From positions 2,976,001 to 3,040,000 of the forward strand of contig OX596334.1 of the NCBI GenBank assembly GCA_951394405.1: a stretch of DNA of 64,000 nt, in the 5' to 3' direction. The position numbers were made by a program, and so were the translations under genes. The notes beneath the pieces were generated by a model, which saw only the letters and a list, made by a program, of their open reading frames with translations, did not search any database and was not told the DNA's origin. The stretch comes from Coprinellus micaceus. Its lineage: Eukaryota > Basidiomycota > Agaricomycetes > Agaricales > Psathyrellaceae. Positions 1 through 64,000 of this stretch are shown here, one piece after another (positions within the stretch are counted from its first letter, which is position 1; every line of letters begins with the position of its first letter).

Positions 1-473
1 CCCTCGGGGATAGCGACTCTAAGGAAGGGGTGAAATGGAAAGCTAAGCGTCCACCCACGCCGTAGAGGCAAAACAGGGGCACTAGGTTGCTGATGGGTCG
101 GAGATATTTGGAGTCGGGACTCCTCGCTCGGGGCTGCATTCGGGGCGAAGTCACTTAGTCCAGACGCTTGGCAAAGTTCAGGTCGACCGGACCGATACCG
201 GGGCACAGGAGCGGAAGCCGACTCTCCTGGCCAGCCACCTCCCTACATCGACTCGAGACCTGTTTACATAGCACGACGCGTGCAGCCGGCAGATCTATCT
301 ACCGACTTCAAATCGTTCTTGAATGCTATCGAACCTCGCCAGCTTGGACGTAAGGCCTTGATAGGCTCGGATCGGAATTGGATGCCCGCGGGGTCACTTT
401 GTGGTTGAGTACAAAATATAACTACCCAGCGATAATTTAGCACCTCCCAAGTCCGAGTCCGGCTCTTCTGGCC
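1..473. other. Intergenic, no gene recognised
   Basis: I see no convincing coding exon, RNA gene or repeat here. The right end must contain the promoter and 5' UTR of the methyltransferase gene that begins at 474; no obvious TATA box was found. Confidence 0.4.
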
Positions 474-1321
474 ATGCACGACCTTGTCAAGATTCCCTTT
501 CTGCTTTTGTTCCTCGCCTTAGCGTGCATAAACCTCAGCCTACCCGCCGCCAGAGCTCTGAAGGAGGAAAAGGCGCCCTCGACAAGGCTGGAATTTATTC
601 TGGATCGCAACTTTGCCAAACTCATGAAGGTGCGCATTTGCATTTCTGGTTGTAACGCGTTGTCTTGTTGGCTTTGCTTACTTCCCTATTCGATCAGATG
701 GTGTACTCCACCCTCGCCATTGTCGAGATTCTCGCCATAGCCGCATCAGATTTCCCTGGTGTCCCTCTCTCTGTGCCCTTGGCGCTGCTCTCCCAGCCAA
801 CCTCAATCTCGGACCGACACGAGGGACGTTTGCGCCTGACACCCGTATACTGTCTCTGCCTCACCTTCATATCGCTTGGGGCGCTGATTCGGGTGTCTGC
901 GTTTAATCGCCTCGGGCACATGTTCACGTATGAAATGTCCGTCCGGAGAGACCATAAACTCATCACCGACGGTCCCTACGCCTGGGTTCGCCATCCAGCA
1001 TATACGGGGCTGTTCCTGTTCTTCGTGAGCGCTGGGTGTTGCGTCACTACCGAGGTGAGTTTGGGCGTGGCTTGAACCCTTTCGATCCTACTTACGCTCC
1101 CGTGATTTTGGCAGGGCTCGTGGCTAAGGGAATCTGGCATCCTTCGCTCGAAAGCGGGCCAGGCTGCAACAGCAAGCTTCTTCGTGCTCCAGCTGGGCGT
1201 AACCACTGCTTTGAGCATGCGTATCCAGAAGGAGGACGAAGCTATGCGGAAGGCCTTTGGAGAGAAATGGGAGAGGTGGGCGAGGATTGTCAAATGGAAG
1301 CTCGTTCCGGGCGTTTTCTGA
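474..1321 (+). CDS. ICMT-like isoprenylcysteine carboxyl methyltransferase
   Basis: Three exons, 474-629, 698-1054 and 1115-1321, join in phase into a protein of about 239 residues ending at TGA 1319-1321. The family methylates the C-terminal prenylcysteine of CaaX proteins in the ER membrane using SAM. The C-terminal half shows the usual ICMT landmarks: a DHKLITDGPYAWVRHPAYTG segment (SAM-binding His/Arg-His-Pro region), then hydrophobic helices, then an RIQKEDEAMRKAFGEKWERW segment and a final LVPGVF. The N-terminus has a hydrophobic signal-anchor-like stretch. It converges on the guanylate kinase gene with under 80 bp between the stops. Fungi often carry several ICMT-like paralogues besides Ste14, so the substrate is not certain. 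Confidence 0.85.
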
Positions 1322-1399
1322 GGCCAGCCTGGGCTCAAGTGAAAGAAGCAGTTATGAAACCCCAATAAATTAGATTTAATGGTTTGGAGGGGTTGTAGC

Positions 1400-2107
1400 C
1401 TAGTCGTCTAGTGGTGGGAGGGCGTCGCTGGCGATCTCCTCGCCGAGAGCGACCTTTTTGAAGAGCTGATACGCGCGGTCGAGGTCGTCGTTCACAATGA
1501 CGAGGTCGTGCACGTTGGGCTGCTTGGCGTATTCGATCTCCTTGAGGGCGGTGTTTAGACGCTTCTGGACGGAGGCCTCGGTTTCGGTGCCGCGACCGGT
1601 GAGGCGGGCGCGCAGGGAGGACAGGGAGGGCGGGGAGATGAAGCAGTAGACGGGGTCGAGGTCTGTGCTCTTTATTTGGCGGACTCCCTGGACGGGGTTA
1701 GCGATGACTAACGGAGAAGGCGCCCCGATGCTGACCTGTGCCTCGATATCGAGGATGCATCGGCGGCCCTTGTCGTGCACGCTACGGACGGTGGCGAAGC
1801 TGGTGCCATAAAAGTTGCCAGAGAACTCGGTATGCTCTATGAAGGCCTTCTGGGCGAGGAGGGCCCTGAACTCGTCGCGGGAGACGAAGAAATAGTGCTG
1901 GCCATGGACCTCATTTGGACGAGGGGCGCGGGTGGTATCTGGGGGCGATCAGCGTGACAGGGGGCGTATTTTGGGGCTCGACGACGTACGGGACACACTG
2001 AAGCCAAAGCTGTCGGGGAACTCTGCGAAGAGACGGTGGAGAAGGGTGCTCTTGCCGACGCCAGAGGGCCCGGAGAGGATGAGGGGGCGCAGGAAATCTG
2101 GACGCAT
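1400..2107 (-). CDS. GUK1: Guanylate kinase
   Basis: Three exons on the minus strand, 2107-1990, 1938-1736 and 1687-1400, encode about 202 residues, close to yeast Guk1 (187). The enzyme phosphorylates GMP to GDP with ATP in the cytosol. The N-terminus has the P-loop [12 protein letters not shown]. The GMP-binding region follows in exon 2 ([17 protein letters not shown] and [15 protein letters not shown]), then DIEAQGVRQIK across the second intron, and an arginine-rich [11 protein letters not shown] lid. Both introns are short GT-AG introns of about 50 bp. It is transcribed divergently from the kinase gene starting at 2297, so the 189 bp between them must serve both promoters. Confidence 0.93.
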
Positions 2108-2296
2108 GGGGGCAAGAGGCGGTGTGACCTGTCACAGTCACCTCCTTTCGCACTTCCCCTTTGTACCATATTCATATTTTCCACCTCGACGCGACGACGA
2201 CCACAACGACGACGACGACGACGACGACGACCACCGCGCTGCCCCCGTCCCCCGACCCCTCCAAGATACCCCGGTGACGACCTCTCACGATATATT
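2108..2296. promoter_or_regulatory. Shared divergent promoter, GUK1 / YANK kinase
   Basis: Only 189 bp separate the two divergent start codons. The stretch contains a (ACG/CGA)n trinucleotide run at about 2193-2235. No TATA box was recognised. Its role as a bidirectional promoter is inferred from gene arrangement. Confidence 0.5.
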
Positions 2297-4102
<1,806 letters not shown>

Positions 4103-5405
4103 CTTCTCTGCTTCCGTTGGAAGCGCTCGCTCATTGGTAACCATGCCCAGTAGTACCCCTGATTCGTATTACCGCCGCCGCCACGCCAGCGCCACCTCCT
4201 GCTCCTCATTTATCTACCCAGGGCGAGTAGCCCCGGTCACCATCTATGTCTTTCCGTTCCTTTCATCCCTCCTCTCCCTGTGTCTTTGTGTCGCTTTCTT
4301 CAACTATATCTTAGCCCTTTAATCCTTCGCCCGCGATGTCGCATGCTAACCCCCTTTCCCGATCCCGTATTGGCTCCGGAATCATTGTTTCATTCCTGTG
4401 GTTCCGTCTCTTTGTTTTTCGTTCATCTTCTAATCCTCTCCGCCCTCTCTTCGTTTGCTGTCGGGATCTTCTGTTTTCGAGTTTTTTTTTTCATCCCCTT
4501 TACCCCCTGGGCGAACTACTTTCCAACAGTATGCACCCTTGATACCATCCCCTTTTCGCCGTAGCCGCACCGTTCATCGTGCACCCCGCCGCCCCTTTCA
4601 CGCACGTCGTTTTGTGGACTTAATGTCTTGCCGGTCTTCCTCTCTTCGTCTTCGCCTCCACAAACAAAGTACGTGATATCTTCGGCCTCGATCTCCAGCT
4701 CCCAATGTAGTTTGTTCTGTCTGTTGTTGTCAATCATAATCTGGCTTGAGTGGGACGTTGAGTGCTAGTAATCTTTGGCATGTGGAGGCGGTTGCTTGGT
4801 GAGGTCTCAGGTGAGCTCAGGGCCTCAATTATCCGGGCCATGTTTCTCCAACCGTCCCTTCCCAGGTGTGCTCTCCTGGGCCCTCGCTTTTCAATAGTAC
4901 CGCAAGTGACGGAGGAGTGCGTGTATATGAAGACATCCCTCGGCCCGACCAACGCTGCATAATACCCTTGCCGCAGGTGGTACGAATCTTGGTGTTGGGT
5001 CCAGCGGGATCACACGTTCTATCGTGGAAGAGGCTGGCTGTTCTCTTCGAAACAGAATCTGCACTGAGGCAACAAATACGGAACACGGGGACGTGATTGA
5101 GCGAAAGACCGGGCATTAAGCGCCTGTGACATCGCAGTACGCTGCATGGACTGAGACTCGAGTGAGCCTCCCCATTAGAGATGATTCATTGGGTCGGCGA
5201 ATCGGCTCAGCGACCGTTCAAGAGTAGAAAACGAGAAAGGAGAGGCGGGGCGCCCGGCCCGAACTATCGAGACCGACGAGCAGGAGCACTGCAATCGCTG
5301 GTTCGACATCGACCACCACTCTCTGCACCATTCACCCAGGAAACAAGTACAATTCAAGTCGTTCGTCTACCAAACTCGAACCTTGGCCGTTCTATCTGTG
5401 TTTCT
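4103..5405. other. Intergenic, no gene recognised
   Basis: The first part is pyrimidine-rich (about 4210-4600, including a T9 run near 4485) and likely contains the 3' UTR of the kinase gene. The rest has no motif or exon structure that I can support. Confidence 0.4.
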
Positions 5406-6251
5406 TCACTCCAGCTTCGTGGCGTAGCTATTCAAAGCCCGGCGGATCTCGTTGATACCACTCTGGACTCCAGGGACCTGCTTCTTCAGCTCCTGCGTGC
5501 AATGGTAGAGTTTAGCTTCGCCCTGACCACCAGCCAATCGGAATCTCACCGCGACAGCAGTCTTCCAATCATGGCTCTGGAGTGTTTGGATGACATAGTG
5601 GCTTTCCTCCCACACCTAGCGGAGCGCGTTTAGTGGAAGAAAACCGAGAGCAGGGGAAGGAAAGTACCAAGTCTTCAAGCCCGTTCCACGTGGTCTTCAC
5701 TCCAGGAGCACCAGATAAATCCCATCTGTCGGTCGGACGCTGCTCCTGCCGAAAGGACCCATCCTTCAGCGATCACGAAGCCATTTTTTCCACGGCCACC
5801 TACATTGTTCAAGCTGTTGAACTCGGTGATGACATCCTTGGCGTCGCCATTGCTGGTGATGTCGTCGATGAGGGGAAAGAAAACGTTATCAAGGCCTAAT
5901 TTTGGTCAGTCCCGATTCGCCATTGCTTCACAGACAAACGACGCTTACGGTTAAGCCAGCCTGAAAGGGATGAAGCAGCATCACGAGTATGGCCCAAGGA
6001 TTTGACCCATGCCTGCGGCTGGTCAGCAAAACGTCACAACGGACGACGGGTCAACATACGTCGCTGAACACCTCGATCTGGGATTTGAGGTCGGTGACCA
6101 GAGAGAAGTCGCCAGCGTACTTGGACGCAAAGTCCGCCGCGTCCCTTTTAGCGTTCGCGACCCCTTTGTCGATAGTGACAGCTTCGCTTGAGAGGTTGCC
6201 GATCCTGGTGACGTACTGCTCGGGGCTGGCGAGAGGTGAGTTGTACGACAT
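5406..6251 (-). pseudogene. Short divergent paralogue of the helical-bundle gene at 6797
   Basis: Minus-strand exons can be placed from the ATG at 6251 (MSYNSPLASPEQY) through an AWVKSLGHTRDAASS exon and a following LDNVFFPLIDDITS exon, to a C-terminal exon pair ending NSYATKLE at the TGA at 5406. The WVK-L-x-(S/T)RDxAS, R-x-DxVF and YATxLE segments line up with the neighbouring plus-strand gene, so the two are paralogues. The central part coding for the long helices and hydrophobic segment of the neighbour is absent; only about 190 bp lies between the conserved N- and C-terminal exons. It is either a shortened gene or a decayed copy. The start-to-start distance to the neighbour is about 545 bp, head to head. 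Confidence 0.5.
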
Positions 6252-6711
6252 GTTTGAATCAATGGAACGGTGTTGAAGATTGTGTGATTAGCCACCCCCC
6301 AAGGACATGTGTGCTCTTATACTAAACGAGGTGGCTCTATCCGAACTTCCAAGCCGAATCGAACCCATGCCAAACCACCTACGAACTGACACTTAGGAGT
6401 AGAAGAGGACTGTATGCATAGTCTTGCTCGGCTTCCTTCCCGAAGCGATGGCTTCCTCGCCAATGGGATACCGCACATGCGTAAGTCTCTTCCACTTAAT
6501 TCATTACCGCCCTGTCCAATTTTCAAACCCTAGATTTTTGTCTGCTTGAAATAGACCGGCGAATTTCCATTCCGAACGCTGCTCGTAAAGATTCAGAACA
6601 AGGGGATGAACTTTCTTCTGAAGGCAAGGTCATGAGGCCAGTCAGAAGAGATTCCAAGACACCTGTCCGGGAGAACACTCAAGGATTGGTATAGGGGGCA
6701 TTCTACTCACC

Positions 6712-6720
6712 TTATATAAA
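6712..6720 (+). promoter_or_regulatory. TATA box of the helical-bundle gene
   Basis: TTATATAAA lies 77-85 bp before the ATG at 6797, a normal TATA-to-start spacing for a fungal gene with a short leader. Confidence 0.6.
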
Positions 6721-6796
6721 GCTACAGCGACAAGCCGATTCCCAATCCCCAAGTTCCTGCCAGCTTTTCTCCAACTCGTCACGACCTGATCAAAAC

Positions 6797-8383
6797 ATGG
6801 CAACTGCGCAAACTCCCAGCTACTACGAGACACAGCAGCTCATCGCTGGCTGGTCCGCCACAGGTGGCCCAACTGACGAAGAGAAGATCAAATTCATCGA
6901 TGAAGTTAGCGCACAGCTCGAAGACGACGAGATGGTACAGAAGTTCCTGGCTAACGTTAAGGAGGCAGGAACTGCAGCCAACCAGGTCGACGCAGCCTTT
7001 GACCGTGTCTCTCGAGCTTTTGACGATATGGTCGCGAAGTACGGAAGCGACTTCCCTGGCTTTTCCAACTACAACACCGAGTGGAAAGGCTACAACTCGG
7101 TCGGTACTTTCACTGATTCGCGCCATTCATCTTTCTTATTGTTTCTCAGCGTTGGGTCAAGCATCTGAGCGACTCCCGTGATGTTGCGTCTACTACCATC
7201 GCCATTCTACGACGTAAGTCGTACTATTGTACCTGGAGGAGTCCTCGATGAATGACGTCCCGCACAGGATTCGACCAAGTCTTCCTTGACATGGTCGAAA
7301 GCATCGAGACCGACCAAGATCGCCTGGATTGCATTGTCGAGCTCAAGTCGTTCGTTGTGAGTTTGGCTCTCTGTGGTCCGGCTACATATGCTGATCCCGC
7401 GTTCAGGACGAAGACCACGAAGACGCGACGAAGACGTCGCAGAACTTCCTCAACCTCAAACGTGATATCGAGGACTTCTTGAAGCGACTCATCCAGTTCA
7501 TAGTCGACAAAGGGGTCGAACTCGAAGCTGAGGCCAAGAGACTCAAGCTTGTGATCGAAGGCCTCCAAGGCGAGATCGAGGTGTACGTCCCGGCTGTATG
7601 TCATCGTCGCGGTATATGATACTAACACACGTCCTGGTGTCGCATGCAGGCTGGACGGGCAGGTTAGGACTGCTGACCTTTTGTGACAAGGACCTTTCTG
7701 AACTCACTGTCCCAGATCAAGGATGCAACGATCGCGCTCTCGGTCATGGGAGGCATGCTTTGTGTGCGTTTTCCTAACATTCCTGTCATACTTCCTCTTC
7801 TCATAAAACACAGATCATCGGGATGATCGCTGCCGGAGCGATGTTAGCCAAATACAAGGCCGAGAGAAACGGTGAGCATCCCGCCCCCACACTCCGTAAC
7901 GTCACAATAGACCAATAGTGGAACAGAAAAGGCGGGTCAGCTCGCCTCGGAGCAGGCGGCCCTTGCGGACGTCAATCGGAAACAAGAAGCCTTAGCGAAC
8001 CTTCAGTCTGACTTTGACGGTCTGAAACCCGACATTGCTTTGATTTGCGAGAAGCTGTCCCTCTTCGCTGAGATATGGGCTCAGGTAGGAGTTACTGGCC
8101 TCCCCTCCCCTCGTATACCTTGCCATCTGACACCACCGGATTAGGTTCGTAGCCAGAGCGTCCAGTTCCAGGAGCATCTCCAAGGTGGTTTCGGAGCGGA
8201 GACCAACCTGGCAAGTTCCGAGGCCTGTTCCGTAAATTCAGTTTGTCTAACCCAGGAATTTTGTAGAGGTTCAAAAAGGAGGTTCGACTCGCCAGAAAGG
8301 TTTGCAAGCCTCTTCAGGATGGGCTTGCGATATACGCGACGGAGCTCGAGAATAACACGAAGGTTGGCAAGAAACCGAACTGA
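6797..8383 (+). CDS. Helical-bundle protein with central hydrophobic segment, function unknown
   Basis: Ten exons close in phase to about 363 residues: 6797-7099, 7150-7213, 7268-7356, 7407-7582, 7650-7662, 7716-7763, 7814-7871, 7927-8084, 8145-8210 and 8267-8383. Exon 5 is a 13-nt microexon and the intron after 8210 uses a GC donor. The protein has no signal peptide. It is almost entirely amphipathic helix with heptad-like spacing, interrupted around residues 232-260 by one hydrophobic, glycine-containing stretch (ALSVMGGMLCIIGMIAAGAM), followed by further coiled-coil-like helices. Long helices around a hydrophobic hairpin resemble alpha-helical pore-forming proteins of the HBL/Cry6/xenorhabdolysin type, but this is a shape comparison, not a recognised domain. 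Alternative: a structural coiled-coil protein. A shortened paralogue lies head to head. Confidence 0.7.
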
Positions 8384-9878
8384 AGGGCATCTATGTGCTT
8401 GAAACATTGCCCAAGGACCAGACCTGACTAGTGATTGTCCCGTGAAAATCTTAATAGAAAGAAATACTGTCCAAAGCTCCTCCATCATCGTGTACTTGTA
8501 TCCCCCAATGCCAAATGTTGTCGAGTCATTGATCATCCCCGTGTCTTGCATCGTCCCATTCCAAATCACATCAGCCAGATAATACACCTCTGATTCTCGA
8601 GTTGACTCTGTAACCCCGACGCTTTCGGTGAGACCACCCCTGTCAGAAGTGCCTCTCAGAGATATTGGAGGTGCTGGGGAATGGAATTGAACCTCCCGGA
8701 TGTGCTGGTCTTGAGAATCTGGGGCGTCTCCTGGCGGGGTTGCACGTTGCACTTTGGTTGACAATCCCGATTTGCAGGGCGTCTTTGGGGCGTACACGTT
8801 GTATCTCACACCAGCACAAGTTCATTTACTTATGAGTTATAACGATTATATCTTTTCTTGGGGTTGTAGAGGTATAGGATGGAAACGAGCACTATGGAAG
8901 TTTGCCGAACTCGAAAGTCGTTCAACTTCTGTAAGCGAACTATCACCCTTTGTCACCCCTCCACCTTCTCCACATCCACACCGAGCCTGGACAGGTTCGG
9001 TGTGGTCTATCGCCGGTAAACGTATGCGGATTCAGGAGTTAACTGAAAGCCTGTCGAATCGTGGCGCCTCTGAAGGGTTTCTGGAAGAGACAGAGTTATC
9101 TGTGTGCCCCTCATGACCCCCTCATTTCGGGAGAAGATCCACCTTCTGACAGTGCTTACGCGGTGTAGGCTCGGCGCCGTTAAAGGTTGGCTAGCGTCAG
9201 CAGGCAGTAGTACCGCCAGTTCACGCCCTCTGTCTGAGGCGAAGAAGGATTGCAAACGCCTCATGTACGAAGCGAGCGACTCAGCTCAGAATATCCGCGC
9301 CAGCTCGACTTCAAGTTTACTTCGCCAGTGGCAAGCTCCTCGAAATATTTACCGCTCTGGATGCCCAGCGGGACCGTGACTTTTGATATAATGCCGGTGA
9401 TTCCCTGGTCGATAAATTCGAGCTTCCACTAAGTATAACCGCATCGGGTCTCCAGGTGGGGGTTCTGTAGACCCTGGACAGAAAATACGGCCTTCGGAAA
9501 GATCACACAGCGGTTCCAATTTCGACGACCAGGCTTTCAAAACTTCACGTGTACGCGTTGGGTCCCGGGGAAGGGAAATCCAAAGGCTGTACGTACTTGA
9601 AGGGGGTTTTCTAATTTAAACTGAACGGCTTGAAGACGATGCCTAGGAGTCTTGACTGCGCGCGAATGCAAGCTCAAGGGTGGCCACATCAAAGCGACGG
9701 GATGCCTTCGCACGTCCGCGAACAGACAACCCCGCCCAAAAGAGCTCAGCCGCGCAGAGGACATTCATACAGCAAGGAAGACGTAGCATCCAAGCACCAA
9801 ATACTGAGTACATACAAACTACACAAATGAAGTAAAATCGTAAGACTGTCTGGTCAAGTCATGAATAGTCGTAATAGT
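8384..9878. other. Intergenic, no gene recognised
   Basis: About 1.5 kb without any exon chain or motif that I can support on either strand. Some short open frames exist but lack codon continuity and splice signals. Confidence 0.4.
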
Positions 9879-10707
9879 TCAAAGGGCAATGGCAGCCAAC
9901 GCTCCGACAACGCCCGCACCAAGGGCACTCAGCAGAGGGAGGTGCTCGAAGCCACCGAGTTGACCGTTGCCGCTTCCAGAGGCGGCAGCAGTCTCCGAGG
10001 TCGAGGGGGATGTCGAGGTCTCGGTTCCATGTGCCGCATTGTCCGCCGTCTGGTTGACACAGGCCGATTGGATGTCGCTCGGGAAGGTGTAGTTGCTCGA
10101 CAGCGTCAAATCAGCACACTAGAAACCCAAATCAACGTCAGAAATGCGGTACAGGGCGACGGAGTGTGTGTGCGTACCTGGTAGAGTTGTCCATCGCCAC
10201 CGCTAAGCACAATCTGGATGGTCACGTTAGCACCGTCTTCTACGCCGTTGACGCCAGAGGCCGAAAGGTCGAGCGGGATGCAGAAGTTGCCAGTCTTCGA
10301 TTCGTTGGCCCAAAACCTCGCGTAGAGGTCCTGGCCCCCTGACTTGAAGGAATCAAAGCTGTTGGGGTTCGGAGCGACAGAGACGAGAACACTGCCTGGG
10401 GACTATCAGAAATAAGTAGAGAGATGCAAGTGGGACGACGTACTGGACCAATCCTCATGACCTTGGCGAATGCGGAAGAATCCGCCCTCCAAGGGGAATG
10501 TGGTACGGTTAGTCGTAACGTCACTGTAGCCACCTAAAATAATATCGGTCATGGGCTAACCAAGCAGGTCAACGACGAGGGCGTACCACAGAAGTTGGGC
10601 TCTTGGTCTGCAACGAAAACTCCACGGGGCTCAGGGAAGAGGAGTCGGAAGTGGGCTTGGGCGCCGAGAGAGAGGGAGGCGAGGACGGCAAGAGCTGCAA
10701 ACTTCAT
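9879..10707 (-). CDS. BIM1-like (X325) copper-binding GPI-anchored protein
   Basis: Four minus-strand exons, 10707-10587, 10533-10444, 10395-10178 and 10118-9879, give about 222 residues. A signal peptide of 19 residues ([18 protein letters not shown]) ends just before His-Phe, so the mature protein would begin with histidine, the copper-brace residue of the LPMO-like X325/BIM1 family. The [18 protein letters not shown] segment, the FPLEGGFF core, paired cysteines and the NFCIPLDLS segment fit the family. The C-terminus is a Ser/Thr-rich linker followed by a hydrophobic tail ([20 protein letters not shown]), as in GPI-anchored proteins. Family members are thought to bind copper at the cell surface, and Cryptococcus Bim1 helps copper uptake. 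The upstream ATG at 10806 is unlikely since the signal peptide would then be internal. Confidence 0.82.
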
Positions 10708-12164
10708 TTTAGGGGGCAGGGTGGTGGGTTGGAAGGATCTCACGATGTACAACGACGAGGTACAAGGGAATAAGACGGAGAAAACGAGGAATTTATAGAT
10801 TTTCAAATTGGGGCCTAAAAGGACAAAATCTGTACGCCTATGGGTGGCGTTCGGACGAAAATTCAGCGGAAAGGTAGATTTACGCCAAAGACCTGAACCT
10901 TAGATCCATCTTCCATCCAACCTATGGGGTTACCGTCAAGGTGGTACGATGTTAAAACGCCACGCCGCCGCGCGAAGGTCTGCGAAGGGGTCCCCATGAT
11001 CTTCCCACCGAGCAATCGGATAGCACTAGTACTTGGGGACACTTGCTGAGCCTGTATGACGAGACGGGGGGAAGCTCCTCCGCCTCCCATTCCACACCCA
11101 ACCATCCCGAGATCTCTCTTCACTAAGCTTTGGTATGGCCGATTCCGCCAGGAAAGCCAGTCTCGAGGCCAGAAATCCAGGAGCAATAGGGCACAGGGCA
11201 TAGCCCGAGAAAGACCCAAGGGAATGGCTATTGCGCCTATTGGTTCGGCCAAACGACCATAAGGCGTCGGGCACACGATGGCGGTCATCTTGGCACCACG
11301 ACGTGACGGCAGGGAGCGGTCAGGCGGTCCCCAGAGTCCAGGCGAGTCGGTAGTGTCGGAGATTTTCGCGAGATATCGGAATAATTGCGTGATCATGAGG
11401 AGAGGTCAGCTGATGGTGACAAATCCCTCGGTGGCAGAGGGGCCTTGGCTAGGCGTCGTCGCTCGTCGCCCCAGTACGGTTGGTGTCGATGCCTGCGGCG
11501 AGGAGTAGGTCTTCGTGCAGTTGGGCTGCGTAGCCTCACTCAATGGTGGCCAGTGGGAAGGCGGGTGGTCTAAGCAAAGGAGACGCCAGCCAGAGTGGCA
11601 GGGGGTAAAGAGGGTCCTCGTTGTCGCTCTCGACGGGTGGCGCCAGGGTAAGGGCAAATTTGCCTCACCCAACCTCATTGGTGTAGAAGAAGAGGATTGC
11701 TGGTACATTTGTAGGGGCACACTCTGACATCGGTGAGGTCAAGGACGAGGAGAGATAGGGTGAGGATGTTGGGGGCGGCGAGGGGGAGGGGGAGGGACGA
11801 TGGGAGGGATGGTGGTGGTGGTGGTAAAAGGGAAGGAAGGCAAGACTCAGGCGAGGAAATACAATCACGTAATTTATGATAGCCCCCATTTGCTCCCGGT
11901 GCTCCCAGCGGTGTATCCTCCCCGTCACCCTGCTTCTATTTCAAGCCAGTACTCCGTGTTCTCAGCCCAGAAGACATGTCCTTCCGCCTACAACCCCTCA
12001 GAGTCCATGGATATGCCGGAATTCGGTCTATGCAGAGCAAGAGAGGGTGTATCCCACCAACATAAATGCCTCACTCGGTCTTTTTTAGATCATCTGGCTC
12101 TTTCATTGGATTGCCGGATAAACGGCGGGGAGAATACACGCGTGGTACAGGGAGGCGTTTACTT
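10708..12164. other. Intergenic, possible unrecognised gene on the minus strand
   Basis: Open stretches exist on the minus strand (10863-11396, and an ATG near 11730 opening MSECAPTNVPAILFFY), with possible GT-AG boundaries, but I cannot join them into a protein I recognise. A purine-rich stretch (GGGGAGGGGGAGGG type) lies at about 11768-11830. No function is assigned. Confidence 0.3.
10792..10797 (-). promoter_or_regulatory. TATA box of the BIM1-like gene
   Basis: TATAAA on the minus strand lies about 85 bp before the chosen ATG at 10707, which supports that start over the in-frame ATG at 10806. Confidence 0.5.
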
Positions 12165-13264
12165 TCAAACAGAGGCCTTGTCGGAGGCCGCGAGCTTGTC
12201 GTGGGCCTCGATGTTCCTGTGAAGGTGTCATTAAAGCACAGACCAGGCTCCGAATCGACGCACGTCGCCTCCCATGGATAATCAAGCCTTGGGACTCGTT
12301 AGCCCGGGCGGTTGTGAAAGATCAGGGCAGCGCTCACCACAAATCGTCGATATCAGCACCCGAGAAGTAGCTGTAAACTGCGATAAGGGACAGTAGAAAC
12401 AGTACACTTGGGTTCCTTACGGGGTGGTGCCATCGATCTCAGCGAGCTTGGTCTTCTTCTTGTTGTGCACGACAAAGACCCCGAACTTGGTCGCGGCGCG
12501 AAGAGCGGCCCGCTCCTCTTCAGCGTAGTTCAGGAGCTCCCTGTCGACATCCTTCCAGAGTTCAGAGACGGCATAGCTGTGGAGGGTGGAGCGTCGGTAT
12601 CCCTGGGAAGGCGAACATTACTCGGGGCCTTACTGGATCGTCTTCCTGGTGTCGTCCACCTCGTCCTGCAGAATGAGTCAGTAAGCTCGGCCTTCGAAAT
12701 TTAGCGAGTGAGTGTGTACACACCACGATGAGGTTCCTCTTTCCAACGAGGCCCTTGCGAGTCTCGTCGCCCCTAAGAGCGCGATAAGCCTCCCCAGCTC
12801 AAACCACAGAAGACATGGACGTACAACCACTGCGTCCGGACGACCTCGTGACCGATCTGTTCCTCGGAGGCGCCGTCGATGGCCTCGTAGAGAGAGAGGC
12901 CGATAGCCTGGATCTGCAAGGTCTTTTTGCTCGTCTCTTCCCGAAGGAAGGTTCGCTAAAAGAGGTATGGTTCGACGGCATTGTTGGCAGGTCAATGGAG
13001 CAACACACCATGACACGAGCAGGGAAGAATCCGCTGGAAAACAGCCTGTATGAGCCACTGTCCGGTCAGTTCAGCAAGGCAGAACGACTGACCCTCCGCC
13101 TAGGAGATAAGGGGACCAATCCTCAGCGCCAGTGCGTCTGCAGCCCAGGGAAACGCACCGATGGCGATCAAGAGATCTGGGTTGAAGGCGAGGGCAATCT
13201 CTGGAGTCCTCTCGCGGATGAGGTTGTGGATGTCATTGTAGGTGACCCGCAGATGCTGGACCAT
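12165..13264 (-). CDS. HPT1: Hypoxanthine-guanine / xanthine phosphoribosyltransferase (Hpt1 family)
   Basis: Ten exons on the minus strand close in phase to about 204 residues: 13264-13159, 13099-13093, 13033-13009, 12955-12825, 12772-12724, 12665-12634, 12576-12421, 12370-12338, 12287-12264 and 12216-12165. The enzyme salvages purine bases by joining them to PRPP. Landmarks match yeast Hpt1: VTYNDIHNLI, FNPDLLIAIGGGGFFPARV, GLSLYE, VVRTQWL, LIVDEVDDTRKT (PRPP loop), YAVSEL, FGVFVVHNKKK and a C-terminal DYPWEAT. The second exon is only 7 nt and supplies part of the GGGG turn; without it the motif is broken. Whether the base preference is hypoxanthine/guanine or xanthine cannot be read from the sequence. 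Confidence 0.9.
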
Positions 13265-13373
13265 TGTGGAAGGGAGAGAGAGGGAGAGATAACACCCAAC
13301 CGCAATTTTTGGGATATCAGCCCGCATCCTCGTGATGCCATTGATCCCGTTCCTCTGCCCGACACCACCACCA
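13265..13373. promoter_or_regulatory. Shared divergent promoter, HPT1 / RPC53
   Basis: Only 109 bp separate the two start codons (70 bp if RPC53 starts at the in-frame ATG at 13335). It includes a CT/GA-rich run (GGGAGAGAGAGGGAGAG) at about 13272-13290. Bidirectional use is inferred from layout. Confidence 0.5.
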
Positions 13374-14985
13374 ATGCCAGGTACGTGGGCGTCTATTTCC
13401 CCTGCCCTCGCTCATTCCCCCTAGATCCTCCCTCTGCTTCAGGGTCGGGGGCACCACCCGCGAAGGCCATTGGCAGCCTTGCCAAGAGGCCGAGCGATGT
13501 CACTCGTCAAGGCTCGTCCAAGCTCAAATTCGTCCCCACACTTCCTCAGCGGCGCAAAAAGGAGTGAGTCTTCCGCTGCGTCCCACTAAACGAAGTGCTG
13601 AACGGTTTCCAGGGAAGTAAAGCCAGTCAGTCGTATACACACCCAACCAACCAGCGCCAGCCTAACCCCGTTCTAGGAACCGGCACCCGCTGCCATCCCA
13701 GCCACCGCTCAAACTGAGGGACGAGGACGTGGGCGTGGGCGTGGGGCTGCAAGGGGCGCAGATGCCGGAAGAGGCAGAGGCAGAGGTCGAGGAGCCCCCC
13801 CAACAGTCGTCATGACCGCCAGCGGCCCCTTCGCCATGGGCCCCGCAATGGCAGGAAACGCCGGGTCGCGACGCTCGACTCCCCGCTCGAACTTTGCACC
13901 CAGCATCGCTCCAAGCACCTCTGGGTCCAGCTCTCTGGGTGCGGGGCTTTCGAAAACGGCCCCTCCGACCTTGAGGAAGGATTTGGACCTGAAGGGCAAG
14001 GGAAAGGAGGTCAAGCCGGAAGAGGATGAGGAGGTATACTCTGACCAAGATGAGGGGGTGGAGATCATCGATATCGACAATGTACGGACTATGGATTGGA
14101 TGGCACCCGAGAGCATCCGTAGAGAAAGGAAACCGGCGAAGAAGGTGAAGAGGGAAAGGGCCGAGCCAGAAACTCGTGGGTCTAGCTGCTTCTCCAGTCA
14201 TGAATAGCTCACAGTTTTTCCTAGCTGGCGAAGTTGACGCTGCCAACGCACTAGATCTCAGCGAAAGTGAGGAGGAGGAGGAAGAGCCAGAACTTGAAGA
14301 TGTCATTGAAGATTTCGCAACGCAAGTGAACCTCGACTCAGTCCGTCGCCCTCTCATACTTTTAACTCGTGTTCTGACTGACCCTGACCCTCGTAGGACG
14401 ACGCATCACTACGTGAAGAACGCCTCTATCTCTTCCAGTTCCCTACACCTTTCCCTACCTTCTTCCCCCGGCCCAAGACGCCCCAGGCAACCACCGAAGA
14501 TGTAGAAATGGCAGATGCCACCCCCGAGGGCGCTAAAAAGGTCTCCTTTGGCCCCGACGTCAAGCCCCCAGCCGCCGCCACCCCGGCGACATCCAGGACT
14601 GCGTCAACAGTTCCCCCAGAGGGTGCGGAAGTCCAGCGCCTTGATGGCCTCATCGGCCGCCTCGAAGTTTACCGCAGCGGGGCCGTGAAGATTCGCATGG
14701 GTGATGGTATCGTCCTCGATGTGCGTCCCCTTGCTTCCTTTCGCTGCAATGTTATTTACCCTTGGCTCGGAAATCCCTTAGGTTAACCCAGCTACGCAAC
14801 CATCGTTCCTGCAACAAGCGGTCCACGTTGATAGGAATGAGAAGCGTTTAACGGTGCTCGGAGAGGTCAACAAACAGTTTGTGGCTTCGCCCGACATTGA
14901 CATTCTCCTCCAAGCCCTAGAGAATGCTGATAGTGTGGCACCCAAACTTCCCCTTGATGAAGAGGACAGCCTGATTAAAATGTAA
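13374..14985 (+). CDS. RPC53: RNA polymerase III subunit RPC4 (Rpc53)
   Basis: Seven exons close in phase to about 427 residues: 13374-13380, 13443-13563, 13613-13625, 13677-14175, 14225-14340, 14397-14720 and 14782-14985. Rpc53 is part of the TFIIF-like subcomplex of RNA polymerase III, acting in initiation, termination and reinitiation. The N-terminal part is basic and disordered, with SSKLKFVPTLPQRRKK, typical of RPC4, and an RG-rich run (GRGRGRGRGAARG). Acidic patches follow. The conserved C-terminal domain contains LYLFQFP, GLIGRLEVYRSGAVKIRMGD, LDVNPA, FLQQAVHVD and LGEVNKQFVASPDID. An ATG at 13335 is in frame and would add 13 residues; I prefer 13374 but cannot settle it. The first coding exon is then only 7 nt. 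Confidence 0.9.
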
Positions 14986-16023
14986 TGACCTGGTTCAAAG
15001 TCATGGTTGCTCGGTTGCAAGTGCCTGCTACCATAAGACACTGGGTCTCAGGTGGGAAACCTTGAGCGAAGGGAAGGATGACAGAAGGGACAGGGTGTCG
15101 TCTATGGATCAGTGTGGGTGGTGGTGGAGCCATCAATCTCTCCTTCACCTCCAACCACCACCTTGCTGGCACCATGGTTGTGTGCTCAGTCCTCTGGTCT
15201 CAGCTGTCTGTATTTTCTTTTGTACATGCCCATCCATTGAACAAGAAATTGTTTCTAAGCCACCCAGAGAAGCAACACATAATTTTCATGGCCAGTGAAG
15301 ATGGCAAGCATTCAACGAGACCCCACTTGGGATGAAATGCCGGACTTTTGAGTCAGGAATTCACCAAAACCCTCACAGCACTGGTGACTGAGCCCCAGTG
15401 AAAGTGCTGGGTGCCCAGAAAAACTCACAGCCAATCTCAGCCAGACAATTGATCGGTTTGCTGGGGGTTTGGGTGCCATTCACCTGGGTATCAAAAGGGG
15501 GAAAGGGAGGGAAACAGAATTCCGGCACCACACGGTGCCGAAAATGGGAGGAATGCCCCTGAGATCGCCCACGCTCTGAGAGTATTGAAGTAGTTGGTAG
15601 GTATTATAGATATAGTAATACACGTCTATGGTCCCTGCCCATTGTGCGAGCATTTGCGTCCTCTGTCAACTCCTTCACACTCCCTATATCGGCTGCACCA
15701 TTTGCATGGAACTGTACATTGAACAGGACACGTCACACCTGTCAATGTTGCTGTTACCAACACAAGTTGCTTGGCCACAGCGCCGGCAGGACTTAAGCTT
15801 TTGACACTTTTGAGCACCAGTGGCTGGGGTGGTTGTAAACAAGCCACTGCATGAGCAAGAATGGCGATCTTACAAAACCACTGCATCAGGAGGGTGGTTT
15901 GTTAACAAATGCCCTGCAGGGTTGCTGCAGGTGTCCGCCGGCTTTACTATTGATTTGTCTCGTACCCTTCCGTTTCGGGGTGACCACCTACGGCGACGCG
16001 ATCAAATACGCTGTCACTCCCTA
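14986..16023. other. Non-coding, repeat-like region with a Cys-rich coding remnant
   Basis: No intact gene. CGGCACC...GGTGCCG at about 15524-15541 forms a small hairpin. On the minus strand at about 15725-15800 a broken frame reads CQKLKSCRRCGQATCVG, a cysteine pattern like zinc-binding tails of fungal transposon proteins; too little remains to name the source. This stretch adjoins the left inverted repeat of the RecQ/DUF6589 island and may belong to it. Confidence 0.35.
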
Positions 16024-16063
16024 CAACGTCTGGTGCGTTTGACCCCTGTGACACTACCACCCG
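16024..16063 (+). repeat. Left 40-nt inverted repeat of RecQ/DUF6589 island
   Basis: The 40 nt beginning CAACGTCTGGTGCGTTTGAC match perfectly, in opposite orientation, the sequence at 21889-21928. Similarity stops on the inner side after CCACCCG. The outer side cannot be compared because the right copy reaches the assembly gap two bases later. Confidence 0.85.
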
Positions 16064-16315
16064 CCCCTTTGAAGCCAAGCAACCGCGCCAGCGTTCGATC
16101 CCCGGTCGAGGCAACCTTTTTCTTATTCTTTGTGGGCCTAATGGCGGCGTAACATCAGTTCTCGTCAGGCGGGTTTCTACCTTTCAGTAGTGCAGATAGT
16201 GTATAATATCAATGAATCCCTGAGAGGAACTTCCAGAGGTCTGAGACATGGGGGGACTGGAGTGTCACTTTATTCCTCTAAATGAGACAAATTGAATAAC
16301 CTCCCTCCTACAACG

Positions 16316-19143
16316 ATGTCGGACCCAACCAACACTGCGAACACAATGGAATCGTACCAATCTATCTACTCAGACGACGACCGATCCGATGCCGGCTCAC
16401 AGGAGGGGTCCGACATCTCAAACCCGGGGTCACCAGTCAGATTCGCGTCACCCGAGCCAGACTTGAGAGCGAAGGCGGACATGGACCTATCTCGCAGGTC
16501 AACAGCATTGAAGAAGAGTAAATTGACCCCAGAAAAAACTCTTGAGGGCATCAAGGCAACCATCAACACCATGACCGAGCACGGAATTGACTTGCCCATT
16601 TTCCTAGAAGGTGTCAGTTGGGGCAGCCCAGAAGCCACCAGGGATGTCGACATCAAGCACCAAAGAACGACCTTTCTGCACAGCAAGGAGCTTCCAGAGA
16701 TCCTGAAGAAGTGGCATAAACCACCCCGATCCTTGGCAGGGATGAAGCGCCCAGCAGGCGCTAAGGCCGCGACGGAGGCGTTCGCCGTTGAGACAACCAC
16801 GGAGATTATCACACGTGAGCTCAAGGTACTCGGGCCACTCCTCAGGCTCCCTGCTGGGAAGGATGTGGATACGGAGGAGTTGACGAAGCTGAAGATTGCG
16901 GACATCGCAGGGTTGATGCAGTCAAACGCGCCCGTCCTCTGGAGGATCCTCAACGATGCCCTCTCCACAAACACTGAGAATCAGAAGGACCACGAGAAGG
17001 TATTGTATCATTTTTGCGAATGGGAAGAAGCATGCGCTCACTTGCCGTTAGGTCATGTTGACCGTTGTTTCCATCCTGTGCTACCGCCGATCCCACCACT
17101 CCAATCTCCTCCCAAAAATCCTCTCAATCTACCTCAAGTTCCGTGGGGTCTCAGCCAAGGGTTTCGACACGCTTCATATACTTGGGCTTGTTATGAGCCA
17201 CAAGTGGGCATGTGAGGTGGTGGATCGGATGTCGAAGCAGGCCAGGGACGAGGTTCTACGGAAGATGGAGGAGTTTCCGTGGGTGATTTCGTACGACAAC
17301 GTGAACATACCTTTCCGAGTCTTTTCTCAGCGGGTGGACAACCAAAGCCAGCTGGGGCATGGGACAGCAGCGACAGTCTATATTCAGCGGGATGCGGCAC
17401 AGCTATCAGAAGGGATGAATCAGCTACTGAAGGAGCAGAGGGCCAAAGGTATCAAGAATCCACTCACGGCACTGGACATAATGGACCTCGATATCAAATC
17501 TGGGGCGCGAATTGAGGAGCAAATGAAGTATGTCGTTCTGCGGACGCTCCTGGACAGCCAAGAATTCGACGTGAAGACATATTCCGAGAAGGACTCGGCA
17601 ACCCTATCACCTCCGACACCCGTCGACCAGCTACCTAACGGGCCAGAACACGTCACTCTTCAATATCTTCTTGGAACAGTCAATATTCCAGAGGTTAGCT
17701 ATGAGGATAACAGTCGCCTCGTAAATGAATGGCTCAGCCAACTCGGATTCAACACCCTGGCGGACAAGGTTAAGCTTGCCACCAAGAAAATCGTCACCTG
17801 GGTTGGTGACCAACTCACCGTTGACCGCCTCCGCCGCCTTTTTGTATTCCGGGCTGATGAAGACAACTCCTTCGACCGCCTCGACTTTTCAAACTACATT
17901 TTCGGGTGGTTGCACCTGCAGATGGCAGACGCAAACTCGTTGCACAAGCAGTACTTGGGCACTAAAGGGGGGCGCGGTCTAGCACAGGCCTTTGAGTTGT
18001 TGGGGAAGAAGAAATTGGATAACGTGCGTACTCAAGGGCCCTTCCATCATGATCTCGTCGAGGCGATCTATGAGGTTGCCGAAGCACACATGCGGGAGGA
18101 TTGGTTGGGTGTTGCGGGCGTTGGCTCACTTGCCGACTTGCGAGGCTGTTCAGCTGTTCAGCTGAAGGGGTATGCTGCCGAGATCATGGAGACAAGGGCA
18201 TCATCTGGAGCACTCGATGCGATGGATGCTTCCCCCAACCCTGACGCGCAGCGCCGACAGGTGATGATGTGGTGTCGAGATGCCCTTCACTTCATTGTGC
18301 TCGATCAAGCGGTGAAGAGTGGTGACGTTGGTATGTTGGAGAAGATGCTACCAAGCCTCTTGTTCCGATTTGTGGGGGGAGGGAATGGGAAGTATGCTGT
18401 GGAAGTGTTAGAGTTGATGCAGGGCTTGTATCGCGAGTGGCCTGAGGAGCTTGCGTAAGTGAAACAGTCGTTATTTGGAGAACGGGACTTACAGATGAGA
18501 TAGGGATTTCGTTCGCCACCACTGCTGGCTCGTTAACTTCTCTGGAAAGGCCAACACCTGGTGCCCAATTGACAAGGCGCAGGAAATGAATATCAAGGAC
18601 ATCAAGGTCACATACCGCTCAGAAGGCCCAAATATCAAGTGGCCGTACCTCAGAAGACTTCATCCCGCCATCCCCATCATTCGAAATGTCATTAACTTTG
18701 TTGAAGCGCAATTCGGTACTCTAGTGTGAGGGAAGAAACATACCGTCCCCAGTAGGGAGAAGGACATTGAGAAGTTGCGGAAGAGCTATGCTACGGCACA
18801 GCTTCACCATGTTCAGGCCGGTCGGAAGACCTGGAGCAACAAGAAGGATCAGGCCAGAGACTTCATCAGCGAGGGCGCCTACAAGGTATGTGCGACTCAC
18901 CTGTTGTCAAGGTGGGATAGCGGGCGTGCATTCGAAAGGTCACTCGCCGAGGAGTGGTCAGATTCTGATGAGGAAGGATCTGCGGAGGGTGCAGCCAGCG
19001 GCGAGGGTGCAGCAATTCCTACTGAGGATGATGCCATGCTCGAGAGCCTTCCAAACCGCCCCCGCACCACGAATGGATCATCTGCAAGTGAGCAGAATGG
19101 GTCGTCCGGAGTAGTAGATGAGGCGCCGATGGAAACTGATTGA
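16316..19143 (+). pseudogene. DUF6589-domain protein, interrupted by one in-frame TGA
   Basis: Three exons, 16316-16999, 17052-18454 and 18504-19143, keep one frame of about 908 codons, broken only by TGA at 18727-18729 (codon 771). The N-terminal third is acidic then helical. The middle carries the DUF6589 signature: ISILCYRRSHHSN-like start, WVISYDNVNIPF, later WVGDQLTVDRL and a FGWLHLQMADAN segment. After the TGA the frame continues with GKKHTVPSREKDIEKL, which resembles the G-KH--P--EKDI continuation of other family members, so the stop looks like a mutation rather than the real end. The YDN and GDQLT acidic positions recall a DDE-type nuclease core (hypothesis). The last 70 codons are acidic and low-complexity. 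Confidence 0.7.
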
Positions 19144-21741
19144 CCAGGTTGTTTTCGAGCCGTAGGGCGTGCTGGAATCCTAACCTTTATGGGGCTGGTG
19201 GTGGGTGGAGAGGGAGGTTCGGTAGCGCTGGCCAAAGGAACTGCATTCTCCTTGCCAGTTTTCCTGCGGCGGCGGGACTGCTTCTGTGGGGTAGATGTTG
19301 TGGGTAGGGTAACCTTGAACTAAACACACAGATGTATCATGCCATTAGTATGGGGTCTGAATCATGAACAAGCCCGCGTACCAGAGGTTGAATGCTGAAC
19401 ATTGGAGGCGCTTCAGTCGGCGGACACCATGGTGTAGGACTGGAGCTCGAATCAAACTCAAGGAAACCGAGCGCAGCTCGCTCAGCTTGTTGCTGCTCTT
19501 CAAGTGCCTGCTTTTCCTGAGCCGCAGCGTCCCGCACCTCCTTCGCCCTCTGATCCTTCTCCCACTTCTCCCGTTTTCGCTCCTCTGCAGCTGCCCGCTT
19601 CGTCTCAGCTGTTTGATGTGCCTTTTGAAGTCGAGCACGCTTCACCGCATCCCTTGCCTCTTCAACCTCCCTGTCCAATGCTCGGACAACCTCCAACGCC
19701 TTATCGAACAGTGTGGTATAGGCCGTTCCCTCACCGGCACCTGCTCTATTGCTGTCAGACTCAACTACCTCCTCACAAGAAACCCTCCGCATGCCAAACA
19801 CCCATGGCAATCCCGCGGTGTCCTCGAGATGTTGTAGAGTTTCGATGTTGATGTTTGAGGCGAGGGCGTTGAGAAGTCGGTCTGGGAAGATGACAGATGC
19901 AATGAATGAAGTTGGGGGCATGTAGCGAGACTTAGCGAGAAAGCGAAACTTGATTAGTGCATCCTTCGCGCTCTGTAGGCGCTCTTTCTGTCTCTTCTTT
20001 GCCTTCGATGGCTCGGGCTTCTCAGCGGTGTCGTCGAAAAGCGGGTGTGGTTTCGGACACATCGGCCTTTTGCCATTTTTGTTGGGGGAGCCTGGGGCAC
20101 TGCCAGGAGGGGACGTTGGGTGCTCAGGGGTCTGTGGTCGTGGTGGAATGGGTGGTTGAGATGGTGGATTTTGGGCATGGTGCTCTCCGCTGCAGTTGTC
20201 ACAGCAAGCACCAGTCACATCTAGATACACTTAGACGATTGTGGTGAAAGGGGACATATATAAGATGGCTTGCCTTTCCTTGTCCATGGCGGGCACCCAA
20301 AATAATCATCAGCTACGTCTCGCCGACAGCTCCCTGTCTCAATCCAAAGCCTCAACGCATCCTCAACCTTCTTCCTGTACTCTGTTGTTGTCTCGTCTCC
20401 CTCATCCTCTAAACCCCCAGGGTCATCCTCTTCTTCGGCATGCTTAACAACCTGGAATACGGACGGCTCTACAAGCAAGATGGCACGGGCCTGGATAGCT
20501 CTTGATCGTCCTGCCCGTCCAGCGCGTTGCATCCATACTGTAAGCGAGTTGGGGACGCCGAGTTGTAGCACCTGCTCAATATCAGGGATGTCGGCGCCCT
20601 GCATGCGGAGAGTTAACAGCCTGAAGCATAAATGAAAACATATTCCTTACCATGCCAGCAGCCTCAGTCGCAATCAGTACCCGAATGTCGCCCCTCTTCA
20701 ACTTCTTCATCACCCTTCGTTTGGATCGACATGTGCGGAGTGAGTGAAGGACGTCAACGTAGGGTCGCAGGTGGACTGGTAGCTGGGCCTTGATGAACCG
20801 CGCACATTTCTGGGCGGAGACGACCGAGTTGACAAAGACGATCGTCTTTTTGAGGTCGGAGGAGAACACGGGGGCACCATCAGTTTTCTTGATGAGAGGG
20901 AGGATGGCGTCGTAGTCGGTAGGTGATTTAACATGCTGGACTGACATGGTGACATTTGGGCGGTCGTTCCCAAGGTTCAGGAAGAACAACTTGTCAAGCT
21001 GGATGTTCAGGTTGGTTTGAATGTCACGAAGGGCGGCGGGCGTCAACGTTGCAGATGCAACTAAGAATGGGACACTAGTGGGGAAAAAGGCGCGGAGACG
21101 GTCGAGGTTGGCATAGTCTTTGCGGAATTCACCGCCCCATTGCGAGATGCAGTGCGCCTCATCGACTACAATCATGGAGATCTCTTGGGCTAAGGAAGCC
21201 TCGCTGAGGTAGGCACGGAACTCTGGGTGCTGGAGACACATCTCTGGAGATGCGAAGATGGCTTGAATTTGCCCATTTTCGAGCATCTAAACCCAGTGAG
21301 TGGGACGTAGAGTAGAGGATATACACGACACACCCTTTTCAGCTTGGGAGACCAAGTGTCTCCATTCACAGCAGCCGCTTCGATCCCCATCTCCTTGAAT
21401 CTCCTGACCTGATCCTCCTGCAAGACCTTCAGAGGGGAGAGAATGAGAGCCTTATGCTTCTTATTCCTCAGAAGTGGGAGCATGTAAGGGATAGTCTTGC
21501 CCTCTCCCGTTCCCGCGATCAGGATTGTATCGAGCTCCAAGCAAACCGCTTCACCAACGTCCAGCTGCCAGCTGCGTGCAGGTGCCCCGAAGCCCTCCTC
21601 GAACTTCTTTCCCATGAGCGCCCGGTCTTCGAGAGAATCGTAGCCATCTTCCCCCTTCGCCTCGCGAGCTGCTTGAAGATTCTTGTAGCTCAATTCTTTC
21701 GAGCATTGGTGGGTGCTGGCGGTAATCGGTGTATTCGACAT
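18897..21741 (-). CDS. RecQ-family DNA helicase
   Basis: Five minus-strand exons, 21741-21334, 21286-20651, 20598-20274, 20220-19382 and 19319-18897, close in phase to about 876 residues with no stop. The superfamily 2 helicase core is complete: motif 0 (WQLDVGEAVCLELD), Walker A AGTGEGKT, VVDEAHCISQWG (DEAH box), VASATL, IVFVNS, EAAGMGADIPD and QRAGRAGR. A RecQ-type zinc cluster follows (CRRDVADDYFGC, then CCDNC), spanning an intron with a GC donor at 20273. The C-terminal third is a charged coiled coil (ERKREKWEKDQRAKEV) and a Ser/Pro-rich tail. The last exon overlaps the 3' end of the DUF6589 gene on the other strand; if its splice is not used, translation would stop at 19337. There is no HRDC domain. 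Confidence 0.85.
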
Positions 21742-21888
21742 GGTGACATGACGGTACAGGGGTGTAAGAAATGATCATTTTAAAGAGAAATAGCCGATCA
21801 CGCATTGAATCGGTGGTGGTGGTGGTGATAAACGAAGGAGAGCGCGACGCGTTGGTCACGTTTGGCTGGCGCTGGAGCGTGACTGTGA

Positions 21889-21928
21889 CGGGTGGTAGTG
21901 TCACAGGGGTCAAACGCACCAGACGTTG
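21889..21928 (-). repeat. Right 40-nt inverted repeat of RecQ/DUF6589 island
   Basis: Reverse complement of 16024-16063, 40 of 40 matching by eye. It ends two bases before the N gap. Confidence 0.85.
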
Positions 21929-21930
21929 GT

Positions 21931-22130
21931 NNNNNNNNNNNNNNNNNNNNNNNNNNNNNNNNNNNNNNNNNNNNNNNNNNNNNNNNNNNNNNNNNNNNNN
22001 NNNNNNNNNNNNNNNNNNNNNNNNNNNNNNNNNNNNNNNNNNNNNNNNNNNNNNNNNNNNNNNNNNNNNNNNNNNNNNNNNNNNNNNNNNNNNNNNNNNN
22101 NNNNNNNNNNNNNNNNNNNNNNNNNNNNNN
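21931..22130. other. Assembly gap (200 N)
   Basis: Exactly 200 Ns, likely a placeholder of unknown true length. It separates the RecQ island from AT-richer sequence and hides the outer side of the right inverted repeat. Confidence 0.99.
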
Positions 22131-23856
22131 GGCCTTGGAAAGTATAAATGGGACATGAATCTGGGCATATTACAAAAGACTGTAAAGAAAACGGACCACA
22201 CACTCAAAAGATATGGGAGAAACAGTCACTTTGCAACAAGACATTACAGAAGTACTAGGATCCACTACTCAAAGTCAGCCAAAACCTGGTACACCTTCCA
22301 TATCTTTGCAACCCCTCATCCGTTTTCCTTCCTGTTTTTTGATTTCCATTCTATTTCTTTGTCTTGTTTCATTCCCCATAAGTGGCAACTTTCCCACAGT
22401 TGACTTCCTCCTGATTTGGCACAAACACTGGTATTGCCTATGCAATTATGCTCCTATCCCCTTGTTGTGCTTCCAGTTTCAAGTTTGGAGTGAAGATGCA
22501 TTATGGTATAGTGTATGAGGTATGTAAGCATCATTTAAACAGCTAACATCATCCAGGAGGGGCCTGGATCATTGGTGAGTTGGACACCATGGTGATGATT
22601 CTGTGACTAATGCACAATTTGGGCTATTTGGTATTGATTAGAAGGGGATGGAGAGGTATGGGATTGTGCATTGGGTAGTATTTGTTGGTAATATTAAGTC
22701 CCACAAAGTAATTGGATCAAATATTGTATATTACAAGCAAAAGGTGACCTCGCACAGTGGCATTTCAAGTGATTTGAATAGTTTACATTATTATATTGCA
22801 GGAATTGAACGATTTAGCAAATAGTGAGAGGATATGGAAAGCCCCAATTCAATGCTTTCTAATGATACCTAAATCTTCCTTATCAGGCCACAACCCATAG
22901 AGATAGAGAGCAACGAGTATTGCTTGCCCTTATCTAAATGAGTGTGATGTCATTTGATGGACACAATCTGTCCATCAAATCTGGTACCTGTGATGTCATT
23001 TGATGGACAGATTATGTCCCATCAAATCTGGTACCTGTTCCTGAGATCTGTGATGTCATTTAATGGCAAGGCTATCTGCCATCAAATCTGGTACCTGTGC
23101 CTGAGATCTGGTATACATGACATCACCTTCCTAATGTAGTTCCAGGCACAGATGATGTCATGGCTGGACATGTCCAGCAGCTGGATCAGATCCAGATGGA
23201 TAGATCCAATCCTGGATGGACCCACTGGACCCACTGGACCCAGAATGGACCAGAACCAGGCAGGGGCTGGACAGATCCAGGTAGGGTTCAACACTTAGGT
23301 ACTGGGCCTGATAACATATTCATATGCATTTCTTGATCTAAAGATTCTGACCTTTTTGTACAAAATTATAATATCACATCTAACCCAAATACAGTGTGAG
23401 TGAAGCAAGGAGGTGGTGTGCTGTTAGCATGGGCATAAGCAGCATGCCATTTAGCCCAAAATCCCAAATGATTTTTTTTATTACAAAAAAAAAGCCCCAC
23501 CTGGTGATGAACAGTGGCCTGGGTAGACACAGTACCTGTAAAACAGCAGGCCTGACCAGTAGGCAGGCAAAATGCAGGCTGCTGGACCGTGGGAAAAAAC
23601 TGCTCCACCAGGACCCCAAACACCCCATCACTCTCAGTGTGACAGTGTGACAAATGGACCAGATCCATGTGGACAGGACCAGAGCCAATGGACCATGGAC
23701 CTGGACACCAGATGGATACTGGATCCAAGAGCAGGACCAGTCCAAGGCTGGACCTGGATGAGAAGGGCTGGATCTGTCCAGGGTAGGCCTTCTGCTTAGG
23801 TAGTGGATCCTGCAACATATTCATACCTAAGGGGTAGGTGGGTCCATGTGACTGAG
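22131..23856. repeat. AT-richer non-coding repeat region
   Basis: No gene. At about 22139-22185 a decayed frame reads GHESGHITKDC, the end of a CCHC zinc knuckle (gag-like remnant). At 22840-22955 lies a module shared with 58420-58530 and 59960-60075. From about 22945 to 23100 three palindromic units follow. Two copies of a TGGACC/GGATCC-rich sequence, each ending in a CAACATATTCATAC-like tail, occur at about 23160-23330 and 23650-23830. The region appears to be worn non-autonomous element(s) related to the 2.7-kb element at 57929. Confidence 0.5.
22944..23100. repeat. Three palindromic tandem units
   Basis: Each unit reads TGATGTCATTTGATGGACA, a short loop, then the complement CCATCAAAT followed by CTGGTACCTG. 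The first unit forms a 12-bp stem with a 5-nt loop; the third has TTAATGGCA/TGCCATCAA. They resemble tandem hairpins within a non-autonomous element. Confidence 0.6.
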
Positions 23857-24783
23857 GTGTACAAAGAGAGCGCGAGTGTCACTAACTAAGTACTACAGCA
23901 TTTATGAGAAGTGAAATTTTGACGATTTGGAGACGCCCAGCGCTTGAGGTCTTACCCCCAACCAGCAGACAGACAATGAGAGGCCTTGCGGTACTAACAG
24001 ATCGGTATATTGAGTCGGCATTCCCACCCAGTCCAGTCCAATCCCCACCAGTACCAGTCCACCACAAGGTGTTATGGGCCCCAGGGGCACACCTTGCCTG
24101 CCCCCAAACGGTGTCCCTCACGGTAGCCGCGCTTCGGGTACCCCTCATCCGCATCAGTTGCAAGGACTGACACGTCAGGGTACCTACCCAGCTCCCTTCA
24201 CGCGAGACCTTTAACCAGCAGGGGCCAGTCCAAACCAAATGAGGCCGCGTCCTCTCAACCATCCCCCTGTGGGGTGTATTGGAACCTGAAGGCGAAGGCC
24301 TTTGGGTTGTCCTCTAAAAACCAAACGAGTTCTCGCACAAAGCGGGGATCCCGATCGTATGTTTGCAGCACTCCGCACTGCGTAAAGATATGGTGACGAG
24401 TTTGCACCGGACAGCCGCATTCACATTCGTGATTGTCATGGCCAGGTATGCGGAACCGGGAGTAGTACTCTCCAGTAGGCGCGTGGTTGAGAATGGCTCT
24501 GCACATGCGTGCACAAAGCGCATTACTCTCATTTACATGTCGGAGCCATACTCCCCCATTGGAGTATGTCTGACAAGTTGGCTTCCCCTTGGGGTCACGC
24601 AGCACCATGAATTGGTGCCCTAGATAATCTGGATTGCGTGCCTGAGTAGCCCACGCGTCCAGGGCGGAGTCGGCAACATGCTTGCGCACGCTATCGAGAG
24701 AAGTAGCGGGTCTCACTCCTGCAGGAGTGGGAGGGAGGCTCTGCGCGTGCAGATGAGCACGATGTTGAAGACCCCACTTCAAC
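23857..24783 (-). mobile_element. LINE-A fragment (A0), 3' end only
   Basis: Minus-strand 3' part of the LINE-A family. It codes for the end of ORF2 (24255-24782, KWGLQHRAHLHAQSLPPTP to the terminal QYTPQGDG) and about 400 bp of 3' UTR with the family's TAGTACTTAGTTAGTGAC segment. The distal 3' end and tail are missing. On its other side it abuts a plus-strand LINE-B fragment, so the junction is a rearrangement or a twin-priming-like product. Confidence 0.8.
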
Positions 24784-25614
24784 TTGGAGGACCTGCCCTC
24801 ACACTCGGAGGTGCATTAACTGTCGCAAGGAAGGTCACATCGCCACGGATCGGCGGTGTGAGTTCTGGACTGCTCGTTTCGATCCCCCCAAGATCGACTC
24901 TCTCTATGCCAACGTACGTGTTATTCAACAACACGGCAGGCAAATTGCTCACTCACATCCGGCTTTAAATGGTTAGATCGCTAATCAATAAACTCCAGAT
25001 ATGTACTTTTAACATTGCGAAGTCTTACGAGTCTCTGAATGTATTTCTCGAGCGCGAATGTAATAAATTCGATGTTCTACTTCTCCAAGAGCCGCCCTGG
25101 CAATTGATAAGACATGCCCCCTCAGCTACGGATAAGGAGGGCTCCGAGGTGATTGGTTCACCTTGTCACCCACAATGGTCGTGCCTCGCGCCGGCCGTGG
25201 CCCCTGGGACAGAGCCTCGCGTTTTGACCTACATTTCTAGGCGTCTGCACACTATGTGTCCGACCTACCATCGAGACCTTATCGACGATCGGGATGTTAT
25301 GATCATCTCCCTCTTTGTGGGGAATGAACCTATTCATCTCATGAATGTTTACTCCGATGCTCAGCACAGAGGAATTGACCTCATTGCTGACCGTGCGCAT
25401 CGACTTCCCCTGCTACATCATATGTCAGGGGATTTCAATTGTCACTCGAGCCAGTGGGACGACGAAGTCGCTCACCACCAGGCGAAGGCTGTGCTCCTCT
25501 TGGACACTGCTGCTACTTTGGGCTTGGAATACGCTCCACCCCAGAACATCGGGCCTACCTTTGTGTCCCGAGCTGATGAGAATGTCAGATCCGTCATAGA
25601 CCTGGTGTTCCTTC
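24784..25614 (+). mobile_element. LINE-B fragment (B1), ORF1 end and endonuclease start
   Basis: It begins inside the last zinc knuckle of ORF1 (CINCRKEGHIATDRRCEFW) and continues into ORF2, whose ATG at 24969 overlaps the ORF1 stop in ATGGTTAG. ORF2 shows the start of an APE-type endonuclease: TFNIAKSYESL, LLQEPPW, MNVYSDAQHRG and SGDFNCHSSQWDDE. It is cut at 25614 by the Copia LTR. Confidence 0.8.
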
Positions 25615-25922
25615 TTGAAAGTGTAACTGGGGGCAGGGACACTGAAGCCTCTAGGTCAGAGTACTGAACTGATGATATTAGGGCATACTGCTACTCACCT
25701 GAAGCCTCTAGGTCAGAGTACTGAACTAAGGGGCCTCAGGGCAATACATGGAGTGTTGATACACAGGAATCAGGTCACATGATGCTAGATGATCCAGATA
25801 TGATAACTAAGTCTGATTAGATCAAGATAACTGATGAAGTGCAAGATCATGATGGATAAGGGTGATCTGTGAATGGATAAGGATGGATAAGGGTGGAGTC
25901 ACCAAGTCACCAAGTTCCAACA
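25615..25922 (-). repeat. Copia 3' LTR
   Basis: On the minus strand it starts TGTTGGAACTTGGTGACTTG, like Ty1-type LTRs, and runs about 308 bp. It contains two copies of a CAGTACTCTGACCTAGAGG segment about 60 bp apart. The inner end is intact and preceded by the polypurine tract; the outer end stops at CTTTCAA. Confidence 0.88.
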
Positions 25923-25966
25923 CACTCCCTTGACTGAGACTCACTCCCTTCAGTCAACACACTCCC

Positions 25967-26614
25967 TTAATCTGCACGGAGTCCAAGTCGTTCTCGTGCA
26001 AGTCGGATGGCTGGAAGAGGAAGGGCCTTGGTGAGGCAGTCTGCAGGCTGCTCAGTGCCCTTGATGTGAACAGGGGCAATGGTACCAGCCTCCACAATAT
26101 CTCGCAGCCAGAAGAACCGCAGATCCAGGTGCTTCATGCGTCCAAAGTGCTCGGGGTTCTTGCTGACACTGATAGCTGACTGGTTGTCGATGTGGAGGGT
26201 GGATGGACCATGCTGGGGGAAGCCAAACTCGCCAAGGATGTTGCGCATCCATAGGATCTCCTTTCCAGCCTCAACTGCAATCATGTACTCAGCCTCTGTG
26301 CTAGAGAGAGCAACGATAGTCTGCAGCTTGCTGGACCAGCTCACAGCACCTCCAGCCACAGTGGTAACATAACCACCGGTAGAGCGTCCAGAATCAAGGC
26401 AGTCACCATGGGAGGCGTCACAGTAGGTCTCAAATGTGACCGAGTCGACGCCTTTTCCACTGTAGGTGAGCTTGTAATCCATAGAGCCCTTGAGGTAGCG
26501 AAGGAGGTGCTTGAGAGCAGCCCAGTGACGAGGTCCTGGATTGGCACTGAAACGGCCAAGGAAGCCAACGGCGTAGGAGATGTCAGGACGAGTCATGGTG
26601 GCAAGGTAGAGGAT
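25967..26614 (-). CDS. Copia pol C-terminal part (end of RT and RNase H)
   Basis: Continuation of the gag-pol frame after the LINE A1 insertion. It codes TMTRPDISYAVGFLGRFSAN, SVTFETYCDASHGDC (first RNase H Asp), ALSSTEAEYMIAVEAGKE (Glu), and HIDNQSAI (third acidic residue), and ends RLGLRAD at the TAA/TGA-side stop 25967. 26600-26614 is one copy of the 15-bp LINE target duplication. Without the LINE it would join the frame ending at 31276. Confidence 0.85.
   Translation of the reverse strand: MLYLATMTRPDISYAVGFLGRFSANPGPRHWAALKHLLRYLKGSMDYKLTYSGKGVDSVTFETYCDASHGDCLDSGRSTGGYVTTVAGGAVSWSSKLQTIVALSSTEAEYMIAVEAGKEILWMRNILGEFGFPQHGPSTLHIDNQSAISVSKNPEHFGRMKHLDLRFFWLRDIVEAGTIAPVHIKGTEQPADCLTKALPLPAIRLARERLGLRAD
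26600..26614. repeat. Target-site duplication of LINE A1, left copy
   Basis: GGCAAGGTAGAGGAT is repeated exactly at 31261-31275. The uninterrupted site is seen once in the other Copia fragment near 51646. Confidence 0.92.
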
Positions 26615-26933
26615 GTGCCGGACCCGTCGCAGGTGCCCCATCTGCGGCGAGTCTCATACTCGGGACGAGCACCGCCACCACGCGAGCTGTTGCAAGGGCA
26701 AGCCCAAGCAACTCCCTAAGCCGATCCCCCCCACTGCGGAGGAGATCAAAGTCTGCCCCCATCGTGTACGTTGCATCAACTGCAGGAAGGAAGGCCATGA
26801 CGCCGAATCGTCGAACTGTCCGTTCTGGTACGCGAGGTTCAACCGCGCCCAGATCGACGCTCTCAACAAGCAGGTACGTGATCGTCAAGATCGTGGCAGG
26901 CTTGCATCTAACCCAGTCCTTCCTAATGTCTAG
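26615..26933 (+). pseudogene. LINE A1 ORF1, C-terminal zinc-knuckle part
   Basis: Only the last 105 or so codons remain. They encode CPICGESHTRDEHRHHASC and CINCRKEGHDAESSNC, the second and third Cys/His clusters of ORF1, a presumed RNA-binding protein of the retrotransposition particle. The frame ends at TAG 26931-26933, overlapping the ORF2 start by 8 nt. Confidence 0.8.
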
Positions 26934-29900
26934 TACAACATTAAGGAAGACTAGGGTTCTTTCTTTCAATGTTGCGAAGTCTTGGGACTCTCTCGTTGTA
27001 TTACTCGAAACTCAATGTAAATCGTTGGATATCGTTCTCTTACAAGAGCCTCCGTGGAGGCTCGTTCGCCACGCCCCTTCTGCGCATGTCAAGGAAGGTA
27101 CGGAAGTATGGGGTTCTCCCCGTCATCCTAAGTGGACCTGTATGGTCCCTCCCACCGAGCCTGAGACACGTCCGCGTGTCATGGCCTACGTAAATAAGAG
27201 ATTGGACGTACTACGTCCGACTTACCGTCGAGACCTGATCGACGACCGAGATGTGATGGTTATCACTCTGTTTACAGAGAATGAGCCCATGCACCTCATG
27301 AATGTATACTCAGACGCCGACCACCGAGCAATTCGCTTGCTCGATCGCCGCGCAGAATCACTCCCAGCCATGGACTACATGGCAGGAGACTTCAACTGTC
27401 ACTCCAGGGAATGGGACGATGCTGTTCCAAACCATGGAGATACAGCCATTCTACTGCTGGAAACAGCAGCCCGTCTAGGTGTGGAGTACTCCCCACCTGT
27501 CAATCCAGGACCCACCTATGTGTCCCACGCCGACGCGAGCATCAAGTCTGTAATAGACATGGTGTTCGTTCAACCTGCCTACGTCCTCTCAGCTGCGCCG
27601 CTAAGGGACCAGGACCTCAAGGGGACCTCGGATCACTATCCGTTGTCCTCAGTCATCAAACTCAGCAACTATGCTGAGCGTATCAAGGGCCGCACCCTCA
27701 AGGAGGATGCGGTGGCCCCGTTCTTTATGCAGGTCGAAAAAGAGATGCCTGGTCTCTCCGACCTGTACGATCTCAACACCGCAGAAGGAGTGGAGGAACT
27801 CTCTGTGGCGATTGAAAAGGTGTTCTCAGATGCGTGGTTCGCCCACTCAGAAGAGTACATCATTACTCCCCGCTCAAAAAAGTGGTGGACTGACGAGTGT
27901 CAGAAGGCGTACGACGAGTGGAAAGTGGATGATTCTGCTGAAACTCGTGGTGCATTTCGACGTCTTGTAAAGAAGACGAGGCGAGAATTCTTTGATGAGC
28001 GTGTCAAAGATATCTCAGAAACAGACAAGCGCCCCTGGGACCTAATGGACTGGGTCAAGGAGCGCAAGAACCCGCCGTGCGAGGCTATCCAACATAACGG
28101 ACAGCCTTGTCACAATCTCGACCAGCTTTGGGGAGCCCTTCATGGCACCTACAATGCGGCCAACGACCGACCGGTCGATCTGAGTCTTCTGGACGAACTC
28201 CCTGACGAGCCTGTCAGGGAATGGCCAGTCTTCTCTCTCCTAGAAATGAGGCAAGCCCTTGAGGCATGCTCATCTCGCTCCGCTCCGGGTCCTGACCATG
28301 TTACATGGCAGCACCTGAAGTACATCTTCGCTGTACCTGAATGTGAGAAGGTAGTGATGGACTTGGCCAATGCCTGCTTAAAAACCGGGCACTGGCCAAA
28401 GCATTTTAAGGACTCGCTTTCGATTATCATACCGAAACCGAACAAGCCGTCCTACTCTGCCCCAAAGGCGTTCAGACCCATTGTGCTTCTGAACACCCTT
28501 GGCAAACTGGTTGAAAAGATGATTTCCAACCGCATTCAGTTCGACATGATCAAGTATGATCTCGTCGATCCAAATCAAATGGGAGGGGTGCGTCAGCGCT
28601 CCACCGAAGACGCTGGCCTGTTCCTGACGCACTTGGTGCGAACGGGATGGGCAGCAGGGTTAAAGACAAGCGTTGTTGCTTTTGACATCGCCCAGTTCTT
28701 CCCGTCCATCAACCACGAGTTCCTACTTGAGGTACTTCGAAAGCAAGGCTTCCATCCGATGGTGGTGACCTTCTTTGAATCCTACCTGGTGGAGCGCCAC
28801 ACATCCTATGTGTGGAATGGCTCTACTTCGGATCCTTTCCGGGCGGACGTAGGGGTGGGACAGGGCTCTGCCCTCTCACCCGTATTGTCTGCCCTTGTCA
28901 TAGCTCCAATCATGAAGCTATTTCGGTTGAGGCCAGAGGGGAAACTCGCTACCTTGATCTCATACGTGGACGATGGCACTATCATCGTCCAGTCTCGAGA
29001 TATCGAAGAGAACTGCGTGCATCTCTATCATGCATACCAGTGTCTTTTCGATATGTTTACAAAGGCAGGGCTCGTCTTGGAACACGACAAGACAGAACTC
29101 TTCCACTTTTCCAAAGGCCATACGGACTTCCGTATGCCCCTTGATCTCGGATATGCCCCCTTCACAGGGGACACCCCACTGAAACCCAAGCAGTACTGGC
29201 GCTACTTGGGCTTCTTCTTCGACCGGTTCCTGTCGTTCAAAGAACATATCCGGTACTACTCGACCAAAGCCCTCACCACCGTAATGGCGATGAGGATGCT
29301 CGGTAATTCTACTCGAGGGCTGTCGCCCAAGAACAAACGCATCTTGTTCCGAGCGTGTGTGATCCCTATCTGCACGTACGGACATAGATTGTGGTATTAT
29401 GAGGGCGCCAAGATTCAGGGCGCACTCAAGATTCTAACCTCCATGCAGCGTAAAGCAGCATGTTGGATAATAGGGGCGTTTCGTACGTCCCCTACTGGGG
29501 GAGTGGAGTGCCTTGCAGGCCTCCCACCCATTCGTCTTCACCTCCGGAAACTGTCGCAACGCGCAGTGTTCCGGACGGCGACATTATCTCCCACCCATCC
29601 CCTGCGCTCCCTCTTACCAGAGGAACACAGGGGAAGTGCCTCCCCCCATTATGGGGCCGCCTGTCACCTCTCCCCGGTGAACCGCGGCCGCGTAAAGGAC
29701 GCTATAGGCCAGACCCTCAGGGGACTGCCCAAACTTACGGAGAAGTTCGAGCCATGTGCGGTCGAAAACACTCCAGGATCGAGGATGATGGACCTCTATG
29801 GGGCCCAAGTCCACTTCAACAGTTTCCAGCGGTACGGCGAAGACATCTTCGAACGACGCCGACAGGAACTGAACACTCTATGGAACTCGCTGAGTACCAA

Positions 29901-30792
29901 CAACCGCACGGTGTGCATGGGGGTGGATGCGTCTGTCCCCAAGACCACTAGGCATAATGCGACTGCGGCCTACGTATACGAAGGCCTAGGCAACCAACGG
30001 AGCAAGGGAGTGACAGTGGCAGGACGCGTCCTGTCATCGGACGCCGAACTCCTAGCGATTCGCATGGCAGTTGGAAGGGCTACGGCCCTAGAAGACTGCG
30101 ATCGGATTGCGATCTTCACTGACTCTCTGGCCATGGCTAAGAGAGCAGTTGATCCGGGGATCCATTCGGGCCAGGCATTTTCGCTTGCAACCTGTAAGGC
30201 CCTCCGCACCTGGTTTGCCGCCAAGGCGGACAGACGGGTGGATTTCATTGAGACCCCTTCTAAACTGAAGTGGGGTCTTCAACATCGTGCCCATCTGCAC
30301 GCGCGGAGCCTCCCTCCCACTCCGGCAGGAGTGAGACCCGCTACTTCTCTCGATAGCGTGCGCAAGCACGTTGCCGACTCCGCCCTGGACGCGTGGGCTA
30401 CTCAGGCACGCAACCCAGATTATCTAGGGCACCAGTTCATGGTGCTGCGTGACCCCAAGGGGAAGCCAACCCGTCCGACATACTCCAATGGGGGAGTATG
30501 GCTCCGACATGTAAATGAGAGTAATGCGCTTTGTGCACGTATGTGCAGGGCCATTCTCAACCACGCGCCTACTGGAGAGTACTACTCCCGGTTCCGCATA
30601 CCTGGCCATGACAATCACGAATGTGAATGCGGCTGTCCGGTGCAAACTCGGCACCATATATTTACGCAGTGCGGTGTGCTGCAAACATATGATTGGGATC
30701 CCCGCTTCGTGCGAGAACTCGTTTGGTTTTTAGAGGATAACCCAAAGGCATTCGCCTTCGGGTTCCAATACGCCCCACAGGGGGATGGTTGA
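26926..30792 (+). CDS. LINE-A ORF2: endonuclease, reverse transcriptase, RNase H
   Basis: About 1288 residues without interruption. Residues 1-230 are an APE-type endonuclease (LSFNVAKS, LLQEPPWR, MNVYSDADHR, GDFNCHSREWDD, TSDHYPL). The reverse transcriptase follows in the middle (APGPDHVTW, IIPKPNKPSY, FRPIVLLNTLGKLVEKMI, FDIAQFFPSINHEF, GVGQGSALSPVLSAL, LISYVDDGT with the catalytic YVDD). RNase H is C-terminal (VCMGVDASVPK, SSDAELLAIRMAV, IFTDSLAMAKRA), then a Cys/His cluster CECGCPVQTRHHIFTQC. This order suits Tad/I-like fungal LINEs. The ATG at 26926 lies inside ATGTCTAG, overlapping the ORF1 stop, so translation probably depends on termination-reinitiation (inference). Confidence 0.93.
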   Translation: MSSTTLRKTRVLSFNVAKSWDSLVVLLETQCKSLDIVLLQEPPWRLVRHAPSAHVKEGTEVWGSPRHPKWTCMVPPTEPETRPRVMAYVNKRLDVLRPTYRRDLIDDRDVMVITLFTENEPMHLMNVYSDADHRAIRLLDRRAESLPAMDYMAGDFNCHSREWDDAVPNHGDTAILLLETAARLGVEYSPPVNPGPTYVSHADASIKSVIDMVFVQPAYVLSAAPLRDQDLKGTSDHYPLSSVIKLSNYAERIKGRTLKEDAVAPFFMQVEKEMPGLSDLYDLNTAEGVEELSVAIEKVFSDAWFAHSEEYIITPRSKKWWTDECQKAYDEWKVDDSAETRGAFRRLVKKTRREFFDERVKDISETDKRPWDLMDWVKERKNPPCEAIQHNGQPCHNLDQLWGALHGTYNAANDRPVDLSLLDELPDEPVREWPVFSLLEMRQALEACSSRSAPGPDHVTWQHLKYIFAVPECEKVVMDLANACLKTGHWPKHFKDSLSIIIPKPNKPSYSAPKAFRPIVLLNTLGKLVEKMISNRIQFDMIKYDLVDPNQMGGVRQRSTEDAGLFLTHLVRTGWAAGLKTSVVAFDIAQFFPSINHEFLLEVLRKQGFHPMVVTFFESYLVERHTSYVWNGSTSDPFRADVGVGQGSALSPVLSALVIAPIMKLFRLRPEGKLATLISYVDDGTIIVQSRDIEENCVHLYHAYQCLFDMFTKAGLVLEHDKTELFHFSKGHTDFRMPLDLGYAPFTGDTPLKPKQYWRYLGFFFDRFLSFKEHIRYYSTKALTTVMAMRMLGNSTRGLSPKNKRILFRACVIPICTYGHRLWYYEGAKIQGALKILTSMQRKAACWIIGAFRTSPTGGVECLAGLPPIRLHLRKLSQRAVFRTATLSPTHPLRSLLPEEHRGSASPHYGAACHLSPVNRGRVKDAIGQTLRGLPKLTEKFEPCAVENTPGSRMMDLYGAQVHFNSFQRYGEDIFERRRQELNTLWNSLSTNNRTVCMGVDASVPKTTRHNATAAYVYEGLGNQRSKGVTVAGRVLSSDAELLAIRMAVGRATALEDCDRIAIFTDSLAMAKRAVDPGIHSGQAFSLATCKALRTWFAAKADRRVDFIETPSKLKWGLQHRAHLHARSLPPTPAGVRPATSLDSVRKHVADSALDAWATQARNPDYLGHQFMVLRDPKGKPTRPTYSNGGVWLRHVNESNALCARMCRAILNHAPTGEYYSRFRIPGHDNHECECGCPVQTRHHIFTQCGVLQTYDWDPRFVRELVWFLEDNPKAFAFGFQYAPQGDG

Positions 30793-31260
30793 GAGGAGGC
30801 GGCCTCATTTGGTTTGGACTGGTCTTGGCTGGTTAAAGGTCTCACGTGAAGGGAAGTGGGTAGGTACCCTGACGTGTCAGTCCTTGCAACTGATGCGGAT
30901 GAGGGGTACCCGAAGCGCGGTTACCGTGAGGGACACCGTTCGGGGGCAGGCAAGGCGTGCCCCCGGGGCCCATAACACCTTGTGGTGGACTGGTACTGGC
31001 TGGGATTGGACTGGGCTGGGTGGGAATGCCGATTCAACATACCGATCTGTTAGTGCCGCAAGGCCTTTCATTGTCTGTCTGCTGGTTGGGGGTAAAACTT
31101 CAAGCGCCGGGCGTCTCCAAATCGTCAATCCTTTGTGTTTCATAATTGCAGTAGTACTTAGTTAGTGACGCTCGCGCTCTCTTTGTATGTTGATAGCGAC
31201 CGGACTGCCATCGTGCCCCGGTATATAAAAGCTGATTTCAAAAAAAAAAAAAAAAAAAAA

Positions 31261-31275
31261 GGCAAGGTAGAGGAT
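31261..31275. repeat. Target-site duplication of LINE A1, right copy
   Basis: Exact copy of 26600-26614, directly after the A tail of LINE A1. Confidence 0.92.
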
Positions 31276-34200
31276 GGCACCAAGGATGCTGAGGTAGGGG
31301 ATGCTGCGCATGAACTCAATCTCTTCCTGGGTGATAGGACCCATGGACTTGGAGAGCTTGATCCCAGGAGGGAGAGGAGTGCCTACAGGGCTGCAGGACT
31401 CGAAACCGTAACGAGCAAGGATGTCGATGATGTACTGGCGCTGGGAGAGGGAGATGGACCGGTTGGGGCGATCCCTGATGACTTCAACACCAAGGATGAA
31501 CTTGGTTTCACCCAAGTCACACAGCTTGAACCGCTTGGAGAGCTCCTCCACAGTTCGATCCAGTGCCTCCTTGCTCTTGGAGGCCAGAGTCACATCGTCA
31601 ATGTAGACGGGGAGGATGATGTGAACGTCTCCATGAGCGTAGATGTAGACAGACCGGTCAGACTGGAGTCGAGTGAATCCCATGTCCAGAAGCGTGGCAT
31701 GCAGCTTCTTGTTCCACTGCCTAGCACCTTGCTTGAGGCCATACAGCGACTTTTTGAGCAGGCACACCATGTTGGGACCACCTTGGTGGAATCCCTCAGG
31801 CTGGCGCATGTAGATGACTTCGTCCAAGTCGCCGTTGGTGAAGGCAGAGGAGAAGTCGCAGGAACGAAGGTGCATGTCCTCAATCCCAGCAGCTGCAAGG
31901 GCGTTACGAAAGGCAGCAGGACGGAAGGTGGGGGCATAGGTCTCAGAGTAGTCGATCCCAGGATGTTGGCTGCAGCCCTTGGCCACAATACGACCCTTGA
32001 AGCGTTCCACCTTGCCGTCAGGAGTGCGTTTGGTCTTGAAGACCCAGCCAGAGGGGATGGCCTTGGCTCCAGGAGGCAGTTCAACCAGCTCCCAAGTCCC
32101 ATTGCCTGTGAGGGTGAGGATCTCCTCGCATGCGGCAGCTTCCCAGTGCTGACTGTCAGGCCGAGCAAGGGCTTCCCTGTAGGTACGAGGGTCACCAGTG
32201 GCAGAGACACCTGCAAAGTCGTTGACTTCACCATATCCACCCATGTCGTCATCACTCTCATCCTCAACGGCAGGACTTGGTTCCCTGGCTTCCCAGAGAG
32301 CTGGGGGAGCAGGGGCGAGTTGCGGTGCAAGGGCCCGGCCAAGGGCAGGGGCAGTGAGAGGACGAGGTGCGGGGGCAGCAAGAGGCGGTGCAGGTGCAGG
32401 TGCAGGAGCTGGGATGGGAGGTGCAGGCACAGGAAGGGCAGGTGCAGGAGGAGGAGAGGGTGAGCGTTCAGATTCAGAGTCAGAATCACTGAGGCTAGCA
32501 CCACGTCGAACCGGTTTGGCCACCTTCCACCACTCCCCTGGCTGCTTTGATTGCCGTCCTGTGCGTCTGACAGGCTGAGGGGCAGGACTCGCACCACGAA
32601 GCTGGGCAGGAGCAGGGGCAGGCGGTTGAGGAGCAGGCAGATTCAGAAGGGGGACTGGAACCGGTGAAGCACCTCGAGGTGCTGGGGGTGGCTCGATGTG
32701 AGCAGGTAGATGCACAGGCATCTGGGGAAGCTCAACGTCATCAGGAACCTCTGGGGACGCAGCAGGGGCGCCAGAGGGGATGGGAGCGGTGGGTGGTTGT
32801 CCAAGAAGATGGAGGAGGTTGTGGTCGATGGAGTTGTTCATCCTGAGACCAGGGAAGTAGCGTTCGTCGAACTCAGCACATTCAGAGACAAAGAACTGCT
32901 TGGTGGTGGGATCGTAGAAGTTCCAGCCCTTGTAATCCGACGGATAGCCCACAAAGAGACACTTGCGCATGTGGGACTCCAGCTTCTTGCGCTTGTCCTT
33001 CTGCACAAAGACGTAGGCAGTGCATCCAAACACCCTGAAGCGGCTGAGATCTGGCTTCTTGCTGTACCAGGCTTCATAGGGTGTCTTACCTGGAAGCGCA
33101 GAGGTAGGCAGGCAGTTCCAGACCTTCACCTGGGTGGCAAGGCAGCGACCCCAGAAGCTAGGAGGCAGCTTGGCCTGCTGGAGCATTGCAGTCACATCCT
33201 CTAGCATGACCCGGTTGGCTCGCTCTGCATCGCCGTTCTGTTGAGGACGATTTCGAGTTGTATGGAGCCTGAGAATGCCAGAGTTGTCACAGAATGTGTT
33301 GAACTCGGTGGACATGTACTCGCCACCCTTGTCGTCATGCAGAGCCTTGATCTTTCGACCCAGCTGCGTCTCAGCAAGAGCCTTGAACAGCTTGAAGGCA
33401 GCGAACGTGTCGCTCTTCCGCTTGAGCATGACCGTGACTCGATAGCGCGTATGGTCGTCAATGAAGACACACCAGTAACGGAAGCCTTCTGGGGTCGAGA
33501 CAGACATGGGACCACACAGATCGGAGTGGACAAGGTCAAGGGGATGCGAGGCACAGTTCCCAGTTGAGGGGAACGACCCAGAGTGCATCTTGCCAGCCAG
33601 ACAGGGCTCGCAGATGAGGTCTCGTTTCACAGAAGAGGAGAGGGAGATGCCAGTAGCCAGACCGCCAGAGATGAGTTTCGAAATGTCGGCGGTGTTGTGG
33701 TGGCAAAGACGTTCATGCCAGAGCTGGAGGTCAAGGGGACGTGTCGTGAGGGCGTTCGCAGACTCTACAGCCGTTCGAGTAGCTCCATCGATGAAGGCAG
33801 CATTGTTGGATGTGATTCGAGCTCGAAACAGCGTCATACCACTACGCATGAAGTGCATGAAGGCTGAGTCGATGAGGATGGAGAAACCGCAGCACCGAGT
33901 GAGGAACAAGCATGATAGGAGATTGGAACGAAGTTGGGGTACATGGAGAACACGTGTAAGCTCTACGGATCGAATCCTCTTCCCATCCACCACTGGGTCA
34001 ATGACCACAGTCCCAACCCCAGCAGAGTAGATGATACTGCCGTCTGCCAACTCGACACCAACACGCAGAGGACGATAATTTCGAATCCAGTGACGGTGCG
34101 GCGTCATTGTTGAAGTGCAGCCTGAGTCTGCATTCCAACGAAAGTCAGCATGGGGTTGGATGGGGGAGGAAGGATCTGCGAGATCCGGAACAGCACTTGC

Positions 34201-35145
34201 ATTTCCAGCAAACTCGGTCACACCAGACGTGGCGGCCGACTCCTGAGTCTTCTCCTGGGCCTTCTTGGACTGCTGTCCACGCTTCTGGGAGGGTCCAGAC
34301 GCCACGTACTCGCGTGCGTTCTTCTGGGCACGGGCAAACGCACGGCAGTCAGCCTGGGTATGGCCAGAACAGGTGCAGAATGCGCAAGTTGAAGACGCAG
34401 AAGACGAGACGGAGAGGGCAGCGGCAGAGAGGGCATCGGCAGCACGGCGTCGACGTTGAGTCTCCTCAGTGAGGAAGGCCTGGGTGATCGTAGCCTTGTC
34501 AAGCTTGTCGAGAAGGAGGAGGGAGGTGACGAAATGCGAGTAGTCTTCAGGGAGGGCGCGTAGAAGAACCATGGATGAGAGCTCCTTGTCGAGAGCGGTG
34601 ATATCGAACTCTTGAGGCCTAAGGGCCTGACAGAGTGTCAGGGCATTGTCGACGCGGTTGAGGAGGGTCTGGAGGGACTCGTCGTCCTGCTTGCGAATTG
34701 AGAAGAGGGTATCATAGGCGTTGAAGCGGTTACCAGCCTTCTTCTGGTGGTAGGTGTCCTCTAACGTCGTCCACATCACCTGGGGATCGTCCTTGCACCC
34801 TCTAACCAACGTCCTGACGTCCTCCTCCAGAGACAGCCAGATCCAACCAGCCGCCTTATCACTCTTCTGATCCCAGGCATCCTGCATCTCCATAGCCTTC
34901 GCTTCCCAAGCGTCCTTGAGCTCAGCAGCTGCTGCTGCAGCCTTCTTTGCTTTCGCAGTAGAGCCAGGGGTCGAAGACTCGGTGTCCAGAGTGGTAGGGG
35001 CAATAGAGGCAAAGGTAGGGCGTGCACTGAGACCCATAACGATGCGCCAGAGGCCACAGGCCTTGAGCCAGGCCTCCATATCGCCGGACCAGCAAGGGTA
35101 GTTGGTCCCACCGAGTTTCGGAAAGTTTGGTCCTGATGAGGCCAT
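31261..35145 (-). CDS. Copia gag-pol polyprotein, N-terminal part
   Basis: Open from ATG 35145 to the LINE A1 insertion, about 1295 residues. Gag: LGGTNYPCWSGDMEAWLK start (UBN2/gag-polypeptide type), zinc knuckle CAFCTCSGHTQADC. Protease: WNADSGCTSTM with the catalytic DSG. Pre-integrase: LWHERLCHHNTADISKLI. Integrase: DLCGPMS, FIDDHTRY, DDKGGEYMSTEF, NRPQQNGDAERANR. A Pro/Ala-rich linker follows, then reverse transcriptase: WVFKTKRTPDGKVERFKGRI, DYSETYAPTFRP, CDFSSAFTNGDL, PVYIDDVTLA (catalytic YIDD). The frame stays open through the junction into 25967-26614 if the LINE is removed, so this was a single gag-pol frame of roughly 1510 residues. Confidence 0.92.
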
Positions 35146-35851
35146 GGGGAGAGCTGCTACAGACAATCGAATATCGATCTGCCTGGCAGGGATATGGGAG
35201 AGAGTTGAGGCTGGGGGGAAAGAATGCGTCGCAGCGTCGAAGGGGCTGCAGTTGGCGGTTCAGTCGTTGCGGTGACGTGTCGAGTACGTTGCGAGGGATG
35301 AGGTGAACGTTGAGGGAAGGGTGTGCGGGTGACAGCGGACTCGCAATCAGCAAAAGAATGCGAAGGGAGATCGGACCGAGTTGAGCACTCAGAACAAAAG
35401 AGGCCGTACGACGTGGCAGGCTGCGGCTGACGTGTCCAAATCGCGGGAGCGAGTAGGGGACCGTACCGGTGAGCCTGTGCGGAAGTGAGGAACCGAGGGA
35501 ACCGAGTAGTCGGTCCGAAATAGCGAAGACAAAGGGAACCCCAAAGGCGATGAGTTGGGAGTGGGGAAAGATGGGCCGATCCTGCGATGAGCTGGCAAGC
35601 TACGTGGCAGGGAACGAGAGGGACGCTAGAAACGCTGGCGTCGAGTCGACTGGGCGAGACAGCAAGGGGCCAGCAGCAGAGGGAGGCCAGGAAACGAGGA
35701 TCGAAGTCGTCGAGAATGGAGAGGCCGATTGCGAGAGAACCGGCGGGCGTAGACGCGTGAAATGTTGGGGAACGAGTGAGGGATGTGGACGCAGTGGGGT
35801 GAACGCAGAAACAACGACGAAGGGGGTCTTCAGAGCGCGGGGCTCATAACT
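35146..35851 (-). other. Copia leader between primer site and gag
   Basis: About 700 bp between the 5' LTR and gag-pol with no supported ORF. It holds the primer binding site at its LTR end and presumably packaging signals. Confidence 0.6.
35833..35850 (-). promoter_or_regulatory. Copia primer binding site (initiator tRNA-Met anticodon arm)
   Basis: Right after the 5' LTR, with one spacer base, the minus strand reads GTTATGAGCCCCGCGC. Its complement GCGCGGGGCTCATAAC matches the anticodon arm (CAT anticodon) of eukaryotic initiator tRNA-Met rather than a tRNA 3' end. Drosophila copia primes from this internal region using a cleaved half-tRNA, so the same mode is inferred. Confidence 0.7.
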
Positions 35852-36158
35852 TGTTGAAAGTGTAACTGGGGGCAGGGACACTGAAGCCTCTAGGTCAGAG
35901 TACTGAACTATTGATATTGGGGCATACTGCTACTCACCTGAAGCCTCTAGGTCAGAGTACTGAACTAAGGGGCCTCAGGGCAATACATGGAGTGTTGATA
36001 CACAGGAATCAGGTCACATGATGCTAGATGATCCAGATATGATAACTAAGTCCGATTAGATCAAGATAACTGATGAAGGGGAAGATCATGATGGATAAGG
36101 GGGATCTGTGAATGGATAAGGATGGATAAGGGTGGAGTCACCAAGTCACCAAGTTCCA
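35852..36158 (-). repeat. Copia 5' LTR
   Basis: 307 bp, about 98% identical by eye to 25615-25922. The inner end is complete (CAACA), the outer end lacks the terminal TGT and abuts a LINE-B copy at CGCCGTACGC. Confidence 0.88.
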
Positions 36159-38638
36159 CGCCGTACGCGGTTGCCCACGCGTGACGTTGAACAGGGTATT
36201 GAGTTCGGTACGCCTCCGGTTGAGGGGTTCCTCACCATAGGTATCGTACTCATTGAATTTGACCTGGGCCTCAAAGAGGTCCATAAGTTGAAGACCTGGC
36301 GAGGCCTCCTCCACGACAGGGGAGAAGACCTCCGTGAGCGAACCCAGATTCTTGGCCGTCTGAGTAATCGCATCACGCACCTTGCCCTGCTTCTCGAGCG
36401 GAAGCCAGACAGATGAACCGTAGTGTGGATCGGCACCCTTCCGAAACTCCTCTGGCAGGAGGGAGCGGAGAGGGTGCGTTTCCGAGAGCGTCGCCGTCCT
36501 GTAGACCGCCCGTTGGGACAGCTTACGAAGATGAAGACGAATGGGGGGGAGGCCTGCAAGGCACTCAACTCCTCCAGTAGGGGACGTGCGAAACGCCCCC
36601 ACAATCCAGCATGCGGCTTTACGCTGCATGGTGGTCAGAGCTTTGAGGGCGCCAACGTTCTTGGCTCCTTCATAGTACCAGAGTCTATGTCCGTACGTTG
36701 CGACCGGGAGGACGCAAGCACGGAATAAGATCTGCTTGTTCTTGGGAGTTAACCCTCGAGTAGAGTTGCCCAACATTCTCATCGCCATAACGGTGGTGAG
36801 TGCTTTGCAAGTGTAGTATCGTACGTGCTCCTGGAACGTGAGCTTCCGATCAAAGTAGAAACCCAAGTATCTCCAAAACTTCTTGGGTTTGAGAGGGGTG
36901 TCCCCTGTGAAGGGGGCGAACCCAAGGTCGATAGGGCGATCCCAGCCGGAATGCGCTCTACTGAAGTGGAACAGCTCGTTCTTGGTGTGTTCCATCACCA
37001 AGCCCGCTGCTGTGAATAAGTCGAACATAACCGCGTACGCGTGGCGAAGCATCACGCAGTTCGTTGCGATGTCTGGAGACTGAGCCGCGAAGGATCCGTC
37101 ATCCACATAGGATATGAGTGGTGCCAAGGCCCCGCTCCCGTATGCGATATAGCTTCATGATAGGAGCTACGATGAGTGCAGACAGGACTGGGGACAGGGC
37201 AGAGCCCTGGCCCACTCCAACATCTGCACGGAATGGTTCCGAGGTGTAGTTGTTCCACACGTAGGACGTGTGTCTCTCCACCAGGTAAGATTTAAAGAAG
37301 GCCACCACCCGAGGGTGAAAGCCCATCTTGCGAAGTACCTCGAGTAGGAACTCGTGGTTGATCGAGGGGAAGAACTGAGCAATGTCGAAAGCCAACACGC
37401 TCGTGTGATACCCCTTGGCCCAGCCTGTTCGCACCAAGTGTGTCAGGTATAAGCTGGCGTCTTCGGTGGAGCGCTGACGCACCCCTCCCATTTGATTTGG
37501 ATCGACAAGATCATACTTGATCATGTCGAACTGAAAGCGGTTGGAAATCATCTTTTCAACCAATTTGCCGAGGGTGTTCAGGAGCACAATGGGCCTGAAC
37601 GCCTTTGGCGTCTCATAGGACGGTTTATTCGGTTTAGGGATAATAACCGATACCGAATCCTTAAAGTGTTTCGGCCAATGCCCCACCTCCATGCATGCGT
37701 TGGCCAAATCGATGATGAGACGCTCGCACTCGGGTGCGGCGAGGATGTACTTCAGGTGAGCCCATGTTACATGGTCAGGACCTGGGGCAGAGCGCGACGA
37801 GCACGCTTGGAGAGCCTCTCGCAACTCCAAAGAAGAGAACACCGGCCACTCTCGGACATCGAGGTCCTCCAGCGGTTCCAGTACGCTCGTATCGATCGGA
37901 CGATCGTTGGCCGCGTTGTAGGTGCCGTGTAAGGCACCCCAAAGCTGGCCGAGTTCGTGACAAGGCTCTCCGTTGAATTGGATAGCCTCGCTCGGAGGGT
38001 TTTTGCGCTCCTTGATCCAGGACATAAGATCCCAAGGACGGGCATGAGTTTCTGAGATATCTTTGATGCGCTCATCAAAGAACTCGCGTTTGGTCTTTCT
38101 TACAACAGACCGGAATGCACGACGAGTCTCGGGGGAGTTATCCCCTTGATATTCGTCGTACGCCTTTTGACACTCTTCATCCCACCACTTTTTTGAATGA
38201 GGAGTGACGATGTATTCTTCAGAGTGGGCAAGCCAAACTCTGTTGAATACGTCCTCGATAGCAGAGGAGAGGGAGTCAATCCCCTCTCTGGTACCGAGGT
38301 CGTGTACACCATTAAGCGCCGGCAAATCTTGCATGACTTGCACTAAGAACTCCGTCTCTGAATCCGACTTGGGTTTCAGAGTACGGCCTTGGATCCTCTT
38401 GACCGCATGGTCGAGGCGGATGACAGAGGTGAGCGGAACGTGGTCCGACTCTCCTTGAAGGGGGAGGTTCCGGAGCGGAGCGCTCGCGATAATCTCAGGA
38501 GGGGGAAGGAATACCAGGTCTATGACGGATCTGATGTTCTCATCGGCTCGGGATACAAAGGTAGGCCCGATGTTCTGGGGTGGAGCGTACTCCAAACCCA
38601 AAGTAGCAGCAGTGTCCATAAGGAGCACCGCCTTCGCC
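36159..38638 (-). mobile_element. LINE-B copy (B2), ORF2 middle, truncated at both ends and frameshifted
   Basis: Minus-strand ORF2 from the middle of the endonuclease to early RNase H. The first frame runs 38628 to 37099 and ends just before the catalytic YVDD; the second runs 37127 to 36138. Comparison with the LINE-B copy at 61.2-64 kb shows 2 nt missing near 37119 (CACCACTCATATCC against CACCACTCTCATATC). Recognisable segments include APGPDHVTWAHLKY, IIPKPNKPSYET, FDIAQFFPSINHEF and LISYVDDGSF. Dead copy. Confidence 0.88.
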
Positions 38639-38723
38639 CCCCAAGAAGCCCATCCCTAAACCCACGGCCCCCAGACCGTGGAACGTCGTTGCCAAGGGGG
38701 GCAAGACGAAAATGAATTACGTC
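38639..38723 (+). mobile_element. LINE A3, short 5' piece of ORF1
   Basis: Codes PIPKPTAPRPWNVVAKGGKT then KMNYV, part of LINE-A ORF1. The frame continues at 41957 after the LINE A2 insertion. 38709-38723 is the left copy of the A2 target duplication. Confidence 0.75.
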
Positions 38724-41700
38724 TTTTTTTTTTTTTTTTTTTTTTTATAAATCAGTTTTTATATACCGGGGCACGGTGGCAGTCCGGTCGCTATCAACAT
38801 ACAAAGGAAGCGCGAGCGTCACTAACTAAGTACTACTGCAATTATGAAACACAAATATTGACGATTTGGAGACGCCCGGCGCTTGAAGTTTTACCCCCAA
38901 CCAGCAGACAGACGATGAAGGGCCTTGCGGCGCTAGCAAATCAGTATGTTGAGTCGGCATTCCCACCCAGTCCAGTCCAATCCCCACCAGTACCAGTCCG
39001 CCTCAAGGTGATATGGGCCCCGGGGGCACACCTTGCCTGCCCCCGAACGGTGTCCCTCACGGTAACCGCGCTTCGGGTACCCCTCATCCACATCAGTTGC
39101 AAGGACTGACATGTCGGGGTACCTACCCAACTCCCTTCACGCGAGACCTTTAACCAGCAGAGGCCAGTCCAGACCAGACGAGGCCGCGTTCTCTCAACCA
39201 TCCCCCTGTGGGGCGTATTGGAACCCGAAAGCAAAGGCCTTTGGGTTGTCCTCTAAAAACCAAACGAGTTCTCGCACAAAGCGGGGATCCCGATCGTATG
39301 TTTGCAGTACACCGCACTGCGTGAAAATATGGTGACGAGTTTGCACCGGACAGCCGCATTCACATTCGTGATCATCATGGCCAGGTATGCGGAACCGGGA
39401 GTAGTACTCTCCAGTAGGCGCGTGGTTGAGAATGGCTCTGCACATCCGTGCACAAAGCGCATTACTCTCGTTTACATGTCGGAGCCATACTCCCCCATTG
39501 GAGTATGTCGGACGCGTTGGCTTCCCCTTGGGGTCGCGCAGCACCATGAACTGGTGCCCTAAATAGTCTGGGTTGCGTGCCTGAGTAGCCCACGCGTCCA
39601 GTGCAGAGTCGGCAACATGCTTTCGCACGCTATCGAGGGAAGTAGCGGGTCTCACTCCTGCCGGAGTAGGAGGGAGGCTCCGCGCGTGCAGATGAGCATG
39701 ATGTTGAAGACCCCATTTCAACTTTGAAGGGGTCTCGATGAAATCCACCTGTCTGTCCGCCTTGGCGGCAAACCAGGTGCGGAGGGCCTTACAGGTTGCA
39801 AGCGAAAAAGCCTGGCCCGAATGGATCCCCGGATCGACTGCTCTCTTAGCCATGGCCAGCGAGTCAGTGAATATCGCAATCCGATCACAATCTTCTAGGG
39901 CCGTAGCCCTTCCAACTGCCATGCGAATCGCTAGGAGCTCGGCGTCGGATGACAGGACACGTCCTGCCACCGTGACTCCCTTGCTCCGTTGATTGCCTAA
40001 GCCTTCGTATACGTAGGCCGCGGTCGCATTATGCCTGGTGGTCTTGGGGACGGACGCGTCCACCCCCATGCACACCGTGCGGTTGTTTGTACTCCAAGAG
40101 TTCCATAGAGTGTTCAGTTCCTGCCGGCGTCGCTCGAAGATATCTTCGCCGTACCACTGGAAGCTGTTGAAGTGGACTTGGGCCCCATAGAGGTCCATCA
40201 TCCTAGATCCTGGAGTATTTTCGACCGCACATGGCTCGAATTTCTCCGTCAGTTTGGGCAGTCCCCTGAGGGTCTGACCTATAGCGTCCTTTACGCGGCC
40301 GCGGTTCACCGGGGAAAGGTGACAAGCGGCCCCATAATGGGGGGAGGCACTACCCCTATGTTCCTCTGGTAGGAGGGAACGCAAGGGATGTGTGTCAGAT
40401 AACGTCGCCGTTCGGAACACAGCACGTTGTGAGAGCTTCCGAAGGTGAAGTCGAATGGGTGGGAGGCCCGCTAGGCACTCCACTCCCCCGGTAGGAGACG
40501 TACGGAACGCTCCTATTATCCAGCATGCTGCTTTGCGCTGCATGGAGGTTAGAATTTTGAGTGCGCCTTGAATCTTGGCGCCCTCATAGTACCACAACCT
40601 ATGTCCGTATGTGCAGATGGGTATCACACACGCTCGGAACAAGATGCGTTTGTTCTTGGGCGACAGCCCACGAGTAGAATTACCAAGCATCCTCATTGCC
40701 ATTACGGTAGTGAGAGCCTTGGTCGAGTAGTACCGGATATGTTCTTTGAAGGACAAGAACCGGTCCAAGAAGAAGCCCAAGTAGCGCCAGTACTGCTTGG
40801 GTTTCAGAGGCGTGTCCCCTGTGAAGGGGGCGTATCCGAGGTCAAGGGGCATACGGAAGTCCGTGTGGCCCTTGGAGAAGTGGAAGAGTTCTGTCTTGTT
40901 GTGTTCCAAGACGAGCCCTGCCTTTGTAAACATGTCGAAAAGACACTGGTATGCATGATAGAGATGCACACAGTTCTCCTCGATATCGCGTGATTGGACA
41001 ATGATGGTGCCATCGTCCACGTAGGAGATCAAGGTAGCGAGTTTCCCCTCTGGCCTCAATCGAAACAGCTTCATGATTGGAGCTATGACAAGGGCAGATA
41101 GCACGGGTGAGAGGGCCGAGCCCTGACCCACCCCTACGTCCGCCCGGAACGGTTCCGAAGTAGAGCCATTCCACACATAAGATGTGTGGCGCTCCACCAG
41201 GTAAGACTCAAAGAAGGTCACCACCATCGGGTGGAAGCCTTGCTTTCGAAGTACCTCGAGTAAGAACTCGTGGTTGATAGATGGGAAGAACTGGGCGATG
41301 TCAAAGGCAACAACGCTTGTCTTTAACCCTGCTGCCCACCCCGTTCGCACCAAGTGCGTCAGGAAGAGGCCAGCGTCTTCGGTGGAGCGCTGACGCACTC
41401 CTCCCATTTGATTTGGATTGATGAGATCGTACTTGATCATGTCAAACTGAAAGCGGTTGGAAATCATCTTTTCAACCAATTTACCAAGGGTGTTCAAGAG
41501 CACGATGGGTCTGAACGCCTTTGGGGCGGAATAGGACGGCTTGTTCGGTTTCGGTATTATAATCGAAAGCGAGTCGTTGAAATGTTTTGGCCAGTGCCCG
41601 GTTTTTATGCAGGCATTGGCCAACTCCATCACGACCTTTTCACATTCAGGTACGGCAAAGATATACTTCAGGTGCTGCCATGTAACATGGTCAGGACCCG

Positions 41701-41941
41701 GAGCAGAGCGAGATGAGCATGCCTCAAGGGCTTGCTTCATTTCTAATAGAGAGAACACTGGCCATTCCCTGACAGGCTCGTCAGGGAGTTCGTCCAGTAG
41801 ACTCAGATCGACCGGTCGGTCGTTGGCCGCATTGTAAGTGCCATGTAAGGCACCCCAAAGCTGGTCGAGGTTGTGACAAGGCTGTCCGTCATATTGGATA
41901 GCCTCACACGGCGGGTTCTTGCGCTCCTTGACCCAGTCCAT
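38724..41941 (-). mobile_element. LINE A2, 5'-truncated, inserted in LINE A3
   Basis: A 3.2-kb minus-strand LINE-A copy with an A tail (T run at 38724-38746) and a 15-bp perfect target duplication AAAATGAATTACGTC at 38709-38723 and 41942-41956. Its 5' end lies at the codon for Met in MDWVKERKNPPC of ORF2. The 3' UTR ends with the family motif before the tail. Confidence 0.93.
39194..41941 (-). CDS. LINE A2 ORF2, C-terminal 915 residues
   Basis: Open from the 5' truncation point to the stop at 39194. It keeps the whole reverse transcriptase (FDIAQFFPSINHEF, GQGSALSPVL, LISYVDDGT), RNase H (GVDASVPKTTRHNAT, SSDAELLAIRM, FTDSLAMAKRA) and the CECGCPVQTRHH cluster, but lacks the endonuclease and about 370 N-terminal residues. 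Nearly identical to A1, so recent. Without the endonuclease and promoter it cannot move by itself (inference). Confidence 0.88.
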   Translation of the reverse strand: MDWVKERKNPPCEAIQYDGQPCHNLDQLWGALHGTYNAANDRPVDLSLLDELPDEPVREWPVFSLLEMKQALEACSSRSAPGPDHVTWQHLKYIFAVPECEKVVMELANACIKTGHWPKHFNDSLSIIIPKPNKPSYSAPKAFRPIVLLNTLGKLVEKMISNRFQFDMIKYDLINPNQMGGVRQRSTEDAGLFLTHLVRTGWAAGLKTSVVAFDIAQFFPSINHEFLLEVLRKQGFHPMVVTFFESYLVERHTSYVWNGSTSEPFRADVGVGQGSALSPVLSALVIAPIMKLFRLRPEGKLATLISYVDDGTIIVQSRDIEENCVHLYHAYQCLFDMFTKAGLVLEHNKTELFHFSKGHTDFRMPLDLGYAPFTGDTPLKPKQYWRYLGFFLDRFLSFKEHIRYYSTKALTTVMAMRMLGNSTRGLSPKNKRILFRACVIPICTYGHRLWYYEGAKIQGALKILTSMQRKAACWIIGAFRTSPTGGVECLAGLPPIRLHLRKLSQRAVFRTATLSDTHPLRSLLPEEHRGSASPHYGAACHLSPVNRGRVKDAIGQTLRGLPKLTEKFEPCAVENTPGSRMMDLYGAQVHFNSFQWYGEDIFERRRQELNTLWNSWSTNNRTVCMGVDASVPKTTRHNATAAYVYEGLGNQRSKGVTVAGRVLSSDAELLAIRMAVGRATALEDCDRIAIFTDSLAMAKRAVDPGIHSGQAFSLATCKALRTWFAAKADRQVDFIETPSKLKWGLQHHAHLHARSLPPTPAGVRPATSLDSVRKHVADSALDAWATQARNPDYLGHQFMVLRDPKGKPTRPTYSNGGVWLRHVNESNALCARMCRAILNHAPTGEYYSRFRIPGHDDHECECGCPVQTRHHIFTQCGVLQTYDRDPRFVRELVWFLEDNPKAFAFGFQYAPQGDG

Positions 41942-41956
41942 AAAATGAATTACGTC

Positions 41957-43069
41957 GAGGCTGCCGCCATGTGGGGGAAGGCTCGACCTGATTTAACTCC
42001 AATGCAGATCGCCAAGGTTATCAATGGCGGCCCTGTACCTCCTCTACCCCAGGTTCACCCTCCTCCGATCACTGCTGGCCCCGTCTCGAGTGGGAAGAAG
42101 CAGAAGAAGAAGAAGATGGTGATCGCTGCATCTACGACCAAGGGTCCACCTCGCACACAGATCATGGTCCTCTTCAACGAGAAGGATGGACAGATTCCCA
42201 AGATTGACGGCACGTTCGTCATGAGGGGGATGAATGACATCCTTCAGCGTGCCGGATCAGAACTCCGAGTCCTCTCAGGCAGTCAGGCCTATGGGGGTTG
42301 GAGTCTCAGAACGACGGATGTTCCAAACGAGCGCGACTTAAATGCCGCACGTGGTTGGATCACCCAAGTCCTTCCAGCCTGGTCCCGCAACTTGTGGGTC
42401 AGGCTTCCACAGTCCACCAGTTATCTAGCGATACATGGGGTTCCAAAATACAAAGTCAGGGGTAACCTAACGGTCTACTCTGACATCGACAGTGCTTTCG
42501 AGGCTTTGCCCTTGAGCGAGCACTATATTCCGACTGCCCGCCCCTGGGTGATCAACTCCGAGTCCAAGTCATCCACGTCGGTGACTGTGTACTTCAACAT
42601 CTGGGACTCCCAAGCAGGGACCCGTGCGAAGGCCTTGAACAACAAGACCATCAATATCCTCGGCAGGAAGTGCCTCATCAGGTCCACTCCTCGTCAACCC
42701 GGCGTCCCCTTCTGCAAGAATTGCTGCAAGTGGGGACATCCTGATTTCATGTGCCGAACCCGTCGCAGGTGCCCCATCTGCAGCGAGTCTCATACTCGGG
42801 ACAAGCATCGCCACCACGCGAGCTGTTGCAAGGGCAAGCCCAAGCAACTCCCAAAGCCTATCCCTCCCACCGCGGAGGAGATCCCTACTTGCCCCCATCG
42901 TGTACGTTGTATCAACTGCAGGAAGGAAGGCCACGACGCCGAGTCGTCAAACTGTCCGTTCTGGTACGCGAGGTTCAATCGCGCCCAGATCGACTCTCTC
43001 AACAAGCAGGTGCGTGATCGTCAAGATCGTGGACGGCTTCAATCTAACCCAGTCCTTCCTAATGTTTAG
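41957..43069 (+). CDS. LINE A3 ORF1, zinc-knuckle RNA-binding protein
   Basis: About 370 residues remain in frame, ending at TAG 43067-43069; the N-terminus is cut by the A2 insertion and by 5' truncation. Three Cys/His clusters lie near the C-terminus: CKNCCKWGHPDFMC (CX2CX4HX4C), CPICSESHTRDKHRHHASC and CINCRKEGHDAESSNC. Such ORF1 proteins bind the element RNA in the retrotransposition particle. The stop overlaps the ORF2 ATG at 43062 in ATGTTTAG. Confidence 0.85.
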   Translation, partial: EAAAMWGKARPDLTPMQIAKVINGGPVPPLPQVHPPPITAGPVSSGKKQKKKKMVIAASTTKGPPRTQIMVLFNEKDGQIPKIDGTFVMRGMNDILQRAGSELRVLSGSQAYGGWSLRTTDVPNERDLNAARGWITQVLPAWSRNLWVRLPQSTSYLAIHGVPKYKVRGNLTVYSDIDSAFEALPLSEHYIPTARPWVINSESKSSTSVTVYFNIWDSQAGTRAKALNNKTINILGRKCLIRSTPRQPGVPFCKNCCKWGHPDFMCRTRRRCPICSESHTRDKHRHHASCCKGKPKQLPKPIPPTAEEIPTCPHRVRCINCRKEGHDAESSNCPFWYARFNRAQIDSLNKQVRDRQDRGRLQSNPVLPNV

Positions 43070-46000
43070 TACAACATTACGGAAGATTAGGGTTTTGTCT
43101 TTTAATATTGCTAAGTCTCCCAATGACCTTGTAGTACTCCTCGAATCGCAATGTAAATCGTTGGATATCGTCTTCTTACAAGAGCCTCCCTGGAGGCTCG
43201 TTCGCCACGCCCCTTCTGCGCATGACAAGGAAGGTACGGCGGTATGGGGCTCCCCCCGCCACCCTAAATGGACCTGCATGGTCCCTCCCACTGAGCCTGA
43301 GACATGTCCGCGCGTCATGGCCTATGTAAATAAGAGATTGGACGTCCTTCGCCCAACTTACCGTCGAGACTTGATTGACGATCGAGACGTAATGGTCATC
43401 TCCCTGTTCACAGAGGACGAGCCCATGCATCTCATGAATGTATACTCAGATGCTGACCACCAAGCAATTCGCTTGCTCGATCGCTGCGCAGAATCACTAC
43501 CGGCCATGGACTACATGGCTGGAGACTTCAACTGTCATTCCAGGGAGTGGGACGATGCCGTTCCAAATCATGGAGATACAGCTATTCTACTGTTGGAAAC
43601 AGCAGCCCGCCTAGGTGTGGAGTACTCCCCACCTGCTAATCCAGGACCCACATATGTGTCCTACGCCGATGCGAACATCAAGTCCGTGATAGACATGGTG
43701 TTCGTTCAACCTGCCTACGTTCTCTCAGCAGCCCCGCTGAGAGATCATGACCTCAAGGGGACCTCAGATCACTATCCACTATCCTCTGTTATCAAACTCA
43801 GCAACCATGCCGAGCGTATCAAGGGCCGCACCCTCAAGGAGGATGCGGTGGCCCCGTTCTTTATGCAGGTCGAAAAGGAGATGCCCGGTCTCTCCGACCT
43901 GTACGATCTCAACACCGCAGAAGGAGTGGAGGAACTCTCTGTGGCGATTGAAAAGGTGTTCTCTGATGCGTGGCTCGCCCACTCAGAAGAATACATTATC
44001 ACCCCCCGCTCTAAGAAGTGGTGGTCTGACGAGTGTCAGAAGGCGTACGATGAGTGGAAAGCGGATGACTCTGCTGAAACTCGTGGTGCATTTCGACGTC
44101 TTGTAAAGAAGACGAGGCGAGAGTTCTTTGATGAGCGCATCAAGGACATCTCAGAAACAGACAAGCGCCCCTGGGACCTAATGGACTGGGTCAAGGAGCG
44201 CAAGAACCCGCCGTGCGAGGCTATCCAACATAACGGACAGCCTTGTCACAATCTCGACCAGCTTTGGGGAGCCTTGCATGGCACCTACAATGCGGCCAAC
44301 GACCGACCGGTCGATCTGAGTCTTCTGGACGAACTCCCCAATGAGCCTGTCAGGGAATGGCCAGTCTTCTCCCTCCTGGAAATGAGACAGGCCCTAGAAG
44401 CATGCTCATCCCGCTCCGCTCTGGGCCCTGACCATGTTACATGGCAGCACCTGAAGTATATCTTCACTGTACCTGAATGCGAAAAGGTCGTGATGGACTT
44501 GGCCAATGCCTGCATAAAAACTGGGCACTGGCCAAAACACTTCAAGGACTCGCTTTTGATTATCATACCGAAACCGAATAAGCTGTCCTACTCCGCCCCA
44601 AAGGCGTTCAGACCCATTGTGCTCTTGAACACCCTTGGTAAATTGGTTGAAAAGATGATTTCCAACCGTTTTCAGTTTGACATGATCAAGTACGACCTTG
44701 TCGATCCAAATCAAATGGGAGGGGTGCGTCAGCGCTCCACCAAAGACGCAGGACTATTCCTGACGCACTTGGTGCGAACGGGATGGGCAGCAGGACTCAA
44801 GACGAGCGTGGTGGCCTTCGACATCGCTCAGTTCTTTCCGTCCATCAATCACGAGTTCTTACTCGAGGTGCTTCGCAAGCAAGGCTTCCACCCAATGGTG
44901 GTGACCTTCTTTGAATCCTACCTGGTGGAGCGCCACACATCCTACGTGTGGAATGGCTCTACTTCGGATCCTTTCCGGGCGGACGTGGGGGTGGGACAGG
45001 GCTCGGCCCTCTCACCCGTATTGTCTGCCCTTGTCATAGCTCCAATCATGAAGCTCTTCCAATTGAGGCCAGAGGGGAAACTCGCTACCTTGATCTCATA
45101 TGTGGACGATGGCACTATCATTGTCCAGTCTCGCGATATCGAAGAGAACTACGTGCATCTCTACCATGCATACCAGTGCCTCTTCAATATGTTTACAAAG
45201 GCAGGGCTCGTCTTGGAACATGACAAGACAGAACTCTTCCATTTCTCCAAAGGCCACACAGACTTCCGTATGCCCCTTGACCTCGGATATGCCCCCTTCA
45301 CAGGGGACACCCCTCTGAAACCCAAGCAGTATTGGCGATACTTGGGATTCTTCTTCGACCGGTTTTTGTCTTTCAAAGAACATATCTGGTACTATTCAAC
45401 CAAGGCTCTCACCACCGTAATGGCAATGAGAATGCTTGGCAATTCTACTCGAGGGCTCTCGCCCAAGAACAAGCGCATCTTGTTCTGAGCGTGTGTGATA
45501 CCCATCTGCACGTACGGACATAGGCTGTGGTACTATGAGGGCGCCAAAATCCAAGGCGCACTCAAAATTCTAACCTCCATGCAGCGTAAGGCAGCATGCT
45601 GGATAATAGGAGCGTTCCGTACGTCTCCTACTGGAGGAGTGGAGTGCCTCGCAGGCCTCCCACCCATTCGTCTTCACCTTCGGAAGCTTTCACAGCGTGC
45701 TGTGTTCTGAACGGCGACATTATCTGACACACACCCCTTGCGCTCCCTATTACCAGAGGAACACAGGGGAAGTGCCTCCCCCCATTATGGGGCCGCCTGT
45801 CACCTCTCCCCGGTGAACCGCGGCCGCGTAAAGGACGCCATAGGCCAGACCCTCAGGGGACTACCCAAACTGACGGAGAAGTTCGAGCCATGTGCAGTCG
45901 AAAACACTCCAGGATCTAGGATGATGGACCTCTATGGGGCCTAAGTCCACTTCAACAGTTTCCAGCGGTACGGAGAAGATATCTTTGAACATCGCCGACA

Positions 46001-46928
46001 GGAACTGAATACTCTTTGGAACTCTCTGAGTACCAACGTTCGCACGGTGTGCATGGGGGTGGAGGTGTCTGTCCCCAAAGCCACCAGGCATAATGTGACC
46101 ACGGCGTACGTGTACGAAGGCCTAGGCAACCAACGGAGCAAAGGAGTCATGGTGGCAGGACGTGTCCTGTCTTCTGATGCTGAGCTCCTAGCGATTCGCA
46201 TGGCAATTGGAAGGGCTACGGCCCTAGAAGATTGTGATCGGATTGCGATATTCACTGACTCTCTGGCCATGGCTAAGAGAGCAGTCGATCCGGGGATCCA
46301 TTCGGGCCAGGCACATTCGCTTGCAACCTGTAAGGCCCTCCACACCTGGTTTGCCGCCAAGGCGGACAGACGGGTGGATTTCATTGAGACCCCTTCAAAA
46401 CTGAAGTGGGGTCTTCAACATCGTGCTCATTTGCACGTGCGGAGCCTCCCTCCCACTCCTACAGGGGTGAGACCCGCTACTTCTCTCGATAGCGTGCGCA
46501 AGCACGTTGCCGACTCTGCACTGGACGCGTGGGCTACTCAGGCACGCAACCCAGATTATCTAGGGCATCAGTTCATGGTGCTGCGCGACCCCAAGGGGAA
46601 GCCAACTCGTCCGACATACTCCAATGGGGGAGTGTGGCTCCGACATGTTAATGAGAGCAATGCGCTTTGTGCACGTATGTGCAGAGCCATCCTCAACCAC
46701 GCGCCTACTGGAGAGTACTACTCCCGGTTCCGCATACCTGGCCATGACGATCACGAATGTGAATGCGGCTGTCCGGTGCAAACTCGTCACCATATTTTCA
46801 CACAGTGCGGTGTACTGCAAACATACGACCGGGATCCCCGCTTCGTGCGAGAACTCGTGTGGTTTTTAGAGGATAACCCAAAAGCTTTTGCCTTTGGGTT
46901 CCAATACGCCCCACAGGGGGATGGTTGA
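43062..46928 (+). pseudogene. LINE A3 ORF2 with three premature stops
   Basis: Full-length ORF2 alignable with A1, including endonuclease, YVDD reverse transcriptase, RNase H and the final CECGCPVQTRHH cluster. Stops interrupt it at 45486-45488 (TGA, where A1 has CGA), 45708-45710 (TGA, where A1 has CGG) and 45942-45944 (TAA, where A1 has CAA). No frameshift is needed. Dead copy. Confidence 0.9.
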
Positions 46929-47375
46929 GAGGACGCGGCCTCATCTGGTTTGGACCGGCCTCTGCTAGTTAAAGGTCTCGTGTGAAGGGAGTTGGGTAGG
47001 TACCCCAACATGTCAGTCCTTGCAACTGATGTGGATGAGGGGTACCCGAAGTGCGGTTACTGTGAGGAACACCGTTCGGGGGCAGGCAAGGTGTGCCCCC
47101 GGGGCCCATAACACCTTGTGGCGGACTGGTACTGGTGGGGATTGGACTGGGCTGGGTGGGAATGCCGACTTAACATACCGATCTGTTAGTGCCGCAAGGC
47201 CTTTCATCGTCTGTCTGCTGGTTGGGGGTAAAACTTCAAGCGCTGGGCGTCTCCAAATCGTCAACAGTTTATGTCTCATAATTGCAGTAGTACTTAGTTA
47301 GTGACGCTCGCGCTTTCTCTGTATGTTGATAGCGACCGGACTGCCATCGTGCCCCGTTATATAAAAGCTGATTTC

Positions 47376-47503
47376 AAAAAAACAAAAAAAAAAACAAAAA
47401 AAAACAAAAAAAAAAACAAAAAAAAACAAAAAAAAACAAAAAAAAAAACAAAAAAAAACAAAAAAAAAAACAAAAAAAAACAAAAAAAAAAACAAAAAAA
47501 AAC
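47376..47503 (+). repeat. A-rich tail with regularly spaced C
   Basis: Runs of 4-11 A separated by single C over about 128 bp, at the 3' end of LINE A3. The 5' end of LINE A4 follows directly. Confidence 0.9.
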
Positions 47504-50500
47504 TCCAGGGAATGGGACGATGCCGTTCCAAACCATGGGGATACAGCGATCCTACTGCTGGAAACAGCAGCCCGTCTAGGTGTGGAATATTCCCCACCTG
47601 TAAATCCAGGACCCGCCTATGTGTCCTATGCCGACGCAAATATCAAGTCTGTAATAGACATGGTATTCGTTCAACCTGCCTACGTCCTGTCAGCCGCACC
47701 GCTCAGCGACCAGGACCTTAAGGGGACTTCAGATCATTACCCGCTGTCCTCCGTTATCAAACTCGGCACACACGCTGATCATATCAAGGGCCGCACCCTC
47801 AAGGAGGATGCGGTGGCCCCGTTCTTTATGCAGGTCGAAAAGGAGATGCCTGGTCTCTCCGACCTGTACGATCTCAATACCGCAGAAGGAGTGGAGGAAC
47901 TCTCTGTGGCTATTGAAAAGGTGTTCTCTGATGCGTGGTTCGCCCACTCTGAAGAATACATTATCACCCCCCGCTCAAAAAGGTGGTGGACTGACGAATG
48001 TCAGAAGGCGTACGATGAGTGGAAAGCGGATGACTCTGCTGAAACTCGTGGTGCATTTCGACGTCTTGTAAAGAAGACGAGGCGAGAGTTCTTTGATGAG
48101 CGCATCAAGGACATCTCAGAAACAGACAAGCGCCCCTGGGACCTAATGGACTGGGTCAAGGAGCGCAAGAACCCGCCGTGCGAGGCTATCCAACATAACG
48201 GACAGCCTTGTCACAATCTCGACCAGCTTTGGGGAGCCTTGCATGGCACCTACAATGCGGCCAACGACCGACCGGTCGATCTGAGTCTTCTGGACGAACT
48301 CCCCAATGAGCCTGTCAGGGAATGGCCAGTCTTCTCCCTCCTGGAAATGAGACAGGCCCTAGAAGCATGCTCATCCCGCTCCGCTCTGGGCCCTGACCAT
48401 GTTACATGGCAGCACCTGAAGTATATCTTCACTGTACCTGAATGCGAAAAGGTCGTGATGGACTTGGCCAATGCCTGCATAAAAACCGGGCACTGGCCAA
48501 AGCACTTTAAGGACTCGCTTTCAATCATCATACCGAAACTGAACAAGCCGTCCTACTCCGCCCCAAAGGCGTTCAGACCCATCGTGCTCTTGAACACCCT
48601 TGGTAAATTGGTTGAGAAGAGGATTTCCAACCGTTTTCAATTTGACATGATCAAGTATGATCTTGTCGATCCAAATCAAATGGGAGGGGTGCGTCAGCGC
48701 TCCACCGAAGATGCAGGCCTATTCCTGACACACTTGGTGCGGACGGGGTGGGCAGCAGGACTTAAGACAAGCGTAGTGGCCTTCAACATCACTCAGTTCT
48801 TTCCGTCCATCAACCACGAGTTCTTACTCGAGGTACTTCGCAAGCAAGGCTTCCACCCTATGGTGGTGACCTTCTTTGAATCCTACCTGGTGGAGCGCCA
48901 CACATCGTATGTGTGGAATGGCTCTACTTCGGATCCTTTCCGGGTGGACGTGGGGGTGGGACAGGGCTCTGCCCTCTCACCCGTGCTGTCGGCCCTTGTT
49001 ATAGCTCCAATCATGAAGCAGTTTCGGTTGAGGCCAGAGGGGAAACTCGCTACCTTGATCTCATATGTGGACGATGGTACCATCATCGTCCAGTCTCGCA
49101 ATATCGAAGAGAACTGCGTGCATCTCTACCATGCATACCAGTGCCTCTTCAATATGTTTACAAAGGCAGGGCTCGTCTTGGAACATGACAAGACAGAACT
49201 CTTCCACTTGTCCAAAGGCAGGGCTCGTCTTGGAACACGACAAGACAGAACTCTTCCACTTTTCCAAAGGCCATACGGACTTCCGTATGCCCCTTGACCT
49301 CGGATATGCCCCCTTCACAGGGGACACCCCTCTGAAACCCAAGCAGTATTGGTGCTACTTGGGCTTCTTCTTCGACCGGTTCTTGTCCTTCAAAGAACAT
49401 ATCCGGTACTACTCGACCAAGGCTCTCACCACCGTAATGGCGATGAGGATGCTTGGCAATTCCACTCGAGGGCTGCCGCCCAAGAACAAACGCATCCTGT
49501 TCCGAGCGTGTGTGATACCCATCTGCACATACGGACATAGGTTGTGGTATTATGAGGGCGCCAAAATCCAAGGCGCACTCAAAATTCTAACCTCCATGCA
49601 GCGTAAGGCAGCATGCTGGATAATAGGAGCGTTTTGTACGTCTCCCACTGGAGGAGTGGAGTGCCTCGCAGGCCTCCCACCCATTCGTCTTCACCTTCGG
49701 AAGCTTTCACAGCGTGCTGTGTTCTGAACGGCGACATTATCTGACACCCACCCTCTGTGATCCCTCCTACCGGAGGAACACAGGGGGAGTGCCTCCCCCC
49801 ACTATGGGGCCGCCCATCACCTTTCCCCAGTGAACCGCGGCAGTGTAAAGGATGCTATAGGCCAGACCCTAAGGGGACTGCCCAAACTGACAGAGAAAGT
49901 CGAGCCATGTGCGGTCGAAAACACTCCAGGATCTAGGATGATGGACCTCTATGGGGCCCAAGTCCACTTCAACAGTTTCCAGTGGTACGGTGAAGATATC
50001 TTTGAAAGGCGCCGACAGGAACTGAACACTCTATAGAACTCTCTGAGTACCAACATCCGCACGGTGTGCATGGGGGTGGACACGTCTGCCCCCAAGGCCA
50101 CCAGGCATAATGTGACCATGGCCTACGTTTACGAAGGCCTAGGCAACCAACGGAGCAAGGGAGTCACGGTGGCAGGACGTGTTCTGTCGTCGGATGCCGA
50201 GCTCCTAGCGATTCGTATGGCAGTCGGAAGGGCTACGGCCCTAGAAGATTGTGATCGAATTGCGATATTTACTGACTCTCTGGTCATGGCTAAGAGAGCA
50301 GTTGATCCGGGGATCCATTCGGGCCAGGCACATTCGCTTGCAACCTGTAAGGCCCTCCACACCTGGTTTGCCGCCAAGGCGGACAGACAGGTGGATTTCA
50401 TTGAGACCCCTTCAAAGCGGAAGTGGGGTCTTCAACATTGTGCTCATTTGCACGCGCGGAGCCTCCCTCCTACTCCGGCAGGAGTGAGACCCACTACTTC

Positions 50501-50945
50501 TCTCGATAGTGTGCGTAAGCACGTTGCCAACTCCGCACTGGACGCATGGGCTACTCAGGCACGCAACCCAGACTATCTAGGGCATCAGTTCATGGTGCTG
50601 CGCGACCCCAAGGGGAAGCCAATTCGTCCGACCTACTCCAACAGGGGAGTATGGCTCCGACATGTCAACGAGAACAATGCGCTTTGTGCACGGATGTGCA
50701 GAGCCATTCTCAATCATGCACCGACTGGCGAATATCGCCAACAGTTCAATATTCGTAACAAAGACTTGCACAAGTGCAAGTGTGGTTGTCCGATGCAAAC
50801 TAGGCATCATATCTTTACCCAGTGCGGAGTGCTGGAGACCGCCGATCGGGACCCCCGCTACGTCTGGGAGCTCGTTTGGTTCTTAGAAGATAACCCAAAG
50901 GCTTTTGCCTTTGGGTTTGAATACGCCCCACAGGGGGATGGTTGA
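47504..50945 (+). pseudogene. LINE A4 ORF2, frameshifted and stopped
   Basis: Frame 1 runs to 49297, where a 52-bp tandem duplication (about 49164-49268) shifts the frame; the correct frame resumes at about 49217. Stops follow at 49725-49727 (TGA, as in A3) and at about 50034 (TAG for TGG). The YVDD motif is present (49063-49080). Residues near the catalytic start of RT differ (FNITQFFPS for FDIAQFFPS), removing the first catalytic Asp. The last part, about 50715-50880, carries a divergent zinc-cluster sequence (KCKCGCPMQTRHH). Confidence 0.88.
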
Positions 50946-51427
50946 GAGTGGACGGCCTCGCTTGGTTTGGGCTGGTCTTTGCTGGTTAAAGCTTTCGCGT
51001 GAAGGGAGTTGGGTAGGTACCCTGACGTGTCAGTCCTTGCAACTGATGTGGATGAGGGGTACCCGAAGTGCGGTTACTGTGAGGGACACTGTTCGGGGGC
51101 AGGCAAGGTGTGCCCCCAGGGCCCATAACACTTTGTGGCGGACTGGTACTGGTGCAGATTGGATGGGACTGGGTGGGAACGCCGACTCAATATACTGATC
51201 TGTTAGTGCCGCAAGGCCTATCATCGTCTGTCTGCTGGTTGGGGGTAAAACCTCAAGTGCCGGGCGTCTCCAAATCATCAAATTTACGTGTTTCATAATT
51301 GCAGTAGTACTTAGTTAGTGACGCTTGCGCTCTCTTTGTATGCCTGATAGCGACCAGACTGCTATTGTGCCCCGGAATACAAAACCTGATTTCAAAATAA
51401 AGAAAAAGAAAAAGAAAAAGAAAAAAG
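47504..51427 (+). mobile_element. LINE A4, 5'-truncated and degenerate
   Basis: Starts inside the endonuclease domain (SREWDDAVPNHGD) and runs to a 3' UTR and an (AAAAG)n-type tail at about 51394-51427. It abuts a Copia fragment. No clear target duplication was found. Confidence 0.85.
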
Positions 51428-52475
51428 AGCGTCCAGAATCAAGGCAGTCACCATGGGAGGCATCACAGTAGGTCTCAAATGTGACCGAGCTGACGCCTTT
51501 TCCACTGTAGGTGAGCTTGTAATCCATAGAGCCCTTGAGGTAGCGAAGGAGGTACTTGAGAGCAGCCCAGTGACGAGGTCCTGGATTGGCGCTGAAGCGG
51601 CCAAGGAAGCCAACGGCGTAGGAGATGTCAGGACGAGTCATGGTGGCAAGGTAGAGGATGGCACCAAGGATGCTGAGGTAGGGGATGCTGCGCATGAACT
51701 CAATCTCTTCCTGGGTGATAGGACCCATGGACTTGGAGAGCTTGATTCCAGGAGGGAGAGGAGTGCCTACAGGGCTGCAGGACTCAAAACCATAACGAGC
51801 AAGGATGTCGATGATGTACTGGCGCTGGGAGAGGGAGATGGACTGGTTGGGACGATCCCTGATGACTTCAACACCGAGGATGAACTTGGTTTCACCCAAC
51901 TCACGCAGCTTGAACCGCTTGGAGAGCTCCTCCACAGTTTGATCCAGTGCCTCCTTGCTCTTGGAGGCCAGAGTCACGTCGTCAATGTAGATGGGGAGGA
52001 TGCTGTGGACATCTCCATGAGCATAGATGTAGACAGACCGATCAGACTGGAGTTGAGTGAATCCCATGTCCAGAAGCGTTGCATGCAGCTTCTTGTTCCA
52101 CTGCCTGGCACCTTGCTTGAGGCCGTAGAGCGACTTCTTGAGCAGGCACACCATGTTGGGACCACCTTGGTGGAAGCCCTCAGGCTGGCGCATGTTGATG
52201 ACTTCGTCCAAGTCGCCGTTAGTGAAGACAGAGGAGAAGTTGCAGGAACGAAGGTGCATGTCCTCAATCCCAGCAGCTGCAAGGGCGTTACGAAAGGCAG
52301 CAGGACGGAAGGTGGGGGCATAGGTCTCAGAGTAGTCGATCCCAGGACGTTGGCTGCAGCCCTTGGCCACAATACGACCCTTGAAGCGTTCGACCTTGCC
52401 ATCAGGAGTGCGTTTGGTCTTGAAGACCCAGCCAGAGGGGATGGCCTTGGCTCCAGGAGGCAGTTCGACAAGCTC
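51428..52475 (-). mobile_element. Copia fragment 2 (RT and start of RNase H)
   Basis: Minus-strand Copia pol from RELVELPPGAKAIPSGWVF to SHGDCLDSGRS, without stop but cut at both ends: by the LINE A4 tail on one side and by a unique segment with a tRNA-like sequence on the other. It contains YIDDV and the uninterrupted LINE A1 target site, which confirms the A1 insertion point. A single-residue difference in the RT core reads CNFSSVFTNG where the other copy has CDFSSAFTNG, so a catalytic Asp is lost. Confidence 0.88.
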
Positions 52476-52505
52476 CCTGTTGAGATACAAGTGACAGAAA
52501 AGAAT

Positions 52506-52577
52506 GACCAGACCTGGGTTTGAACCAAGGACCTTCCCATCTCCGGGTGGATGCTCTAACCACTGAGCTATCCAGTC
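52506..52577 (-). tRNA. tRNA-like sequence, possibly SINE head or decayed tRNA
   Basis: 72 nt on the minus strand fold as a tRNA: acceptor GACTGGA with TCTGGTC (two G-U pairs), D arm GCTC...GAGC, and T arm CTTGG-TTCAAAC-CCAGG. The A box (TAGCTCAGTGGTTAGAGC) and B box (GGTTCAAACCC) are excellent. The anticodon arm is poor: TCCAC against TGGGA pairs at only three positions, and position 33 is C rather than T. By count the anticodon would be GGA, but this should not be trusted. No A tail or second copy was seen. Confidence 0.55.
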
Positions 52578-52755
52578 TTGGTTGCATGAACTGCTAACTG
52601 AATGGGGTACCAAACAGCCAAGCTAGACGTGCCCAGGCTCGGTTAGACTGTTGCACACTACGGTTGCACTGGGAACCTATGTGTGGCTGACGGCAGTCTG
52701 TGAGCCTGCGAGGGCAGAGGTCAATGCCATTCGATTGCGACAGAGCACAACACAA
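52578..52755. other. Unassigned sequence between tRNA-like segment and LINE B3
   Basis: About 180 bp that matches none of the repeats recognised in this window. No ORF. It may be the body of the tRNA-derived element or an older insertion. Confidence 0.35.
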
Positions 52756-53720
52756 CACTATGACGGACCTGATATTCTCATCGGCTCGGGACACAAAGGT
52801 AGGCCCGATGTTCTGGGGTGGAGCATATTCCAGGCCCAGAGTGGCAGCAGTGTCCATTAGGAGCACCGCCTTCGCCCGGTGGTGAGTGACTTCGTCGTCC
52901 CACTGGCTCGAGTGACAATTGAAATCCCCTGACGTATGATGTAGCTGGGGAAGTCGATGCGCACGATCGGCAATGAGGTCGATGCCTCTGTGCTGGTTGT
53001 CGGAGTAAATGTTCATGAGATGAATAGGTTCATTCCCCACAAAGAGGGAGATGATCATAACATCCCGATTGTCGATAAGGTCTCGATGGTACGTTGGACG
53101 CATAGTGTCCAAACATCTAGAAATATAGGTCAAAACACGAGGCTTTGTCCCAGGGGCCACGGCCGGTGCGAGGCACGACCATTGTGGATGATGAGGCGAA
53201 CCAATCACCTCGGAGCCCTCCTTATCCGTAGCTGAGGGGGCATGTCTTATCAATCGCCAGGGCGGCTCTTGGAGAAACAGAATGTTGAATTTATTACATT
53301 CACGTTCGAGAAATACATTCAGAGACTTGTAGGACTTCGCAATGTTAAAAGTACAAACATGTAATTTACTGATTAGCGATCTAACCATTAAACAGGATGT
53401 GATTGAGCGATTTGCCTGCCATGTTGTTGAATAACACGTACCTTGGCGTAGAGAATCTATCTTGGGACGATCGAAACGAGCGGTCCAGAATTCACACCGC
53501 CGATCTGTGGCGATGTGACCTTCCTTGCGACAATTAATGCACCTCCGAGTGTGAGGGCAGGTGGTGACCTCCGGGGGAGTGGGGTCGATAGGAGGGTTAG
53601 CCTTGGGCTGACCCTTGCAGCATGTCGCGTGCGAGCAATGCTCGTGTTCGCGATGAGGCTGACCGCAGATTGGGCACCTAGCGTGAGCTCGGCACCCGAC
53701 AGTAGGGTGACCCCAACGCC
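52756..53720 (-). mobile_element. LINE-B fragment (B3), ORF1 end and endonuclease
   Basis: Minus strand. ORF1 knuckles (CPICGQPHREHEHCSHATC, CINCRKEGHIATDRRCEFW), then ORF2 from ATG at about 53389 (MVRSLISKLHVCTFNIAKSY), with LFLQEPPWR and SGDFNCHSSQWDDE, to the point where LVFL would follow. It is fused at 53720/53721 to a LINE-A endonuclease fragment in the same orientation. Confidence 0.82.
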
Positions 53721-55663
53721 AGGCATCGTCCCATTCCCTGGAGTGACAGTTGAAGTCTCCGGCCATATAATCCATGGCTGGGAGTGATTCTGCACAACAA
53801 TTGGCATCTGAGTATACATTCATGAGGTGCATGGGCTCGTCACCTGTGAACAGGGAGATTACCATTACATCTCGATCGTCGATAAGATCTCAACGGTAAG
53901 TTGGGCAGAGGATGTCCAATCTTTTATTTATGTAGGCCATGACACGCGGGCGTGTCTCAGGCTCGGTGGGAGGGACCATGCAGGTCCACTTAGGGTGACG
54001 GGGCGAGCCCCATACTGCCATACCTTCCTTGTCATGCGCAGAAGGAGCGTGGTGAATGAGCCTCCAGGGAGGCTCTTGTAAGAATACGATGTCCAATGAT
54101 TTACATTGCAATTTGAGGAGTACTACAAGGTCGTTCGGTGACTTAGCAATATTGAAAGAAATAACCCTAATCTTCTGTAATGTTGTACTAAACATTCGGA
54201 AGGACTGGGTTAGATTGAAGCTGGCCACAATCTTGACGATCACGCACCTGCTTGTTGAGAGAGTTGATCTGGGCGCGGTTGAACCTCGCGTACCAGAACA
54301 GACATTTCGATGACTCGGCGTCGTGGCCCTCCTTCCTGCAGTTGATACAATGTACACAATGGGGGCAAGTAAGAATCTCCTCCGGGGTGGGAGGGATGGG
54401 CTTTGGGAGTTGCTTGGGCTTGCCCTTGCAACAGCTCACATGGTGGCGATGCTCGTCCCGAGTATGAGACTTGCCGCAGATAGGGCACCTGCGACGGGTC
54501 CGGCACATGAAGTTAGCGTGCCCCCACTTGCAACAGTTCTTGCAAAAGAGGACACCGGGGTGACGAGGGGTGGACCTAATGAGGCACGCCCTGCCGAAGA
54601 TGTTGATGGTCTTGTTGTTCAAGGCCTTCGCGCGGGTCCCAGCTTGGGAATCCCAGATATTGAAGTACACCGTCACCGAGGTGGAGTTCTTCGATTCAGA
54701 GTTGATGACCCGGGGACGGGCAGTTGTGATGTAATGCGGTTTCAAGGGCGAGGCCTTGAACAAGCTGTCGATGTCAGAGAAGATCGTAGGATTCCCCCCA
54801 ACACGGTATTTAGGAACACCATATATCACGAGATAGCTGGTGGACTGAGGAAGACCGACCCACAGATCGCGGGACCAGTCTGGGATGACTTGGGTGATCC
54901 ATCCTCGCAAGGCATTTAAGTTGCGTTCGGTTGGAACATCTGTCGTTCGAAGGCTCCAGCCCCCGTAGGCCTGGCTGCCAGATAGGACATGGTGTGTTGA
55001 TCCGGCCCGCTGAAGGATGTCGTTCATACCTGCCATGGCGAACGCGCCGTCCATGGTAGGGATCCGACCATCCTTCTGGTTGAACAAGACCATGATCCGC
55101 GTGCGAGGCGGACCCTTGGTCATAGATGCGGGATAACTGTCTTCTTCTTCTGCTTCTTCCCGCTCGAGACGGGGCCAGCAGAGATCGGAGGAGGGTTAGC
55201 CTGGGGGAGGGGAGGAACAAGTCCGCCATTGATAATCTTGGCGATCTGCATTGGAGATAGATGAGGTCGAGCCCGCCCCCAGGTGGCAGCAGCCTCGACG
55301 TAGTTCAGTTTCGTCTTGCCTCCCTTGGCGATCCGGTACGAGTCCCAGGTGGGGTGGCCTCCTGGTGGTGGACCAGGTTGCTGCGTAGATGTGGAGGGGC
55401 GCGGCTCTTCCTTCAATTTCTCCTTGATGGCTGCACGGATCGTTGCAGAGATCGAGGTCGCGTACGTGTCCCAGGATGTGTACCCAGCTGGCAGATTGCC
55501 GAGCTCGGGATGAGATGCAGGGAGTTGTGAGGGAGAGGGAGGGGCTTGCGCCGGCTCACCTCCTCCTCCTCCCCAACTGCGGGGCACGAGCGCTTGCTGC
55601 TGCTGCTGCAGGAGCCGAGCCTGAGGGGACACCAAAGGTGATGTGCACTGGCTGGCCTCTGCC
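53721..55663 (-). mobile_element. LINE-A fragment (A5), ORF1 and endonuclease start
   Basis: Minus strand. ORF1 from the QQQQQ region at about 55600 to TAG at 54188, with a frameshift near 55125, carrying WDTYATSISATIRAAIKEKL, NYVEAAATWGRARPH and three Cys/His clusters. ORF2 from ATG 54195 has a TGA (CGA in A1) in TYRRDLID at about 53890 and lacks about ten codons after MNVYSDA. Dead copy. Confidence 0.85.
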
Positions 55664-57672
55664 TGCTTTTTTTTTTTTTTTTTTTTTTTAAATTCAGTTT
55701 TTATATACCGGGGCACAAAGGCAGTCCGGTCGCTAGCTAATACACAAGGTATTTCTACAATACATACAACTAACAATTAAGAGAGGTACACGCATAAACG
55801 CAGCGATAGGGCGAAAGATAGGACTCCCCCAAAGCGAAGTCCAAGACTCGTGTGCGAAGCCTGTGTAGGCGACGCCAGAAGGACAAGCTTTATCGTGGTG
55901 CCCCTCCCCAAGCTTAGCCGACCGGCTACTAAGCCAGCGCGTTTCGATTCAGGCTCCTGGTGGGTCCCCTACACCCCCCGGTAGGCACCTCCGTAGAAGC
56001 ACCCAACTTAGTCCAGCGTTCATCCGCAATCAGTTGTAGGGACTGACACGTCACGCCGGCTACCCAACTCTACACACACCAACCGTTGGCCTTTACAGCA
56101 CCACCCAGAGAGGGCCGCAAGCCACTCATCCAATACCCACTGGCGGTGGGTGACGATATTGGAACCCGAAAGAAAATGCGGGCGGGTTCTCCATCAAGAA
56201 TCCAACGAACTCTCGCAAAAAGCGGGGAATCCGATCAAGAGTTTCAAGCACTCCGCAGTGCATGAAGATGTGACGCCGGGTTTGCGTCGGGTGACCACAC
56301 TCACATTCGTGAGTGTCGTGGCCTGGAATATTAAACCGTCGATAGTACTCGCCTATCAGGGCATGATTGAGAACTGCTCTGGCAAAGCGAGCGCAGAGTA
56401 TGTTGTCCTCGTTGACATTATGTAGCCATGTACTGCCATTGATGTATGTGGGATGAAGAGGCTTCCCCTTGGGGTCGCTGAACACCAGGAACTGGTGTCC
56501 GAGGTAGTCGGGGTTGGCCTCCGCCTGCTGCTGCTGCTGAGCTAGTGCCACCCAGTCGGTGGTTGTGTCCCCTTGGGGATGCGTGGATAGGATGCTGTGC
56601 ATGATGTCGGCCGGGACGCTTGCGTCCTCGTCCTTCATCTGCTCAACGTGGGGGGCCCAGTTCCCGACGGCGGGTTCCGAGGCGTACATGCTGTCCTCAA
56701 CATCCACAACCTGCATCAGGTTGAGCGGGACATCGTGGGCGGTGTCACCAGCCAGTCAGCTGACTAGCAGATCCTCGCTGTCTCCACGTCCGAAGGGAGG
56801 GATCCTTCCGAACTGAATCGGAGGGGATCGAATCCTCTGGGTGCGGGGAGAAGGAGGGCGAGTGCCTGGTGGGGTCACCATGACGTTGTCCTCCAAGGAT
56901 TTGAACACTGTCCTCCAGGCAGAGCCTTGGACGGCGGCGTTGACTCGGTCCAGCGTGAACCATAGAGTTTTGAGCACATCGGCTTCCCCAGCGGGAGGGT
57001 CCCGTCTGAGGAAGAACTCGGCGGCTCGGTTGAGGGAAGAGATGGCGTCTTCTAGTGTGAGGGTGCTGGAGGGTGCCAGGGTGGGGAACGGGGTCCTGGT
57101 CGCTTCCGAGCCAAGACTCACCTCCTCCTCGTCACTCTCGTTGTCATCCTCGCTCCCATCCTTCTCCCTGTAGACTGTGGATGGTGGAACGGTGGCAGAG
57201 CGGGCGCTCTGGTCCTCCTCTCCCCCTCCGCTGATGTTCAATGGGTCATTGTCACTCTGGGTGGTGGTGCTCATCGATGTTTGAGATGGTCTGTGCGTAA
57301 CCCAAAGGGTAGGCATGTCCAGTGCGTATCGTTCGCAGGCTTGTGCCCCTAACGATGTGGATTGAGGGGCCTGGGATAGGTCCCTGTTGGAGTGCATTGA
57401 GGCGGCCGTCGAGGGGGGTCTCGGTGTAGAGGAAGCCGGATGGCTGGGATCTCAGGACAACATGCGGGATCGACCGCCCAGTGGGGACGACTTCTCCTGG
57501 TGCGCAGCGGGTTTTTTCTTCGATGAGGACATTGGTGATGCCCTCGGTGGTTGTATACCAGCTCAGCAGTCAGCAGTACACCTTCCAGATGATGGGGTAG
57601 AGATGTTGCGAATGTGGAGATAAGTCGGCCCAAATAGGAAGGTGGTGGTAAGAGATCGAGAGGATTCGGAGT
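55664..57672 (-). mobile_element. Internally deleted LINE: ORF1 N-terminus fused to ORF2 C-terminus
   Basis: Minus-strand element with a 5' region, the ORF1 start (MSSSKKKPAAHQEKSS at about 57528), an acidic ORF1 N-terminal part (57397-56756) broken by two TGA stops, then a jump near 56520 into the end of ORF2 (NPDYLGHQFLVFSDPKGK to CECGHPTQTRRHIFMHC), a 3' UTR and an A tail at 55664-55686. The 3' UTR ends with the same GACCGGACTGCC and GCCCCGGTATATAAAA motif as LINE-A. The ORF2 end differs from LINE-A, so it probably shows the 3' half of LINE-B. Confidence 0.75.
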
Positions 57673-57928
57673 TGTTCATCCTGAGACCAGGGAAGTAGCG
57701 TTCGTCGAACTCAGCACATTCAGAGACAAAGAACTGCTTGGTGGTGGGATCGTAGAAGTCCCAGCCCTTGTAATCCGACGGATAGCCCACAAAGAGACAC
57801 TTGTGCATGTGGGACTCCAGCTTCTTGCGCTTGTCCTTCTGCACAAAGACGTAGGCAGTGCATCCAAATACCCTGGAGCGGCTCAGATCTGGCTTCTTGC
57901 TGTACCAGGCTTCGTAGGGTGTCTTACC
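57673..57928 (-). mobile_element. Copia fragment 3, part a (integrase C-terminal region)
   Basis: Minus-strand GKTPYEAWYSKKPDLSRSR, VFGCTAYVFVQKDKRKK, ending RMNNS where it meets the deleted LINE. Interrupted at 57928 by the 2.7-kb element and continued at 60648. 57922-57928 is one TCTTACC duplication copy. Confidence 0.88.
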
Positions 57929-60647
57929 CACCTAGGTCACCCAGCTGAGCTGGCTCTAAGCCGGACTCAGCTGGGCTCAGCTGCCTGGCTTAGAGCCGGC
58001 CAGCTGGGTCGCCAGCTGGGCTGGGCTGAGTGCGGGCTCAGCTGTAGGACGCTGGCTGAGCTGTAAATCAGTGAGCTGAGCTGCTCGCTGAGCCCAGCTG
58101 AGCGATGTTCAGCTGAGCTGGAGTGGACTCAGCTTGTGCGGCTGAGCTGGGGGTGCGTGCTCAGCTGCCCTCAGCTGACCTCAGCCAACACATAGCTAGC
58201 TCAGCCCAGTGTCATCGGGCTGAGCCTCACACCCACATAACCCAGCTGAGCTGGTCTATGCGGCTGAGCTGAAGCTGGCTCAGCTCAGCTGAGGTGTGAT
58301 GGTCACATGGTGACAGATGTGACCAATATGTGACACAACAAACAATGACAAACATGACAAACAAACAAATGATGATGGCATACATACACAAATAGATATG
58401 ATGTCATAGATCCAAAATGATGCTCATTTAGATGAGACTATTGATATTCGCATGTGTGATATCATGGTCAATTCTTGTCCGATAAGGGTGATTTTGGTAT
58501 CGTTAGAAAGCGCTTGGCGGCCTCTATCTGGATTTGTATAGTAGGTAATCAAATGAGGTACTGACACATGTCAAATAGTGGTTTTCTCAATACTAGGATT
58601 TGCAAGGACACCATTTGGCTTAGTTTGGTGGAGAATGTGATTAGCAAAACCTTTCCAGCACAAACTGGGTGGACAGGAAGGGCCAGGACTACTGCAGTTT
58701 CAGGAGTATTTGGATAATTAGAAGACAAGTTTCAGTGGTAGAGGCAAGTGAACACATGTAATGTGGTCATCCAGCTTCCTACTACCACCCATAAATCACA
58801 CAAGATCACATCCCCTGATTTTGCTTGACCGCATAGGGTGTTATGTGAGGGCCAGTACCACCATGCAACATGCAACGGTCCCTTACACGCTGGGGTTCAG
58901 ATGTATTTGGGTTATTAGCGAACAGATCTTGACATTGGGGGGTGGCAGACACATGCAGTGTAATCACCCAGCCATATGCTATCACCAATAAATCACACAA
59001 GATCCCCTCATCAAATTTGCCTGACCTCATATGGTGGTGTGCATGGTAGATGCATGCTTGTTCCATGGCATGGGCTTATAAACACACACTCTCAGCTCAC
59101 TTAGAAGGTATTGGGATAGTGACCTCATATGGTATGGACTGCAGCTTTGAGTACCAGACAAGCCCCATGCATTGCAACCAGCTCTGAAATAAGCTGTGCG
59201 AAAACCGATGTATCACTTGTTTGAGGCACCCGCAATAGTTCACACACATTTTGGTCTATGGAATTGGGAGAAGGTCATCCACGAATACAAATGTCAAAAG
59301 ACACCTAAGCAAACAGACCACCCATTGCTATGGAATAGCCCAAACTGTCCATTTGGTACCAGTTGTAACTGAAGTGCAAAGTTGTTCAGCACAACTGCTG
59401 CAAGCTGGCAGTGTTCCTGCTACATCTTGGGCATGTGTGCTCCGTTTTCTTTCCGGTCTTTTGTATTCTGCATCATTTTAAGGCCTGGTTTTTATGTGTA
59501 TGGTGGCCAACTGTCCCACGGTCTCCATCATACTGAATGGGCATGAATATAGCTGTTGCTCATCACTTTTGGCACTTTGAGCTGAATTCAGCAGGACTGG
59601 TGTGCATTTAAGATGGGGGAGATCCTGTAAGAGGTAGTACGGAACACATATAACACTTTCAAATATTTATTTGGCCATCTGGAGTGTCAGGGCAGCATGA
59701 AATGACCTTCGCACTTGCAGATCACGAGGTTTTTACAGTTTTTGGTTGTTTTATGAAGACAGGGGATAGGTAAAAGTGGTATAAGTGGTATTACGGAGAC
59801 TCTGCACCACCCTCACACCGTTTATACAATAACCGGGCATCAGAGAGCAGGCATTGAGATGGAATGGCACTCGCAAGCACCCAAATCATGAGAAATCGAA
59901 GAAAATGCTTATTTTTGACAGCTGTATTGAATGGGTTCTGGAAACGTTACATGCATTGAAAAGCCCCGAATAAGGGCTTTCGAACGGTACCAAAACCATC
60001 CTTATCGGCCAGGAACTGAGTGCAATCAGGCTCATCGCAATCAGCCTGTTTCTTATCTAAATGAGTGTGACATCATCCTGTGCCTGACGATCATGACCTC
60101 ATTGATAGATCTTATCACCATGACATCATAATTATTTTTATTTGATATGATGTCATTATCCAATTTTGCGAGGTGTGACATGGATGTGACAAACATATAC
60201 AAACATACACAAAGCGTGACAGATGTGTGACAGAGGCTCAGCCCTGCGGCTGAGCCAGCTGACCTGAGATGGGCTGAGCCAGCCCTTTCGCAAAATATTT
60301 TACAAATGTTGGGCGTGGTTATCGTTGGCCCAGCTAAGGCTGCTCAGCTAGACTCAGCTGGACTCAGCTGGACGGGCTCAGCTGGGATGTGAGCTGAGCC
60401 CACCTTGCATAAGCTGAGCAACATCTCACCTGGCTCAGCTAGCCGCTCAGCTCACTGATTTACAGCTCAGCCAGCGTCCTACAGCTGAGCCCGCACTCAG
60501 CCCAGCCCAGCTGGCGACCCAGCCCAGCTGGCGACCCAGCCCAGCTGGCGACCCAGCTGGCTGGCGACCCAGCTGGCTGGCTCTAAGCCGGGCAGCTGAG
60601 GCCAGCTGAGTCCGGCTTAGAGCCAGCTCAGCTGGGTGACCTAGGTG
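57929..60647. mobile_element. 2.7-kb non-autonomous element with long inverted repeats
   Basis: It starts CACCTAGGTCACCCAGCTGA and ends with the exact reverse complement. The terminal repeats match perfectly for 46 nt, then imperfectly for several hundred bases, built from many CAGCTGAGC-type units (57950-58290 and 60235-60640). Inner inverted modules (58340-58530 and 59960-60190) extend the symmetry, so the whole looks foldback-like. It is flanked by a 7-bp direct duplication TCTTACC and sits in a Copia integrase frame whose empty site is seen at 33090. No supported ORF lies inside. The source of transposase is unknown. Confidence 0.92.
58735..59090. repeat. Two imperfect direct copies of about 170-200 bp
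   Basis: 58735-58870 and 58940-59060 share an ATAAATCACACAAGATC core and the order CATCCAGC/CACCCAGC, CATAAATCACAC, then TTGCTTGACC/TTGCCTGACC and CATAGGGTG/CATATGGTG. They lie inside the 2.7-kb element. Confidence 0.6.
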
Positions 60648-60910
60648 TCTTACCTGGAAGCGCAGAGGTAGGCAGGCAGTTCCAGACCTTCACCTGGGTG
60701 GCGAGGCAGCGACCCCAGAAGCTAGGAGGCAGCTTGGCCTGGTGGAGCATCGCAGTCACATCCTCTAGCATGACCCGGTTGGCTCGTTCTGCATCACCGT
60801 TCTGTTGAGGACAATTTCGAGTTGTATGGAGTCTGAGAATGCCAGAGTCGTCACAGAACGTGTTGAACTCGGTGGACATGTACTCGCCACCCTTGTCGTC
60901 ATGCAGAGCC
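60648..60910 (-). mobile_element. Copia fragment 3, part b (integrase core)
   Basis: Minus-strand GGEYMSTEFNTFCDDSGILR, QQNGDAERANRVML, FWGRCLATQVKVWN to LPGKT, where the 2.7-kb element entered. It is cut at 60910 by the solo LTR. Confidence 0.88.
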
Positions 60911-61190
60911 TGTTGGAACTTGGTGACTTGGTGACTCCACCCTTATCCATCATGATCTTGCCCTTCATCAGTTATCTTGATCTAATCGGACTTAGTTATC
61001 ATATCTGGATCATCTAGCATCATGTGACCTGATTCCTGTGTATCAACACTCCATGTATTGCCCTGAGGCCCCTTAGTTCAGTACTCTGACCTAGAGGCTT
61101 CAGGTGAGTAGCAGTATGCCCTAATATCATCAGTTCAGTACTCTGACCTAGAGGCTTCAGTGTCCCTGCCCCCAGTTTACACTTTCTACA
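60911..61190 (+). repeat. Solo Copia LTR, plus orientation
   Basis: 280 bp, complete TGTTGGAACT...CTTTCTACA ends, same family as 25615-25922 but in the opposite orientation and slightly shorter. Copia integrase sequence lies on its left and LINE-B on its right; flanking 5-mers differ (GAGCC, AGGCC), so it has no target duplication and marks a recombination junction. Confidence 0.85.
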
Positions 61191-64000
61191 AGGCCTGCAA
61201 GGCACTCGACCCCTCCAGTAGGGGATGTGCGAAACGCCACCACAATCCAGCATGCAGCTTTACGCAGCATGGTGGTTAGAGCTTTGAGGGCGCCAATGTT
61301 CTTGGGTCCCTCGTAATACCAAAGCCTGTGTCCGTACGTTGTGACAGGAAGGATGCAAGCCCAGAACAGGATTCGTTTGTTCTTGGGGGTTAACCCCCAA
61401 GTAGAATTGCCAAGCATTCTCATTGCCATTACAGTGGTGAGTGCTTTGCAGGTGTAGTATCGTACATGCTCCTGGAAAGTGAGCTTCCGGTCAAAGTAGA
61501 AACCCAAGTATCTCCAAAACTTCTTGGGTTTGAGAGGGGTGTCCCCTGTGAAGGGGGCAAACCCAAGGTCAATAGGGCGATCCCAGCCAGAATGCGCCCT
61601 ACTGAAGTGGAACAGCTCGTTCTTGGTATGTTCCATAACCAAGCCTGCTGCTGTAAATAAGTTGAACATAACTGCGTATGCGTGGCGAAGCATCACGCAG
61701 TTCGTTGCGATGTCAGGAGACTGAGCCGTGAAGGATCCGTCGTCCACATAAGATATGAGAGTGGTGCCGAGGCCCCACTCCCTTATGCGATATAGCTTCA
61801 TGATAGGAGCTACGATGAGTGCAGACAGGACTGGGGACAGGGCGGAGCCCTGACCCACCCCCACATCCACATGAAATGGTTCCGAGGTGTAGTTGTTCCA
61901 CACGTAAGATGTGTGTCTCTCCACCAGGTAAGATTTAAAGAAAGCCACCACCCAAGGGTGAAAGCCCATCTTGCGAAGTACCTCGAGTAAAAACTCATGG
62001 TTGATAGGGGGGAAAAACTGAGCAATGTCAAAAGCCAACACGCTTGTATGATACCCCTTGGCCCACCTGTGCGCACTAGGTGTGTCAGGTACAAGCCGGC
62101 ATCTTCGGTGGAGCGCTGACGCACCCCTCCCATCTGATTTGGATTGACAAGATCGTACTTGATCATGTCAAACTGAAAGCGGTTGGAAATCATCTTTTCA
62201 AACAATTTGCCAAGGGTGTTCAGGAGGACGATGGGCCTGAACGCCTTTGGCGTTGAGTAGGACGGTTTGTTCAGTTTAGGGATAATAACCGACACCGAGT
62301 CCTTGAAGTGCTTCAGCCAATGCCCCACCTCCATGCACGCATTGGCCAAATTGAAGATAAGTCGCTCGCACTCCAGTGCGGCGAGGATGTACTTCAGGTG
62401 AGCCCACGTAATGTGGTCAGGCCCTGGAGCAGAGTGTGACAAACACGCTTGGAGTGCCTCACGCAGCTCCAAAGATGAGAATACGGGCCACTCTCAGACA
62501 TCGAGGTCCTCCAGTGGTTCCAATACGCTCGTATTGATCGGACGATCGTTGGCCGCATTGTAGGTGCCATGTAGGGCACCCCAAAGTTGGTCGAGTTCGT
62601 GACAAGGCTCTCCGTTGAATTGGATAGCCTCGCTCGGAGGGTTTTTGTGCTCCTTGATCCAGGACATAAGATCCCAAGGACGCGCATGAGTTTCGGAGAT
62701 ATCTTTGATGCGCTCGTCAAAGAACTCGTGTTTGGTCTTTCTTACAACAGACCGGAATGCACAAAGGGTCTCAGGGGAGTTATCCCCTTGGTATTCATCA
62801 TACACCTTTTGACACTCTTCATCCCACCACTTCTTGGAATGAGGAGTGACAATGTACGCTTCAGAGTGGGCAAGCCAGGCTCTGTTGAATACGTCCACAA
62901 TAGCAGAAGAGAGGGAGTCAATCCCCTCTCTGGTACCGAGGTTGTGTACGCCGTTAAGCGCTGGCAAGTCTTGCATGACTTGCACTAAGAACTCCGTCTC
63001 TGAATCCAACTTGGGTTTCAAGGTAGGGCCTTGGATCCTCTCAACCGCATGGTCAAGGTGGATGACAGAGGTGAGCGGAAGATGATCCGACTCTCCTTGA
63101 AGGGGAAGGTTTCGGAGCGGGGCGCTCGCGATGACCTCTGGAGGGGGAAGGAACACCAGATCTATGACGGACCTGATGTTCTCATCGGCTCGGGACACAA
63201 AAGTAGGCCCGCTATTCTGGGGCGGAGCGTACTCCAAACCCAGAGTAGCAGCAGTGTCCATTAGGAGCACCGCCTTCGCCCGGTGGTGAGTGACTTCGTC
63301 GTCCCACTGGCTCGAGTGACAATTGAAATCCCCTGACATATGATGCAGCTGGGGAAGTCGATGCACACGCTCAGCAATGAGGTCGATTCCTCTGTGCTGG
63401 TCGTCGGAGTAAATGTTCATGAGATGGATAGGTTCATTCCCCACAAAGAGGGAGATGATCATAACATCCCGATTGTCGATAAGGTCTCGACGGTACGTCG
63501 GACGCATAGTGTCCAGACATCTGAAATATAGGTTAAAACCTGAGGCGTTATCCCGGGGGCCACGGCTGGCGCGAGGCACGACCATTGTGGATGACAAGGT
63601 GAGCCAATCACCTTGGAGCCCTCCTTATCCGTAGCTGAGGGGGCATGTCTTATCAATCGCCAGGGCGGCTCTTGGAGAAACAGAACATCGAATTTATTAC
63701 ATTCACGTTCGAGGAATACATTGACAGACTTGTAGTTCTTAGCAACGTTAAAAGTACAGACACGAAGTTTACTGATTAGCGATCTAACCATTAAACAGGA
63801 TGTGACTGAGCGATTTGCCTGCCATGTTGTTGAATAACACGTACCTTGGCATAGAGAGAATCAATCTTGGAATGATCGAAACGAGCGGTCCAGAATTCAC
63901 ACCACCGATCCGTGGCGATGTGACCTTCCTTACGACAGTTAATGCACCTCTGAGTGTGAGGGCAGGCGCTGACCCTTGCAGCATGTCGCATGTGAGCGAT
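61191..64000 (-). mobile_element. LINE-B copy (B4), running off the window
   Basis: Minus strand, from ORF1 knuckles at the window edge (CINCRKEGHIATDRWCEFW at about 63900) through ORF2 starting at ATG 63791 to the RNase H side of RT, where the solo LTR cuts it. ORF2 is broken by a frameshift near 63530, a TGA near 62494 (CGA in B2) and a frameshift near 62070. It contains LFLQEPPWR, SGDFNCHSSQWDDE, FDIAQFFPPINHEF and LISYVDDGSF. Dead copy. Confidence 0.88.

Follow-up and report, generated by a model that had tools for sequence, protein, structure and literature searches.

Within the 64,000-nucleotide window (the whole stretch of Coprinellus micaceus DNA that was analyzed), two inverted arms of 40 nt each, at 16024-16063 and 21889-21928, are 100% complementary and enclose two genes lying tail to tail. 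One, on the forward strand, encodes a DUF6589 protein (PF20231), and the other, on the reverse strand, encodes a RecQ-type helicase. The first-pass annotation of the interval 16024..21930 had described the perfect repeat and the convergent gene pair in the same terms, and we find both as stated. The DUF6589 gene comprises exon 1 (16316..16999; matched by an alignment profile of its relatives with E 6.8e-44), exon 2 (17052..18454; PF20231, E 2e-82), and exon 3 (18504..19143), with putative splice sites; with the exons joined as presumed, the Pfam match to PF20231 reaches E 4.5e-110. In exon 3, the codon at 18727-18729 is an in-frame stop; downstream of it, the frame remains open as far as the stop at 19141-19143. 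Because of this interruption the window copy may be inactive. Open DUF6589 frames are present in other copies of the element, while the copy at C9 has one stop in DUF6589 exon 2.

The helicase gene (19337..21741, reverse strand) has about four exons with approximate splice sites. Pfam recognizes DEAD (E 4.8e-25) and Helicase_C (E 9.6e-19) domains in its product, and the best match among solved structures is RecQ (E 2.3e-39). On the same strand, we assign what we take to be Walker A (21493-21513), DEAH (21137-21166), SAT (21038-21058), and QRAGRAGR (20506-20529) motifs, followed by the cysteine motif of a C-terminal cysteine cluster (20192-20206) and a charged C-terminal part (19337-20191). At the cysteine cluster, the RecQ zinc-binding domain scores 17.4 bits, below the Pfam cut-off of 25.

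Three further features were seen to the right of the gene pair. Imperfect tandem copies with a unit of about 60 nt occupy 22943-23100. A reverse-strand frame at 24255-24782 has no Pfam match and, by eye, closely resembles part of the frame L027:3183-4256, which lies beside the DUF6589 locus at C12:2108937. A forward-strand frame at 24969-25667 matches the endonuclease/reverse transcriptase domain PF14529 (E 6.6e-7), for which reason a LINE-type element probably lies in this part of the window.

Conservation and relatives of the DUF6589 protein

The first-pass annotation had singled out the acidic positions of YDN and GDQLT in the DUF6589 protein, and these prove almost invariant, together with a later Glu. 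Conservation was counted over 256 alignment rows from 240 database proteins chosen by homology, with gapped rows left out at each position. D310 (17295-17297) is kept in 232 of 235 rows, D481 (17808-17810) in 237 of 238, and E679 (18402-18404) in 238 of 239, and His516 (17913-17915) is invariant (239 of 239); all four lie in exon 2. Rows from the window's own genome, which include some overlapping loci, give 15/16, 18/18, 16/18, and 18/18 for the same D, D, E, and H. Since the rows were selected by homology and several other acidic positions are conserved as strongly as the chosen three, D310, D481, and E679 are put forward as a candidate catalytic triad of a DDE-type transposase. Searches of solved structures returned nothing meaningful, either with exon 2 of the window copy (best E 1) or with a DUF6589 profile built from an alignment of 64 sequences (best E 0.43). 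A Pfam scan of ten DUF6589 proteins, at E values up to 1, found no KDZ domain and no other transposase family; besides DUF6589, it reported three non-transposase families, each singly and weakly.

Three database searches for relatives of the DUF6589 protein gave at least 308, at least 390, and at least 179 matches, sets whose overlap was left uncounted. Judged by their names, the named relatives among the best 120 of the 308, 390, and 179 matches appear to come from mushroom-forming fungi, in a word-based type of search that would miss distant relatives. A scan of viral contigs with the DUF6589 alignment found no relative. DUF6589 also occurs in animal genomes.

Both genes were compared between copies using pN/pS, because synonymous sites are near saturation. 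Between the window and C9 copies, DUF6589 exon 2 has pS 0.683 and pN 0.072 over 465 codons (pN/pS about 0.11), and two helicase exons have pS 0.697 and 0.607 and pN 0.102 and 0.096 over 135 and 212 codons (pN/pS 0.15-0.16). Between the window and C8 copies, pN/pS is 0.26-0.28. These ratios indicate purifying selection on both DUF6589 and the helicase.

Terminal repeats and target-site duplications define a mobile element

We searched the fungal genome (50.3 Mb, 17 contigs) with 16024..21930 and recovered related copies at C9 and C8, a shortened copy at C12, and a short copy at C10. The C9 copy is 77% and 72% identical to the window interval over two stretches, and both the C9 and C8 copies carry the two genes in the same convergent arrangement as the window. 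Similarity among the copies continues beyond the 40-nt arms, up to a common outer end TTGTCTC, which rules out the 40-nt repeat as the element terminus. The arms are the inner portion of a terminal inverted repeat of ~110 nt. The left terminal repeat spans 15955..16063 on the forward strand, with outer end TTGTCTCGTACCC, and contains the left arm. As a 109-nt query, it shows 89-91% identity over 101-107 nt to the C12, C9, C10, and C8 copies at their left ends, and the outer ends of these copies are set by target duplications. Compared with this left end of the window element, the right ends of other copies show 76-77% identity.

The window element therefore exceeds the interval first reported: the 40-nt repeat does bracket the genes but the left end of the element is at 15955 and the right end lies beyond 21930, inside a run of N at 21931-22130. 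What can be seen of the right terminal repeat (21889..21930) is its inner portion, the 40-nt arm plus 2 nt, and the N run covers the outer right end and its flank; judging from other copies, the end is expected near 21997. The 8 bp on the left flank, CTATTGAT (15947..15954, forward strand), are predicted from the 8-bp duplications of other copies to recur after the right end. The N run abutting the right terminal repeat is exactly 200 long and may mark a place where the assembly broke at an inverted repeat.

The terminal 21-mer, allowing two or fewer mismatches, has 34 matches in the genome, compared with 0 for the reversed control. We examined target duplications in 22 regions, consisting of 18 small regions picked from these matches and four longer copies. 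A script pattern recognized two ends in 13 of the 22 and one end in the other 9. Exact 8-bp direct repeats flank 12 of the 13 two-ended copies, and all 12 sequences are different. As a cross-control, every left flank among the 13 copies was set against the right flanks of all other copies in this set, and 0 of 156 comparisons matched. The sole exception (L077) has two ends but no duplication. One region scored as one-ended by the script (L067) has a second, altered end, detected by a terminal-repeat match, and its flanks agree at 7 of 8 positions. The element in the window is thus a genuine mobile element, as had been proposed from the window alone.

Eight of the 12 duplicated copies are miniatures of 70-132 bp, and the others measure 812, 1702, 6053, and 6287 bp. 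The first-pass annotation had taken widespread copies of the repeat without the genes to speak against its reading. Such copies do occur, but they are short, and the gene-free miniatures share the 8-bp duplications of the gene-bearing copies, as expected of non-autonomous derivatives. The 70-bp copy at L064:49-118 (C4:590418-590487), with an exact 8-bp duplication, contains little beyond its two terminal repeats and offers a hint of the smallest substrate needed by the transposase.

The gene pair recurs across the genome

Searching the genome with PF20231 gave 25 matches, which we assigned to 15 loci. At 14 of the 15, the DUF6589 gene has a RecQ-like helicase next to it, convergent at 13 and head-to-head at one, and this linkage extends to loci with DUF6589 of only about 20% identity. 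Recurrence of the pair, on which the first-pass annotation had staked its proposal, was checked in the window's genome and is borne out there. Two of the 13 convergent pairs are weaker calls: the helicase at C12:2108937 was identified from a motif recognized by eye and that at C11:2784177 from a match of E 1.3e-4 plus a motif. At C6:2536032, no helicase was seen within a flank of ~1.3-1.5 kb on each side. The only head-to-head arrangement seen pairs a helicase at C11:414637-415563 (reverse strand) with a DUF6589 gene at C11:417644-418998 (forward strand).

Nine of the 25 RecQ matches in the genome sit away from DUF6589 loci, as expected of host helicases. RecQ-like matches at C10:11754, C10:2812736, C9:23150, C9:3020431, C6:88543, and C6:4080229 are 25-28% identical to the element helicase and are situated no more than about 90 kb from a contig end; these may be subtelomeric helicases.

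Several of the other DUF6589-RecQ loci are elements of sibling families. Two sibling copies at C4, 5.9 kb each and 99.86% identical, begin with TAGAC; one is flanked by a 9-bp duplication (TGTGACACG) and the other by a 10-bp duplication (CCCAGTCACC). Duplications of 9 bp also flank the elements at C9:2866362-2872553, C7:289833-296073, and C8:1558350-1564155, bringing the sibling elements of other families to five, with duplications of 9, 9, 9, 9, and 10 bp. For the element at C11:1217614-1223561, the duplication can be read as 8 or 9 bp, and at C11:845385-851829, an inverted repeat is present and the apparent duplication is a palindrome, which we left uncounted. Element ends were sought at C1:2907541 and C11:417644 and were not found; the loci at C12:2108937, C6:2536032, and C11:2784177 fell outside the end analysis. 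DEAD and Helicase_C domains are also present in the helicases of the siblings at C8 and C4. One gene pair in one genome is thus associated with duplications of 8, 9, or 10 bp.

Discussion

The AcademH DNA transposons, reportedly the subject of Kojima 2020 (Mob DNA 11:15), offer the closest comparison, which we made by published description. In the portions of the literature available, AcademH is a helicase-encoding DNA transposon with target duplications of 9 or 10 bp, whereas AcademX has duplications of 3 or 4 bp, and duplication length in Academ is linked to whether the partner enzyme is a helicase or a nuclease (PMC10045372). The helicase domains listed as coming from AcademH, KolobokH, or Helitron include Helicase_C and DEAD, and AcademH is described as low-copy in Basidiomycota, Ascomycota, and Mucoromycota (PMC10799480). 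On these descriptions, both are DNA transposons of low copy number in Basidiomycota, the window element and its C8 and C4 siblings encode an SF2 helicase with DEAD plus Helicase_C, and the 9- and 10-bp duplications of the siblings match the printed AcademH lengths. The window family differs in duplication length, which is 8 bp (12 of 13 copies) and so outside the printed 9-10 bp. AcademH is reported from animals as well as fungi (PMC10045372, PMC10799480, as far as their available text goes), whereas the named DUF6589 relatives, among the best 120 of the 308, 390, and 179 matches, appear by name to come from mushroom-forming fungi, in a search that would miss distant relatives. We consider it quite likely that the element is an AcademH-type class II DNA transposon of an 8-bp-duplication lineage, with DUF6589 as its transposase and RecQ as its partner. 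Because the window family departs from the printed 9-10 bp feature, we stop short of classing it as an ordinary AcademH member; it is probably a variant lineage. The statement of the first-pass annotation that the element is undescribed, with no named element having this pair, is probably wrong, given that AcademH is published and the siblings show the 9- and 10-bp duplications ascribed to it in the accessible descriptions.

Other known systems share single features with the element. Zisupton and Dileera (with Kyakuja, the KDZ group) have 8-bp duplications and occur in fungi (PMC12730594), as does the window family, but the KDZ domain was not found in ten DUF6589 proteins, and a helicase partner is not among the features described for these elements in the part of that source available. 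RecQ-like helicases are also reported in part of the text on fungal subtelomeres (PMC5576322). Our element likewise has a RecQ-type helicase, but here the gene sits inside an interstitial transposon with defined ends. KolobokH resembles the element in being a fungal DNA transposon, a Kolobok lineage limited to fungi and carrying a RecQ helicase in the partial account available (PMC9587614). The same account gives Kolobok TTAA target duplications and a C/DxxH motif found in the group. Here, the duplications vary in sequence and measure 8, 9, or 10 bp, and the residue three before the invariant His of DUF6589, the one His examined, is Gly, Ala, Arg, or Ser in 239 of 239 database rows, so the motif is absent at this position. 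We therefore give KolobokH identity a negligible probability, and the varied duplications in place of TTAA rule it out.

An equally negligible probability attaches to the idea that nothing here moves, and that a host gene pair is simply part of a segmental duplication or flanked by chance repeats. The window copy by itself, with its right end hidden and a stop in DUF6589, could give that impression. Exact target duplications in 12 of the 13 two-ended copies argue against it, and chance repeats or a fixed host gene pair are ruled out by the related copies and their exact duplications, with none of the 156 cross-comparisons matching. A more substantial rival, though one we think improbable, is that DUF6589 alone moves the element and that RecQ is cargo, a captured gene with a benefit of its own. 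Because miniatures lacking both genes also move and carry 8-bp duplications, the helicase gene is not required in cis, which favors the cargo reading. Against this stand the RecQ-like gene at 14 of 15 DUF6589 loci, some with DUF6589 only about 20% identical, and purifying selection on the helicase, where cargo would be expected to vary; the helicase has been kept together with DUF6589 over long times.

We are similarly doubtful of a separate, unnamed superfamily in which the DUF6589 transposase is unrelated to Academ and acquired its RecQ-type helicase independently. Such a superfamily, just as doubtfully, would be marked by an obligate transposase-helicase partnership and by a duplication length of 8, 9, or 10 bp set per lineage. 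The 8-bp duplications of the window family speak for it, as does the joining of helicases to DNA transposons more than once, in KolobokH and AcademH, as described in the excerpts cited above. Published literature searched by name likewise gave no occurrence of DUF6589, with papers mentioning PF20231 unrelated judging by title, and nothing naming a DUF6589 and RecQ pair or a RecQ in an Agaricomycetes transposon with terminal inverted repeats. The duplications of the siblings (9, 9, 9, 9, and 10 bp) nevertheless coincide with the AcademH lengths in the available part of PMC10045372, which weighs against a separate origin.

Returning to the AcademH-type reading, we propose that the DUF6589 transposase would recognize the ~110-nt terminal repeats, cut at the TTGTCTC ends, and join these to a target cut with an 8-bp stagger; the ends and duplications are observed, and the recognition and catalysis are presumed. 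The RecQ-type helicase on the opposite strand, linked to DUF6589 and under purifying selection, would be a maintained partner whose probable role is unwinding or remodeling, either of the element ends or of the target or a repair intermediate. The gene-free copies of 70-132 bp, whose structure and duplications match, would be mobilized in trans by these proteins.

DUF6589 is entered in Pfam without a known function. Its placement within exact-ended elements flanked by duplications makes these genes transposon genes for annotation and makes DUF6589 a candidate transposase for testing. Since duplication length varies (8, 9, and 10 bp) while the helicase partner is constant, the idea that length is tied to the partner enzyme, as set out in the available text of PMC10045372, becomes directly testable.
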